64,000 nt of DNA from Schoenoplectus triqueter (lineage: Eukaryota; Streptophyta; Magnoliopsida; Poales; Cyperaceae): NCBI GenBank assembly GCA_964058805.1, contig CAXKVV010000142.1, forward strand, positions 1-64,000, in the 5' to 3' direction. Both the position numbers and the translations under genes were made by a program. Below are positions 1 to 64,000 of this stretch, in pieces (position 1 is the first letter of the stretch; every line of letters begins with the position of its first letter). The notes under the pieces were generated by a model. That model searched no databases. It was not told the DNA's origin and saw nothing but the letters and a program-made list of their open reading frames with translations.

Positions 1-860
1 GTCATACTTCATTCATTTTATTAACAAACTTAAGCGTGCTAATTCTTGATTCTTTTTATACTAATTTTTATTTACGACATGTAAATTTAGATTAATATAC
101 ATTATTATGCTAATTCTCGATTAAGTGATAATAAAATTTATGAGCTCCAAAAATAAATATCTAACAATATTCATTCATTTATTTTAAAAAGGAATGTTAA
201 CATAATTATACTTGAATTGTATCAACTAAAATATATGTACTTCTATTTATTTTGAAAGCATGTTATCAGGAATGTTAATTTTTAACATTAGATGGTTCAT
301 GAAATATATGTACTCCAAAGATATGTTGTCAAATTTATGTTAATTTTTAACATTAGATGGTTCATGAGAAATTATTATTTTTTGAACAAAAAATAGCACC
401 GATCGAAATGTGAAATTTGAAATTCTTGAAACAAAATAAAAATATTTAATATTTATAGAATAGAGAGATGAGCAATTTGTCAATATAAATGAATAAATAT
501 TTTTTTCTTGTTGCTTTTTTTTATTAACAGGATAATTAATTTGTTGAGTGAGAACGTATATACATAACAAAGATAATATTATATATTTGATTACATTTGC
601 TGATGTTGTTTACTTATTACTAACATTCAATTTTTATATGATTTATATTATTATATATAATTCATAATTAGACTTTGCAAGGGGAGCAAATTTTTGGCGG
701 AAAATTTCCCTCCACTATACAGCAATTTTGCAAAAATAAAACCCTAACATTTTCTTGATCGGATTCAGTAACATGCAGCAGCATACAACACATACAACAT
801 AGTTTGTAGATCATTGAATTACTTTGTGATCCGTGCTGACACAGATCTTAGAAAATTCCA
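1..860. other. AT-rich spacer, no gene seen
   Basis: Very AT-rich sequence. Nothing beyond short unsupported open frames is visible. A near-repeat of about 25 bp (a stretch of 'gttaattttt aacattagat ggttcatg') occurs near 278-301 and 340-366, a small local duplication. Confidence 0.6.
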
Positions 861-1330
861 ACGGTTCAAATATATACATTATTAACCCAACTCCATCCTC
901 AGTCCCCACTGGGCACTGGCGTCTGGCGATAGTAACCCAACCCAGCACTCTGTCCCCAGTCCCCACTCCCCACTCCCCATACTCTCGCCTCAGACGACCC
1001 TAGCTTTTTTTCTAACGCGAATACGTGTTTCTAAGTTTCTCTAACCTAACCCTAGCAACGCTGCAACAGAGACTAGCCACCCTCTGATCTGCGCAACGAC
1101 TAGCCAATACTTTACAAGAGTCAAGAAATCTTTCACTAGTGAGGCAGTGACCAGGCTCTCACGCTTTCAGCGACTTTCTGCACTGATTTGTAGTAAGCAC
1201 AGCAGCACCAGCCACCCTCTGATCCGCGCAATGTTCTTAGGTAAGCCGACATCTCATTTCTAGTTTTCTGATTTGGAGTAAGCACAACCCCATAGCAGCA
1301 CCAGTGAGGCAGTGACCAGTCTGTTCTTTA
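860..1330 (+). promoter_or_regulatory. Leader-like C-rich region with internal duplications
   Basis: This stretch is far richer in C and G than its surroundings and resembles a plant 5' leader (CCCTAGC and CTAACCCTAGC motifs). It holds local duplications: 'agccaccctctgatc' occurs near 1075 and 1210, and 'agtgaggcagtgaccag' near 1138 and 1303. It may be the leader of a transcript running into the BED-domain reading frame at 2582, but no splice chain was established. Confidence 0.3.
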
Positions 1331-1499
1331 TTTATTTTTCTTATATTGAGATGGATTCTGAGAATATTAATCTCTAACAAACCTGAGATTTTATTGAAAA
1401 TATTGTAATTTTATTAATACCGATGAATTGTAGATCTCTGCAAAATCCAACCGGTCTGACCCCTTCAAAAATTATGTCATTATTATATACTTACACGCC

Positions 1500-2390
1500 A
1501 CATTCAGTGGTTGGTCCAGTGATACTTTTATATTCAGTCATTATTATATACTTTCATTTGTAATTGCTCAGTTAACAGTAAAAGAGGTTTTGAAATTTTT
1601 ACTTGCGTTATATTACTGTTGCTTCTTTTTTTTTGCAAGAATAGGTTTTTTTTCTGTTTTATGGCTTTCAGTTTTATTCCCTTAATTTGCAAAGCATTTT
1701 TAACTAGACTATAGCAACATTTAAACTTTTGGTTTATTCAACTTATGGTTATGTTTTAAAAGTTCGTTGGTTTTTGTTTGGGCTATCAATTGAAACATGA
1801 TTAATCTACAAATTTTAGAATATATCTATATTATTTTTTTTGCTATTTTTAAGATTTTCTCAAGTTTATCCCAAAATTCATTATCAAGATTGTCAAAATA
1901 GTCATTGTCAAATGATCCCTCTAAATTAAAAGGCAAGCAAATTTAAGTTCAAAAGGCAAAACAAATAGATCAAAGGAATAAAACAAAAATTAGCAACAAA
2001 TAAAACACTAACCAATTAAGGTCGGGCGGGTCGGGTGATACTTTTATATTCTTATTTTAATACTTGTTTAAGCATGTACAGGCTGACATCTAAACAATAA
2101 TTATATGATAATCTGACAATTAAGGAATATAAAAGTAGCAACAAATAAAACACTAACCAATTAATTGGTTAGTATCACTGGACCAACAAATAAAACCCGA
2201 CCCGGATAAATTTGACCAATTAATTTGACCCGACCAAAAACCCGACCTGACCCGCCTGATTCCTCTAGTTAAACACATTCAGTGGTTGGTCCAGTGATAC
2301 TTTTATATTATTATTTTAATACTTATTTAAGCATGTACATGCTGACATCTAAACAACAATTATATGATAATCTGACATAATAATTCTTTG
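1500..2390. repeat. Nested local duplications around CCCGACCC-rich insert
   Basis: The phrase 'ttcagtggttggtccagtga' appears near 1503 and 2278. A block of about 85 bp starting 'gtgatacttttatatt' and ending 'tgataatctgaca' appears near 2035-2117 and 2294-2378. A third unit, 'agcaacaaataaaacactaa', appears near 1993 and 2132. Between the copies lies sequence with repeated CCCGACC/GGTCGGG words, typical of plant hAT-like MITE ends, and a CCTCTA that could be a terminus near 2264. The pattern suggests a MITE insertion followed by local duplication. Confidence 0.45.
1840..1924. mobile_element. Fragment of the Mutator-like MITE family
   Basis: The sequence 'ttatcaagattgtcaaaata' followed by 'attgtcaaatgatccctc' resembles the right terminus of the two MITEs at 47343-47707 and 48642-49012. 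Only one end is recognisable, so this is a truncated or diverged copy. Confidence 0.35.
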
Positions 2391-2581
2391 TTTTTTTCTT
2401 ATTTGTTTTTTCAACTTCAGTTTGGATGCAAGCTCAAGTCTCCACAACTACAAGTATTGTTGAAAAGCTTATTCCTTTGCTTGATGTAAGAAATCTCCAC
2501 AACCACAAGTATTTAAAGTAAATTATAACTTGGATGTATTCTTTTTTTTTTCTAATTTTTTTTATTTGTATGCATAATAGA

Positions 2582-3085
2582 ATGGAGGTAGAGGCCATCA
2601 CTGAAGAAATAGAGTCAACGATTACTCCTGTATCAGTCAAAAATGTAAAATCTCCAGCATGGTCTCATTTTACAAAATTTATGGAAGACGATATCATCAA
2701 GGCTAAATGCAATTACTGTGGAAACAAATACATGGCTGATTCAAGGATAGGGACCACTAACATGAACCGACATATCCAATCATGTAAGAAGCGAGCTCGT
2801 ACTAGTGATGAGATTGAGGGAGGATCATGTGGTAAACGAATAGATCAAAATGTCTATTGTGAAAAACTAGCTCGAGCCGTCCTACTTCATGGTTATGCTT
2901 TCATGTGGGCTGAACACGAAGGTGATAGTGATATTCATCTTTATTTAAATGAGAATGTCCAGGTTATTTCTAGAAATACTATGAAATCTGAGTGTTTAAA
3001 ATTGTATCATACCAATTTTATCAGCAGTGGCACGCGATATATTGAGCATACCTATCACGACCGTTGCATCAGAATCTTCTTTTAG
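2582..3085 (+). pseudogene. BED zinc-finger, hAT transposase-like N-terminal fragment
   Basis: The open frame from the ATG at 2582 encodes about 167 residues. A BED-type zinc finger is visible near residues 23-69: an aromatic WSHF start, a KCNYC pair and a later NRHIQSC pair. It is followed by a stretch of the hAT/RICESLEEPER type (CEKLARAVLLHGYAF, then EHEG and a SRNTMKS motif). In that family this region leads into several hundred residues of DDE catalytic core ending in a hAT dimerisation domain. Here the frame stops at 3085 and no catalytic core was found downstream. An acceptor-like 'gcataatag' just before the ATG suggests an upstream leader intron. It is either a decayed hAT transposase or a short domesticated BED protein; decay is more likely. 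Confidence 0.55.
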
Positions 3086-5334
3086 TATTGGAGGTCGGAT
3101 TTTAAACAAATGAAGAAGTCGTCTTCTACCAGAAAATTCGGAGGCATTGATCACCACCCGCAGTTGGTTATTTGGTTATGAATGTATGTACATCTTTGCT
3201 TATTTCACTCTTTCTATTGTAGAAACATATTTATATCACTCTTTTTGCTGTTTTATTTTTATTAGCTTATGGTTCCGAGGATACCGAAGGCAATAACTTT
3301 GTGGGAGTGGATGTCAGCTTAACCGAACTGCCCCAATCTATTCTGCCTTCATCTTCTCATGTTTGGTAAGTCCCTTGTTATATATCTCATGGGCTGTTCT
3401 CTGCAACTTTTGCCTTCTGACCGTGATATGATGCATTTTCCTTTATATATAGTTGGTATTCAAATCTGATCAGTGCATTAATTATCATTTGAGTGTACAC
3501 TAACTAGAAAGGATAGCTCAAGATTCATTGCTACCGTTTAATACTTTGCCCTTGATGAATGCTAAATTAACTGACTGTTGAATCTGATCTGGAAAGAAAA
3601 TTTAGATATGTTGTCAAATGGAACAGTGATGAAGAAAGAGTTATCAAAAATAATAATAAACAAAAAGGAAACAAAAGTTGCATTTTTTATGTTACACGTT
3701 GGAGTAATTGATGATAAAAGAGTTGGACAAAAAGTCAAAAACACAAAACAAAGACCTACCACCTAATTGACTAAATTCAACATTCATTATCTCCAAATCT
3801 TACATCTCCATGGATAATGCTGAAATATTGTGCAACCTTATAGAACTGAATGAAATTGGATAATGCTGAAATATCGTGCAACCTTAAAGAATTGGGTCTT
3901 TTATGCATTTTCAATAAAACTGAATGAAATTTTAATTATACAGATTGTTATGCGATATCAACATGCGGGCTCGATTGCACGGTGGGTAGGTTTGTCTGTT
4001 TGTAGGTTTGTTGGTTCTAAACCTTATTTTTCTTTTTTTGTTGTTGTTGGAAGTTGTTAGGGGTTTTTGTAAAGCTTATTGAGTTATTCTCAATTGGAGC
4101 TTGTTTGTCTGTTGTGGGTCTGTTTGTCTGTTATAAGGTGTTTTTATTTTAATTTGTTATGGAGACTTATTATAGTTAAATTGTTCATTGGTTTTGGCTA
4201 TGATTTAATTCAAGCTCACCTGGAATTGTAAGAGCTTTCATTGGTTCTGAGATGATTTTGAATTATTAGTTGCTTATGGTTGCATGTAAAATATCACAGG
4301 TTCCAACCGCAATGACATTGGTTGCGGTTGAAAACTGAGCTACGCAATAGAAATATCAAATCCACAAGGAATCAAGGATGCATAGGGGATCTTTTTTTTA
4401 CGCGTTTTCAGAAAATCTGGGCTAGAGGGACCATATAATTCGAATTGAAGCTGGCACTGTACAACTACTCGTTTCTAGCTCCTCGAATCGTCAGTGAAAA
4501 AGTTATTATGGCTTATTATCAACTACTCTTTTGCCTCTACTCGTATCTGTAATAGTTGTACAAGATTAATTACATGAAAACTGTTTATAATTTGTATGAA
4601 ATTAATTGTGAAACTCCCCGTGAAAATGCATTGAATTGATCTTCTCGTACTGCAATATTATAATACCATTAATTACACTTGCATATGACATTTTTATGAA
4701 CCGGTATATAAAGCCTGACAAATTTACATCCGAAGCTACTGGTTTTCTATGTGGATATGTTGGCTGAATTGAACAGAAAGTTCCTACAACAGCATTAATT
4801 GTGCATATGAATGATGTCAATGCATTTTTATTTGAAGCTATAGATGATTTCATGAGTTACATGATCTCTCGGTAATTAGCATCATTATGGATGATTTCAT
4901 TTCGAAGATTCTGATTGTGGTACCTCTGTTTCAATTTAACACATTAGTTAAGACTTAAGAGCTCAAACTTAATTTGAGGATTTTTTTTGAAGAATAACCA
5001 TATTCATGATCTTTTTTAAATGATCATATTCTCGAGTTTTTTAAATAAACGGTGATCAAATTTTTAGTTTTGATTTTTATTAATTATCCCCTCAAATCGT
5101 CTTATCAATTCTGATCTTTCATTACAGAAATTTGATTAATTGATGTTGGAGTCAAGGATCATATTCAAAGGGTTAAAATTGTCAAAATCCTTCAAAATCT
5201 AAACAAAAAAAACACAATAAAAGTGATCGATAACACAATGGTGTCATAAAAACTATAATAGGATCAATATGTATTTTTCTTATTTTAAATTCTAATTATA
5301 GTTCAATTGTATTTTAATATTTCAAAATTAGATC
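3086..5334. other. Spacer with one possible exon, otherwise nothing
   Basis: Around 3268-3366 an open frame lies between an acceptor-like 'tttttattag' and a donor-like 'tttggtaag'. It reads with an SEDTEGNNF motif and matches no family I recognise; it could be a leftover downstream exon of the BED gene. The rest is AT-rich with no supported gene. Confidence 0.3.
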
Positions 5335-5689
5335 AGGTCGGGTCAGATCGGGTCGGGTTTCGGGTCATCTCGGGTTTCGGGTCATTCGGGTTTGAGTCGG
5401 GTCGGGTTTTAGGTCTTCCAATCTCGGGTCATCTTGAGTTTTGGTTGTCTCGGGTTCGGGTCGGGTCAGGTTTCTAATTATCTAATCTCGGGTTTCGGGT
5501 CGTTCGGGTTCGGGTCAGGTCGGGTTTCGGGCACTCTAATCTCGGGTTGTCTCGGGTTTCAGGTTGTCTCAGACCGGTTCGGGTCGAGTTTGGGTCAGTT
5601 TGACTTTCTGAAAAAATCGGGTCGGATCGAATTCGGGTCCGAGCGAGTCGGAGGGGTTTTTCGGGTCGGGTCAGATTTTGCCACCTCTA
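5335..5689. mobile_element. hAT-like terminus rich in CGGGT words
   Basis: The words TCGGGT and GGGTCGGGT recur many times over about 350 bp. The block ends in 'ttttgccacctcta', which on the other strand reads TAGAGGTGGCAAAA, a typical plant hAT/MITE end. No matching left terminus or 8-bp target duplication was found. Whether it belongs to the BED-domain gene at 2582 is unproven. Confidence 0.4.
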
Positions 5690-7248
5690 GACTCATATGC
5701 ATGTGTGTTTGAGGTTTATCTCTCGTGTACATATGTTATTATTACTAGCACAGTGCCAGTGCCCATGCCCACGCCTTGTGGATGATAATATTATAAAAAT
5801 AATAATTATATTTAAAATATATATATATGTGACATATCAAGTACGTTAACGCACAAATCCAACTTCTTCACAGTTTATTAACTTATAAAAATATTACATC
5901 ATACATTGTTTAGATCAAATGACAGAGCATAAATTGTAATATTTAGATAGTATACTTAACGATTTAGATATTTTCCTTTGCTTCAATTCACAAGGAACTT
6001 TCCTTTATTAGAATCAAGTTGAGATTTGATCAATGAATAAAAGATTAGAAGTAAAAAATAAAAATACAATAAATGGTAATATGAAATTATGCAAAAATTA
6101 ATGAAGTGTGATCTACGATAAGGTCATGTTCTGATATTCAAGAACAGATTTGACCTCTTTGAGATTTCTCCCAACTCTAGAATCCTTTTTGAGTAAAACA
6201 AGATAAAAGAAATAAAAAAAATACAATCCTTGTAAAGGCAAATAAAATTGGCAGCAATCAATCCAACATTTAACATCACAAAATGATTTAAAATTATCGC
6301 TAGCAGCTAATAAATCACAAACTTACTGTGGAGAAACACCCCTCTTTTCTCTAAATCAAACTATATTAGAGCTTGTATTTTCTATACTACACATTAGTGA
6401 TAATAAATGATAACCTTTCAAAATAAAATCCAAGTGAATTGAAAAAAAATACAAAAATCTACAAAGTAACATTAATTTTTGTTAGAAGATTTGTTTGTAG
6501 GCTATTACATCAAAATCATTGCATTATGCAAATATGTCAAATCAAAGGAGAGTTATACTTCATTTCTCTATTGGTGTCAAATTATCTGGTCTCCAATTAT
6601 ATTTGGAAAGACACAAAAATAAAAAATATATACATTACAGATCAAATATACCAAACATTGTGTTGCTAATTACAACAAGGCATGTTTACCTTTTAGTACA
6701 AGTTTGAAAACCAAAACATATCCATACGATTCATACCTCATTTTCAGTTAAAAATAGGCTTAATGATACCTCCAATCCTGACCATATACAATAAATTATA
6801 AGATAATGTAAATCTAATCATATAATAAAGTTCTAATTTTAAATTAGTTATGGTCTAACCTTGGATTAGTACTTTTAATGTGTAGCAGACTCGGCTATTC
6901 TGCGTAAGCATATAAATTCAATTCAACCTAAAAAATGAAAATAAGAGTAACAATGGCATGTAATGAGAAGGTAAGCATTTACTATAAAACATGAGTAATA
7001 TAGTATATTACTCATGTGCAAATTTCAAGTAGTACAAGTAGACACGCAAGAAGATATTCTGATGACATTATTAATTATTTTTTATACAAAGAATGATAAC
7101 ATAATTATCTAGCAATCATATGAAGGGTACCTAATTGTCCTCAGCTCCTGAGTTGCTTGAGTATTTATAATTCATATGAAGGGTACCTAATGGTCTAACC
7201 TTAATTGGAACATTAGTTCCCATGTCCCAATGAAGTTTCAGCATATAC
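5690..7248. other. AT-rich spacer
   Basis: No gene is supported. A small duplication, 'tcatatgaagggtacctaat', occurs near 7116 and 7171. A GC-richer stretch near 5750-5785 ('cagtgccagtgcccatgccc') looks like a transposon-derived end, but its family is not clear. Confidence 0.45.
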
Positions 7249-8055
7249 CACTACAGGAAAAATAATTTTTCGCATCGGTTTTTAACATTCATATCGGCTT
7301 TTGAAAATATTTGCATCGGCGAAGAAGTTTTGCATCGGCTCTGCTGATGCCAAAACCTATTTACATCGACTTGGCCCATGCCAAATATATTTATTAGAAT
7401 CGGTTTCGCCGATGCGAATGTATTCATACAACATAAAACTATTAGAATTGAGTCAGCCGATGCCAATACTTTTCTATTATATTTTGTCAGAAATATCAAC
7501 ATCAAAAACAATATATATATATATTTCTTAAAAATTATTAATGAAGTATGTTTTATCAAAAATATATATATTTGCATTATAACCTTAAAATCTATTGTTT
7601 AGTGTTCTTTTAACAAATATTACCTTATTTTATTTTTACATATTTTTACAAAGTAATACAAGTGCATCTACATTTATATTACCACTAAAATGATCTATAC
7701 CGTGAATAATTATATATTATTCCAAACTTTTATATCTATCATTTTGTTCAAATTCAAGCGATAATAGTTTAAAATGTTTGTTAGTTTTTTAGCACATTCA
7801 CTTTTTTTGTCGGTTTAATTATTTTATTTATACAAAATCTAATTCAGATAAAAAAATTTGCAATTTAAATAAATTACCTTGAAATGTGTTGATTTAAACT
7901 AAAGTTATAAAACCGATGCGAATGACTATCTAATGCGATACCAATTGTGTCGGCTCTTTAGCATCGACTGGCCGATGCAACAAACATATAGAATCGGTAA
8001 ACCCGATACTAATCACTTTTTTAGGCCGATGCAAAAAGCCTTATTTCCTGTAGTG
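7249..8055. mobile_element. Non-autonomous CACTA element (807 bp)
   Basis: The element begins CACTACAGGAAAAATAA and ends TTATTTCCTGTAGTG, the inverted termini of the CACTA (En/Spm) superfamily. It is flanked by the expected 3-bp target duplication TAC (7246-7248 and 8056-8058). Both ends carry many copies of a subterminal word, GCATCGGC and its complement GCCGATGC, with variants, on both strands. This matches the transposase-binding repeats of the superfamily. No transposase frame is present, so mobilisation would need an autonomous relative elsewhere. Confidence 0.9.
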
Positions 8056-8159
8056 TACTAATAAATGAAACCCATTCCACATAAGTTCACATAAGTTATA
8101 TTGGAATAATATCTCTTATGCCCACAGTTTCAGCCTAGACTAATAAAGCAAAATGATAC

Positions 8160-8381
8160 TCAATGCAAGCTACCTAGTCCATTCTTACACCATATCAATA
8201 AATCCATAGTAGTGCTAGTACAAACCCAAAACACATTTCCACAATTATCATTATCATAAAAACCACAAAGAAAATACCCTCTTATAGTGGTGTTCACAAT
8301 AGCCCAGACCCGGGGAGGCTTTGACTTGTACCGCCAACCTCTTCCATCTGATCTCCTGTAGTGGTGTTTACAATACGCTCC
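8160..8381 (-). pseudogene. Possible exon with Cys/His cluster and WRC-like motif
   Basis: Reading down from 8381, just after an acceptor-like 'ttagcaaag', an uninterrupted frame of 73 codons has no ATG of its own. It starts GAYCKHHYRRSDGRGWRY. The YCKHH end resembles the close of a Cys/His zinc site. RRSDGRGWRY resembles the WRC-domain core (RRTDGKxWRC), with the last Cys as Tyr. A 26-nt candidate exon upstream (8581-8606, flanked by AG and GT) joins in phase and adds KCLIQ. I see no complete gene, and the loss of a key Cys points to a decayed gene or to chance. Confidence 0.3.
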
Positions 8382-8892
8382 CTTTGCTAATTTTTAAGGA
8401 AAATAAAAAATCAATATCACCACACAAACCTTAGTTTTGCTTTTTGGTTACTGATACCAGGCTAAAAGGAGGTAAATAACCATGATAATAGAGATGAAAA
8501 AGATGTACAAATCTAGATCAAGTTGGAACCAAAATAATAATAAGATGGTATAATCGATGGTAGAAATTGCAATATAATACCTGAATCAAACACTTCATTT
8601 CCACCCCTGCATTACAAACATCATCTTCATCTGCAGTTTTGGATTCACACCACTAAATCCTCACATCATCAATGGCACAGTGATATAACTTACGTGCAAG
8701 TAGCTACATAATGAATATAAAAAATTATACAAAGCTCCTAACAATATGCATTTATAAGAACTTAAATTTAATAACATAAACCAAGAAAAATAACAGATTA
8801 AGCGAAATTATATCTTTCAGTAGATTAAAGCATATTAAAGGTTCCACAATTAGTTTAAGATTGCATGCATTATTTTTATCTTATCTAACTTT

Positions 8893-9027
8893 CTACTTTA
8901 TGTCATGTTTTTCTTCATTTTCACTGACTACATGAGCAATTCCATTTGCTGGATCCTCATCTCTGTGACCCTCATCATTTCTCTGGAACTGATGATTCTC
9001 ACTTATATGTGTTAGCCTATTTGCAAA
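8893..9027 (-). pseudogene. Possible hydrophilic exon upstream of the WRC-like exon
   Basis: After a 'tttttcag' acceptor the minus strand is open for 44 codons (starts FANRLTHISE, ends NEEKHDIK) before a TAG. The composition is highly charged, unlike the AT-rich spacer around it, which favours a real exon of a former gene running leftward toward 8160. No family was recognised. Confidence 0.25.
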
Positions 9028-9419
9028 ACTGAAAAAAATGTCAAGATAACATTAGAAATTAGCAATTATAATTTCAAAATCCAATATAAATTTTGGGTAT
9101 ATTTATTTGACCTTTTACTTTGCACAATATCCTATCTACAAGTAATTTCAGTAGGATTCATTCAACAAATTGCTATCCATCATCTAGTAATATAAACTAC
9201 ACCCTAACCCAATATCAAATATAGAATCAACGGCTCAAGTCCAAACAAGCAGTTTTAAGCTTGGTACAAAATGTATCCGCTATGCAAGAAATAAAAAAAA
9301 AGTTAAGACGGTTTTAGCAGCCATTCAATTCTTCACTTGGACATAGAAGTTAGCCCTGAAATATTCATTCCGAATTTTTTTCGATAAAAGGTCATGCCAG
9401 AGAACAACAAATTTTAAAA

Positions 9420-9960
9420 AAAAAATAAAAAAGAATAGAAATGAAAAATGCTTGTACAGTTAGGAGTCGGAAAGGGGAAGAGAAGCGTTGTAGAGCGGCA
9501 AGGGATAAGCGCGCCAGAAGGTGTTGGTTAGGAAAGCGGCGAGAGGAACGGTCGACAGAAATGGAGCGAGCGACGCAGAGAGGTGCCAAGGGCAATGAAG
9601 CAGTGGAGGAGAGTAGAGACGGCGAACGGCAGAGGAGAGTGGAGGAGAGAAAGGCAAAGAACTTCACTGAGAGTGGTGATTATAGGAAGGGAAGAGATGG
9701 GGTTACAGAGGGTTCTACAGTTTTGAAGAAGAGTGAAGGGAGGCGGTGAGAAGGCCGGTTGACCAAGAAGCATTTCGCGGAGAGGCACGCATGCATGAGG
9801 GAGAGCGCACATCGCCTATCGCGAGGGAGCAGATTTTTTACTCGGGGAAGGGAGCGGAGGATCAGCGAAAGTAATCAAGGGCATCGACGGTAAAGTAAAA
9901 AGCGCACACAGCAAAGCCGACTGAAAAAATGCTTTGAACCAAAATGAACGGATATGATTT
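9420..9960 (-). other. GC-richer GAAGAG/CTTCTC tract, possible old leader
   Basis: A 500-bp island of purine-rich sequence on the plus strand reads as TCTCTCC/CTCTTCC on the minus strand, the style of plant 5' leaders. It lies upstream of the minus-strand exon traces at 8160-9027 and may have been their promoter or leader. The open frames here are compositional and match nothing. Confidence 0.3.
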
Positions 9961-10079
9961 ATTTATATTTTCAAATTATTGATCAAATGGTTCAAATTAA
10001 TTTTAAATGACAGATAAATGTTTCCATCTGTTTTTCCAATCTCTTTTATAAGGAGTAAGGACATTTCAGAGATATTTTT

Positions 10080-10500
10080 ATTTCTTTAATAAAAACTTTT
10101 ATAACATTCATGTAGGGCATTCTTATAAATTTTCTCACATTCACATTATACTAACACTTATGAAATAATTTAATCAACTTAAAATTTTAATTAAAAGTAT
10201 AATGTTACTTCTATTATAAAGTAAGTTAAATGAGATTGAAGTCTAAGTTCAGAGATATTCAATATCTCGGTGGTTGAATCAAAAATCGCACTGAGTGACT
10301 TATCACTCAGGTTCTATATTAGTTATAGAGTTCGAGTTTGGAGCTAAACTACATACAGTGAGGATCGACAGTAGGCAAGTCCATGATGCTCATACCCTTG
10401 ATGGTTAGGATACTCGAGATGTATTAGTTCGACTTGATGGTGGCTGACATGTTCCGAATTGTTTCTCTTGATTCGGGGTGTGACATTTTTTATACACTCA
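10080..10500. repeat. Dispersed repeat shared with 46905-47195
   Basis: Both loci share a run of landmarks in the same order: 'ataaattttctcacattcac'-like, 'aaataatttaatcaacttaa', an 'agagatatccatatctcg'-like phrase, 'cgcactgagtgacttatcac' and a final 'ttcggggtgtgaca' (near 10474 and 47857). Both are diverged copies of a family I cannot classify. Confidence 0.5.
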
Positions 10501-10589
10501 AGAGGTGGTAAGAGGTGGTAATGATGACTACAAGACATAAGGAACAAATATAGTTGTTTAATGTAGAATCTTTAAAGCATTTGATGTAA

Positions 10590-11693
10590 TTTTTTAGTCA
10601 TTTTTGGAACAAATAATGAAAGCTAGAGGTTTCTCATGGAGATGGATTGCCTGGGTACAAAAAGCTATACTATGGGTTCTTCAAAAGAATTATTGAATTC
10701 TATAACATATAGGAAAATAACACTCAAACGAGACGTCAGACAGGGAGATCCATTATCTCCATATCTTTTTATTCTGGCAGTATATTTCTTGCCAAAATAG
10801 ACCCAATATCTTGCAAACCAGCACATTATACAGAAACCATTTCCATAATGTCAGCAGACCCTACTATATGTCGACGATAAGTTATTCATAATGAGATCGA
10901 AAGAGCAACTGATAAATGCGCTTAGAATTATACTTCTCGTATATGGACAGATATCGAGTCTACAAGTGAGTATGGACAAATCAGATCTTATAATCGTGGC
11001 GGTAGAACTAGAGAGGGCACATGAATTAGCGGATATACTTGGACGTAAGTCAGACCCGTTCCCTTTTAAATATTTAAGGTTATTGTTATCAAATAAAAAG
11101 TTAACAAAATGGCACTACAGAGAATTAATACAGAGAGTACGAAGTAAGTTAACAAACTGGAAAGCATCATTACTATCGAGAAAGGTTGATGCTCATGAAC
11201 TCCACACTCACATCGATGGTGAGATTCTTCACGTTGACATTTTGCCTACCAATATGGGTGATAAAAAATAAATCAAATCAGAAGAAGATTCTTATGGCAC
11301 AGCTAAAACGAACAAACTACATCCAAATACATGAATCTAGTCAATTGAAAGATGGTCATTAGACCAAAAACATGGGGGTGGGGGGTGGGCTGGGAATCAA
11401 GGATTTAGAACATTTCTTACTAAAATGATATGAAAATGGACAAAAGATGATACATGGCTCATATAGGACCTTTTATATAAATGCTGCCACCAATAGGCCA
11501 TGGTTGATGATCCAGGCCGCTCCATTCTAAAAAACATTGCAGAAATTGGATGATTTTATTATTATTTCCATGCAAATTGAGATAGAAAATGGATAGAACA
11601 CGATTTTGGTTGGACAATTAGCAAGGAACTACTCTAAGATGCGAATATAGAGTGTTATTCACTTTTGTACAAGACACGAACATCTCAGTTGCA
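10590..11693 (+). mobile_element. LINE reverse transcriptase fragment, 5' part of split copy
   Basis: Degenerate frames give recognisable pieces of a plant L1-type reverse transcriptase in order: GFSWRWIAWVQKAI, then DVRQGDPLSPYLFILA, then LLYVDDKLFIM (the Y-x-DD box as YVDD), then SLQVSMDKSD and a KLTNWKASLLSRK stretch. Frameshifts and stops interrupt it, so it is inactive. The element continues after a nested LTR element at 13821. The left boundary is approximate. Confidence 0.8.
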
Positions 11694-12026
11694 TGTTGAA
11701 ATAATGGAAGGACAAATAAATATACTAACAAATAATTTCTGCTGAAACTCTCTTCTCAATTCATTGCATATTGGAGACATACAATTATATATTATTCTAT
11801 GGTTTATATAGCATAAAACTTTCTAAAATTAACTCTATTATATTCCTAAAATATCATCAACTACTTCCTATAAATTACCCCACTAACTCCATTACTTCCT
11901 AAATATAATTGTCTACTAATTTTGACTTTTGGCTTTCCTAAAATAACCCTATAATCATTCTATCTTTGCTGAAATTATCTCTATCAAAATAATTTTCAAA
12001 AATATATTTTGAATCAATTCTCAACA
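11694..12026 (-). repeat. 3' LTR of the nested Copia-like element
   Basis: This copy starts TGTTGAAATAATGG and ends TCTCAACA on the plus strand. It directly follows the TTGCA target duplication. The minus-strand polypurine tract AAGGTGGAG abuts it at 12027-12035. Confidence 0.85.
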
Positions 12027-12179
12027 CTCCACCTTGATTCAAAATTTCTAACTCCAAATTTATTTTTCTTTCGCAAACTTCTTTGGTGACGATTATTTCC
12101 ATTAAAATTGGCAAGCGCCGTCTTTTTTTTTCTTCTTTTGGCTCTTGACCTCCTCTTCCTTCTTTTGGCTCTTGGTCTT

Positions 12180-12650
12180 TTAATCACTTTTTTTAACATT
12201 CACAACCTTCTTAGTAGTGCTAGCCTGATCTTTTTTTGGCGTTGAACCTAACTCAGGAACCGATATACTTGAATCAGTCTCATTAGATTTTGGCTCAGTT
12301 TTCTTAGCCTTGGTATATTTCTTGATGATACTAAATGGGTGCTTTGTTTTATTCTTCGAAGAAGATGGCTCCTCTATAACAAACTCTCCATTACAATCAA
12401 CCATCAGAGTAGGCGCCACCTCCTCATTCTAGGTTGCACTCCCAACTTTCTCTGGACCTTCAACCTCATGATCTTGCATAAATCTTGATAAACTAGATAC
12501 ATTACTTGTTCCTTGGTTAAATGCAAAATGTGTCAATTGCCTCTCTTGTGACAGTAGAAGCTCTTCAACAACAGTCAGAGGAGATTCAAGCTTGCCTCCA
12601 AACTCTCTGACGTCGCTTGCATCAACTTTGTCAATCAAATTGCTTGTCAT
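12180..12650 (-). pseudogene. Non-pol reading frame at the 3' side of the LTR element
   Basis: Where Copia elements usually carry pol, this element has an open stretch of about 156 codons with a single in-frame TAG near 12428. The product is Ser/Lys-rich, starts near MTSNLIDKVDASDV and ends in a basic KKVVNVKKSD tail. No catalytic motif of protease, integrase or reverse transcriptase is present. It could be diverged gag spacer or a captured host fragment; I do not recognise it. Confidence 0.5.
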
Positions 12651-13117
12651 GAAAAGAGTTGTTTATCCTTCTCTTCTGCATGATTTGTTTGGTTTTCTTC
12701 TCTTTGTTTATTGTAGCAATCTGCTTGATTGCTTCATCCTTGGCCTTTACCTCCTCTGTCGGAGTTAGCCTGTCTTCTGCTGGGATTGTAGCCGCCTCTT
12801 GATGACTCTCCCTTCATGTAAAAAGCATTCTCATTGTCTTTATCTTATGTCTTTGACATCCTTGATTCATGAGTCTACAATGACCCCATGAGTTCATCAA
12901 AGAAAAAAATGTCTAGATTTTTGGACTCTTCTATTGCTGCTACCACATGACCGAACTTGGGTGTTAGACTTCTCAACACCTTTGCCACCACAATCTTCTC
13001 CTCCATGGTATCTCCAAATACTCTGATTTGATTGACCACCGTTTGTACTCTTGAAAGGAAAACTTGTATTATTTCTTACTTGTTCATTTGTAATTTTTCA
13101 AAGTCCCTGCGTAGGCC

Positions 13118-13435
13118 TTAAAGTTTGATTGTCGTGACTCGAGTACTCCCTTGAAATGTTATTTTTAGGGTTGTCCACACTTCCTTTGCATTGGTGGCTG
13201 CTGCAATTTTGGAGAAGATGGTGTCATGAACTGCTAGTTGAATGTAGAACAACGCACTTGCAACTTCCTTCTCATTTTCTTGCTGGTTTAGATCTGGATC
13301 TGGTACACCATTATTAATCAAATCCCACAAGCCCTGAAACTTAAACAAGGTCATCATCTTGATGCTCCATAGCTCATAGTTTTCTCCCTTGAACAACGGA
13401 ATCAACGGATTCGAAACACTCATGTTGTCTGTCAT
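13118..13435 (-). pseudogene. Copia-type gag, N-terminal part
   Basis: The frame begins MTDNMSVSNPLIPLFKGENY and continues through ELWSIKMMTLFKFQGLWDLI. This is the DUF4219 plus UBN2 gag signature of plant Copia elements (a short N-terminal motif, then a W-containing helical capsid domain). It stops after 105 residues. Further gag sequence (QVQTVVNQIRVFG, then KVLRSLTPKF and VAAIEESKNL) continues in the same strand with stops until about 12700, so the gene is broken. Gag would form the cytoplasmic particle that packages element RNA. Confidence 0.75.
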
Positions 13436-13480
13436 GGTCGAATCTACCTTGATCTCTCACCTTTGGCTCTGATACCAAAT

Positions 13481-13815
13481 TGTTGAAATAATAGAAGAAC
13501 AAACAAATATACTAACAAATAATTTCTGCTGAAACTCTCTTCTCAATTCATTGCATATTAGAGATATACAACTACATAATATTCTATAGTTTATATAGCA
13601 TAAAACTTTCTAAAATTAACTCTATTATATTCCTAAAATATCATCCACTACTTCCTATAAATTATCCCACTAACTCCATTACTTTCTAAATATAATTGTC
13701 TACTAATTTTGAATCTTGTCTTTTCTAAAATAACTCTATAATCATTCTATGTCTTTGCTGAAATTATCTCTATAAAAATAATTTTTAAAAATATATTTTG
13801 AATCAATTCTCAACG
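13481..13815 (-). repeat. 5' LTR of the nested Copia-like element
   Basis: This is the partner of 11694-12026. The primer-binding site begins three bases inside its inner edge, which identifies it as the 5' LTR of a minus-strand element. Confidence 0.85.
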
Positions 13816-13820
13816 TTGCA

Positions 13821-14105
13821 AACTCATGGTAGAATAATAATTGGGTTGTATCTCAAGGAACCGCTCTCTCAACAAGCATTATAATAAAAAGAGTGTTTAA
13901 TCAAAGCTCTGCCGTAAATGAATTTTTGTCAACACATCATAGATCAATCGGTATAGAAATGGGAGGCTACATGCTGGTACACAGCTAAATCGTGCTATTC
14001 AAGAAGGGCCATTTGTTGCCGATCAAACCTAAATCATATGGAAATTACAGTTGCCAACAAGAATGACAGTATTTACATGGTTACTTTTACAAGATAAATA
14101 TTATA
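13821..14105 (+). mobile_element. LINE fragment, 3' continuation with zf-RVT region
   Basis: Resuming just after the TTGCA duplication, one frame reads IIWKLQLPTRMTVFTWLLLQ. This is the W-x-L...P-x-x...F-x-W-L pattern of the zf-RVT region that lies C-terminal to plant LINE reverse transcriptases. It is the continuation of the copy at 10590-11693, split by the LTR insertion. Confidence 0.7.
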
Positions 14106-14108
14106 ATA

Positions 14109-14554
14109 TGATATGTTTCGGTGGAAGAAATAGAGAACAATTCTGAAATTTCTTTCTATTCAAACTATATCTTCTATTTCTCTTACACTTTTTCTCCTCT
14201 CTTACTTGCTTACAACAGAATACAAGTCTATTTATAGCCTTAAACATGACTCTTAAAATTCGTAATAAAAATATATAATAAAAACAGAATTCTAAACAGC
14301 ACCCTTTCAGCTGACCCCTATCCACTAAAATCGTCATAACTCTCTGTAGAGAACTCCAAACGATTTGAAATTTGAACCATTGGAAACTAGACTTCAAGAG
14401 CTTTCCATCCATATAAAATTCCATATCCATTTGCCCCTTCAAATGCTATAATTAATCAGTCTTAAAATTCTGCCAAAGTGCCGAAGCTAAAGAGTCTCCA
14501 TTTATTTCCTAATTTATTTAACTTTAATACTAAAATTAAGTTTATATTTCAACA
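14109..14554 (-). repeat. Copia-type LTR (minus strand)
   Basis: On the minus strand the sequence runs TGTTGAAATATAAAC ... ACATATCA, and the inner side carries the purine tract AAGAGGGGG, so this is a 3' LTR. It contains a TATAAATAGA box-like site on the minus strand (near 14229-14238). It is clearly related over most of its length to the solo LTR at 43132-43554 (shared 'ggatggaaagctcttgaagt' and 'acagagagttatgac'). Confidence 0.8.
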
Positions 14555-15427
14555 CCCCCTCTTAAACTTAATTATTTTTTTATCCTTCATGCTAATCATC
14601 ATTGAACTTCTTCATAACTCATAGCGAATAGCGACGCCACCCATTAACGGCTTCTTCCTGATTCATTGATCTAGGAAATTTAAAAAATCAATCGTGGTTT
14701 CATCTCATATGCCATCCAATTTGACTGACTCTTCAGGTCATGTATATATGAGATTCACACCCACACCGCATTTTTCATGTGGCTCCACACCACATCTTCT
14801 CATGATTTTCACACACTTTCAGCAAAACATCTCATAATGTTGCTAGTTCTCTTATCCTGGCACTCATTGCACAGGCTATCATGAGTCATTGCTCATGTCG
14901 GCTTCACTCACCGATTTTTTGAAGACCACTGGCAAAAATTTCACCACGTTTTTGTAACATTCGCTGCTTGATACATAGCTCTCATGATTGACAAGTTTTC
15001 CTTCTTTTTTTCTCTTACATTGTTCGTGTGACTCGAGAGAACCAGCAAGCTCGTCGACTGTGAGCTTTGCAAGGTCATTTGACTCTTCTATCACGCACAC
15101 AACATTCTCAAAACTGCCGGTTAATGATCTCAAAATCTTCTTCAACATCTCGCCATTACGAATGAGTTGGTTCACCACGGCTTGTACACGTGTGATGTAG
15201 TCAGATACACTTTCTGACTCCTTCATCTCCATGCTCTCCAACTCGCCACGAAAAGTTTGGAGATGCACTTGCTTGACTCGGTCGGTTCCTTTGAACACTT
15301 TTTCTAAAATGTCTCACGCTTCTTTTGAAGTACTTGCACCAGCAATCTTCTCAAAGCCCGACTCATCAACGGCACAGAACAACATGTATAGTGCCGCATT
15401 ATCCTTCGATCGCGCCTCTTTCAACGC
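14555..15427 (-). pseudogene. Truncated Copia gag downstream of a lost 5' LTR
   Basis: The minus strand carries a second gag relative. It reads ARSKDNAALYMLFCAVDE, then a TGA in place of an expected Trp codon near 15308-15310, then the 139-codon frame 14879-15298 with DRVKQVHLQTFRGELESM, DYITRVQAVVNQL, ILRSLTGSFENVV and AIEE-like VIEESNDL. These are UBN2 gag landmarks. The N-terminus and 5' LTR are missing; the sequence gives way to a foldback MITE near 15440. It is inactive. Confidence 0.75.
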
Positions 15428-15439
15428 TTTATATATATA

Positions 15440-15842
15440 TAACCCGACTATGGTGATTTGCAATGTACAGAGGCGTTGTGTGTTTTACACTCTATTTTCA
15501 ATTTCAAGTCAGAAATAATTAATCTTAACCGTTCAATCTAATTTTCATATCAAAATCTATTACTAAATCAAATTTTATATTTTTTAGAATTTTTTGCTAT
15601 TTTTTCTGATGAGGAGAAAATGACTTGATCTGAAAATTTTGGTTCATCCAAAAATGATGATTTTTCCCCTATTCAAAAAAATAGCAAATAAATTCTAAAA
15701 AATATAAAATTTGGTTTACTAATAGATTTTGATATGAAAATTACATTAAACGGTTTGAATCGATCATTTCTGACTTAAAATTAATAACAGAGCGCAAAGT
15801 ATACAACGCTCTTGTGCTTTGCAAAGCACCAAAGCCTAATTC
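15440..15842. mobile_element. Foldback MITE, copy 1
   Basis: The two halves are inverted copies of each other: roughly 180 bp per arm around a small centre near 15640. Arms share 'ttcatatcaaaatctattac' and 'attttatattttttagaatt'. The right end reads GAATTAGGCTTTGGTGCTTT from the outside, containing the palindrome GTGCTTTGCAAAGCAC. The left arm has the same layout but is more diverged. It is the same length (403 bp) and has the same ends as the copy at 26909-27311. No coding capacity. The flanks are TA-rich, so the exact target duplication is ambiguous. Confidence 0.75.
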
Positions 15843-16160
15843 TATAAGTGAATACTTTCATGTCTATTAGTCTTTATGAAGTTATTTATTGTGCCATATG
15901 AAATAAGACTTGCTAAATTCGCACAATTTTTGGTTATACATGGAAGATGTTGTACTTCGGTATAATTTTTTTAAAACTTGTACATAATTGGAAACATAAA
16001 ACAAAATACTAAAGAATGAAAAAGAACAAAGAAAACAATAATCCAAATAAATATAAGGTGGTGACAAAAAAATAAAAAATAAAAGAAGTACTACCAAAAA
16101 AAAAGAGAGAAGAAGTGATATAGCTGGCCCAACACGCTTTTCATCAGCAACCTGGTTCTT
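15843..16160 (+). promoter_or_regulatory. Probable promoter region of the RING-H2 gene
   Basis: AT-rich sequence between the MITE and the GC-richer leader of the RING gene. No clear TATA box was assigned. Confidence 0.35.
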
Positions 16161-16335
16161 AACCATCGGATCCCCACCCGACAGAGGCCAGAATCATCTT
16201 CTTCAAACGCACTCCCCCAAATCTCTCTTCCCCTCCCGATCGATCATCAACCGAATCTACCTTACCTCTCGAAGAATCGGTGAAAGAAAATCAAATCTGA
16301 CGAATTAGTCAGTGGCAGGCAAGCTAACTAGGAAA
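16160..16335 (+). other. Probable 5' UTR exon of the RING-H2 gene
   Basis: This stretch is GC- and CT-rich ('ccaaatctctcttcccctcc', 'tcgatcatcaaccgaatcta'), like a plant leader. It ends near an 'aggcaagcta' donor-like site. The CDS starts about 900 bp downstream, so a leader intron is likely; its exact borders are not established. Confidence 0.4.
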
Positions 16336-17227
16336 GAAGACTCGGCGTAACTCCGACGTAAGGTGAAAGTCTCTTCCGATTCGAACGACGCACCCATCGG
16401 TTTGGGAAATCGCGCAATAATAGGATCCTAGGTCGCCGATGGATTGATTTCTGGGGTTTGAAATCGTAGAATGTCTTAATTTTAAGCAAGGCACCTCAAC
16501 AACAAAAAAATGAAATGGGGGTAGTTGGCGTGTTGTTCTGGTGGTGTGGGGGTTCCGGTGCTCAGCCCTCGCTCTCATCTCTGGGGTTGACCGGCTCATT
16601 TTTTATCGCCTATACATTAATCAAGTCTATGCTGGCTTCCAAGTAATAAGCTTAGCATTATGGTTTTGGAAACACTATTTTCTCAAGCCTATTCTGAAGA
16701 CAATTATACTGCATAGTTCTGATTTTGGGCCCTGATTTGCTTAATTTCTCTATTTTTTCATCATCACTGTGATTTTCTTTATTTCCCTATCACGGTATTA
16801 TAGCTGCTATAGTTTACTCTTCCTGCAATAGTTACTCATTTTTGTTACTTTACAGTTTTACTACGATGTTGTTCCTGTTATCATAATAAAAAGTGTTTTT
16901 TTTTGTTTGTTTGTCTCTCTATATGTATTGGGGGGATGGTTGATGGTTTATGTTGCCTTGTATAGATGAAGAAAAGGGAAACTTTTGTTTAATATCTGGC
17001 ACCAGTATGCTTCCTTTTAACATCTTTTGCAGCAAGCATAAATACAAGTATTAGATACTCATTATGCTGCAAGCAGAGTGATTTGCTAAAGCATAATTCA
17101 GGATCATAAATTTGTCTTTTGTCTTCAGGATCTTATTCTCTTATACACTGCACTGCATCTTCCCCTTCTGTGCTTCTGATAAAAATCTCCTTTGGAGAAG
17201 GACACTTAAACTGAGGACTTGTCTGCT

Positions 17228-20200
17228 ATGGATCCCCCAAGCACTACCCAAATCAGTCCGCAAGATCATGTAATCGACGTGGGAAGTGTCTCAACCTCAC
17301 AGCAATACAACACACCATCTACCAGTGACCCAAATGCTAACCCTAGAAGTGGGCCTACCACAACCACTTACAACAGAAACAGGCGTAGCCCACTCAACTC
17401 TGGTCTTTGGATTTCAGTTGAGGTCATAGTCAATGTTAGCCAAATTATTGCCGCTGTCATTGTGCTTTCTCTCTCTAGAAAGGAGAGACCACAAGCACCA
17501 CTCTTCGAATGGGTTATTGGCTATACAATTGGTTGTTTTGCAACATTACCTCATCTATACTGGAGGTATCTTCATAGGAATGTAAATCAGAATGCAGGAC
17601 AAGGACAGGAACAGAGTGATACTGGTCTGGGGACTTCTAGAGAGGGTGGTTCAACAAATATGACTCACTCATCAGATGTTGAGATCAGCCGGGAAACAAG
17701 GAGAGAGCGGCAGCTCAATGTGGTGGCATCTAATCCGAGGTTAGATTAAAAATAAATATGTTATACTTTTTGGAATTTTTTAAAAATCACATAGCATTTC
17801 TAATCCGAGGTTGGATTAAAAAATAAATATGTTATACTTTTTGTGTTTGTTGTAATCTTTTTGGATTTTTTTAAAAATCACATAGCATTTACAGTGTTTT
17901 ACACCAGACTTTTTTTTTCATATTCTACTAAATATTTTTTGTATTTGCCACACTAAGATCTTAACATTTTTGGTCATTGGCAAACAAAACCTAACTGCTG
18001 AAGAGTTGTTGAACAAATAAAACAAATACACTAAATTTCAGCAGATCTTATCATTGCTATTGTACTAGCTATCTAATACACACAACAAACCAAAACCCAA
18101 TATATAAGCTCCTCGATAGCTTTTATATTTTAGCTATTTGGTTTTTGGATGAAAATATCCATGTTTGGAATGTGGACAATACGTTGTGGCCATTGTATTA
18201 GATCCATTTAACAATGTATTTCTTTTTGTCACATTCATTATATAATGCATGCTATTTGAAAATATTTAGAAAAATGAATGCAAGATGCAAGTATAAGAGA
18301 CTTTGTTTGTTATTCACAAGTTTCTCAAAACATCAGGTGTGATTTAGAAATGACCTAATTTTTTCATCTCAAAGTGTAAATCTTTTTGTTTTTGTTGTAA
18401 TATGCTTGTCTTGTTTTCAGGATTAATGCCCTGTTTGACCATTTCAAGATGGCCTTGGACTGCTTCTTTGCAGTGTGGTTTGTTGTTGGAAATGTCTGGA
18501 TTTTTGGTGGTCATTCTTCTGCGGATCATGCCCCTAACTTGTACAGGTACTTATGTGTGTCTGTGGGTGCTTGTTTGTTATCGCTAAGAGTGTAAATTTA
18601 ATAAAACATCAAATATAAGGAGCCCAATTTTTTTAGTACAAATGGCTGATTAATTTAAACATCAACTATATTTTTTCTTTCTTTCTTCGAAATACTTGCA
18701 TTTGAATATTCAATACTATTATGCGTTTCTTCTTTTTTGTGGGAATTACTACTGCAATTAGGACTACATTATCAAGCAACTGATAAGCTGAACAACATGA
18801 CTTATCTGTCCTTGTGACCTTGTAAATGAGAAAATGTCATACATATTTCTTTTTCAATTGCTGGAGTGCTCAAAGCTTTTATTGTGGTTTAAGTCCTAAG
18901 TTCTGCAATTAGCTCCAACAGTAGCTGGCTGCAATAGTAGAGGCATCATCTTTTGGGAAGAGACAATTACTATAGCCTTCTCACATAATTCAGAAATCTT
19001 GAGAATACAAAAATTATACTTTCATAAGTTTGGTCTTGGATATCTGGATGCCCCTACCTATCACAACAGCAACAAAACCTTTAATCCATACCTATCAATG
19101 TTCATTTATTTTGATAATGATGCATCAGAGTCATTAAATCTCATAATTCTGTATATGCATGATATATGTAACAAATTCATAAAATATGTTGGAATTGCCT
19201 ATTGTTAGTTAATCCACTATGTATATTTTTGTTCCTGACTTTACTATGCCTCCTTTTTCTTTCCTTAAGCATGAGCTGAAGTTCAACACTGTCTTTCAAC
19301 CACTTTATCATCATCATCATTATCATCATCATTATTCTCATCATCATTACTATCAGGATCATTTCTCACTATTACTATCATTGATTTTTGATATCTGAGA
19401 TCTCTGATCTTTATAATTTTGGATTGGGTTTTATTTCTAGCCTACTCCAATTTATTTGGGATTAAATGCTTTGTTGTTGTTGTTGTTGTTGTTGGGTTCT
19501 GCAAGGATAGTAGGGGGTATGTGGTGATCTTTTGTTGACTTTGCCTCTGCATAGGCATGTGATTTATTTGCAAAGCAGTAAACATTACATGTCATTTAAG
19601 GAAAAAGAAAGAAAGAATCTTCTTTGATCTGTCATTACCAATCGAGTCCCTGGGAACCGATATTAAAAAGATTTTTGTTCTTTGGCCTCAGGTTATGTTT
19701 AGTATTCTTGACCTTCAGTTGCATTGGGTATGCAATGCCATTCATCCTGTGCGGTGTAATCTGTTGTTGCCTGCCTTGCATAATCTCTGTGATGGGTTTT
19801 AGGGAGGATGGGGCCCACACTCGTGGGGCCTCATCAGAGTCCATCAATTCATTGCCTGTTTACAAGTTCAAGACCAAGAAGCGACATCGTGGTAGTGGTA
19901 GTGGCAATGGTGCTGGCAGTGAGGCTGGTTTTGAGGGTGGGGTGCTTGGTCCAGGCACTGATAAGGAGCGTGTCATCTCTGCAGAGGATGCTGTGAGCAT
20001 TTTCCTTCCTAGACCTATTACTTTTGTTATTTATTTATTTATTTATTTTTGCAAATGCTATTCAACATTATTCTATTTTGCATTGAACATCAACAGTTGC
20101 TAGATAGTTTGCACACGTATAATTTGACTGCCAGATGCCCTCTGTGAAGGGATAAATGATTAGTTTAAATAACCTAAAAGTGGGAAACAATCACAAATGG

Positions 20201-20759
20201 TTAAATATATTCTTTTTATTTATAGATGTGTTATAGACAAATGAAGGAGGTATAGTACGGGTATTTGCTTGAAGCTGCTGAGGAAGTTCTTGATGGGTGG
20301 ATATTGTTTGTTCATGTTGTTTTCAAGTTACTTAATACAAAGTTGAATTCCAGTAAAACTGACTGAATGAAGGGTCGATTATTTTGAGAAACTTTTGACA
20401 CAGTATTGAAATCATTTTTCGGTTGCTTGATATGGATTGAGAAAATGAATATAATTAAATGAAGGGACTAACCTGTTGAGAAATGTCTGGTTCTTTAGAA
20501 ACTCTAGCTGAACATCTGGTGTATTTTGAATAAATCCAACATTTCATATGTGCAATTAAGGAAGATTGATCTGACATGTGATATTTGCTGCATGCAGGTC
20601 TGTTGCATCTGTTTGGGAAAATATGCAAATAATGATGAACTGCGGGAACTTCCATGTGTGCATGTGTTTCACAAGGATTGTGTTGACAAGTGGTTGAAAA
20701 TCAATGCCTTGTGCCCCCTTTGCAAGGCCGAGGTTGGTGGTTCCAACTCTACCTCATAG
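17228..20759 (+). CDS. RING-H2 membrane E3 ubiquitin ligase (At1g68070-like)
   Basis: Likely an E3 ubiquitin ligase anchored in an internal or plasma membrane, passing ubiquitin from an E2 to unknown targets. Exons: 17228-17739, 18421-18546, 19692-19992, 20598-20759; all introns are GT-AG, and the sum is 1101 nt, 366 aa. The ATG is the first in frame after a TAA at 17207. Residues 1-57 are Ser/Thr/Asn-rich and disordered. Hydrophobic segments lie at about 60-83 and 92-115, then 181-200 and 214-250. The third and fourth hold the conserved blocks ALDCFFAVWFVVGNVWIFGG and LYRLCLVFLTFSCIGYAMPF. The C-terminus (315-355) is a RING-H2: CCIC, ELPCVHVFHKDC, WLKINALCPLC. All eight zinc ligands are present. 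Length and order match the plant At1g68070/At1g63170-type family. The target is unknown. Confidence 0.93.
17731..17890 (+). repeat. 70-bp tandem duplication across a splice donor
   Basis: The block 'ctaatccgaggttagattaa' through 'cacatagcattt' (17731-17800) is repeated from 17801. It covers the last nine bases of RING exon 1 and the start of intron 1. The second copy differs slightly (gttgga instead of gttaga after ccgag) and carries a short insertion. The result is two donor sites 70 bp apart, at 17740 and 17810. Confidence 0.85.
19303..19345. repeat. ATC microsatellite
   Basis: Interrupted TCA/ATC triplets in intron 2 of the RING gene. Confidence 0.8.
19420..19496 (+). mobile_element. Au-SINE-like 3' end with TTG tail
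   Basis: The run 'tttctagcctactccaattt', 'atttgggattaaatgcttt' and a (TTG)n tail has the layout of the Au-type plant SINE 3' end (AGCCNACNCC...GGGA..A.GCTTTGTTGTTG). Two more copies lie in the opposite orientation at 26483-26550 and 36504-36569. The tRNA-like 5' half was not recognised in any of them. Confidence 0.6.
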
Positions 20760-21300
20760 GGTGAATATAAAGAAGATGAAGGAAACATTTGCTAATCATC
20801 ATCCCACGACATTTTGTAGAAAGGGGTTGATAGATTTCTCTCCAAGCAGAATTTTTTGTTAAACTCACTCGTAATATCCCATGTTCAGATAAAAGTTTTC
20901 AAACTCTGTATGAAGTGCCAAGTGTCAAAAGCTTGTTGCTTCGTAGGATGCTGTAAAGAGTTCAGGGGAAAAATTGCTCCGAGTGGGTTTAGTTCCCATG
21001 CACAGTGGTGAAATTTGTTGAATGATGAATACTGTTGGAGAGATTAGCGGAAAGGCACTTTGGTAAAATTTTCTTTGGCTTTTACATCTCTTCTTTTTTA
21101 TTGTCTTTAGGAGCAATACGATAGTGTAATTTAGTAAAAAATTTAGTGGATGGGAACGGACTTGAAGTTAGTGCAAAAGTTCTTGCATGTAATTGTGATT
21201 CTACTCGTGTTCTTTTTCCTTCATGTATGGTTACTGAATGCACGTGAGACGTCTTGAAGGAATCGACTTTTTTAAGTTTGATATGCAAATACCTCTAAAA
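20760..21300 (+). other. 3' UTR and downstream spacer of the RING gene
   Basis: Non-coding sequence after the TAG stop. Nothing else is recognised before the SINE-like segment. Confidence 0.5.
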
Positions 21301-21339
21301 GCGTGAATATTCAAGTGATATGTAACTTGCAAAATCCTC

Positions 21340-21612
21340 TTTTAAATATTTTTGCTCCTTGATGCAATCTGTCTTGTGGGGCCTGCATCCATCTCAGCAA
21401 GGAATGATGTACCAGTCATCTTCCAATATATAAGAAGGCCCTGCCTCCATTTCTCTGACATGGTTGAGTAGTTCCCGAAATGCCATTGCACATACTCAAA
21501 CCTATCTTTAGTTATTGCTGATTCTGTACTACTATTGAACAGATGGATTTCAGAGCCTGAGACCGGCACTTGAACCCGCTACCCTTATGTAACAAATTAC
21601 TGTCACTCCGCC
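21340..21612 (-). mobile_element. tRNA-derived SINE-like segment or tRNA pseudogene
   Basis: On the minus strand an A-box-like TGGCGGAGTGAC (near 21613-21602) is followed about 35 bp later by a B-box-like GGGTTCAAGTGCC (near 21577-21565). This spacing is that of a Pol III internal promoter. No cloverleaf with proper stems could be drawn, so a working tRNA gene is unlikely. The 3' boundary and tail are uncertain. Confidence 0.4.
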
Positions 21613-21839
21613 ACCTCAGGAGGAGGTACCGGTCTGGCACGACAAAACAATTTTTCAATGACAAAACCGTAAGAGCATGCCTACAATCTACATACACACG
21701 CCAAGAAACTCAAACCCCCTTGCATGTGCAAATGAAAACAGTTTATGACTTGCGTAGTTGGGAGCGTGCACCGTTGATTGACGCTAAAATCGGAAGTTGG
21801 GTTAGTATGGGCCGGGCCGGGCCGGTTTAGATTGGCCTC

Positions 21840-23030
21840 GAGTTATGGTTTTCCAGAAGATTGTGCGCTCCATCATTTTTTTTTTATTATTATTCCATAG
21901 TTAGTTTTTTGTTTTCTGATAAAATACTCAATTGGAATGCGCGAATTACAACTATGGTCTTAATTGGACGGCGTAAGTCGAAAGCTTCGAATTGAATTGC
22001 AATAGACATGTAACTCTAAAATAAAATTGGCTTCTCCTGACTGCGAATTACAGAACTAGTCAAGTCCGAACTGCAAAGGACAAATGGAGAAATAGCCACT
22101 GCAAGTTGACTTCAGAATTGCAGTGTGTGATACGTTATGACTTGTCATGATATGATTTACTTAATATTGAGATGTGAATAAGATTGAAAGCCGTCAAACG
22201 CTATTTTTTTCTTCTTTTGGAGAAAAGTGTTTTCTTTTATTTGAGTAATTGTAGTCAAGTTAGGTCGTCAACAATTGTATGTCTTGGCCAATGAGTTCCG
22301 TAAACCGAAAAAAAAGGAAGGAAATTATTTTATTTGTCGAAATTTAACCAGCTACACCAATTAGAGCATGTCCGGATTTGCAAGTATCGGCTCTGTTTTA
22401 TATTAAATTTGTACATCAGATTTAGAAAATGTTATTTTATTATTTATTTCAAAAAAAAATTGCAGAGAAGAGGTCAGATTAACAGGATGCACTTTTATTA
22501 GCGGACATGAGAAAAATGTTCTCTTCCACTTGTCTGGACTAAATAAAATGTGGGGAGATCATCTTATTTTCTAGACTTGAGGGGACAAACCCTCTTTTCA
22601 GTTGTAGCCTTGATATTAAGATAACCATAGGTCAGTAGCCTTTGCATAGAATAAAATAAAATGAGGTTGGACAAAGTGCTACAAAGAAAAAAAAATGAAA
22701 TACCATAGGTCAGTAGCCTTTGGCCCTTTGCATAAAACAAAAGTTTTATGAGGTTTCAGATTAACTCACGGTCACGGATTCTGACAAAATTAAATATTTT
22801 ATTTTATATTTCTTGTGTTACCCACTTCACTTTATAGTTTATACCGCTGTCAACAGGAACAGTCCAAGAAGGCAAAGTGGCAAACATTGAGCAATTATTA
22901 GATCAAATTTACTCCACAAATCATTGGAATTAATGATTACTGCTTTTGGCTTCATCTAATTACACTAAAATAATTGGATGATTTCAAATCTAGCTTTTTA
23001 TGAGTGGTTTGGATATGGGGAGTTTCTAAT
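21840..23030. other. AT-rich spacer
   Basis: No gene. A short direct repeat, 'ataggtcagtagcctttg', occurs near 22627 and 22703. Confidence 0.5.
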
Positions 23031-23035
23031 TTAGA

Positions 23036-23530
23036 TTATCTTTCTATGTGGAACACTAAAATTGTATCAAAAATTAGGGTTTTTCTTTGATTGCTAAAAA
23101 GAGATAAGAGTACCAACTTATTTAAAAGAGGGTGGTAAGGATCTACACGTTGTGTATTCTGTTTTAATTTTGAATATTCTGATTATTTTTTATTATATAT
23201 CCATTTATTTTATTTTATTTTATAATGAATTGCTACGTATAATAATTTTATCTTTATAGGGACTACTCTGCAAGATTTTTGGGATTTGGATTGTTTTATT
23301 ACTCTTAAAGATGCAACAATTGTTTAAATTGTTAGAGATGTTGTACTTTGGACAATATGGCCGGAAAGAAATAAGTTATATTTCACTGATACCAGATGTA
23401 CACATATTAAAACTATAGGAGCACATATTATAAGTCTAGCTTTATTTTGGTGGTCTTACCTTGATAATGGCAATATTTTTAAGTTATCTCTTACCTTACC
23501 ACAAACTACAGATGAATTGATATTATAAAA
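23036..23530 (+). mobile_element. LINE C-terminal fragment (zf-RVT end)
   Basis: Degenerate frames give SMWNTKIVSKIRVFL, then KRDKSTNLFKRGW, and after a short gap RDVVLWTIWPERNKLYF and ISLALFWWSYL. This is the typical end of plant LINE ORF2 (zf-RVT, then LW-IW-ERN...FWW). It belongs to a second LINE copy, inactive and interrupted just downstream. Confidence 0.75.
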
Positions 23531-24255
23531 GGAGGGTACATTTAGTGTTCTCAAAACCGTGTCATCGTGGCTGAATACGGTACAAACGACATGGCACGAT
23601 AAGAACACGATACGGTTAAGACACGGCATGTGACACATGTCAAGCCGTGTTCGATTTTTTTTACTATATGGCATGACATGGTTAAGAGGGCGTACACGGC
23701 ACGACACGATTAGGTACGGCATGATAGACCCGACTAGACACCACTAGGCACGCTAGATATGGCACATATAGGCATGAAAAATAAATATATAATATTATAG
23801 TATATAAAATATATGTGTTTTTTCTTTTTTTTCTGTTTCTTCCATTAAAAAATATTTTTTATAATTTTCTCTCATTTTTTGGTATTTTTTATTTTTTTAA
23901 CTTTGTCCATTTTTTGGGAAAAATAGAAAATATAGTATTATAATATATAAAAAGTTAGGGAATTTTTTTTCATATTTTTCTTTTTTATATTTTTATATTT
24001 TTTATATTTTCGAATTTTTTTTAATTTTCGACACGTCGTACCGAATCAACACGACATGAACAAACACGACATGGTTAGACACAGACACGAATATACACGT
24101 TACAGTTAGGCACGACATGTCTTAACCGTATCTTAACCGTGCTGTGCCGGTTATTTCTAATTTTTGACACAATACGGCATAACACAATAAAAATAATAAA
24201 ATAATATTTGTGTCGTGCCGTGTCAAGCCGTGTTTTGACACGGCACTGCAGGACA
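23531..24255. mobile_element. Repeat element with CACGACA/GTCGTG-rich ends
   Basis: Both ends are dense in words such as ACACGG, CACGAC, GGTTAAGACACGG and their complements. The centre (23770-24010) is a very T-rich stretch. The inverted word content at the two ends suggests a non-autonomous DNA transposon inserted at the tail of the LINE at 23036-23530. No clear terminal inverted repeat or target duplication could be fixed. Confidence 0.5.
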
Positions 24256-24680
24256 CAATATTAGAATACTAGGTACATCTCCTCTGGTTATGGAACATCC
24301 CATGGAGATGGAAGAGAGAGGGGTGCTATCAGACCCACTGACTTTGGTACCAGCTGCTCCTCCCATGTGTGGCGCAAGCTCAAAATCACTTTGATTTGGA
24401 ATTTTATTGTTTTTTATCACAGTATGCAAATGTCAGGTGCTTTGCAATGTTATTAGACTTGTTGCTTGTTGTTTCAGTGTTGAACTATGTTTGTTGTGTT
24501 GATGTCTAGATATTTGAACTAGGTATAGGACTTAAATTTCCATTTGTATTAGTTTTTGCTACAAAATTTTTGTCTCGTATAGCACCAATTGTTTGGTACT
24601 ATAACAAGCCTTAGGATGTAAATTTGTTCTATGGTTTCAAGTAAATAGGTGGAGTTACTCTACTTTTGTCCAAAAAAAAC
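24256..24680 (+). other. Possible LINE 3' tail
   Basis: Sequence after the CACGAC-rich insert has the look of a LINE 3' UTR (short stop-rich frames, 'tgttgcttgttgtttcagtg') ending near an A-rich stretch (24670-24680). This is inferred from position only. Confidence 0.25.
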
Positions 24681-24689
24681 TGAAAATAT

Positions 24690-26480
24690 CAAAAATTAAT
24701 ACGGATTTTATTATTCACTATCATGAAACTCGCTTGAGTGGACAAAATCTCTCAAAATGCACTATTTTTTTTTTAATTTTTTATACAAATTTGATTTTAT
24801 GAGGAGGGTGGGAGAGGGAGGCCCTTGTTGATCCCATCCCTTAGTTTCATCCCATCGATTGATCTCCCACAATCCATTTCAATCATTTAATCTTTTGTCT
24901 TGTCAACCTCTTTCTTCATATTGAAAATTTGACTTCACCCCCCTAATAAGATAATATTATTTTTGTTGAAGACCTCGGATTCAAAATTCAGATAGAATCC
25001 TTTATAAATAATTAGAAGTTGGATATCTTAGACTCTCGTCTTTACTATGACATATATTTCTAGCAATGTGCGATTTGAGATGGAAAGGATCCAGGTTAAT
25101 TTGCTAAATCATTTGTGTTAATTTGATGCATATGCATTTTTTACTAGTTATTTATTCGTGCTATCTTTGTCGATTAGATATAATAATAGCTATATAATAT
25201 TTTAATGTATAAAATTTTAATTTAAAATATTTCCGAGAAACCGAATAAAAAAAGCAGCGTGAAGTAAATGTTGTTTTTAAATTGAAATAGCAAGCAAAAA
25301 TTTATATGATTTTTTAATAGTTTTCTCTTTTCATATTCTACCTTGCGAAAATGGAATTTTTTTTCTTTTGTGGTATTGTTTCTGTTTTATTGTGCTAATT
25401 AGATGTCATCCTAGCCCCTATAATCTAATAATAGAGGCTACTTATCTCTCTCTTTTTATTTTCTGATATACAATAGTAACCTATCTTTGGGTTGCTTCTT
25501 GACTTTTATTATGTTTTATTTTTGTTCGTTGAATGAGTTAAAAAGATTTTGTCATTGCCCTGCGAAATAGAAAACAAAAACTGATTTTCATGTTACTTCC
25601 ATGTATTTCATTTTTAGTTCTGCGTTTTTCCCTTATATTGGCTAAAACATTTTCTTTGTTGTTGTTGACATGTATATTGCATGATTATATGTAACAAAAA
25701 TTGAACTTATAACAAAATGTCTAAAAGACATGACGACCATATCAACAATTTTCTTTAAAATACTGCATATGTATGTAAAATACATTCACGCACATATTAA
25801 GTGTTCAAATTTGATTCCTAAAAATTGTAAAGCACCGATTATCTTACTTAATATCGTATAATTTTTGTCGTATTAGGTGAAATATTTCTTCGATCTATTA
25901 GCTATGTACATTCAATCATATACGTCGTCTATGTGCTAGTATTTCTTTTTTCCAAGATAAGGAATTCATATCATTTCATACATTCACCTTCCTATTTTAG
26001 TGTTTGTCAATGCGAGATTTAGATATCAAGAAATCTACGGACCACATTGAGATTATCAAACTTGAACCCAAAGAAAAATAGTATTTTACTTGAGGATCGT
26101 TGCATAAATATGCTAATAAAATATGAGAGTCCCATGTTCTTGACCACAAGATTCAATTCAATCTGGACACGCTTTGCTGTCCCTTTTCAATTCATGGGAG
26201 TTGCTCCAGCCAGGTGGAACTCCGTTTCTGACCTCCAAATCCACGTTCATTTTCATTTTCATTTTCTTTGAAGTATATAAATTATTATAAATTAAAATAG
26301 ATAGGAAGAGGGAAAGAAGATGAGGTGTGGAACGGAGGAAGCAACTTGAGCAAGAAGACCTCCAAAAAATCCAATTTGAAATAGAAAACCGTTTCTTGAC
26401 GCCTCCATTTCAGACAGAACATGGAGATGTTGGAAAGTTCTTGTACCACAGCTAACATAGACGACAAATTAGTGTATTGA
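24690..26480. other. AT-rich spacer
   Basis: No supported gene, RNA or repeat family was recognised. Confidence 0.5.
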
Positions 26481-26482
26481 TC

Positions 26483-26550
26483 ATCAACAACAACAACAAA
26501 AAAGTCTTTAATCTCAAATAAATTGGAATAGACTAGAAATGAAATCCATC
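26483..26550 (-). mobile_element. Au-SINE-like 3' end, reverse orientation
   Basis: It reads (CAA)n, then 'gtctttaatctcaaataaat' and 'tggaatagactagaaatgaa', the complement of the copy at 19420-19496. Confidence 0.55.
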
Positions 26551-26850
26551 GAAAAATATATAAAAGTGAAAATAAATTAGTGTATTGATACTATATGAAA
26601 ATATATAAATGTGATAATTAATTTAAGCATACTTATAAAATTAGGAATATATAATGATGTTGATTTATTATTGTTTTGTATAATATTTTTTTATCTATTT
26701 GCATTTAAGCTAAGAAGATTGAGGACTTGAGTCTCTTTTTGAGATATCAATATGGTGTCGACTCGATTGACTTTCCATCTCATGATTGATCAATGCTGAA
26801 CTCTCTCTTACATTCGATCAAGCTCTTTTTTCATGAGATTGATATATGTA

Positions 26851-26854
<4 letters not shown>

Positions 26855-26908
<54 letters not shown>
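26855..26908. repeat. TA microsatellite (left of MITE)
   Basis: About 27 uninterrupted TA units. A further TA run follows the MITE at 27312-27340, so the MITE appears to have landed inside one long TA tract. Confidence 0.95.
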
Positions 26909-26911
<3 letters not shown>

Positions 26912-27307
26912 TGAGGCTATGGTGCTTCGCGAAGCACAAAACCTCCCGTGCTTCGCATCCGTATCTCGAATTTGAAAGTTCATACGCTCGATCCAAACCG
27001 TTGAACATGATCTTCATATTGAAATATCTTTGGAGATCAAATTTTATATTTTTTTGAATTTTTTGCTATTTTTTAAATGAGTATAAAATTTGCTGATCTA
27101 ACGATTTCTGCACCATCCAAAACTAGCGATTTTGTACCCATCTAAAAAATAGCAAAAAAATTCAAAAAAATATAAATTTTGATCTCCAAAGATAGTTCAA
27201 TATGAAGATCATGTTCAACGGTTTGGATCGGGCATATGAACTTTCAAATTTGAGATACGGACGCGAAGCACGGGAGGTTTTGTGCTTCGCGAAGCACCAT
27301 AGCCTCA

Positions 27308-27311
<4 letters not shown>
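26909..27311. mobile_element. Foldback MITE, copy 2
   Basis: A 403-bp near-perfect hairpin: arms of roughly 175 bp with only a handful of differences by eye. Each arm starts GAGTGAGGCTATGGTGCTTC and contains the palindrome GGTGCTTCGCGAAGCAC near the tip. The inner arm shares 'gaattttttgctatttttt' with the copy at 15440-15842. No coding frame. Transcription would give a long, almost fully paired hairpin RNA. Confidence 0.9.
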
Positions 27312-27340
<29 letters not shown>

Positions 27341-27343
<3 letters not shown>

Positions 27344-28200
27344 CATTTGTGTGTATAATTGTGAATCGTTAAGACTCATGATTAGCTATTTCATAACTAA
27401 AAAATCGATTTATGTAATTAATTGATATATCAACCAAAAGATTAAGAGCTCATCGGGACATAATTATATCTTTTTCACTACTATTATATATCTTTAAGGA
27501 GTTAGACTAATCGTATTTTTTATATTAAAAACTAAATCATTTTTTATTTTGATAAATTTGGTTTAAATTAAAGAAAAATATTGTATCATGAAAGAATAAT
27601 TAAAAAGAACAAACAGTGTATTTTGACCTCACTAAACATTTTCGTACATTTGATCAACTTCCCAATTCAGTGAGAAGTAAAACTGGAGATCTCCAGTATC
27701 TTGAGAATGGATGGTAATAGCTTTGACCTCGGTCCACCAAACGGTTCAACTACGTTGGCCGTCCTTCTGGATACTTCTAACCTGTATTGTATTCCCAAAT
27801 TGACCCTCTGGAGTAAAAAACAATTTTAAACAACTTTATTTTTGTGTGGCTTTGATTTTACAGTGAAAAATAAAAATCAGAACCTAGAATTATTTCTAAA
27901 CTATAGATTAAATGATACTAAGATAACGAACTAATGAAATGATTGTAATTCATACATCTTGAGTAGAAGTTCAATGTACCATATCAGCAAAAACTATAAA
28001 AAAAAAATACATCTTGCATTCTTAGTTGTACAGCTGAAATTAATCACCACCACATAAAATCCATTTTTAATTTGCACAAAATCCACTATAGTAGTCGGCG
28101 CACAGGATTCAAACAATCTGTAACAGAAACAGAGGGGTAGAATGGTCGTTCTGCCTTTTTTCTTCACAAATTTCGCCCCTAGGTATGTAATTATGTAAAT
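27341..28200. other. Spacer upstream of FatB
   Basis: AT-rich upstream sequence. No gene is seen; the distal promoter of FatB probably lies here. Confidence 0.4.
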
Positions 28201-28231
28201 AAAAAAAAGTGAGAATTATACAACACAGTTG

Positions 28232-28238
28232 TATAAAT
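28232..28238 (+). promoter_or_regulatory. TATA box of the FatB gene
   Basis: TATAAATAC about 30 bp before the CT-rich leader fits a plant TATA box with a transcription start near 28262. Confidence 0.55.
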
Positions 28239-28261
28239 ACACCTTCCACCTCTTAAAAAAA

Positions 28262-28386
28262 TAGCTTCTTTTCCAGTTGTCCCTCCCTCCTCCCTCTCCC
28301 TCTCCCTCTCCCTCTCCCTCTCACTGGGGTCTGGAAAGCAGGAAGCCTGAGAGAAAGAGTCAGTCGAACCTGACCGAGCAGATAAG
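28262..28386 (+). other. 5' UTR exon of FatB with TCTCCC hexamer repeat
   Basis: A CT-rich leader with five tandem CTCCCT-type hexamers (28292-28321) ends at a 'gataag|gttagc' donor. The matching acceptor 'tttttttcctccag' ends at 29541, giving a leader intron of about 1.15 kb. A long leader intron is a common feature of plant FATB genes. Confidence 0.55.
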
Positions 28387-29595
28387 GTTAGCTATCAATT
28401 TTGTTTATCTTTCCCTTTACTTGTGCACATTTTCTCGTAGCATTAAGGTTCTCCCGTTCTCGCATTGTGTGATTTATTACTAGATCTGGATTACATTTTA
28501 GTACATTTGGGAATTTTGATTTGTTAAGCAGGTAACTTTTTTATTCTTTTCGTGTAATTAATTCAGTGGAGATCCATAAACTGATGGTCGGTTGTTTTTC
28601 CTACAATTTTAAATTAAATTGGCCAAAACTTCTTTCAAAATCGAGATTTAATTTGGTTTAGTTCCCACGATATTTCCTACTTGTTGTTTTTCTTTTCCTA
28701 TCGGTGCCAAAGATGTCTTATTTTATTTGTTAGTTTTAGTTTATGGTATCATTCTGATATCTCTGTCGTGCAATGCCAATTTATATCTTTTCATGTTGAT
28801 GAAGAGAAGAAATGATGAAATAACATTGCATCTTTCGAATCTGTTACTATATTTAGTTCGAATGTGTTTTTTATTCGAGTATGAAAGATTGTAGTTTTGA
28901 AATCAAGGATCAGTAGGGATGTCTTAAGAAGAACATAAATAAACATACTGTTTCTTAATCTAGTGTGGAATGCTGATTAAGATTTATTTGAGATGAGTCG
29001 ATTTTTCTCCGGCTTTGAGAATATCTCTTACATTTCTATAATTGCATTCAGACTATTAGATCCAGTATCTCTTTTGGTTGCATTTTACCTAGCAATTACC
29101 CCTTTTGGTGCTATATTCCAAAATTTCCTTAATCTTTGTGTATTCTGAATACATTTAATTCTTTTTTAACTTTTTTCTCTATTCAATTCTTCTGTATCTA
29201 TTAGTAGACAAAATTAGTATATTTCAGTAACTTTGAAAATTTTCAAATTATTTTGTTTCAAAAATTTCTCTATGCTTCCTTTATAAATTAAGAAGTCTAA
29301 CAACACCATAAGATTTCCGGATTTCCTTTTTGTGGAAATGCATGCAATCTCTATTGTTGGATTTTTTTTTATATCTACTGTCTACATGCATTATAACAAC
29401 TGATGCATATATGCTAAAATTAAACCATTTTTTAAGAGTCTTTATCTTTATTTTAGGATAACATTCTCTGTACTTTTTAATTTGTTGAGCTGGCATATTT
29501 CCATCCCGTGACAGCTAACTTATGCTTTTTTTTTCCTCCAGATTTCAATTACTCAGTTCTACTTGCATGTGAATCGGTCCTACACAATTCCAATC

Positions 29596-32379
29596 ATGGC
29601 TTCCTCTTTTGCTGCTGCAGGTTTCTTGCCCACAAACACCCCAATCAAGCCCATGAAAAATTCCTTTCCAGACAAACCTGATGTAATATCTCTCAATGCA
29701 GTACCAAAACCCAACAAAACTGATACAAAAGCATCCATGAAAGCTCAAGCGCAAACCATCCCCAAAATAAATGGCACCAACCCAGGTGTAAAACTCCCTT
29801 TTGAAAATGTCCTCTTAGATGAAGAACCACATGAGAAAAGTTCCTCTCCATTGGATACTCCAATCCCATCCTCTCCATTTCAGATGACACCTTCTAAGAC
29901 CTTCTACAATGCACTGCCAGATTGGAGTGTCTTGTTGGCGGCAATGATGTCTTATATTTTTCTGGCAGCTGAGAAGCAATTTACATTATCTGATTGGAAA
30001 CCAAAGAGACCTGATATGCTGGCAGATGCATTTGGGTTCGGACGCATGATTCAAGATGGGACAGTCTTCAGACAGACTTTCCCGATAAGATCGTATGAGA
30101 TCGGTGCTGATCGTACTGCTTCAATTGAGACCCTCATGAACCATTTACAGGTACAGGATTATAATGGTACCATACAAATTGTTACTGGTATGTCTACAGG
30201 CATGTTACCATAGATGCATAGGAAAAGGGTCTGGTATAAATTTTATGTCTTGTTCTTTAATTCTGATTTCTCTTTTTTGTAGGTTATTCTGAATGCATAT
30301 GAAACTTGCCTGTACATAATTTAAAATGAATTTATACTACTTTTATAAGAATTATATATGCATATAGGAGGATATGGAATATGAAAAAAAAATCATTGAA
30401 AGAAAAAAGTTGTGTAATTTTCGTTACAATTTGCATCAGATTGCTTTTCTTTTTACATCCATAGGATTTTATCTAAAGCCATCAACAGTTAGAGAATTCT
30501 TCTGCAATTGCAACCATAACAGTACAGATCTATTAGAATGCATGAAACAATTCATAGATTTAGTAAGTATGAGTTCATGAAGAAATTATTTCCTACTTTT
30601 TTAAAAAAAAATTAATCAACTTTATGTCATTTCTTTTTATAGGAGACTGCGCTTAATCATGTGAAGATTGCAGGGCTGCTGGGAGATGGTTTTGGTGCAA
30701 CTCCAGAGATGAGTAAGAGAAAACTCATATGGGTTGTCTGTAAAATCCAACTACTTGTCGAACACTATCCCTCTTGGTACATTTACCTACTCGCTGAGTT
30801 ATACAATTTTGTTCCGAAAAGAATACTAAAATTTGCATTTCTGCAACAATTCCATTCTTACTCAAATCCATTTGGAACTAGGACTTGAGATTAACTATTT
30901 TCTGTGCTACTTGTTGATTAACTTGGCTCATTTTACGCCCCTTCTATTGTTTTATTAATTTAGGGGTGATGTTGTGGAAGTTGATACATGGGTTGGTGCA
31001 TCGGGAAAAAATGGCATGAGAAGGGACTGGCATGTGCGTGACCATAAATCCGGCCAGACTATCTTGAGAGCTACCAGGTATTGCACACCTTTTTCATCTG
31101 AGTCTGTCAGCATTACGGCATTTGCATTGGTTACCATATGAACTTTAATTGTTTAATTAAGTGCCAACCAAGCCACAAAAAAAAATCTGAAAAGCAACTA
31201 GCTACATTCACTAAACTATGTTCAAACCTCACATATATCGCAACAAAGCCTTCCTAAGTGCCAACTTTGCTTTTTGAATATTAATTTCTTTTTTGTTTGC
31301 TCATTCAGTGTATGGGTGATGATGAACAAAGAAACGAGACGGTTAGCAAAGATGCCAGAAGAGGTACGGTCTGAGATCGGACCTTATTTCATTGATCGCC
31401 TCGCAATCCGTACAGAGGATGCCAAAAAGCTCCCCAAGACTGAGAAGAAGGATTCCTCAGAACACTCTGTCAGAAAGGGCCTAACTGTAAGTATTTTCTC
31501 ATTTTCTGAATGACAAAAGATATTATATATTCCACATCCAATAAAGACCCTGGACTTTACGTTGAATAAAGATAGCAGTAAGTGCTGAAATTGATCTTTA
31601 GTGAGAGAAGCGTTTTAAATAACTCAAAAATTCCATTTACCAATATGCTGTTGTTATTGTGGAGCAGCCGAGATGGAGTGATCTGGATGTCAACCAGCAT
31701 GTGAACAATGTGAAGTACCTCGGGTGGATTCTGGAGGTGCTATTTCTATACCCCTATTGATCTTGTTTACTATTATTATTGTTTAGATTTATTCTTTCTA
31801 GATAAGTATGATAAGCTTAGTTGAGCGGTCCTTGTACATATTGATTTTGTTATACCCACATGCTTTTATAAATTTGATATATATCACATGCTTGGTTGGT
31901 TAGTTCTGGGTTGTTCTGCCCTTGCTTTGTACCTATATTAATTAATTTCAGTCAAAACTACCATATTGCTTTTTGCATCTACGCCCCTCAGTGCATTGTC
32001 AAAATTTTCCCTGGAAAGCAGCTGATTGCATGTTAAAGTCCATAATTCTTCTCTAATTCTTTGGCAATGATCTCTGTCAATCATCATGAACATTTAATAT
32101 TTTTGGCTTTTTATTGTTTATCCTTACATTTTAGTTTCACTGTTTTTTCAGAGCGCTCCAATTTCAATTTTAGAAAAGCATGAACTGGCAAGCATGACAC
32201 TGGAGTACAGGAAGGAGTGTGGCAGAGACAATGTGCTGCAGTCCCTGACAACTGTGTCTTCTAGTGCTGATTGTTCTGTTGAAGACGGGGTTAGGTGTGA
32301 GCATCTTCTCCAGTTAGAGAGTGGGGCTGAGATTGTGAAAGGATGGACTGAATGGAGGCCAAAGCGGATAGAGGAGTAA
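29596..32379 (+). CDS. FATB: Acyl-ACP thioesterase B (FatB), chloroplast
   Basis: Hydrolyses acyl-ACP in the plastid stroma, releasing mainly saturated fatty acids (palmitate in the housekeeping type) for export. Exons: 29596-30150, 30643-30776, 30964-31077, 31309-31486, 31668-31736, 32152-32379; all GT-AG, 1278 nt, 425 aa. Exon sizes 134, 114, 178 and 69 match other plant FATB genes as I know them. Residues 1-50 form a plausible transit peptide. LPDWSVLLAAMMSYIFLAAE (107-126) is the FatB hydrophobic anchor. Two hotdog domains follow. The catalytic set is visible: Asp334, Asn336 and His338 in DVNQHVNNVKY, then Glu372 and Cys373 in RKECGRD. The ATG at 29596 gives MASSFAAAGF, the expected plastid start; no better ATG lies upstream. 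Positions usually strongly conserved differ here (DAFGFGRMIQDGTVF near 144-158; GWTEW where GRTEW is usual), so substrate range may differ. Confidence 0.95.
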
Positions 32380-35198
32380 GGAAATGCTAGTGCCGTTTGG
32401 GGCCAGGGTGCTTAAATAAATATGAAGTTCATTGAGAAGTGAGGAGCTTCAAAAGAACTTCAAACTAATTTGTGGTTCCAATTTTTCCCGGTTTGGAGGG
32501 AAATGGCAGCATTGTTAGAGAAAGATAAAACGGGTGCAACATTGTTTTTTAATTTTGGCTTATCTGTATAATAGTATGGGTAGGGAAGGGGTCCGCATGT
32601 GATTTATGGTGGTCTAATCTACTATTTCTTTTTCCTTTTTTTTTCAGTTTCTTTCATTTTTTTGTTTGTTTTGATTTCATTGCCATCCATGGGAAGAATT
32701 GGTCTCAGAAAATGGATAGTATTGAAGATGTAATTATTCATGCTTAAATTATTGTTTGTGAGCACGGAGCATTCTCTGATGAGTAGCCCTCTAAAATGTG
32801 TGCTAAATACTCTTGAATTTTCTTCCGAGTGCACTATGATAAAATAATTATTGAGGTTTGTATTACTTGGAAAATTATAGTCCTATAGCCTTACAGGATA
32901 TGGAGGGTTGCTCTAATGAGAAGATAAAACGTTATTAAGACCAAGTAAAAGTGAACCAGTAGACGAAAGAGATTCGTTTATCAAATTGAACTAGTTAAAA
33001 GTCAAAATATGTTGGATGGATTAACATGTTGTACAGAGAAGACAAATGAATTACAGGAGGTCAAAATTAAGTATACTAGTGAAACTTTGGTGACATCATT
33101 GATTTTAGTTCTCATCCGGACAAAGAATTAACATGGTTTTCATTGCTTTATGAATTATGAGATAGTAGAACGGGAATAAGCATCTCATTATTAAATTTTA
33201 TTTGATAATTGTTATTTAAATTGCAGAGATGCAGAGACTAGATAAAACTATATAATTATCTAAATTTAATAGTTCATTTAACAAGCCACGTCAGCGAAAA
33301 CGTAGAAAATAAATTTTGATAGTGCTATTTTGATAATTTTATTCTATTTAGAGACGTCATTCTTAAAAAATATTGTCAATTTTATTACGTTATATGAAAT
33401 TTTATTTTTAACAATCATTATCAATGCGGATGCTTTAATAATTCAAGTTGGAATTGTTCATTGCATATAAGTTGTTTTTTCTTCTGGGTGAAATTGAAAA
33501 GAACCAGGAGACCTAACTTTGAGCTGTTCAATTAAAAGAGTGCGACCCCAATCTGCCATGATAAATGATATCCAATAAACATCTTACCTGTGGATAGTGT
33601 CAGATTTAGTAGTTAGTACACTTGCTTTTCCGTGTGGCGAAGTGAACATTTAATGTTTCATAATTGCTTCTCTAGACATTGCACCAAATAAAAGTATAAA
33701 ATAGGTGGGACTGAAATGCAAAAGTTAATGTATGTTTTGTACTGACTCTTGATAAAAACAGTAAACTCAAAATTTTACATGATAGGAAACTAAGTTGTTG
33801 ATAAAACCAATTGACCTGAAAACTTTGGTCCTCAAAATATGCCTTACTAATTTAATTTGAAGAAGACCCCAGGGAGAATGCCAAAATAATCTCTGAATGG
33901 CTGTATAACAATAGTATAATTAGCAACGTCTGTTTAGGCGGTCAAACTTATTTCCCAAAGAACAGAAAAAATATATATTTATGTTGGTGGGTTTAGGTAC
34001 CTTTAATTGCATACATATATATACGTTCTTTCTCTGGTAGGTTTACAGGCCAACTGGAATAAGCCCCACAGACAGGTCCCACGGATATATCTCTCTCATA
34101 TTTCTTATATCTTACGTGCGATTAGGCTATAACATGTTGTGTTATTAAAGCTAAAATATTGGCCCCACAAGATGTGGGGGGATCAATAGACAAGAAAACA
34201 ATGCCAACTGTCTCTTTAAAAGAAGAACGATTGACCTATTGAGAAAGCAAGTTCCTTGCAATTGCAATGATTTCCTATATGATGACAATGACATGTGTCC
34301 GTTGTTTTTTTGTGTCATTGCTTCAGAGAAGATATTTCTTTTTACGCATAGATGATGTGAAATTGAATCTTTGCATGGTTTTAGTGATGCTAACATTGTT
34401 TGTACTGGTATAACTGGAATGCTTGTACCAGAGAATACATGATTATGCACCTTGAAATTAAGCTTATGCAAGCTTACTTCCAATAAATTGTGTTATTTTT
34501 TCAGATTGAAATAAAGATTCAGAGACGAGCACAAGTAACATTTCTTAATCCACTAGAAGAAATAAGTACATGCATTTTAAGAAAAAAAAACAAGCCATGT
34601 ACAAGGGGAAGTTAGCTCATTTTAAAAATTTAAAATTCTAATAAAATTAGTGCTAGCTATAAATTTTTTAAAATTAAGAAATTTCACACAACGAACAAGT
34701 CTATACTGGTATAAATTAAAACTTGAAATATGAGATATTCAATACGGTTCACCAAAAAACAGAATAATAAATTAATAAAAAAATTAATTAGTGATTTCGG
34801 TAGTAATGAAGTTATGAACAGCACAGTTACTGAAATCTTAGAAACAAAATCATCATCAGTTTGGCTACCTTCCCCAAAAAACTGAGCACAAGAAACTTGG
34901 GACGAACCACAATTCTAGAAATGACGGTGAAAACTCTTCCAAGAACTAATTTGAAAATTTTGAATATACGAGACATTAACATGCACCTGAACAAAGAAGT
35001 AAAGACAATTGAACTAATACTAGTAACAAAAGATGGTGAAAACAATAGACATTTGTCCAAATTGAGATGATGGCATCAGTATGATCATGCAAAAATAATC
35101 CATAAATATAACTCATACAACACTTCTTCAATCATTCGGAAATCCTCCAAGAATAGAATTCAACCTTGTAAATTAAACATGAAACAAACAAGTCTGTA
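32380..35198. other. FatB 3' UTR, spacer and SRL1 3' region
   Basis: FatB transcript end probably lies near 32640-32720. The remainder is AT-rich with no supported gene. The block around 33210-33420 looks repeat-derived but was not classified. Confidence 0.45.
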
Positions 35199-35394
35199 AG
35201 TACAACACTGTTTGAAATAAACACTTTGAATCCCCCATAAGCATCTTCAACTGCTAGTACAACACTGTTTGAAATAAACACTTTGAATCCCCCATAAGCA
35301 TCTTGGACTACTAGTACAACACTGTTTGAAATAAACACTTTGAATCCCCCATAGGCATCTTGAACTACTAGTACAACACTGTTTGAAATAAACA
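35199..35394 (-). repeat. 57-bp minisatellite in the SRL1 3' UTR
   Basis: Three full units and a 25-bp partial fourth, starting 'agtacaacactgtttgaaat' at 35199, 35256, 35313 and 35370, with exact 57-bp spacing and only a few differences. The unit length is a multiple of three, so the minus strand stays open through all copies (each encoding a VFISNSVV...AYGGFK unit). It lies about 40-240 bp downstream of the SRL1 stop. Confidence 0.9.
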
Positions 35395-35436
35395 TGTCTG
35401 TAACTTTTATAAATGAATTGGAAAATCCTATCTTTT

Positions 35437-38350
35437 TCACCTCCAACTCGAAGAACCCCCCAACCTGATCACCTCAGTGCTGGTATCTCTCCGGAACCCG
35501 TCTGACCCAGCACCGGTGTCATCCTTGGGCTGACTTGCATCTCCATACAAATCCTTCAGCTTTTGCAAATTACTTGACACCGTGTCCTTCTTCTCTCCCC
35601 TAAATGGGCTCTCCCTGTGTCTTTCAGGTGGATCTGGCCTTGGACTCCTGCTTCGCCTCGAACTGTACCGATCTCGGTCATAGTCTCTCCTCTCTCTGCT
35701 TGACCGATGGTAATCTCTATCTCTTTCTCTTCGATCCCTCTCCCTCTCCCTCTCCCTCTCCCTCTCTCTATCCTTATCCTGCTCTCGCTCTCTATCTCTG
35801 TCCCGACCCCTGTCCCTAACTCTATCTCTATCTTTATCATCATAACTTCTCTCTCTGTCCCTTTCTCTATCATAGCTCTTTTCCATGTCCCTGTCTCTGT
35901 CTCTGTCTCTGCCTAAAATGGCTTTGCGAACGGGGGATGAGTCACGAGTTGAGGCACGGTGCGGGGCCCGCTGGCCGAAGGACACAGAAAGGGAGGCCTT
36001 GACAGAGGGAGGCCGGCGGGCTGTTGAGTCATCAGAACCCATGCGGGTTGAGTCGCCAGTTATGCCTGAGAGCTTTGTAGGTAGCTTCAGTTTCTCGAGA
36101 TTGGTGGTGATCTGCCGCAACAGTGGGAGGGGTACTCTTGGGAGAAGCGTATCAAAGTAGTACTGCATGCATGAGAGCGAGTACGGTTACATTGAAAACA
36201 ACAGTAACCCAAAATATCTTATTAAAATAGAAACAAATATTGAATAATTAATAGGAAAAAGAAATTTCTTCCTCCAGAACTAATCATATCTGTATGCTTC
36301 GTTAATAGGTTTCCTGAATGTAGTATCACAAAAAAAAAATTGAGCTCAGATAAAATGTTATGAAGCAAATTATAATTTCTCAGGGTCAATCAAGTTCCAG
36401 GTTCTTGGCATGAGATCTAAAAAGATGGAACTGATGGCTGGGTTTGATATTTATCCTCATTTATGATGTTTGAAGCTTCAACCTCAGCTAAATTTGGCAT
36501 TAGCATACAACAATAACAAATCCTTTAATCCCAAATAAATTGAGGCAGACCAGAAATGAAACCCAATCTGAAAGCATAGAGATCAGTGATGGTAATTAGA
36601 AATTTCAAATATATGTATATATATATATATATATTTTCTTTTTTTTGGTTAAAGAAGGTTTCGTCAGGTGGGTTCAGTCTAGGTTACCAAGAGGCGTTAA
36701 GTTCTTTTGTTTCATTTTTTACATCAACAAGGTTCTTTTCCAGTTAAATCCCCCCCCCCCCAATGGACTTTACGTTCACCTGAGTATAAGATCTAGTCAA
36801 GTTTTGTTAATTCAAATTACAGGTTCAGATAAAATTGAGCTCGGGCAGAAACTTGGCTTTGGCACTGCTAAACATGCATGGTAGAAAAGACAAATGTTGT
36901 ATGAGGTGATGACTGAGCAAGTAAATCAATTAAATGCATTATTTTACCACAAAGACATGGGATATTAGTTAGTCTAAGACACCATTCACAAACCTTACTG
37001 AAAACAGTGGAAAAAGATGCAGCCACCTCTCACGGCAACCCCGAAATGAAAACACCATGCCTAGGATCTCAAATATACTATAATCAAAGGGAGTCAAAAA
37101 CTGGTAGATATTGAGACATGTAAGATTGACAGCAGCATGTCTATGAAAAAACATATGATGAAGTATATAAGATCTGCAGTAAAAGGGAGAAAGGGAAGAA
37201 CCAATGAAAAATCTATACCTGGCCAAGGATAAGATCTCGCACATACACTCCCATTGTTGTCATTTTCCCATTTGACCCCGGAGAGAACTCCTGAATAAAT
37301 TTTAAAAAAATGTTTAAACTATCAGAATGAAACATCTTAAATTGGTCATGTAAGAAAAATATGAGCTACCAAAGCAACAGCAAAGGAGAAAGACATTGAT
37401 TACCTCATCATCCTTAATGTAGGGTTCATACCAACCCCACAAGGTCTTTGGTTCAGCCACATATCGTAGATAAAGAAAGCCAACCTGCATATTATGAAAA
37501 AGGAGAAAAAATCACCACAAAATTCTCATGATATTACATTTTCTTCGCTTGATATGAAAAAAAACTACCAGACTCAAGGCTCAGATGCATATGCCATGTA
37601 CTATGTGCACATACAAAAGTCTAAGAATTAAAGATCCAACTTTAAGAATTATTCAAATTGTTGGATCCACCCATGAGCATGCCTTTTACTTCATATAGAA
37701 TTTCATATTCGAAGTTATAGAATGTAGTCAATTGTTGCTAGGCTTTAGCCCAGACATGTCAGGTGACAATAAGAAATACAACAAATAATGCCCAATGCAA
37801 ATGCAGTGAAATATTGGTGCAATTTGCACTGAAACCACTTTTTAAGTAAAGGAAAACACACTAACTGGTCAGGTATGTAAGAACTGGAAGGCTTGATTCT
37901 TCAATAGCTGTTTATCTATTTTGTGGTGATCCTTTAATGATCCATTCAGAATGTCTTTGTTTTCTCATAGAACAGTCTCAGCTGAAGCCAAAGCAAGCAC
38001 AAATACACAAAATAAAGGTAAAAATAATCAGAAAACATAGAAAACAAAAGAAAGGAACTCACTGCTCTGATGTAAGGGGAGTCAGGGTGCTTGAGGAGGC
38101 CATGCATCTGCTTAACAGTAAGCTTCATGGTGAAGAATTTGTAAAGGAGGCAGAATGACGTGGAGGGCCCACGGCAGTTTCCAGTCATCCAAGGCTCCAC
38201 ATGGTCCACCTGGTTGTAAATCTCGTCTATGACTTCATGGTACGTTTTAAGCCGGAACAACTCCTTAAAATAATCACTTGAGAGTATGTTCATGCACAGC
38301 ACCTTCTCCATTAGCGTGTCTATTGGCCTCCCTGATGACTGTATTTCCAT
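35437..38350 (-). CDS. SRL1: PRP38-domain RS-type splicing factor (SRL1-like)
   Basis: Nuclear protein of the PRP38B/SRL1 type, expected to act in spliceosome activation. Exons on the minus strand: 38350-38063, 37484-37404, 37290-37219, 36162-35437; all GT-AG, 1167 nt, 388 aa. Residues 1-170 form the PRP38 domain, very conserved from the first residue ([20 protein letters not shown]; later [12 protein letters not shown] and [26 protein letters not shown] near the exon 3 end). Residues 190-220 hold the family motif [20 protein letters not shown]. Residues about 231-322 are an RD/RE/RS-rich low-complexity domain for protein and RNA contacts, partly encoded by a CTCCCT-type hexamer repeat at 35737-35766. 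The C-terminus carries [13 protein letters not shown]. Length agrees with the Arabidopsis protein (about 390 aa). Confidence 0.93.
36504..36569 (-). mobile_element. Au-SINE-like 3' end in SRL1 intron 3
   Basis: It reads 'acaacaataacaaatccttt', 'aatcccaaataaattgaggc' and 'agaccagaaatgaaaccc', closely matching the copies at 26483 and (complement) 19420. It lies inside the third SRL1 intron. Confidence 0.55.
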
Positions 38351-38918
38351 CTCCGTTTGTAAGTTTTTTCTTGTTCTTTCTATATATCCTTGTTATTTTC
38401 TTCTGGTGGGGAAAGAGGGGGTTCAGTACATCATATAGTGATTAGTCTCTTGAATAAACTAAAAGACAGCACATTAAAAAAGAAGTGTAAAATACAAAGA
38501 CTTGCCTAAATTGTACATGATATGAAGACATGACATTATTTTACATGTTTCTGTAATTCTGTGTGAAACCTTCTCTATCAAAGGGGTCGATTTGGCCTAA
38601 ATTAGAGTTGTTTTGCGCACAAGGTACAACATAGATGGAAAACATAACTAATTTACCAAAACTACGGTAAACTAAAACTACTCGGACATAAACTTGTAAA
38701 ATTTGAGCTCATTGAGGGTTCAACTGCAAAAGCTTTAGAATTTACCGTCCAAATACCCAAATTATATAGCACGAACCCTAACCCTCCGAAATGAGAACTT
38801 ACCCGTTAAAAAGGTGCAATTAGAAACAAATTCAGGCAACATAAAAAAGATATGAGAAGCTTAACGTCGCCATACATTTTTTTTATTATTTTAAATAAAG
38901 AAAGAAAGCGGAACTTAC

Positions 38919-39125
38919 AATTTCATCAAGGTTCGAAACCCTAAGCCGCCAGGCAAATCGGAGCTGATGGAAACGCACTCTCGTCTTCAAACTGGTAACA
39001 ATTAGCCAGTTGATTTCGAAACGAGATAATTCGGTATATTTTTTGAAAACTTTGGTGGAAATAGAAGAGAACTGAATCGAAGCTCGAGAGCGCGCGTCAG
39101 GAGGAGAGGAAAAGGCAGGCTGCGT
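38919..39125 (-). other. Probable 5' UTR exon of SRL1
   Basis: A GC-richer block with a good minus-strand donor (TT|GTAAGT, intron starting at 38918). A leader intron would then reach close to the ATG at 38350; the acceptor was not fixed. Telo-box-like AACCCTAACCCT sequence (38774-38785, plus strand) lies in that intron. Confidence 0.45.
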
Positions 39126-39129
39126 AATC

Positions 39130-39498
39130 GAATTAGGTCAGAGAATCTTACATTACAGTGTTGTTATGGTAGGTTTCTAACGAGCTCTCCTTCACTGACA
39201 GAAGGGACCCATATGTCAGAGAGTAAAAAGTTCGGCTGGGTCTAATTGCCTAATTGGGCCTGGCCTGCTCAATATATATTGGAAGATCGGTAAATATATG
39301 CATAAAATTAGGCCTTTCTTGCTTGCACAATGTTTAATATGTTGTTTTACTTCTTCACTTTCATGATTTATATAATTATATGGGTCTGGCCTGGCCTCTT
39401 CTTAAAAAGCCCTCCAATCGCAACTAAAATTCTTCAAGGCAGATATCTCTTTCCTCAACTCTGATAAAAGAAGAAAAAGAAAGAAATAACAGGGGAGG
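39130..39498. promoter_or_regulatory. Shared divergent promoter, SRL1 and CYSTM-like gene
   Basis: About 370 bp separate the likely SRL1 leader from the CYSTM ATG, transcribed in opposite directions. It contains TGGGCC (near 39255) plus related GGCCT and TGGGTC words, the site II type of element common in promoters of housekeeping and growth-related plant genes. Confidence 0.5.
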
Positions 39499-40555
39499 AT
39501 GTATAACCCACCAAGTGTACAGCAAATGGGTTACTTGGAGCATGTGCAGAAGCGCCATGAAGAAAAAGGCTGCGTCTATGCCTGGTAATGCATACTACTA
39601 GAAGAGTACTAGTTAGTTGTTTTAATTGTTATGATAATTGCTACTGATGCTGCTGTTGTTTCCTTCATAAAGTTCTGTTACAAAATATGATGCATGTTGC
39701 ATCTATGATCTCATTTTCTATCTATATAAGACAAATATCATTTAATTAGCTCCAGCAGCTAGCTACTAACTAGCCTCTCAAACCGTCTGATTTGCTCTTG
39801 ATGGTTTAGAATATTAATTAATCATTATACAGTTTTTCTTATGACTCAAAGAAAAAGCACATCAGCTGTCCAATAAAATTATAGAGGGTGGAGTGTTGCC
39901 AGTATACTTCCGTTTATTTTTTTTTTCTAAAGGCTGCAAAATTGGATATGGTGGCAATTGCTAATTACTTAGAATTAAGAATAAGCAATTAATACTGAAG
40001 TCCTGTGCTTATTAGGGGCATATGTTCATATCAGGATCTATTCTGATCTTGTGAATGCACAACTCATGTAGCCAATTTGTGCATGTTGTTCAAATTTACT
40101 AAGAACCAAAATTTGGAAGAAATTGTAATTATATTTTTTTTCCAATCTGTATACAACTTGTTTTTCCGATGTGAAAATTTGATATTTATAAAATAGGAGG
40201 ATTTAACAAAAAAAATGTCAAAAAACAAGGTCACTAATAATTCATAAAGTTATATAAATTACAGAGAGCCAATTAATATCTTGACATCAAATGGGATTGT
40301 GTGGAGTCCCTGTATTATACTGGGCTAATTAAACATTTGATAATCTTAATTACCAATATTAGAGAATTCTATACTGAATCCTGCCCGAGAGACCAGTACT
40401 AAATAAAAAAAAAATTATGTAAAATTTAAATTATGAACAAATTGCTAATTCGTGTGTTTAATTAAATTTTCCGCTTATTTGCACTCTCTTGCTGCTTCTG
40501 CTGCTATGAGACGTGTGAATGTTGCCTTGAATGCTTCTCTTCCTGCTGCAAGTGA
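39499..40555 (+). CDS. Small cysteine-rich CYSTM-like protein, defective acceptor
   Basis: Predicted 55-aa protein of the plant cysteine-rich membrane-module (CYSTM) type, tail-anchored and linked in the family to stress tolerance; no enzymatic role is expected. Exon 1 is 39499-39584 (starts [20 protein letters not shown], then EEKGCVYA) with a good donor TG|GTAATG. Exon 2 is 40474-40555 and encodes [20 protein letters not shown], then CFSSCCK and a stop. The joint restores the expected VYACLFAL motif in phase (168 nt, 56 codons). However, the intron ends TTTTCCG, not AG, and no AG lies between about 40395 and the exon. Either the acceptor is mutated (CAG to CCG type), the base is a sequence error, or the gene is a recent pseudogene. 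Confidence 0.65.
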
Positions 40556-40984
40556 TCTTCAATTTACTAAGACAAAAACACATTTATGTCGTTTGAACAT
40601 TCTTATGTTTATATTTTCTTTTCTCAGAAGCGATAATGAGGCATCTAATGGTACCTTTTTATTAAAGAAAGAAAAATAACGTTTGGGATTATTGTGCTGA
40701 TTTTGTTATTTTCCTTCAATAAGAATCATAAGATAATACTTTGATCTCATATATTTAACTATGTGTGAGCTACTTTGAATTTATATTTATTCAAATTCAT
40801 AAGATTATCATTGAAGATAACAATTATACATGACGACACAACAATATCTTTACTTTTTCAATTTTCTCCATCTAAAAGAAATTAAATATTCTATTGTTGA
40901 AGAGAGTAACGATGTTCTTATGAAATGATCATCATAATTTGATGTGGAGAGTACTCAACAACTTGTGCATGAAAGCTGGCCATA

Positions 40985-41232
40985 ACCATATGAAATTCAT
41001 CTTCATGCTTAGGTGAGAAACTAAATGTTGTGATCAAATTAATATTTTGGAAAGATCTCTCTATATAAGTTTCTCAATATACAATCTCTAAAATTACTAT
41101 TTGAATATAATCCAATGGTACTCCTATTGCATCTAGGTGTTGAATTGCTTGTAGTTTGCAATTAGATTAACTATTAGCCCATTAAGATATTTGAGAAAAC
41201 TAATTGATAACAACATGACAATACAATTGTGG
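40985..41232. repeat. Dispersed repeat, one of three diverged copies
   Basis: Order of landmarks ('gaaactaaatgttgtgatca', 'agtttctcaatatacaatct', 'aagatatttgagaaaacta') is shared with 50775-51040 and, in part, 57370-57560. The family was not identified. Confidence 0.4.
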
Positions 41233-42269
41233 AGAAAACAAACCCAATATTACAGTAATTTGGCGCACTAACTTTTTATTTATCACTTAAATTATATGAT
41301 TTTTTAATCGTTATTGTTTTTTCTTATTACAAAATTCAAGACCTTGATCCAACGATTGATAAAAATTGATTAAAAAGGTTATTTGATTTCCTAATTCATT
41401 TCATCTTAATCCTACAATTAATTTAGAAAACTTATATTGAATCACTCAATATCTAAAAAGAATATATGTATAAATTTAATGCATTTTATTCAGTGTTGAC
41501 ATAATTTCATGGTCTTAATGTATTTGATAATTCATTTGTATATGAAGATGTTAAATTTCCCAAATTGAGTCAACTCATTTCCATAGCAGAACCCTAATCG
41601 TTCACAAGCAAGCTATTGCCTAGCGATGATACAAAATTGTTGACACTTCATAAGATAATCAACCTACAAAAATTATATTATAAATGAAAAACAATGATCA
41701 AGGATTAGCAGCTGTAATTTATTTAAATATGATATATACTATACTTTAAATTTATAGCAATCTTGCTGTATTTTATATATTAAATTCTAATTTAAATGAA
41801 TAGTTTCATAAATGTTAAATGTTGAAATTTATCTATCATAAGATATATGTACTTTTTAACATTAATTGGAGTGATAACGCTTAAGAATTTGATTTGATTG
41901 TATGTCGTATATTTTTCTAACTAGTAACTGTGAAATTCTGTAAATTTAAAAATAATAAAATATAGAAATTGATAATTAAGAAAAATATGAGAAAATATAT
42001 ATAATAAAAAAATTAGAATTTATGAAAATAAAATTTAAATAATTAAAAATGAAACCCAAATATCAAATTAAAATTTATTGAATCTAAATTAAGTAGATGA
42101 AAGAAATATCTTAATTCATTGAAATCTGATGGAATATTCAACAATAATAATAAATATGATGATGGTTAATTAATAATTAAGTATGACAAAACTTGATAAT
42201 CAAATTAGTATGAAAATAAATTAGTTCATCGGTTCAATTCTGAAAATCCATTGGATTCACATTTAGGTA
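41233..42269. other. AT-rich spacer
   Basis: No gene or repeat family is recognised. Confidence 0.5.
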
Positions 42270-42940
42270 CATGGTGCTGATCACAAAGGATCAGGTCAGA
42301 GCCTTCATTTTTCTCCTTTTTCTCCTTTTTCTCCTTTCATTTTTAAGAACATTGCTCATTTTTCTTCCTCCCATACTGAATCCCTATTGCCTTACTTTTT
42401 CTGCGCTGTCACGTCTTCCCCCGATCAATAACACCTCTCTCCCTTTTTCCTTGATTTCTCACTTCCCATTCCGAGACCTCTCTCCCACCCCTTACTGACA
42501 CTCTTTCCCCTTGTCCACTCACCTTTCTCCCTTCACATCCGTGTATCACACAGACTACATCAAAAGTCTCCCTCCCTCTTTGCTGGCTGCTCAAAGCAGC
42601 ACCCACCATCCCTTCCACTCCTCTCTATTTTGCATCACTAAAACCCTCTCCACCGTGATCATGCTCAGCGCTGGCCACATTTCCATGTCCTCGCCTCATC
42701 TCTCGCTTGCATTAGCTCCTCCCCTCTCACTCGCTAGCTCCTTTTCTCTCTCGCTGGCACCAACTCCAACAGCCCCTGGCTTGCCTTCTCCTCTCACACG
42801 GACCACCACAATAGCCGACTACACCTCTGTGTCACCCTCCCTCGTCGGCACTGCCCTTGATACCCCCCACCCCCCACCCCCACTGTGGCCACTTCTACCA
42901 ACTCGGATCCAAACCGAGACCAAACAAATTTAACCTCCAC
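42270..42940 (+). other. CT-rich tract with open frames, origin unknown
   Basis: A strongly CT-rich block stands out from the AT-rich surroundings. A 140-codon frame (42511-42933) is Ser/Pro/Leu-rich and probably reflects composition. It could be a leader of a retroelement or a captured gene leader. No conserved domain is seen. Confidence 0.3.
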
Positions 42941-43131
42941 ACACCACAAGAACCACCGTTGAGCACGGTAGGGGCTGACGTAGAATTTTAATCAGGGAAT
43001 AATTATCGGATTGTAATAACTTATCGGCTTCAAACTCATTAACTAATCGGGTACTAAATAAAAATTAATAATTAAATATATATTTTTATCTAATAAAATT
43101 TTTATTAAAACAATAACATTTTATATATTAA

Positions 43132-43554
43132 TGTTCAAATATAAACTTAATTATCATTAGTGATATTAAGTCTAATGGAAAATAAATGAGACTCTTAGAA
43201 TTCAACAGTTGCAGAATTTATGGACTGATTGATGAGAGGATATGAAAGATCAAACGACGTCCATTTTGGCCGTATGACATGTAGATGGAAAGCTCTTGAA
43301 GTCTAATTTCCAATGATTTAAATATCAAGACGTTTGAAGTTCCTTACAGAGAGTTATGACTATTTAAGTGAACAAATGTCAGCTGAAACAGCTGCTATTT
43401 GGTATTCTGTTTTTAATACAAATTTTCTAAATATTTCTATTATTTTAGCCTATAAATGGAGTTGTAATATGTTGTTTGATATTTAAGAAAGATACAAGAG
43501 TGTCAAATTGTAAAAAAAATCTCAAAGTGTGATATTCATCATTCTCTTTTAACA
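43132..43554 (+). mobile_element. Solo LTR, Copia type, with 5-bp target duplication
   Basis: It runs TGTTCAAATATAAAC ... TCTTTTAACA and is flanked on both sides by ATTAA (43127-43131 and 43555-43559). It is related to the LTR at 14109-14554, in the opposite orientation. No interior is attached, so the element was lost by recombination between its two LTRs. Confidence 0.88.
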
Positions 43555-43769
43555 ATTAAAAATAACAACAATAAAAACTCAAACTAATAGATAATTAAGT
43601 TGATAAAGAAATTTTTCATCTACGGAACATTATATTTCATTATGCACGATATTAAATATTTTTTCTCAATAAAATTAATTAGATAATTCAAGAGACAAAA
43701 AAAAATTTAGGAGAAAACAAATTATCGAAAAACGTTGTTTTTTAAAATCCAAATATACAATTACCCCTA

Positions 43770-44255
43770 CATTACTATGCATCCGCATGTGAGCACTGAT
43801 CTCCCCCCTCGCCTCACCTCCCTATTGTACTCTTTCCAAACTGAGCACCCTAAATTCGCACCCTCTCCTCAGACCTGATTCGCTTTAGTTTCCCCTTCCT
43901 CTTTGATTCTATTGCCTCTACCCGTACCCAATTCAACAAGCAGCTTCAAGTTTCCCTTTTCAAAACTTCTCTGAGAGTCACTGAAGTTGCTGCCTTCGTG
44001 ATGCACTACCCAAATTGAAGCTTACTCGAAAATTGAAGAGCCTTAGCTCTGACTCATCAGTCAGAGACACAGGTTATGAGACATTAACCCTTCGAGGCGG
44101 AGTTGTTTGTGAAACCCCGGCCTATGCACCTCACCCCCAGCCAAGCATGGCCCTCGCTTCAAACCCGATAAACCTTCCTTTTTATAGCCCTGTGAGCCAT
44201 CTGTATGCGACTCCACATTCTATGCGGAGTTGTGATGATTTTTTATTGTGAATCA
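43770..44255 (+). other. GC-richer block with a 79-codon frame
   Basis: The frame 44015-44251 encodes a hydrophilic piece (RKLKSLSSDSSVRDTGYETL). Part of the same block is CT-rich like 42270-42940, so the two may once have been one unit split by the LTR. The function is unknown. Confidence 0.25.
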
Positions 44256-44967
44256 TCCTATCACCGACTAATAATTCGGATTTAACAATAATAAACTCTT
44301 CGTGTATTAAAATTTATATTTAAATTTTTTTACGATCGTTCAATTAAAATGAGTCATTCAATTCTCCCTATAGAGATTTAGAAAAGAATCACAGAGGAAG
44401 GGCGTCCATCTGTACGTGGGGGCTGAGCCTCAGGAGTACTGGTTGTTTTCTATCATATTTCTTTTAGTTTGGAGGGTGGTTGAGCCATGCTTTCCCGTTG
44501 TGGTCTATATCAGCAAGAAAGAAATGAAATGCCTCTACAACCTGACAACAAAATCTTAGTTCTAATTTTGTTTTTCATGTTCATTTGTTTGTCCCTGTTT
44601 CGTAAGCTCAACTGATTACAACCAAATAAACCACATGTACAACTTGACCGTACACCACTAAAAGAAGCAAATCTGAATAATAAGTATAGTTTATATGACA
44701 TGAATGCAAGATACCATTACAAAGCATATTAGGCAAGCAGACGTAAATTGAGTACATATTTCAATGAATGCAAGAGACTATTAGAACTACAATTGAACCA
44801 TATGTAAGATCATTGTTAGCAAAATTGAACATTTTCACTAGAGCCATAATAGTGAACAAATAATTATAAATGAACATGACTTCAACAAAAATTAAAACAA
44901 AAATAAACAGATGCAGCAGCTCGTTGTTCAATGGCTTTAAACCCTTAATTCACTATGTACAACATAA

Positions 44968-45184
44968 ACTCCAAGGGTTCGTTTGGCAAATTAAGGAATA
45001 GTTTTGGAAGAATGGTAATTTTGGAAGAGTGATAGAATAGTATATTTTTGGAAGAATAGTAGAAGAGTGGTATTCTTGACTATTCGGAAAAGAGAAAATA
45101 TTGTTTGATAGTTGTTAATTAGAATAGTTAAAATATGAATAATTATGATACCAAAAATAATAATGATGATAATAATAACAGTAA

Positions 45185-45220
<36 letters not shown>

Positions 45221-45415
45221 CATAATCATAATCATAATCCATAAACTTGATATACCGGATTAGCACTCTTCCGCACTCTTCTACTTAGTCTAAAATTCGT
45301 TTGACAAATTAATTTGTCGGAATAGCTATTCTATTCTAACTTTTTGTTATTCCATTGAATACCAAACACTACCCAATATTTGTTCCTATTCTCACTATTA
45401 TTTTGACATATTAAA
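44968..45415. mobile_element. MITE with GGGTTCGTTTGG-type ends
   Basis: Left end GGGTTCGTTTGGCAAATTAA and right end reading (from outside) GGGTAGTGTTTGGTATTCAA look like imperfect inverted termini. The interior has AAT triplet repeats (45187-45240). A target duplication could not be fixed. Confidence 0.45.
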
Positions 45416-46444
45416 ACACCAGCACATTTAAATGAATTAATAAGATATATTAATTAAATAATTAATTAGTGTAATTATAATTAAATTAATTTAAGTGATG
45501 AAATTAAATTAAAGTTTAATTAATTCAAATAAATTAAATTATGACTCAGAGGTATACCCTGACCTAATCAGACCAAGTGTAAATAGTACATTTATGAATT
45601 TGATCAATTTAACTTCATAGGTTCTTAGTAATATCTTAATGAGATGACTGACGAGACGGCGAGACCCATCTGAGACCTATCAGTGTGGTGCTACCATCCT
45701 TGTCGAGCTATTCAGGTGCAGATTGCACTGAGATTAAGATCCCTTAAGATAAAATTTTATTTGCATTTAATAATATTAGAATTATTTGTATTTATTTTAT
45801 ATGTATTTCATTTGATATTTTATTTGTATGTTATTAATTGAAGTATTTTAGAAAATAAGATTAAATATGATAGATTATCTTGACTATAAAATTGATAGAT
45901 AATCAGTAAAACACTAAAATTTTTTACATAATATCATTAATTAATCCTTAATTATATATTACATTGTAATGAGTATTTACTAAATAGTTATTAAGATAAT
46001 TAGTTTTGAATACATATAAAGTTAAATAAAGGTACTAATAACTATAGTTTACGGATTAACAATTATATTAGCACATGTTAAAGATGTAAATTAATATTAA
46101 AATCTTAGTTATGACATCATAATAAATAAATATGATAATAAAATAAATACAAGTTATTAAATATTAAACACAATAGTTAACAAAAAAAAATGATTTAAAA
46201 GTGATAATAAACTAAATGGATAATTTCAAAGTGCTTAATTAAATAATAATATGGGAAGAGTGACATCGGCCCGGATTGGTCTAAGGCGGTGTATCTTCGA
46301 GTAGAAGTTAGGGATTATGTTGTACCCAACCTGAATGGCGGTAGCTGCTCCCTATGATGGCCTTTAAAAAACTTTATATGTACGATCGGTCACCGAGGTC
46401 TAGTGTCTTATATATTTTTTATCTTCTTCTATTTTTGTATATAT

Positions 46445-46483
<39 letters not shown>

Positions 46484-46900
46484 TCTGTGAATGATAGATT
46501 TGATTTGACTACATTGTGAGAATGTCATTCTTTTATGATCAAAGAGCTACGCCAGCTAATCATGCTAACATCTTCGTCAATTCTCGGTATCAGATTGTGA
46601 GCCAAGCAAAGCTCATAAGGTGTCCTGAATTTAATACTTGTACATGAGTTGTCTCTTTTTTTTTAGATTGTTAGACATATGACAAGTCAAGCCATTATTA
46701 TATTTTTATTTACTATTATAATATTTGGTAAAGGACCCAATGGGGTCAAATAACAACTTATTGTATAAAACACATTATACATGATTTACGTGACTTCATC
46801 CTGTCATAGTTGACTTTTATTTAAAATTCTAGATCCCATTAATCAGATGTATGTGTGTTATGAAAGTTTATCTTTCGTACTTATATTATTAATAATAAAA
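45416..46900. other. AT-rich spacer with GT/TA microsatellite
   Basis: No gene. A compound (GT)n(TA)n microsatellite lies at 46446-46483. Confidence 0.55.
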
Positions 46901-46904
46901 ATCA

Positions 46905-47195
46905 TCACGACATCCAATTTGTGCATATTTATAAATTCTCTTGCATTCACTTTTACACAACACTTATAGAAATAATTAATCAACTTAAAAGTTTAAATTA
47001 AAAATATATTTATATATTATTATATCTATTATAAATGTAATTTTATGGTATTAAGTCGAAATATAGAGATATCCATTATCTCGATTGCTGGAACAAAATT
47101 CGCACTGGGTGATTTATCACTCAAGTTCTACGGTGGTTTCGAGTTATAGGTTTGGAGGTAGGTTACCGACTGAGAGGATCAATTCTAGAGATATC
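46905..47195. repeat. Dispersed repeat, partner of 10080-10500
   Basis: It shares ordered landmarks with 10080-10500. The final portion ('ttcgggatgtgacaat' near 47857) is separated from the rest here because a Mutator-like MITE inserted at 47343-47707. Confidence 0.5.
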
Positions 47196-47342
47196 CATAA
47201 TTTCGCTTCCATACTGTTTTTTTCTTTTGAAATTTATTTAAATAGTCTATATTTAATTATTGGTTGCCCTCTCAGTATCATTTCATTTTGTTTATTATTT
47301 TTACTTCCATAAAACTCTGATTCTTGGTTATTATTATTTATT

Positions 47343-47707
47343 GGGAAGGGATCACTTGACAATGAATTTTCAAATAAATACAAAAATATCATAAAAATAG
47401 AAAAAAACCTTATGAATATGTTCTTCTACTTATAAATTGATGGTGATTAAAATTTTATGTAATTTTATTATCATTTGATAGTACATCAAAGACCATCAAA
47501 TTATAAATGTTGTAAATTGTATAAGATTTTGATGGTCCTTGTTGGAGTATCAAACGATAATGAAATTATATGAAATTTGAATCACCATCAATCTATAAGT
47601 AGAAGAACACATCAATAAAAAATATTATTTTTAAGATTTTTTATATTTATTTAAAAATCTATTGTTAAGATTGTCAAAAATAACCCATTGTCAAGTGATC
47701 CCCACCC
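47343..47707. mobile_element. Mutator-like foldback MITE with 9-bp target duplication
   Basis: Left end GGGAAGGGATCACTTGACAA and right end (from outside) GGGTGGGGATCACTTGACAA are inverted repeats, and similarity extends over most of both arms. A perfect 9-bp direct repeat, TTATTTATT, flanks it (47334-47342, 47708-47716), the size made by Mutator-type transposases. No coding frame. Confidence 0.88.
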
Positions 47708-48098
47708 TTATTTATTATGACATGTATAAATGAATATTTATTATTTTATTATGATAAATGAATGACTTGTGTATTTTTTAGTCTTATATGTATATGTGTC
47801 TTTGCGTGCATGTGATGTCTGCTATCTCCGAGCGTTATTCTTTTAATTCGGGATGTGACAATAACTAATCTATATACTTAACTGTTTATGAGTAATTTGA
47901 TGTGCACGATCGTGTGTTGAATGCTTTTATATTTTTCCGATTTAAGAAATGAACAATAATTAATATTCTTTATTTTAAATGTTTGATAATTACATGTTTA
48001 TTTTCTAAAAGTGATTACAATTATCATTAAGTATTTTCATTTTACCTAAGTCCATAACTTAATTTCGAATGCATCTATTTACATAAAAACTATATAGC

Positions 48099-48524
48099 TA
48101 GAGTTATCAATGGGTTGGGTTCGAATTTGGATCTGGTTATATTATTTTATTATTTTACTTATCCCGATCTGAATCCAACTTGTTTAAATTCGGATAAAAA
48201 AATCTTGACCCATACCCGACCCGACCGGATTTATGTAAAATAATTAAATATTTATTAATTATTTTTATAAAATTTTAAGCAATTAAATATTAATTAATTT
48301 ATAATTAATTTTACTTACTGTATAATTATATTTGAGTTTTAATTAGTACTAAATCATAAAATTACTTAAAAAACATAATTAATCGGATTTGATCGTGTTG
48401 ATCCGAACCCGACGCGACTTGATTTGGATAAAAAAAAATAAACTCATGTCCTATATATTTATTTTCAGATAATATCGGATCAGATCAGGTTAATCCATCA
48501 AATCAGATCAATAATTAACACCCT
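48099..48524. mobile_element. hAT-like MITE, copy 1
   Basis: It starts TAGAGTTATCAATGGG and ends ATTAACACCCT, a hAT-type terminal pattern (TAGGGGTGTTAAT). Flanks TATATAGC (48091-48098) and AATATAGC (48525-48532) match at 7 of 8 positions, fitting an 8-bp target duplication. Subterminal CCGACC/GGATC words recur. A second copy lies at 60846-61223. Confidence 0.7.
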
Positions 48525-48641
48525 AATATAGCCCTTCTTCTTAATTTAACATAAACCCGCTTGGGCATGTACTAGTAGCCCGCAAACTTCTCCAGCTTTT
48601 TTTAATCGCTGCACCGAATCATAGTTCACATATTTAGTATA

Positions 48642-49012
48642 GAGAAAGGATCTGTTGATAATGGGTTATTTTCACAATCTTGACAATGAATTTCTAAATA
48701 AATACAAAAAATCTTAAAATTGAAAAAATATTTATAGATATGTTCTTATACCTATGGATAGAGGGTCATTTAAATTTCATATAATTTCATTATCGTTTGA
48801 TAGTCCATCAAACATCATCAATTTTTCATGTAATTTGCAATGGTTCTAATTTAACATTCTTTGATGGACTACCAAACAATAATGAAATTAAATTTGAATG
48901 ATCATCAATCTAAAAGTAGAAGAATATATCTATAAACTTTTTTTTCATTTTTAAGATTTTTTTTATATTTATTTAGAGGTACATTGTTAAGGTTGTCAAT
49001 ATATCCCCGCTC
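48642..49012. mobile_element. Mutator-like foldback MITE, second copy
   Basis: Same family as 47343-47707 (shared 'cttgacaatgaattt'-type end, 'atgttctta...cta', and the central 'atcaaa' hairpin). It is flanked by a perfect 9-bp duplication, TTTAGTATA (48633-48641 and 49013-49021). Confidence 0.88.
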
Positions 49013-49021
49013 TTTAGTATA

Positions 49022-52000
49022 ATTTTATGTTCAAAATAGTATCTAAAGACATAAAAGTCAAAATGCATGTATTTATATATTTTTTGTGAAGATGTGCATT
49101 CAGAATCTTTCAGTTTCCATCTTAATGATACGTGTCAATGTGCCTTCAAATTTCGTTCGGAATATGCATTAATATGTGTTTAGTAGTAGACATAGAATTA
49201 TCATGATATTATTGTTATTTATTTATTTATTTATAAATTTTGGATAGTAAAAAAACAAAGTTTGTTTGTGTTGGCCAATTTGTCAATAAGGAGTATGTGG
49301 ACCCCGATATCAATAAGGAGTGCTATGCTCTATAAATATATATATGCACCAGGAGCATGTGCTTATTAAAATATTGAATATACGAATAAATACTATTTTA
49401 TTCTAGAATGATGAAAAGAAATAAAGAAAACACGGAAATACATCTTGCCATACTTATTTCTATCACAAGGTGTCATAATTTTTTTCGTGTGTCTATAATT
49501 ATGGGACCACTTAATAATGACAGTTTATATATTTAATTAGAATCATTTAATATTTAGACAGTACTTTTCACAAACAGAATAATATTTAGGTTGCTAATTT
49601 ATCTTTTTATTGGTTTCATCTGAACAAACTATCTATACATTTATTTGTACGGAATTTAATTATAACACTATCTATACATTTATTTATGAGACTTTCCATG
49701 TTTCTCATAACACCCTAATAAATTAAACTTTAATTTTCAATTTCTTTGATTTATTTATGACCCTTCCTCTAATTTAAGATAGACGGTTTTAGTAATATAA
49801 ATCCTAGCTTATAAAGTTATTATATACTCATCAAAATAATTCAACTTGAAGATATGAACAGTTTTGCTACAAGATATTAGAAAACGACTCAAGTCGTTCA
49901 CAATCTTCTATCGTTATATTAATTATATTGAATTTTCTACCTAAGAATCATATTAATTAATTTATTTAAGAGAATAGTGTAGTTCTTACATGAAAATATC
50001 ATCGTATGTTGATTTGTTAGTGCGTGCAGTGACAAGAAGGAAGGGGGAAAAATATATACTGTGAAGTCATTAGAGCATTTCCTAGGTTTGTTTAATTGAT
50101 TGTCTAATTCTTACGTGACATTTCTGATTTAAAACTTGTACTGTCTAAATTTAGTATATATACTAGATAATCCATTTAGGATTAGACAGCCAATTAAACA
50201 AGCATTGGATATGTTAAAACTTAAAATTATAAATTTCAGAATGGAAAAAGAAAGTGTGCGAATATTAAATTTGCTCCACTCAAAGTTAATAAGTGGGCCC
50301 CATTTCTAAGAGTAAAATGATTGTCTTGGACGGAGCAGTTTCAAAAGTAATTTTTAAATAAATTATTTAAATACTTATGTGACAATTTAGATAGGCAGCA
50401 TTGAGGATGCTCGATGTTAAATGTATTTCAGTATCTGATATTAATTTTAGACAAGTCATATGCATTTGAAAGGTAAATTTTGTAAAATGTTGCTCATGCT
50501 GTGTCCCCACAGTCCTGTTTCTCTATTTTTCTTTTTCTCACTCTCGATGCGCATGAGCTTATATATAGTGACCACTTATGTGATTATGTCATTGAAGGCG
50601 GGGGCAATTGGTAGACATTGACCTTTGAGTCGAAATATATCTTTATTTCTTTTTCTTTTCTCATAAAATGAGTGAGGCCATTTACACCCAAAAGCTGCAT
50701 TTAGCTCCTCACCAAGTGCATGTGTGTTATCATATTAATAATAAACACATAAAAGTCATGCGTCTCCAGTTTTGGTGAAAAACTAAAATGATGTGATCAG
50801 ATGAATTATTACGCCGAGTTCCTAATATAAAACTCCCTCGGCACAACGAACTTATGACATGTATCAATTCAAATAATTTTGCTCCATAATGGTCCAATAT
50901 TTCTAAATAATATGATATTGCTTGAAATTATACAAGTAGCAATAGATTTTTTAGGTGTTTATACTTCACATATACTGATTAATACATCAAGATATTTGAG
51001 AAAATCAATAGAAGATAACATTAGTATAGCTAAAATAAACTAATAAAAAATAGCATAATAATATCATATCAATAGAGTTCTACCTCATTCTTAATATAAA
51101 TGTCATTGTTGTCTGCTCGACGTATTTTTCAAGCATTACTTATTTCAATCAGAGGAAAATATTAATCTGCAAAACTATCTAAGAACAAATCATGATGTCC
51201 TAGACTTCAATTTTAATCGACCACTTGATGAGTGTGTTTTCATTATTATATTATAAATCGCTTTAATTATAAGATGGTCTGTGAGGAAATTAATTAATGT
51301 TGATTTGTATTGATTACTATTCTAGATTTGTTTGAGTTCTGAGCAAATGTATTTCAAAAAGAAAATAAGCTTCATTGTAAATATGACCTTACATAAAATT
51401 CATCAAATAAATAGAAAATAAATTTCATCAGCTCTGTGACCGAGTATTAGACTATTAGGAATTTAAGAAATATTTAATCTATTTTTTTCCGCTATGCAGC
51501 GCATAATATTTCGATAAAAAATATATAAACGTGTATTTTTGTTATTTCTTAAAATAGATTGTGTGAAGTTCAAATATGCAACAAGATTGAATTGACCTAG
51601 GGAAGGAAGTGTTTGGATTATAATTTCAAAAGAGTGGTTTAATTCTTCACAAATATTTTTTATTCAAAAAGATTAAATTGAACACTTGTCTATTAATCTT
51701 AAAAAAATCAAATATACAAGTCAAAGTAAATCAATAATTTACTTGTGCTAATCTTTCTTCTTCTTCAATAAAACAACTGCATAATTTTATCAAGTGTCAA
51801 CTGCCGCCACATAAATACTTTTTTTCCTGTATTTCATAAAATTTAAAGACGTGACCCTTATCTTTCAGATCAAACAAAAAAAAATATGATTTCATTGAAC
51901 TTCAGCGTTTTCTTTTCTTCCAATCAGTTTAATCATTTCTCGGTTTGTACTTTCTAAGTGTGATCTTGCTCTTATGTTACACATTCTGGAGACAATTGAT

Positions 52001-52300
52001 TTCTACTAAATAGCAGTACACTAAACTTGGGATCGAAAGTTCGAAACTGCAGATGGATGATGGATCCCAAAAAAGAACAACAGCGAAATATGATAACAAT
52101 TGTTTCGACTCTTGCCCCCTCTCAAAAGCCTAATTCACAAATCGTCACAAAAAAAACAAAAAATACATCGAGCCACACACATAAGAAATATAAATTACTT
52201 CAAATTCACTCCCCAGTCTGCATGAACGCCCAAAATTTCCAATCTTCTTATCTATCAACTGAATTGAAATAAATAAAAATAATAATTATTGAAGCTGAGA
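49022..52300. other. Long AT-rich spacer
   Basis: No gene is supported in more than 3 kb. The only recognised unit is a diverged dispersed repeat at about 50775-51040, related to 40985-41232. Confidence 0.5.
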
Positions 52301-52716
52301 GAAATATGAAATACAAAGAGAGAGAAGATATACTCAGAAAAGTGGAACATTTAAATACATATGAACCATAGAACTTTGGTTCATTTGGCTTTTCAATAAA
52401 AACACAACTTATTTACTTAACAGACCTATATGAAGGACATTATAAGAAACTACAGTTTAGGTTTCTGAAAAGAAGTCCCATCTAAATTTATTTTTTTAAT
52501 CCAAAAGATATTCATTAACATATACCAAATAATGTGCAGCATAACAACGTTAGTATGTAATGCTGGTCAAGGTTATACTACCTGCTTCCTACAGTCCACA
52601 GTTAGCAAATGTAAAGTTAAATGTAAAGTTATTTTAGTTCATTTAAATTCAAAAGGAAAGCACATTTACCTTGTTCAAATAATTCAGAAAATAGATTCGG
52701 ACTAACTAGCAAAATT

Positions 52717-55700
52717 TCAAGCAACTGGAACGTTAGGTTCCCCAAGATTAACAAAGGCCTCAGCTCGCATCATTCGCATCATGACAGAATTCCATGAAAC
52801 TAGATGGTCAAAAAAGTTGTTCACATATGCAGATCTATCATCCTGCTCAAAGGATTAAAGTTTCATTATCAGGCAATGCTTATTACATGCCAGTATGTGA
52901 AGAAATTCATGTCTGGTTCTGTGTTTCATAAACCCTCTGAGGGGCAAGCTCTTTTCAACTAAATTTACAAAAAAATAAGTAATTTCCATGACAAACACTG
53001 TCTATGCTCTGATCATAATAGGAAAAAGCTAGACTTAATTTGAAAAAGGTAAGTTTAATGCAAAAGTGGGCCTGTGAGCTTTGCCCTTATTTTCTTTCCA
53101 TCATTGATAACTTATGCAGAATCACGAAGGTTAAGTATTTCTATTACCTTGTAGTCCAGATAATATGCATGCTGGAAAAAAAGGAAACAAGAGTCAATAT
53201 TTGCTATATTATCAAAAAATTGAATATTTTAACTGCAAGAAAGAGACGGTTTTCTCACCTCCCACATGTCCAGGCCAATTATAGGCTGATCAACAGCAAG
53301 AAATAAGACAAATTTAGCAAAATATTAGAAGAAATAGAAATGCAAATATAATATTTCATTAAAAGAAGCTACATTTTGACTTACAATATCACCCCAAACT
53401 AAAGGACAGCCAGCATTTTGAGTTTTCGCCACTCCAAGCTTTCTCTCATTTCTTTTCACTGAGATAAGGAAATCATTAAACTTCAAGTTATGAAAGTTAT
53501 CTAGTAAGAAGAGAGAATTTCATTTGTCACCACATCTGACCACAGAAATTCAATGTCAGGCCATTTCCTTGATTTATAACCCAACAAACAAGAATAGGTC
53601 ACATATATTGAACAAACATGATTTTAATTGTTCTACATCACAAGGATCTATCACTGGGAGAGGTTTGCTGGTCAGATCTGGATAACCTGTGCAAACCGTT
53701 CCGATATGTTTTGGTCCACTCCAGCAGAAATGTTATGTTACTAAACTAAATTCAACCTAGAATATAAAGAGGACTCACAATAAAGCCAGACCCAGCCAGA
53801 ACCTACAACAGAGAGGGCTGCAAGGGTAAATTCATCCCTGAAATTTGTAAAAGACCCAAAATCCTTCTCAATTTGGTGCAACACGCCTCCTTTTGGTAAG
53901 CTGCCCCCTTCAGGTTGCATCGACTCCCAAAAGAAGTCGTGGCTCCATACCTACAATTTTAAAACAGAATAAATATTGTCAAAGTCTGTCTGTCTTAAAA
54001 AGATTCTTCATGTGTCATAGAGTTCACAATTACTTTCTGTCAGTTACTTAGAATTTAGAATAAAAAAATAGCAGGTTTTTTTTTCATGTTTTTGCTGTTC
54101 TCACGCTTAATGTTTTCTTCAAGAAGGATTTCAAAATGCACATAAGGGGTGAGAAGAACATGTGACCCATGGGTGTGCACAAAGAAAATAATTGATGTTT
54201 ACCAGCTAAATCATGAGTGCTGATCCACAAAAACAAAAACATATTTGTCGACTTAACACTACATAGGTAAAAAAAAAAATTTTAAAACATCGATGATAAA
54301 ATTAAAGTCGCTGGGTCGCTCAGAGAAGTGATTCGAAAACATCGATACCATGTTTTATAGGGACCAAAAGTAATTTCTGAAGAGAAGCAGAAACGGATAA
54401 CTAGAGTATTCCAATAAGTATTCCTATATTTCCACTCCTCTTACTCTATCCTCTACTCTCCTCTTCTTCAGACTTTGATTGGAAATACAAGCTAGGGTTT
54501 TACCTCCTACTGCCGAGTTGTTCCCTCCACCATCACTGGCCTCTACCCTCCCGATCTCTGCCACCTCTGACCCCTTGAGTTCTGGCCATCCTTCTCTACT
54601 ACTACTACTCCATTCAAGTTTTGCCACCTTCCAGTGACAGTGATAACAGCGACAGTAATAACACCGGCGGCAGCATTTTGCTTCGTCCCTCTATATCCTC
54701 ATCCCATCCCCAACCACCAACCAGACCTTCAACCCCCAGTCACTCCCCACCACCCACTGCCTGACCCTCCGTCGCCAGCCTCCACCCACCACTCCAACCT
54801 CTTCCCCCTCTCTACTCTCTATTTTTCCCTTTTCCTTTCTTCTCTCGGGTTGAAGAACAAGCATGCATCTCCTCCCTTCGGTGCCAGATCTGAGCGCCTT
54901 AGCCCACCCCTTAGGACACCAAAACTGCTCCTTACCTGCCACTGTACTTTTCATGATGCCTTATCCAAGCACACGGCCTTCAAACCCTAGCTGTCACCAT
55001 CATCGCTGGAATCAAACCCCTCCCTCACATGAGTTTATGAGTAACATATCCTTCTCTTAATCTTGTTGTTACTCTGCTCACCGAGTATGAGCACTTTGAG
55101 TAGCACATTTTTGTGAGCAACCGACCCAAAACCATGTCAACAGCAGCAGAACCAACTCTTAGGTTACGGCGACCCCTGACTCCTCTCCTTATTTTGCCTC
55201 TCAACTCACGCAAAAAAAAAAAGATCCGTTGTTAGGAAAGAGAGTGGAAGGAAATCTTTCCCAGCAGACCACCTGTCTTTGCAACTCAGCCTCTTCTGCC
55301 TCTTCCGTTGGTCCAGTCTTCAGCTCTTCCTCCTCTGCTTCTTATGCCTATCCAGCCACAAATGCGGTGCGCCATGGATTCCTTGGTGGTTGATGTGACG
55401 GAGTTAGAATATTGTTTTCTTTTCTTTTTCTTTTTTAATATTTATGCTTGTATTTCAATCTCATCTGTTTTCTTTTATTTATCTTATACCCAAGCTGTAC
55501 TCTCTTTTTTTTTAATTTGATTTAATGAAATCTCACAGTATGCTTTTAGCGTGCCTACTTCAAAAAAAACACTACACAGGTACCACACCCCCGGGAACAA
55601 AGATACATAAACAAATAAACAAAAAGGATAAAAATGAAAAGAAAAAAACTAACCGAAGATGCTTCATTAAATTCAATCAAGGGACTGCCATTATTATACG

Positions 55701-56799
55701 TGGCCTTAACCATCTCCTCCAATGTGTGCCCATAAAATGGGCTAGTTTCTAAAAGCTTGTTCAGTCTTTCAACATGCTCGTTATGGTGCTTTCCCCAGTG
55801 AATCTCCACTGATCTCTTGCTTATGTAAGGCTCCAAGGCATCCTAAACCAAAATTACAATCAAATTAACAATTAAGTAAGTCAATTTACTAAAGGTTGAA
55901 CATGACCCTGCAAAACATTAAAAACAACACGGTAATAGAAAATGTTCACCCAGATGGACAATGACTTGACTGAGCACAATGGATCAAGAAGACTTCAGTT
56001 CATGTTTTCTAATGTTATATATGACATTTTCTACATTATTTTTGAAAGCAATAAAGTTATTTATAGGTGGTATGTCCAAACACTGATATAATCCACAACC
56101 TTAGGTTCAAAAAAATGTAAGGAAATTGTATTCAACTCACAAGTTTGTATGGTGGTGTAGTGAGGCCATAATAAGCTCTGACTTTACAAGCCCTTTTCTG
56201 GTGGAAAAAAAGAGGAAGAATCTAATTTAGTTCAGTGCAAGAAAACATTCAACCAGGGTAGAAAATTTTTCTTTGATTTTATACATTTAACTGGTTTGTT
56301 CATATAAGGATTGAAATAGTCCTTGAGACAGCACATTGTAACAGTAAATGCATGAACTTTTCCGCTCTTCTTATACAAGACATTTCATCGAGCACTTTGT
56401 AGACGGTGAAACAGGGTACTAATGGTTTTGATAAAGGCGGGACAAATAAACAAAAAGATCAACTGAGTTTCTGAGTTTATTTTCTTTAGTTATTATAGGA
56501 TACTCAAGTACTGATGTAGACAAAATTCAATAAAATCACAGTAAAAAATAAACTACCAAATACCACTAACGAATCGTCACTTCCAATGGCAGAACAGGCA
56601 GATAAACCCAAAAAAAATATGAATTAATGATTGAATGAATAAAAATGGTGGAAAGTGTTGTGTCAGATACCGGATAACAATTTACGGGGTTTAAGGGATT
56701 CGGACTCAATTTAAAGCGATTGGTTGAAACTTTCAAAGAATTAGATGATGCAACGCCACAGCCACACCAGTTCGGCGCCATTACGAGCTGAGAACCCAT
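52717..56799 (-). CDS. FSD3: Fe superoxide dismutase, plastid (FSD3-like), altered site
   Basis: FSD3/PAP4-type protein; in Arabidopsis it works with FSD2 in plastid nucleoids as part of the plastid RNA polymerase. Minus-strand exons: 56799-56671, 56197-56141, 55842-55654, 53950-53779, 53458-53385, 53285-53259, 53171-53148, 52842-52717; all GT-AG, 265 aa. Residues 1-50 are the transit region; the mature part starts near VRAYYGLTTPPY. Metal ligands are all present: His77 (EIHWGKHH), His129 (SHDFFWES), Asp213 and His217 (LDMWEHAYYLDY). QNAGCPL is of Fe type. Two second-shell residues are changed: the gateway Tyr (HHxxY in relatives) is His85 (HHNEH), and the Gln of AAQVxNH is Ser125 (EASSVWSH). 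The C-terminus FVNLGEPNVPVA is the FSD3 hallmark. Identity is firm; dismutase activity is in doubt. Confidence 0.93.
54360..55400. other. GC-richer insert in FSD3 intron 3
   Basis: Intron 3 (53951-55653, about 1.7 kb) is far longer than the others and holds a CT/CA-rich block with open frames on both strands. None matches a family. The composition resembles 42270-42940. It may be a transposon or a captured leader; no terminal repeat was found. Confidence 0.35.
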
Positions 56800-57080
56800 T
56801 GCGCTCTCTGTCTCCCCTTCCTCCTCGTTCTTCGTCGGAGGTAAATATCTTCAAGCGTAAATGTTATCTGTTATCATATTTTGTAGATTTGGACTAAAAT
56901 TGAGAAAGCCAGAGTCCAGACTGAGGTTGTAATTCTGCCCATATTGGGTCCCAATTTAAGTTTTTAGCTAGTGAAGATCATTCGTCTTGAAATGGGCTTT
57001 TTGTTTCCAATCCAGAGAGCACATATGGGCTTTATGTTTCCAATCCAGAGAGAACGAACATACTGATTTGTCTTTCAGCG
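56800..57080 (-). promoter_or_regulatory. Likely FSD3 leader and promoter
   Basis: A short CT-rich leader lies at 56800-56845 on the plus strand side of the ATG. Several GGGCTTT/ATTGGGTCC words (56944, 56994, 57027) resemble elements found upstream of plant housekeeping genes. Confidence 0.35.
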
Positions 57081-59950
57081 AAAGGATACAAACTTTTGAA
57101 TAAATTGTAGCATTAAAGGGTTATGATTTGATGTAATCATGTCAATATGTAAAAAGGGTTCTCGTACAATTGCTCCATTCTTGTCCCTCTCTTTCCACCC
57201 CACTTTCAATATACATGGGCTCCACGCAGAATGCTTACAGGTGGACCTGGGATGGGATGTGTTCTCTTGCAAACATCAGTGAGGTTATTTGCATGCAGAA
57301 ACTACCATATAGCTTCATTGATTTAGTATGTGTTAACATATTATTTACAGTGACTATATAAAAGAATCTTCAGTTTTGGTGGAAAATTAAATTTATGTGA
57401 CGGATGAATACTAGAGCTGGGTTCTAATATATAAAATTCCCTCAAAACGAAGATTTTAGTTACACGTATCAGATTCAAACTTTATAGTTCCAGTAATTCT
57501 ATATAACTTGCAACTATACAGTTATACAATTAGATTTTAGATGTAAAGAGCTGCCAGTGTGTTAACCTCTTTTCTTTTTTCCCTTGAAATTTTGAACATT
57601 ATTAATTGGCCATGAATTATGACCATCTGGCCATTATCATCCTTCATTTTTCTTAAACTCATCATGTTAGATATCTAATATATAATTTGTCTAATAGATG
57701 TCACAATATGGACCATTTTTTTAAGGTCAACAAGAGATGTGTCATATTAATAGACTGAAAAAAACACACATTAACTGTTGTCATAAGTTTTCCGCTATCT
57801 TTTTAACTTTTTGTAATCCATGTATGAAATACGATACCTACACAAGTCTCCTATAGATACTTATTTTCATCCCACAAAATTAGTCAGCTAATGGAAGTTC
57901 CACTCAAGTTGTAGTTTGAGATAGAAATATCTTTGCTTATACATGGATCACATGGATGACAATCAATTATCAAATTTTGTTGCTTAATGGGTTTACATAT
58001 CTCAAAGCTAATGAAGTATAAATCTTGAAATTGGGTTGGAATATTGCCACTTTGGGTAGTGTTTTATGTATGTTGTGTTTTTTGGATTTTTGTAAGGATA
58101 AACAAATCCCAAGGTCCATTTCAGAAAAAAAAATATATCATTGAAAATAAATTTTTTGTACTCACTGACATGATTAAAAAAAGTCTATGAAATAGTACAA
58201 TATCAATAGGTACTTGTAAGTTTATTTATAGTTTTTGAAATATCTATATACATATCACACTTGTAAGAATAATTTTTTTGTACTCACTAACATGCATTGT
58301 TTATATATTTAGAACAAAAATGTGATAATATAGAAGTCGATCAGACACGAATAAATAAAATCATCAAATTACATAATATTATTTTAAATATTAATTTTTT
58401 ATTAGTTTTATATTATAATTGTTGTGTGCTTGAGCTTTTATGATATAAATTATGAATAAATATTAGCTCAAATGTATTAAAATAATATTTTTCTATTAGT
58501 CTATTTAATTTTTACATCATTTATTTATCTTATTTTAATAAATAAAATTATCAGAATACACCAAATTATTTTGAATGTATTCTTCTATTAGTTTATATTG
58601 AGCACTTGAGCCATTATAATACAAATTGAACAAAAAATGATAATAAATGAATTAAAATAAACTTCTTTATTAAGTCGATTTGTGTTTTGTTTCATAGGTC
58701 ACATCATTTCAAAAAATATATAAGGTTTGTTAATGAGTGCACTTAAAGACTAATTATGGCAAGAATGTCAAGAACCACAAAAAGATGAAACATACAACCA
58801 TATTGGGTCTTAATATTATAGTTTAAAGATAGCAAAAGATAATTCAATTTAATTCTCACAAGAATATAGCAATTGAAGTAAAGAAAAAAATAAAAGAAAG
58901 ATCAAATCAGAACACAACATATAACAAAATTAGACATACAATGCGTACGTCTGGGGACCCTCAAACTCTAAACAATTGAAGTTGAACCGATGTACTACAA
59001 TAAGTGTCTACAAGTACAAAACTTAGTTCCTTACAGAACAAATGTATTGTCGAGCCTAACGATTATAAATTCTTAGTCCCTATATAAGAGGGGTCGTCAA
59101 GGGGGTGAACAACACGCTTAAAACAAAGAGCACTAAAGCCTTAAGAAAAGAAACAAAATAAGAAAATTGATCATGGAGGATCAAGCTCGAAGAAATAAAA
59201 ATAAATTAGATTGAGTTTAAAGTAAGAATTTGACTTATCAAGAACTGTCAATGAGCTTACATCTCTCACTTAGGATGTGGCTAGTGAGCTATTAGAATTT
59301 TGGATTTTGATTTTAAGAACTATCAATCACTTAATGCAGTTGCCAGACTTCATTTATTACTTTGTTTGTTGTCTAAAGACACAGTTAATCTGTTTTTTCT
59401 TCTTTTTAGCCCTAAAAAGATCGAGTATATTACGAACCGAATATTACAGTACTATTTTCCTGTACTATTTTTTATAGTTTTTTTTGTGGGGTACAGGTTG
59501 TATAATGACAACTTTTTATTTGGCAGTTCGCTCTTCTTAGATTGGCGTGCTCGTGCAGTTCACAAGCTGTATCAAAATAAGAATGTTAAAAGCAAATTTG
59601 GTCTATATATGGACCTTATCTGCACAATTGGATGTCACACAATGTGTTGAATGCTTAATTGCTCGCATCAAAAATCTGTGTTTTAATGTACCAGTGTCAG
59701 TGTGTCACTTCTGTACCAGCTAGCAACGACCATATCATTATCATGATGCTTCCCCAAAGAGGATTTCGGTAATTCAAAAGTAAAATTACGAAATTGTGGA
59801 AGATAGGATCTGGAATTGCCACAAAATAATCACGCACATGTATTAATTACCACAAAATTTAAAAAAAAAAACAAAGAAACACAATAGCAGAACTGGAACA
59901 ATGTACATCTTCTTAAATAAAAAACTATAACATAACCGTCTAGAATCTAG
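57081..59950. other. AT-rich spacer
   Basis: No gene is supported. A diverged dispersed repeat at about 57370-57560 is related to 50775-51040. Short open frames near 59277-59650 match nothing. Confidence 0.45.
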
Positions 59951-59962
59951 AGAACCTTGATT

Positions 59963-60270
59963 CTAAACATAACTACTTTTTATTCCAACCAAGAATGCCA
60001 CCATCATATGAACGCCAATCAGTGCAGTAATGAAGCTCATCGCAATTGTCATCGTGACTAAACGCTCCATCATGACTCCAAAAATCAGGCATTGCAGCCT
60101 GTCAGACGTGGCGCTTGCACGGACCAGCAGCAACACCATTGCAAGATTGAAATTACAGAACAAGATAAGATGGAATAGTATATTGCTCATGGAGTTGGTC
60201 CAGTTGAGGAATGAGAAATATTCGTTTTTGTCAATGAGCAAGTGGATACCGGTTGAGATGCAAAGTGTTA
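59963..60270 (-). pseudogene. Four-helix membrane protein remnant, possibly PGG-like
   Basis: The minus-strand frame encodes about 92 residues after an ATG at 60241; the open frame also extends upstream (ISTGIHLLIDKNEYFSF). It has three to four hydrophobic segments. The start resembles the PGG domain of plant ankyrin-repeat membrane proteins (short Gly turn, FxxF, N, then hydrophobic). The upstream ankyrin part is absent because an LTR sequence begins at 60266. Assignment is tentative. Confidence 0.3.
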
Positions 60271-60472
60271 GAGTATAGGAATATAATTGTATATGTTAGT
60301 TGGAGATATTGTGTGATGTAGGATGTAGGATGCTTAGTGATTGAAATTAGTTAGTTAAATTAGGTGGTTAATTTGTTAGATCATTAGCTTATAAATAGAG
60401 GTTTAGACATTATAATCAATACACTTCAAGATAATTAAAGATTCATATCTCTCTCACTCTCTCATTCTATCA
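60266..60472 (+). mobile_element. Short Copia-like LTR with primer-binding site
   Basis: The LTR runs TGTTAGAGTATAGG ... CATTCTATCA (207 bp), with a TATAAATAG box near 60391. It is followed directly by TGGTATTAAAGTCAG, a variant of the initiator-Met primer-binding site. A CT-rich leader continues to about 60780. No second LTR or gag is seen, so the element is truncated. Confidence 0.65.
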
Positions 60473-60845
60473 TGGTATTAAAGTCAGAAAACCGTTGGAA
60501 TTAAGCTCACGCCTATTTCAAACATTATGCATCTTATCCAGTCCTTATTCCAGAAATTATACTACTTTTCTTAGCTATTCCAGTATAAATCATTTTTATT
60601 CTTAGTCTATTGCCAAAAATAACTCTCTATTCTCTCTCTTTCTCTTAGTCTCTTGTCCCTTATTCCCCTCGCGTGGCATATCCATCGTGTTTTCTCCTTT
60701 TTCTTGCGATCTCTCTCTGTTGTTACCTCTGTTGTTTCCTCGCTGACTTCGTTTTATTTATTTTTTGAACGCACACTGACTTTGCTTCAAAAAAAAATAT
60801 GGTGCAAAACATTATTTGGTAGGTGACAATTCAGTTGCACAAGAC

Positions 60846-61223
60846 TAGGGGTGTTAATGGGTCTGGTCGGATCGGATTTAGGTCGGGTCATATTATTTTA
60901 TTATTATTTTTTACTCGATCCGATTAAATTCTGATAAAAAAAATCTGACTCATACCCAATCCGACCCGTATAAAATAATTAAATATTTATTCATTATTTT
61001 TATATAATTTTAAGCAATAAATATTAATTAATTTATAATTAATCTTAAGTAGTGTATATTTAAATTTTAATTAGTACTAAATCACAAAATTACTTTAAAA
61101 AAACATAATTAATCATATCGGATCGGGTTGACCCGAACCCAACTGGATCCAATTCGTATCAAAAAAATTAAATCCATACCCAACTCATTTATCGATTTAT
61201 CTGATCAAAAATTGACATCCTTA
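60846..61223. mobile_element. hAT-like MITE, copy 2
   Basis: It starts TAGGGGTGTTAATGGG and ends ATTGACATCCTTA. It is collinear with 48099-48524 over nearly its whole length (shared 'aaaataattaaatatttatt', 'taattagtactaaatca'). A clean 8-bp target duplication is not visible. Instead a 25-bp direct repeat, 'tggtaggtgacaatt.agttg', lies on both sides (about 60819 and 61242). Confidence 0.65.
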
Positions 61224-61837
61224 CATAGAACTTACTACGTTATGTGGTAGGTGACAATTTAGTTGCACAGTACTTATTCTTGCAAGCTTTACGAAGTACT
61301 GACGTGGTCGATTCGAAGTGAACTTCTAAGAATGCTGTTCAATAGAAATCTGCCATGTAGAACAGTGTAAAATGCGTGTATATTAGTATGTCCCACTAGT
61401 TTCTGCGTGTAATCTGCCTCGTAGGACAAGGTTTGATATTTTAGCAGGCCACGGATTCAGCCAGATTTTTTAATTTTTAGTAAATAAAATAAAGAAAAAT
61501 AGATAAATGATCCGATTGTACCGTTATATGGAAGGGCGTCATCAAAGTGGTTTTATGTCATTGACTGATATATTTTATAGGCACATATGTTTGTGATGTT
61601 ATTTTCTTCCCTTATTTTTTCTAAGGGATCAACAATCAATTCAATATCATTAAAACTATTTTTCTGATATTTAGGTTTCTAACTAATAAAACATAAAAAT
61701 GTCTCACGAGTAGAGGTGAAATTAAGATTTTAATATAAAGGATCTAAGATGCGGTTTTACGTCACTAAAATATTTAAATTAATAAATTGGAGGGATCAAT
61801 ATACTTTATAAAATAAAAATATACACTTCTAAAATTT

Positions 61838-61897
61838 GTATTATAGGCTTGGGTGCAAAGGGGTCTTGTATTATAGGCTTGGGTGCAAAGGTGTCTT
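61838..61897. repeat. 30-bp tandem duplication
   Basis: Two copies of a unit starting 'gtattataggcttgggtgca' at 61838 and 61868. Confidence 0.9.
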
Positions 61898-61899
61898 AG

Positions 61900-63827
61900 C
61901 CGTGCGTAGACGCACACCACAAATCAGTTGTGTGGGCACATGCACGCAAGAAATTAATTATTAACGTGCGGCCAATGTTACTATGCATCTATATGGGTAG
62001 TGCAATATTTACTGTGTGCACTCGCGCATGCCAAAAATATGACCTCAACTCGTCAATATAATAACATAATTATTTATTTTTGTTTAAATTATTACCGCAT
62101 AATTAATTTTTATACATACAATTACCCATTTACTATTTCTTAAAATTGATATATTCATATAAATTAAAGACTGACTCAGCGCAATGCATGATAATGAATA
62201 AAATTAATCTCAAATGCAGGTTTTGAAAAAAATATAATATAATTAAAAATCATCACCAGAATACAAGATCGTCACATCCAAATATATAATACAAAACATG
62301 TCCATCATCCAATTCGCAAAATTTCTGCACTATTTATCTCAAAACTATAAAATCGCCCTAGTCTGAGTCTTTAAGATCTATTAACTGGAGTTGATAAGAA
62401 GGGAATTTGAACCTCGCTTCACAGTGCTTCTAGGCTTCTGGTAAATTTTAACTGCCACAATATTCATTTGCTCTTCTTTTGCCACTATATTGACAGTCTA
62501 TTGCTCCATTATATTTCACAAGTTGCTTTTGCCACCAAATGACATTCAGTATTTCCTATATTGTTTTGCCAGAAATGAAGTGGCGATGAGAAGTAAGAAC
62601 TTGAATAATGAAATATTGCGAAATAGTCCTGTTATTATCAGAAACCATACCAGAACTTGTAGAATAATAAATTTAGCTTGCCAATTTCATTTCACAACTC
62701 GATTTCATACCAGAATGGATTTCACAATATAATTTCACAACAAAATTTCAATTATAAGCTGCTAAGTAAAAATTATTCAAAATATATCATATTTTACCAT
62801 ACCTGACAAGATGACAAATGTATTGGGAATTTGTTTGCCTTTACTCTTCCCCTATTGTGTATACTAGATTTCTCCTTGGATCACTCTACTTTGTTGTCTA
62901 GATAGTGCCTGATGCCTTACATACATCAATACAAAACAAAAGATAATAGAAACTACTGCACCAAAGGTATTTGGCAGTAGATTCACTGATCATAAGAAAT
63001 AAAAAGAAGCAATATATGAACCTTAAGGTCTTCAAAATATTACACATTCCTAAGAATAATTGACGTCTTGGGTGCAGGAGTGATCTTTACCTGCATACAT
63101 GACTTGAATCCAAAATCAATAAGCTTTGTGTCAAATGAACTGTGATATTTAATTACCTTTAAATAGCAATAAAAACTCTAAAATGTAGATGCATATGTAT
63201 AATCCCTTTGTTTAGGAAAAATAAAATATCCCTTTGTTTAGGAAAATAAAATATCATTTTTTAATGCGAGCTTAAAGTCAACACCTGAATTAACGTGACC
63301 TAATTTGCATTTTACTTGGACTATCTAATTAGTCTGATAGAGATAATCAAATAGAATTACTATATGAAAATTGAAAATTGTATTAATCTCAAGGTGTATA
63401 TGTAGCAGAAGGGATGGAACTGGGCAGTATTATTATACACCTATCCGAGCAAAGAGAAACAACAATTAAACAGGCAAATACAAAATCAAAATCATATTGT
63501 CAGCATTTCAAATATCAGTAATTCAGAATAAACCATCCACCATTCTCAAATAACATACCAGTATTGTACAAAGCGTACAAAGTAATATCCCTATATTACT
63601 GTCAGGAAACAAATAAAAAATAGGAAACTGGGCTTTCCTTTGTAATTGAGGGACAAATCTTGTATATTCTTTATAATCTTATAACATGTACACACTTTGG
63701 CTTATTTAATAAAGTTTATGTAGGCTGGCTTGCTATAAAAAAAGAGTAAATAAACTTAAAAGTGAATCAGAAGCTAAAAATTCTGAAATAGTCCATGTTT
63801 ATACACAGATTCATACCAGAAACTAAA
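61900..63827. other. AT-rich region, no clear gene
   Basis: One possible minus-strand exon near 63110-63150 (reads SFDTKLIDFGFKSCMQ before a GTAAAG donor) could be a later exon of the gene starting at the window edge. There is a 23-bp direct repeat, 'aatatccctttgtttaggaa', near 63203 and 63227. Nothing else is supported. Confidence 0.35.
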
Positions 63828-64000
63828 TCAAGAGCTTGGGAAACTGAACTTGCCTTTCTTCTTCTTATGCCGATCATACTGGACTTCTTGCATCGATTGG
63901 CAGTCTTTATACTGGAAAGAGAAAGGGAGAGAGATGAGATATGTGAGAGAGGATTGTTAGGGTTAGGCGACTGAAGGGAGATCGGTAAAAGCCAATGAGG
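63828..64000 (-). CDS. Possible 5' end of an unrecognised minus-strand gene
   Basis: On the minus strand the window edge reads like a leader: CCTAACCCTAACAATCC (a telo-box, typical of housekeeping genes), then CT-rich sequence, then an ATG at 63893 starting MQEVQYDRHKKKKGK. The frame ends after 21 codons unless spliced; a weak donor-like AA|GTTCAG lies just after the Lys run. Alternatively 'ctctttccag' at about 63910 is an acceptor and the frame continues from upstream (YKDCQSMQEV). I do not recognise the family. Confidence 0.3.

What the first reader, a model, noticed from the sequence alone, without database searches (positions are those of the whole stretch)
52717..56799. FSD3-like Fe superoxide dismutase that has lost both second-shell active-site residues
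All metal ligands (His77, His129, Asp213, His217) are intact, as are the fold and splice junctions. But the gateway Tyr of Fe-SODs (E. coli Tyr34, HHxxY) reads His85, and the metal-solvent hydrogen-bonding Gln (E. coli Gln69, AAQVxNH) reads Ser125. The Mn-type alternative Gln is also absent (QNAGCPL has Ala). Mutating either residue in known SODs changes or weakens catalysis. A protein with both changed but no frame damage suggests selection for something else. FSD3 is also PAP4, a structural partner in the plastid RNA polymerase, so a scaffold-only or altered-redox paralogue is plausible.
Basis: partly seen in the sequence, partly recalled or inferred. Interest (0 to 1): 0.78.

Follow-up and report, generated by a model that had tools for sequence, protein, structure and literature searches.

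The report
Sedge polymerase subunit with disarmed dismutase
In a sedge, a superoxide dismutase that belongs to the chloroplast's RNA polymerase keeps its metal-binding residues but has lost neighbouring residues that the chemistry normally needs, and because the same spot has changed repeatedly in other flowering plants, nature offers a test of whether this subunit is there as an enzyme or as a building block.

Summary
Observation confirmed, interpretation partly supported. Window 52717-56799 (minus strand) is a complete 8-exon FSD3/PAP4 gene (265 aa), by its relatives from a sedge. Rhynchospora and Carex orthologues have His/Leu and His/Ser; Juncus shares the Asn72 change. It is the FSD3 orthologue; the two further copies found in the held, partial genome are pseudogenes, and against them the window copy is under purifying selection. 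Among 119 FSD3 hits, 23 lack Tyr34, 28 lack Gln69, 20 lack both, in about seven or eight events each (Gln69 mostly to Glu). None of 119 FSD1/FSD2-type hits, where named all non-monocots, lost either. Commelinid FSD2/PAP9, the partner, has His for Tyr34 but keeps Gln69, so in Rhynchospora neither polymerase-type FeSOD has Tyr34. Most likely sedge PAP4 is a metal-binding, weakly or abnormally active structural subunit of the plastid RNA polymerase. Activity, metal content and expression were not testable.

The parts
56671..56799 (-). exon 1: start codon and presumed chloroplast transit peptide (aa 1-43)
   Evidence: similar N-termini in Rhynchospora P0001 and Carex P0002; residues 1-40 disordered in the P0001 model; transit peptide not tested by a predictor
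56141..56197 (-). exon 2 (aa 44-62), ending AYYGLTTPPYKL
55654..55842 (-). exon 3 (aa 63-125): ligand His77, His30-eq His81, Tyr34-eq His85, Gln69-eq Ser125
   Evidence: PF00081 hit
55774..55776 (-). codon 85, CAT = His, where Fe/Mn-SODs have the gateway Tyr (E. coli Tyr34)
55654..55656 (-). codon 125, TCG = Ser, where Fe-SODs have Gln69; last codon of exon 3
   Evidence: both C22 pseudogene copies have Leu
53779..53950 (-). exon 4 (aa 126-182 and the first base of 183): Asn72-eq Ser128 (53942-53944), ligand His129 (53939-53941), Trp178
   Evidence: PF02777 hit
53385..53458 (-). exon 5 (to aa 207), includes Ala198 at the MnSOD Gln position
53259..53285 (-). exon 6 (aa 208-216), ligand Asp213 (53268-53270), Glu216
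   Evidence: start set by the orthologous DIPIIGLDMWE
53148..53171 (-). exon 7 (aa 217-224), ligand His217 (53169-53171)
52717..52842 (-). exon 8 (aa 225-265 and stop), FSD3-type C-terminus AEAFVNLGEPNVPVA
54270..55567 (.). about 1.3 kb insert inside intron 3, flanked by near-identical 13-14 base repeats (read by eye), absent from both pseudogene copies

Best explanation
[quoted passage not shown] Shown: in the window protein the ligands, tryptophans and dimer-bridge Glu-His are kept, while Tyr34, Gln69 and Asn72 are replaced by His, Ser and Ser; the loss is shared by the three sedge genera seen, partly by a rush, and the copy is held under purifying selection. Inferred: the protein still folds around a metal, pairs with PAP9 and is needed as an architectural part of PEP, but dismutes superoxide poorly or with altered redox behaviour, because residues that set the metal's potential and relay protons are gone. 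The general rule would be that dismutation by PAP4 itself is dispensable in many angiosperms, and sedges carry that furthest.
For: Intact frame and splice sites. Three sedge genera share the loss; Juncus has Glu at 69 and Ser at 72. Of 143 positions at least 80% conserved in 120 other FSD3 rows, 11 changed in all three sedges, among them 34, 66, 68 and 72; Gln69 fell below that cut-off. Window branch: 7 amino-acid changes against 29 in copy B (binomial p = 0.0003) and 4 against 22 in copy A (p = 0.0005); rough dN/dS 0.15-0.3 on the window branch against about 0.6 on the pseudogene branch, 0.47 pairwise. Loss in FSD3 (23 and 28 of 119) against 0 of 119 FSD1/FSD2-type hits; Gln69 was lost seven times in each of 300 parsimony reconstructions. 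The five best structural matches of the Rhynchospora model are PEP chains: labelled PAP4 in the mustard entries, 'superoxide dismutase' in tobacco and spinach. Literature: the FSD3S isoform of Arabidopsis FSD3 is thought not to act through its SOD activity (PMC6882211, passages); FSD2 overexpression did not rescue fsd3 (PMC6645559, passages); redox-dead TRX z and FLN1, two other PEP subunits, restore PEP (PMC4036507, abstract). Human MnSOD Y34H has the lowest k1 of the human Tyr34 mutants tabulated (0.07 against 1.5) and E. coli MnSOD Q146L or Q146H has under 10% activity (PMC9208312, passages).
Against: No assay, metal analysis, transcript or PEP pull-down for a sedge was seen. In species with an intact site FSD3 does act on superoxide: recombinant Arabidopsis FSD3 is active, its overexpression partly lowered superoxide in fsd2, and OsFeSOD3 overexpression lowered ROS in rice (PMC13140286, abstract). 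Mutant data come mostly from MnSODs, where the Gln sits elsewhere; the same review says Gln to Glu in human MnSOD had a negligible effect. Human Y34H is still fast in absolute terms. All six Gln69 losses outside the rush/sedge clade went to Glu, which looks like tuning rather than decay. The held genome is partial, so another normal FeSOD may exist in this plant.
Confidence: 0.58

Rival explanations
1. Redox-tuned site. The substitutions convert the metal centre into something other than a dismutase, for example iron held reduced, acting as a one-way superoxide reductase or as a redox sensor on the polymerase. The sedge state would be a variant of a site that other lineages tuned by Gln69 to Glu.
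For: Outside the rush/sedge clade all six Gln69 losses are to Glu in 300 of 300 reconstructions, and Phe replaces Tyr34 beside Glu in Fabales with Quillaja and in Malvaceae. Of 23 hits without Tyr34, 20 also lack Gln69. E. coli Q69E and Q69H FeSODs exist as solved structures; that Q69E raises the potential by hundreds of millivolts and loses activity is recalled, not read here.
Against: Sedges have Leu or Ser, not Glu, at 69, varying among genera. The link between the two losses is not established on the tree: 5 of 8 Tyr34 losses on a Gln69-lost background (17.6% of tree length, p = 0.006) or 4 of 7 with two-state coding (p = 0.02), but 2 of 7 if the state at the start of the branch is used (p = 0.36); the independent-pairs test has 5 pairs and is not significant. 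No redox data.
Confidence: 0.2
2. Still a competent dismutase: His85 substitutes for Tyr34 as gateway and proton relay, with water filling the Gln69 space, so function is unchanged.
For: Commelinid FSD2/PAP9 has His at 34 in 25 rows, all with Gln69 kept, so His there is tolerated over long times; in human MnSOD Q143A waters occupy the Gln position (PMC9208312).
Against: The same review reports that Q143A and Q143N cannot sustain wild-type activity, and Y34H k2 below 0.02 against 1.1; PMC5836015 states that mutation of these residues abolishes activity (passages). Both are lost here, plus Asn72.
Confidence: 0.13
3. Ordinary acceleration: rushes and sedges have fast-evolving plastid genomes, and PEP partner proteins drift or co-evolve with them; the active-site changes are by-products.
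For: Stem branch of the Juncus-sedge clade 0.129 and of the window 0.129; the cyperid clade has the largest plastome rearrangement distance and Juncaceae the highest plastome substitution rate in Poales, and rpoB shows positive selection in Poales (PMC11057118, passages).
Against: Several changes lie in the Gln69 neighbourhood while ligands and tryptophans stay; the same residues are lost in legumes, Malvaceae and orchids. No per-site rate model was run.
Confidence: 0.05
4. Unexpressed pseudogene or sequencing artefact.
For: Two pseudogene copies do exist in the genome, in tandem on contig C22.
Against: The window copy has no stop or frameshift, canonical splice sites, 82% and 80% identity to annotated orthologues sharing His85, and far fewer amino-acid changes than the copies.
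Confidence: 0.02

Closest known systems
FSD3/PAP4 of mustard (8qma, 9epc, 8ras), tobacco (8w9z) and spinach (8xzv) polymerase structures
   Same: 65-67% identity of the Rhynchospora orthologue model to these chains, same fold (TM by target 0.86-0.87), same ligands and C-terminus; eight exons as reported for Arabidopsis FSD3 (PMC6882211, passages)
   Different: The five PAP4-type sequences aligned keep Tyr34 and Gln69; sedges have His and Ser/Leu, and Ser for Asn72
FSD2/PAP9 (Arabidopsis crystal 7bjk; Rhynchospora pubera P0259)
   Same: Partner FeSOD of the same polymerase; commelinid FSD2 also has His at Tyr34
   Different: Keeps Gln69 and Asn72 in 119 of 119 rows and in all 25 His34 rows; C-terminal extension; separate clade
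E. coli FeSOD Q69E and Q69H mutants (2nyb/2bkb, 1za5)
   Same: Laboratory changes at the same residue
   Different: Single engineered changes; here the site is Ser and Tyr34 and Asn72 are changed too
TRX z (PAP10) and FLN1, PEP subunits whose redox chemistry is dispensable (PMC4036507)
   Same: Enzyme-fold subunits of PEP that work without their redox chemistry (abstract)
   Different: Unrelated folds; shown by engineered mutants, not by natural loss

Membership tests
Fe/Mn superoxide dismutase fold family (PF00081 + PF02777) | Both domains recognised | tested here: met
   Window exons hit both above cut-off; orthologue P0001 hits both
Fe/Mn superoxide dismutase fold family (PF00081 + PF02777) | Three His and one Asp metal ligands | tested here: met
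   His77, His129, Asp213, His217
Catalytically canonical Fe-SOD | Gateway Tyr34 | tested here: not met
   His85; His in 3 of 3 sedges
Catalytically canonical Fe-SOD | Gln69 (Fe type) or Gln146 (Mn type) bonding the bound solvent | tested here: not met
   Ser125 and Ala198
Catalytically canonical Fe-SOD | Dismutase activity with iron bound | not testable with these tools
   needs protein
FSD3/PAP4 orthologue | Falls in the FSD3 clade, apart from FSD2 | tested here: met
   FSD3 clade of 124 rows with no other row inside, support 97; query with Juncus, Carex, Rhynchospora 97
FSD3/PAP4 orthologue | FSD3 C-terminus without the FSD2 extension | tested here: met
   AEAFVNLGEPNVPVA end, 265 aa
FSD3/PAP4 orthologue | Subunit of plastid RNA polymerase | not testable with these tools
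   inferred from orthology and from the fold match to PEP chains
Pseudogene | Frame damage and relaxed constraint | tested here: not met

The most novel reading that the evidence does not exclude
The PAP4 active site has been remodelled out of ordinary dismutation many times in flowering plants, by convergent routes (Gln69 to Glu, in two groups with Tyr34 to Phe; in sedges Tyr34 to His with Gln69 to Leu/Ser and Asn72 to Ser), and in sedges neither FeSOD of the plastid RNA polymerase is canonical. The polymerase would then hold a metal site used for structure or redox sensing, not for superoxide removal.
Probability: 0.4. Interest if true: 0.8.

Novelty: new variant of a known kind. Interest (0 to 1): 0.62.

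Why it matters
Why the chloroplast RNA polymerase carries two superoxide dismutases is unsettled: protection of the polymerase or architecture. Natural PAP4 proteins without one or both of the residues that normal catalysis is thought to need, in sedges and separately in legumes, Malvaceae, orchids, gingers and wheat relatives, make that testable with existing mutants. It also warns that FSD3 genes named iron SOD in crops may not all be ordinary SODs.

Tried and rejected
Rejected: a second normal FSD3 in the held genome (searches gave the window copy, the two C22 copies and a piece on C262, fetched as L018). The held assembly looks partial (82 Mb; PF00118 hit 3 contigs), so absence of FSD1, FSD2 and MnSOD there means nothing. 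Rejected: a MnSOD-type Gln swap (Ala198). Rejected: error or pseudogene. Coupling of the Tyr34 and Gln69 losses: not established (figures in the first rival). On checking, weakened the coupling result, so I lowered the redox-tuned rival from a draft 0.22 to 0.20. The Fisher tests treat related plants as independent. Codon-based dN/dS with relatives was not possible (no coding DNA of them); the rough ratio uses polarised changes over half the silent changes between window and copy B.

Rows left out: P0003 (a Solanum tandem FSD1/2-type fusion) was removed from the FSD3 count, 120 to 119. The tree (157 rows) used 124 FSD3 rows (the window, these 119, and P0290, P0292, P0294, P0297), 30 FSD2-type rows chosen by me from those, and 3 algal rows; it is a quick search, and Turnera P0112 (a eudicot, long branch 0.447) sits among Poales in it, surely wrongly. 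The tool lists only the best 120 of 3631, 7996 and 638 hits, so counts describe those lists. The 119 rows include unnamed ones. The 108 new rows include algae, oomycetes and bacteria; four lack Gln at 69: P0283 and P0288 are Brassica entries marked partial, P0289 and P0300 read Gly there and have Gln at the Mn-type position. The structure was predicted for the Rhynchospora orthologue P0001 with 50 of the 119 FSD3 hits as alignment, not for the window protein, because a spliced protein is not read letter for letter from the window. Two cryo-EM papers of PEP are not held. Printed reports of this loss were sought; no listed title or abstract beginning described it, but that library lacks most subscription papers and most listed papers were not opened.
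Full report
What is there. The minus strand of 52717-56799 carries eight exons that join in frame with GT-AG introns. With exon 6 starting at 53285 the product has 265 residues and ends in the FSD3-type AEAFVNLGEPNVPVA. Against E. coli SodB (the letters were checked against PDB 1isa) His77, His129, Asp213 and His217 are the metal ligands. The gateway Tyr34 is His85 (codon CAT), Gln69 is Ser125 (TCG, last codon of exon 3), and the MnSOD-type position is Ala198. In addition Asn72 is Ser128 and Ala68 is Ser124. His30, the tryptophans and the Glu-His dimer bridge remain. In a solved FeSOD, Trp122, Gln69, Tyr34, a water and His30 form one hydrogen-bond chain (PMC1618392, passages); the part of Asn72 in that network is recalled.

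Which plant. The best hits are Rhynchospora breviuscula (82%) and Carex littledalei (80%), with Juncus effusus at 68%, so I take the window to be from a sedge (Cyperaceae). The held genome is 82 Mb in 2086 contigs and looks incomplete: the chaperonin family PF00118, which should give more than ten loci (recalled), hit 3 contigs.

Not an error, not a pseudogene, not a paralogue. Rhynchospora has His and Leu at the two sites, Carex has His and Ser (and has lost His30), Juncus has Tyr and Glu and shares Ser for Asn72; Typha is normal. In a tree built without the columns of residues 81, 82, 85 and 125, the window groups with these three (support 97) inside an FSD3 clade of 124 rows (support 97); within it the sedge trio has support of only 33. 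Two further copies lie in tandem on contig C22, both with introns, stops and other damage. Using Rhynchospora and Carex to polarise, copy B has 29 amino-acid changes against 7 on the window copy (7 unresolved), and copy A 22 against 4 (4 unresolved) (binomial p 0.0003 and 0.0005). Introns differ by 18% and 23%, so the copies are not recent. Both copies have Leu at 125, and copy B keeps His at 85.

The wider pattern. Among 119 FSD3 hits the Tyr34 site is Y 96, F 15, H 5, C 2, N 1, and the Gln69 site Q 91, E 26, L 1, S 1; 20 of 119 have lost both, so 20 of the 23 without Tyr34 also lack Gln69. Parsimony on the FSD3 part of the tree needs 8 changes at each site as a two-state trait. In 300 of 300 reconstructions Gln69 is lost seven times: rush plus sedge; wheat relatives; orchids; Zingiberales; Magnolia plus Persea; Malvaceae; Fabales with Quillaja (groups read, with a return to Gln in Vanilla; the orchid branch has support of only 16). 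All six losses outside the rush/sedge clade are to Glu. Tyr34 is lost 7 or 8 times by coding. Whether the two losses are linked on the tree stays open: 5 of 8 Tyr34 losses end on branches without Gln69 (17.6% of tree length, p = 0.006), 4 of 7 with two-state coding (p = 0.02), but only 2 of 7 begin there (p = 0.36), and the independent-pairs test, with five pairs, is not significant. By contrast 119 of 119 FSD1/FSD2-type hits keep Tyr34, Gln69, His30 and Asn72. Where named they are eudicots, magnoliids and water lilies, including legumes and Malvaceae, whose FSD3 has Phe and Glu.

The partner. A search aimed at long FSD2 proteins gave 108 new rows. In 25 of them, 24 named commelinid monocots (a palm, pineapple, grasses, Juncus effusus, Rhynchospora pubera) and one unnamed, the Tyr34 site is His while Gln69 is kept. 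On the tree this is a single extra change: 9 over all rows, 8 of them in FSD3. So Rhynchospora lacks Tyr34 in both proteins (PAP9 from R. pubera, PAP4 from R. breviuscula), and PAP4 also lacks Gln69 and Asn72. FSD2 was not found in the held part of this genome.

Fold. The model of the Rhynchospora orthologue has mean pLDDT 77.8. Residues 1-40 are disordered; the ten-residue blocks around His77-His85 and the 125-129 stretch score 87-92, but the block with Asp213 and His217 only 75. Its five best matches in the PDB are PAP4-type chains of polymerase structures (TM by target 0.86-0.87). Fold retention is thus supported by model and sequence; metal binding is inferred.

How it probably works. Human MnSOD Y34H has k1 0.07 against 1.5 and k2 below 0.02 against 1.1 (nM-1 s-1 as printed), and E. 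coli MnSOD Q146L or Q146H under 10% activity (PMC9208312, passages and table). PMC5836015 states that mutation of these residues abolishes activity (passages). Against this, the first review says Gln to Glu in human MnSOD had negligible effect, though the same change in E. coli MnSOD gave apoprotein. Recombinant Arabidopsis FSD3, with Tyr and Gln, is active in gels (PMC6882211, passages) and was assayed in PMC4321555 (passages). FSD3 overexpression partly lowered superoxide in fsd2 plants (PMC6645559, passages), and in rice OsFeSOD3 overexpression lowered ROS while the knockout is albino (PMC13140286, abstract and section headings; the passages seen cite SOD activity from Arabidopsis). So where the site is intact it probably works as a SOD. 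Yet FSD2 overexpression did not rescue fsd3, and redox-dead TRX z and FLN1 restore PEP (PMC4036507, abstract). I infer that PAP4 is needed for polymerase architecture and that its dismutation is expendable in some lineages; sedges show the extreme state. The repeated choice of Glu elsewhere keeps the redox-tuning rival alive. Fast plastome evolution in the cyperid clade (PMC11057118, passages) is a possible background cause.

Known or new. The family is known. In nine literature searches no listed title or abstract beginning described natural loss of these residues in PAP4, but the main cryo-EM papers are not held and most listed papers were not opened. I rate it a new variant of a known kind.

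Noticed in passing
window 54270-55567: About 1.3 kb insert in intron 3 flanked by near-identical 13-14 base repeats with an A-run at its plus-strand end; absent from both C22 copies. Parts of its last ~290 bases recur at 69-88% identity on 19 other contigs, so it looks like a dispersed non-LTR or SINE-like element.
   Followed up: partly
L016 and L017 (contig C22, about 840.8-842.4 kb and 847.1-849.8 kb): Two tandem FSD3 pseudogenes with introns; in both, the codon aligned to metal ligand His129 reads Cys.
   Followed up: yes
L018 3047-3103 (contig C262): A lone exon-2-like FSD3 piece, 84% identical over 19 residues.
   Followed up: no
FSD2/PAP9 of commelinid monocots, e.g. P0259, P0270, P0264: Beside Tyr34 to His these 25 rows read FVH, FFH or FTH where other FSD2 read FNN, i.e. 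a new His at position 66; possibly compensating.
   Followed up: partly
FSD3 of Fabales and Malvaceae, e.g. P0076, P0104: Phe at Tyr34 with Glu at Gln69 is found in both groups; cotton and legume FSD3 may not be ordinary SODs.
   Followed up: partly
FSD3 of grasses (P0007, P0012), Zingiberales (P0020, P0027, P0035), spinach chain 8xzv_M: His30 or His31 also vary in FSD3 (e.g. Gln, Ile, Tyr, Leu, Ala), while in the 119 rows His30 is invariant and His31 is kept in 118.
   Followed up: no
window 29512-30213 +, 35437-38392 -: Acyl-ACP thioesterase-like first exon (PF12590), and a PRP38-like splicing factor (PF03371, PF12871).
   Followed up: no
window 2522-3085 +, 14879-15313 -: BED zinc finger (transposase-like) and copia-type gag matches.
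   Followed up: no
window 35199-35394 and 5330-5585: 57-base tandem array (3.4 copies, 96%) beside the PRP38-like gene, and a TCGGG-rich minisatellite.
   Followed up: no
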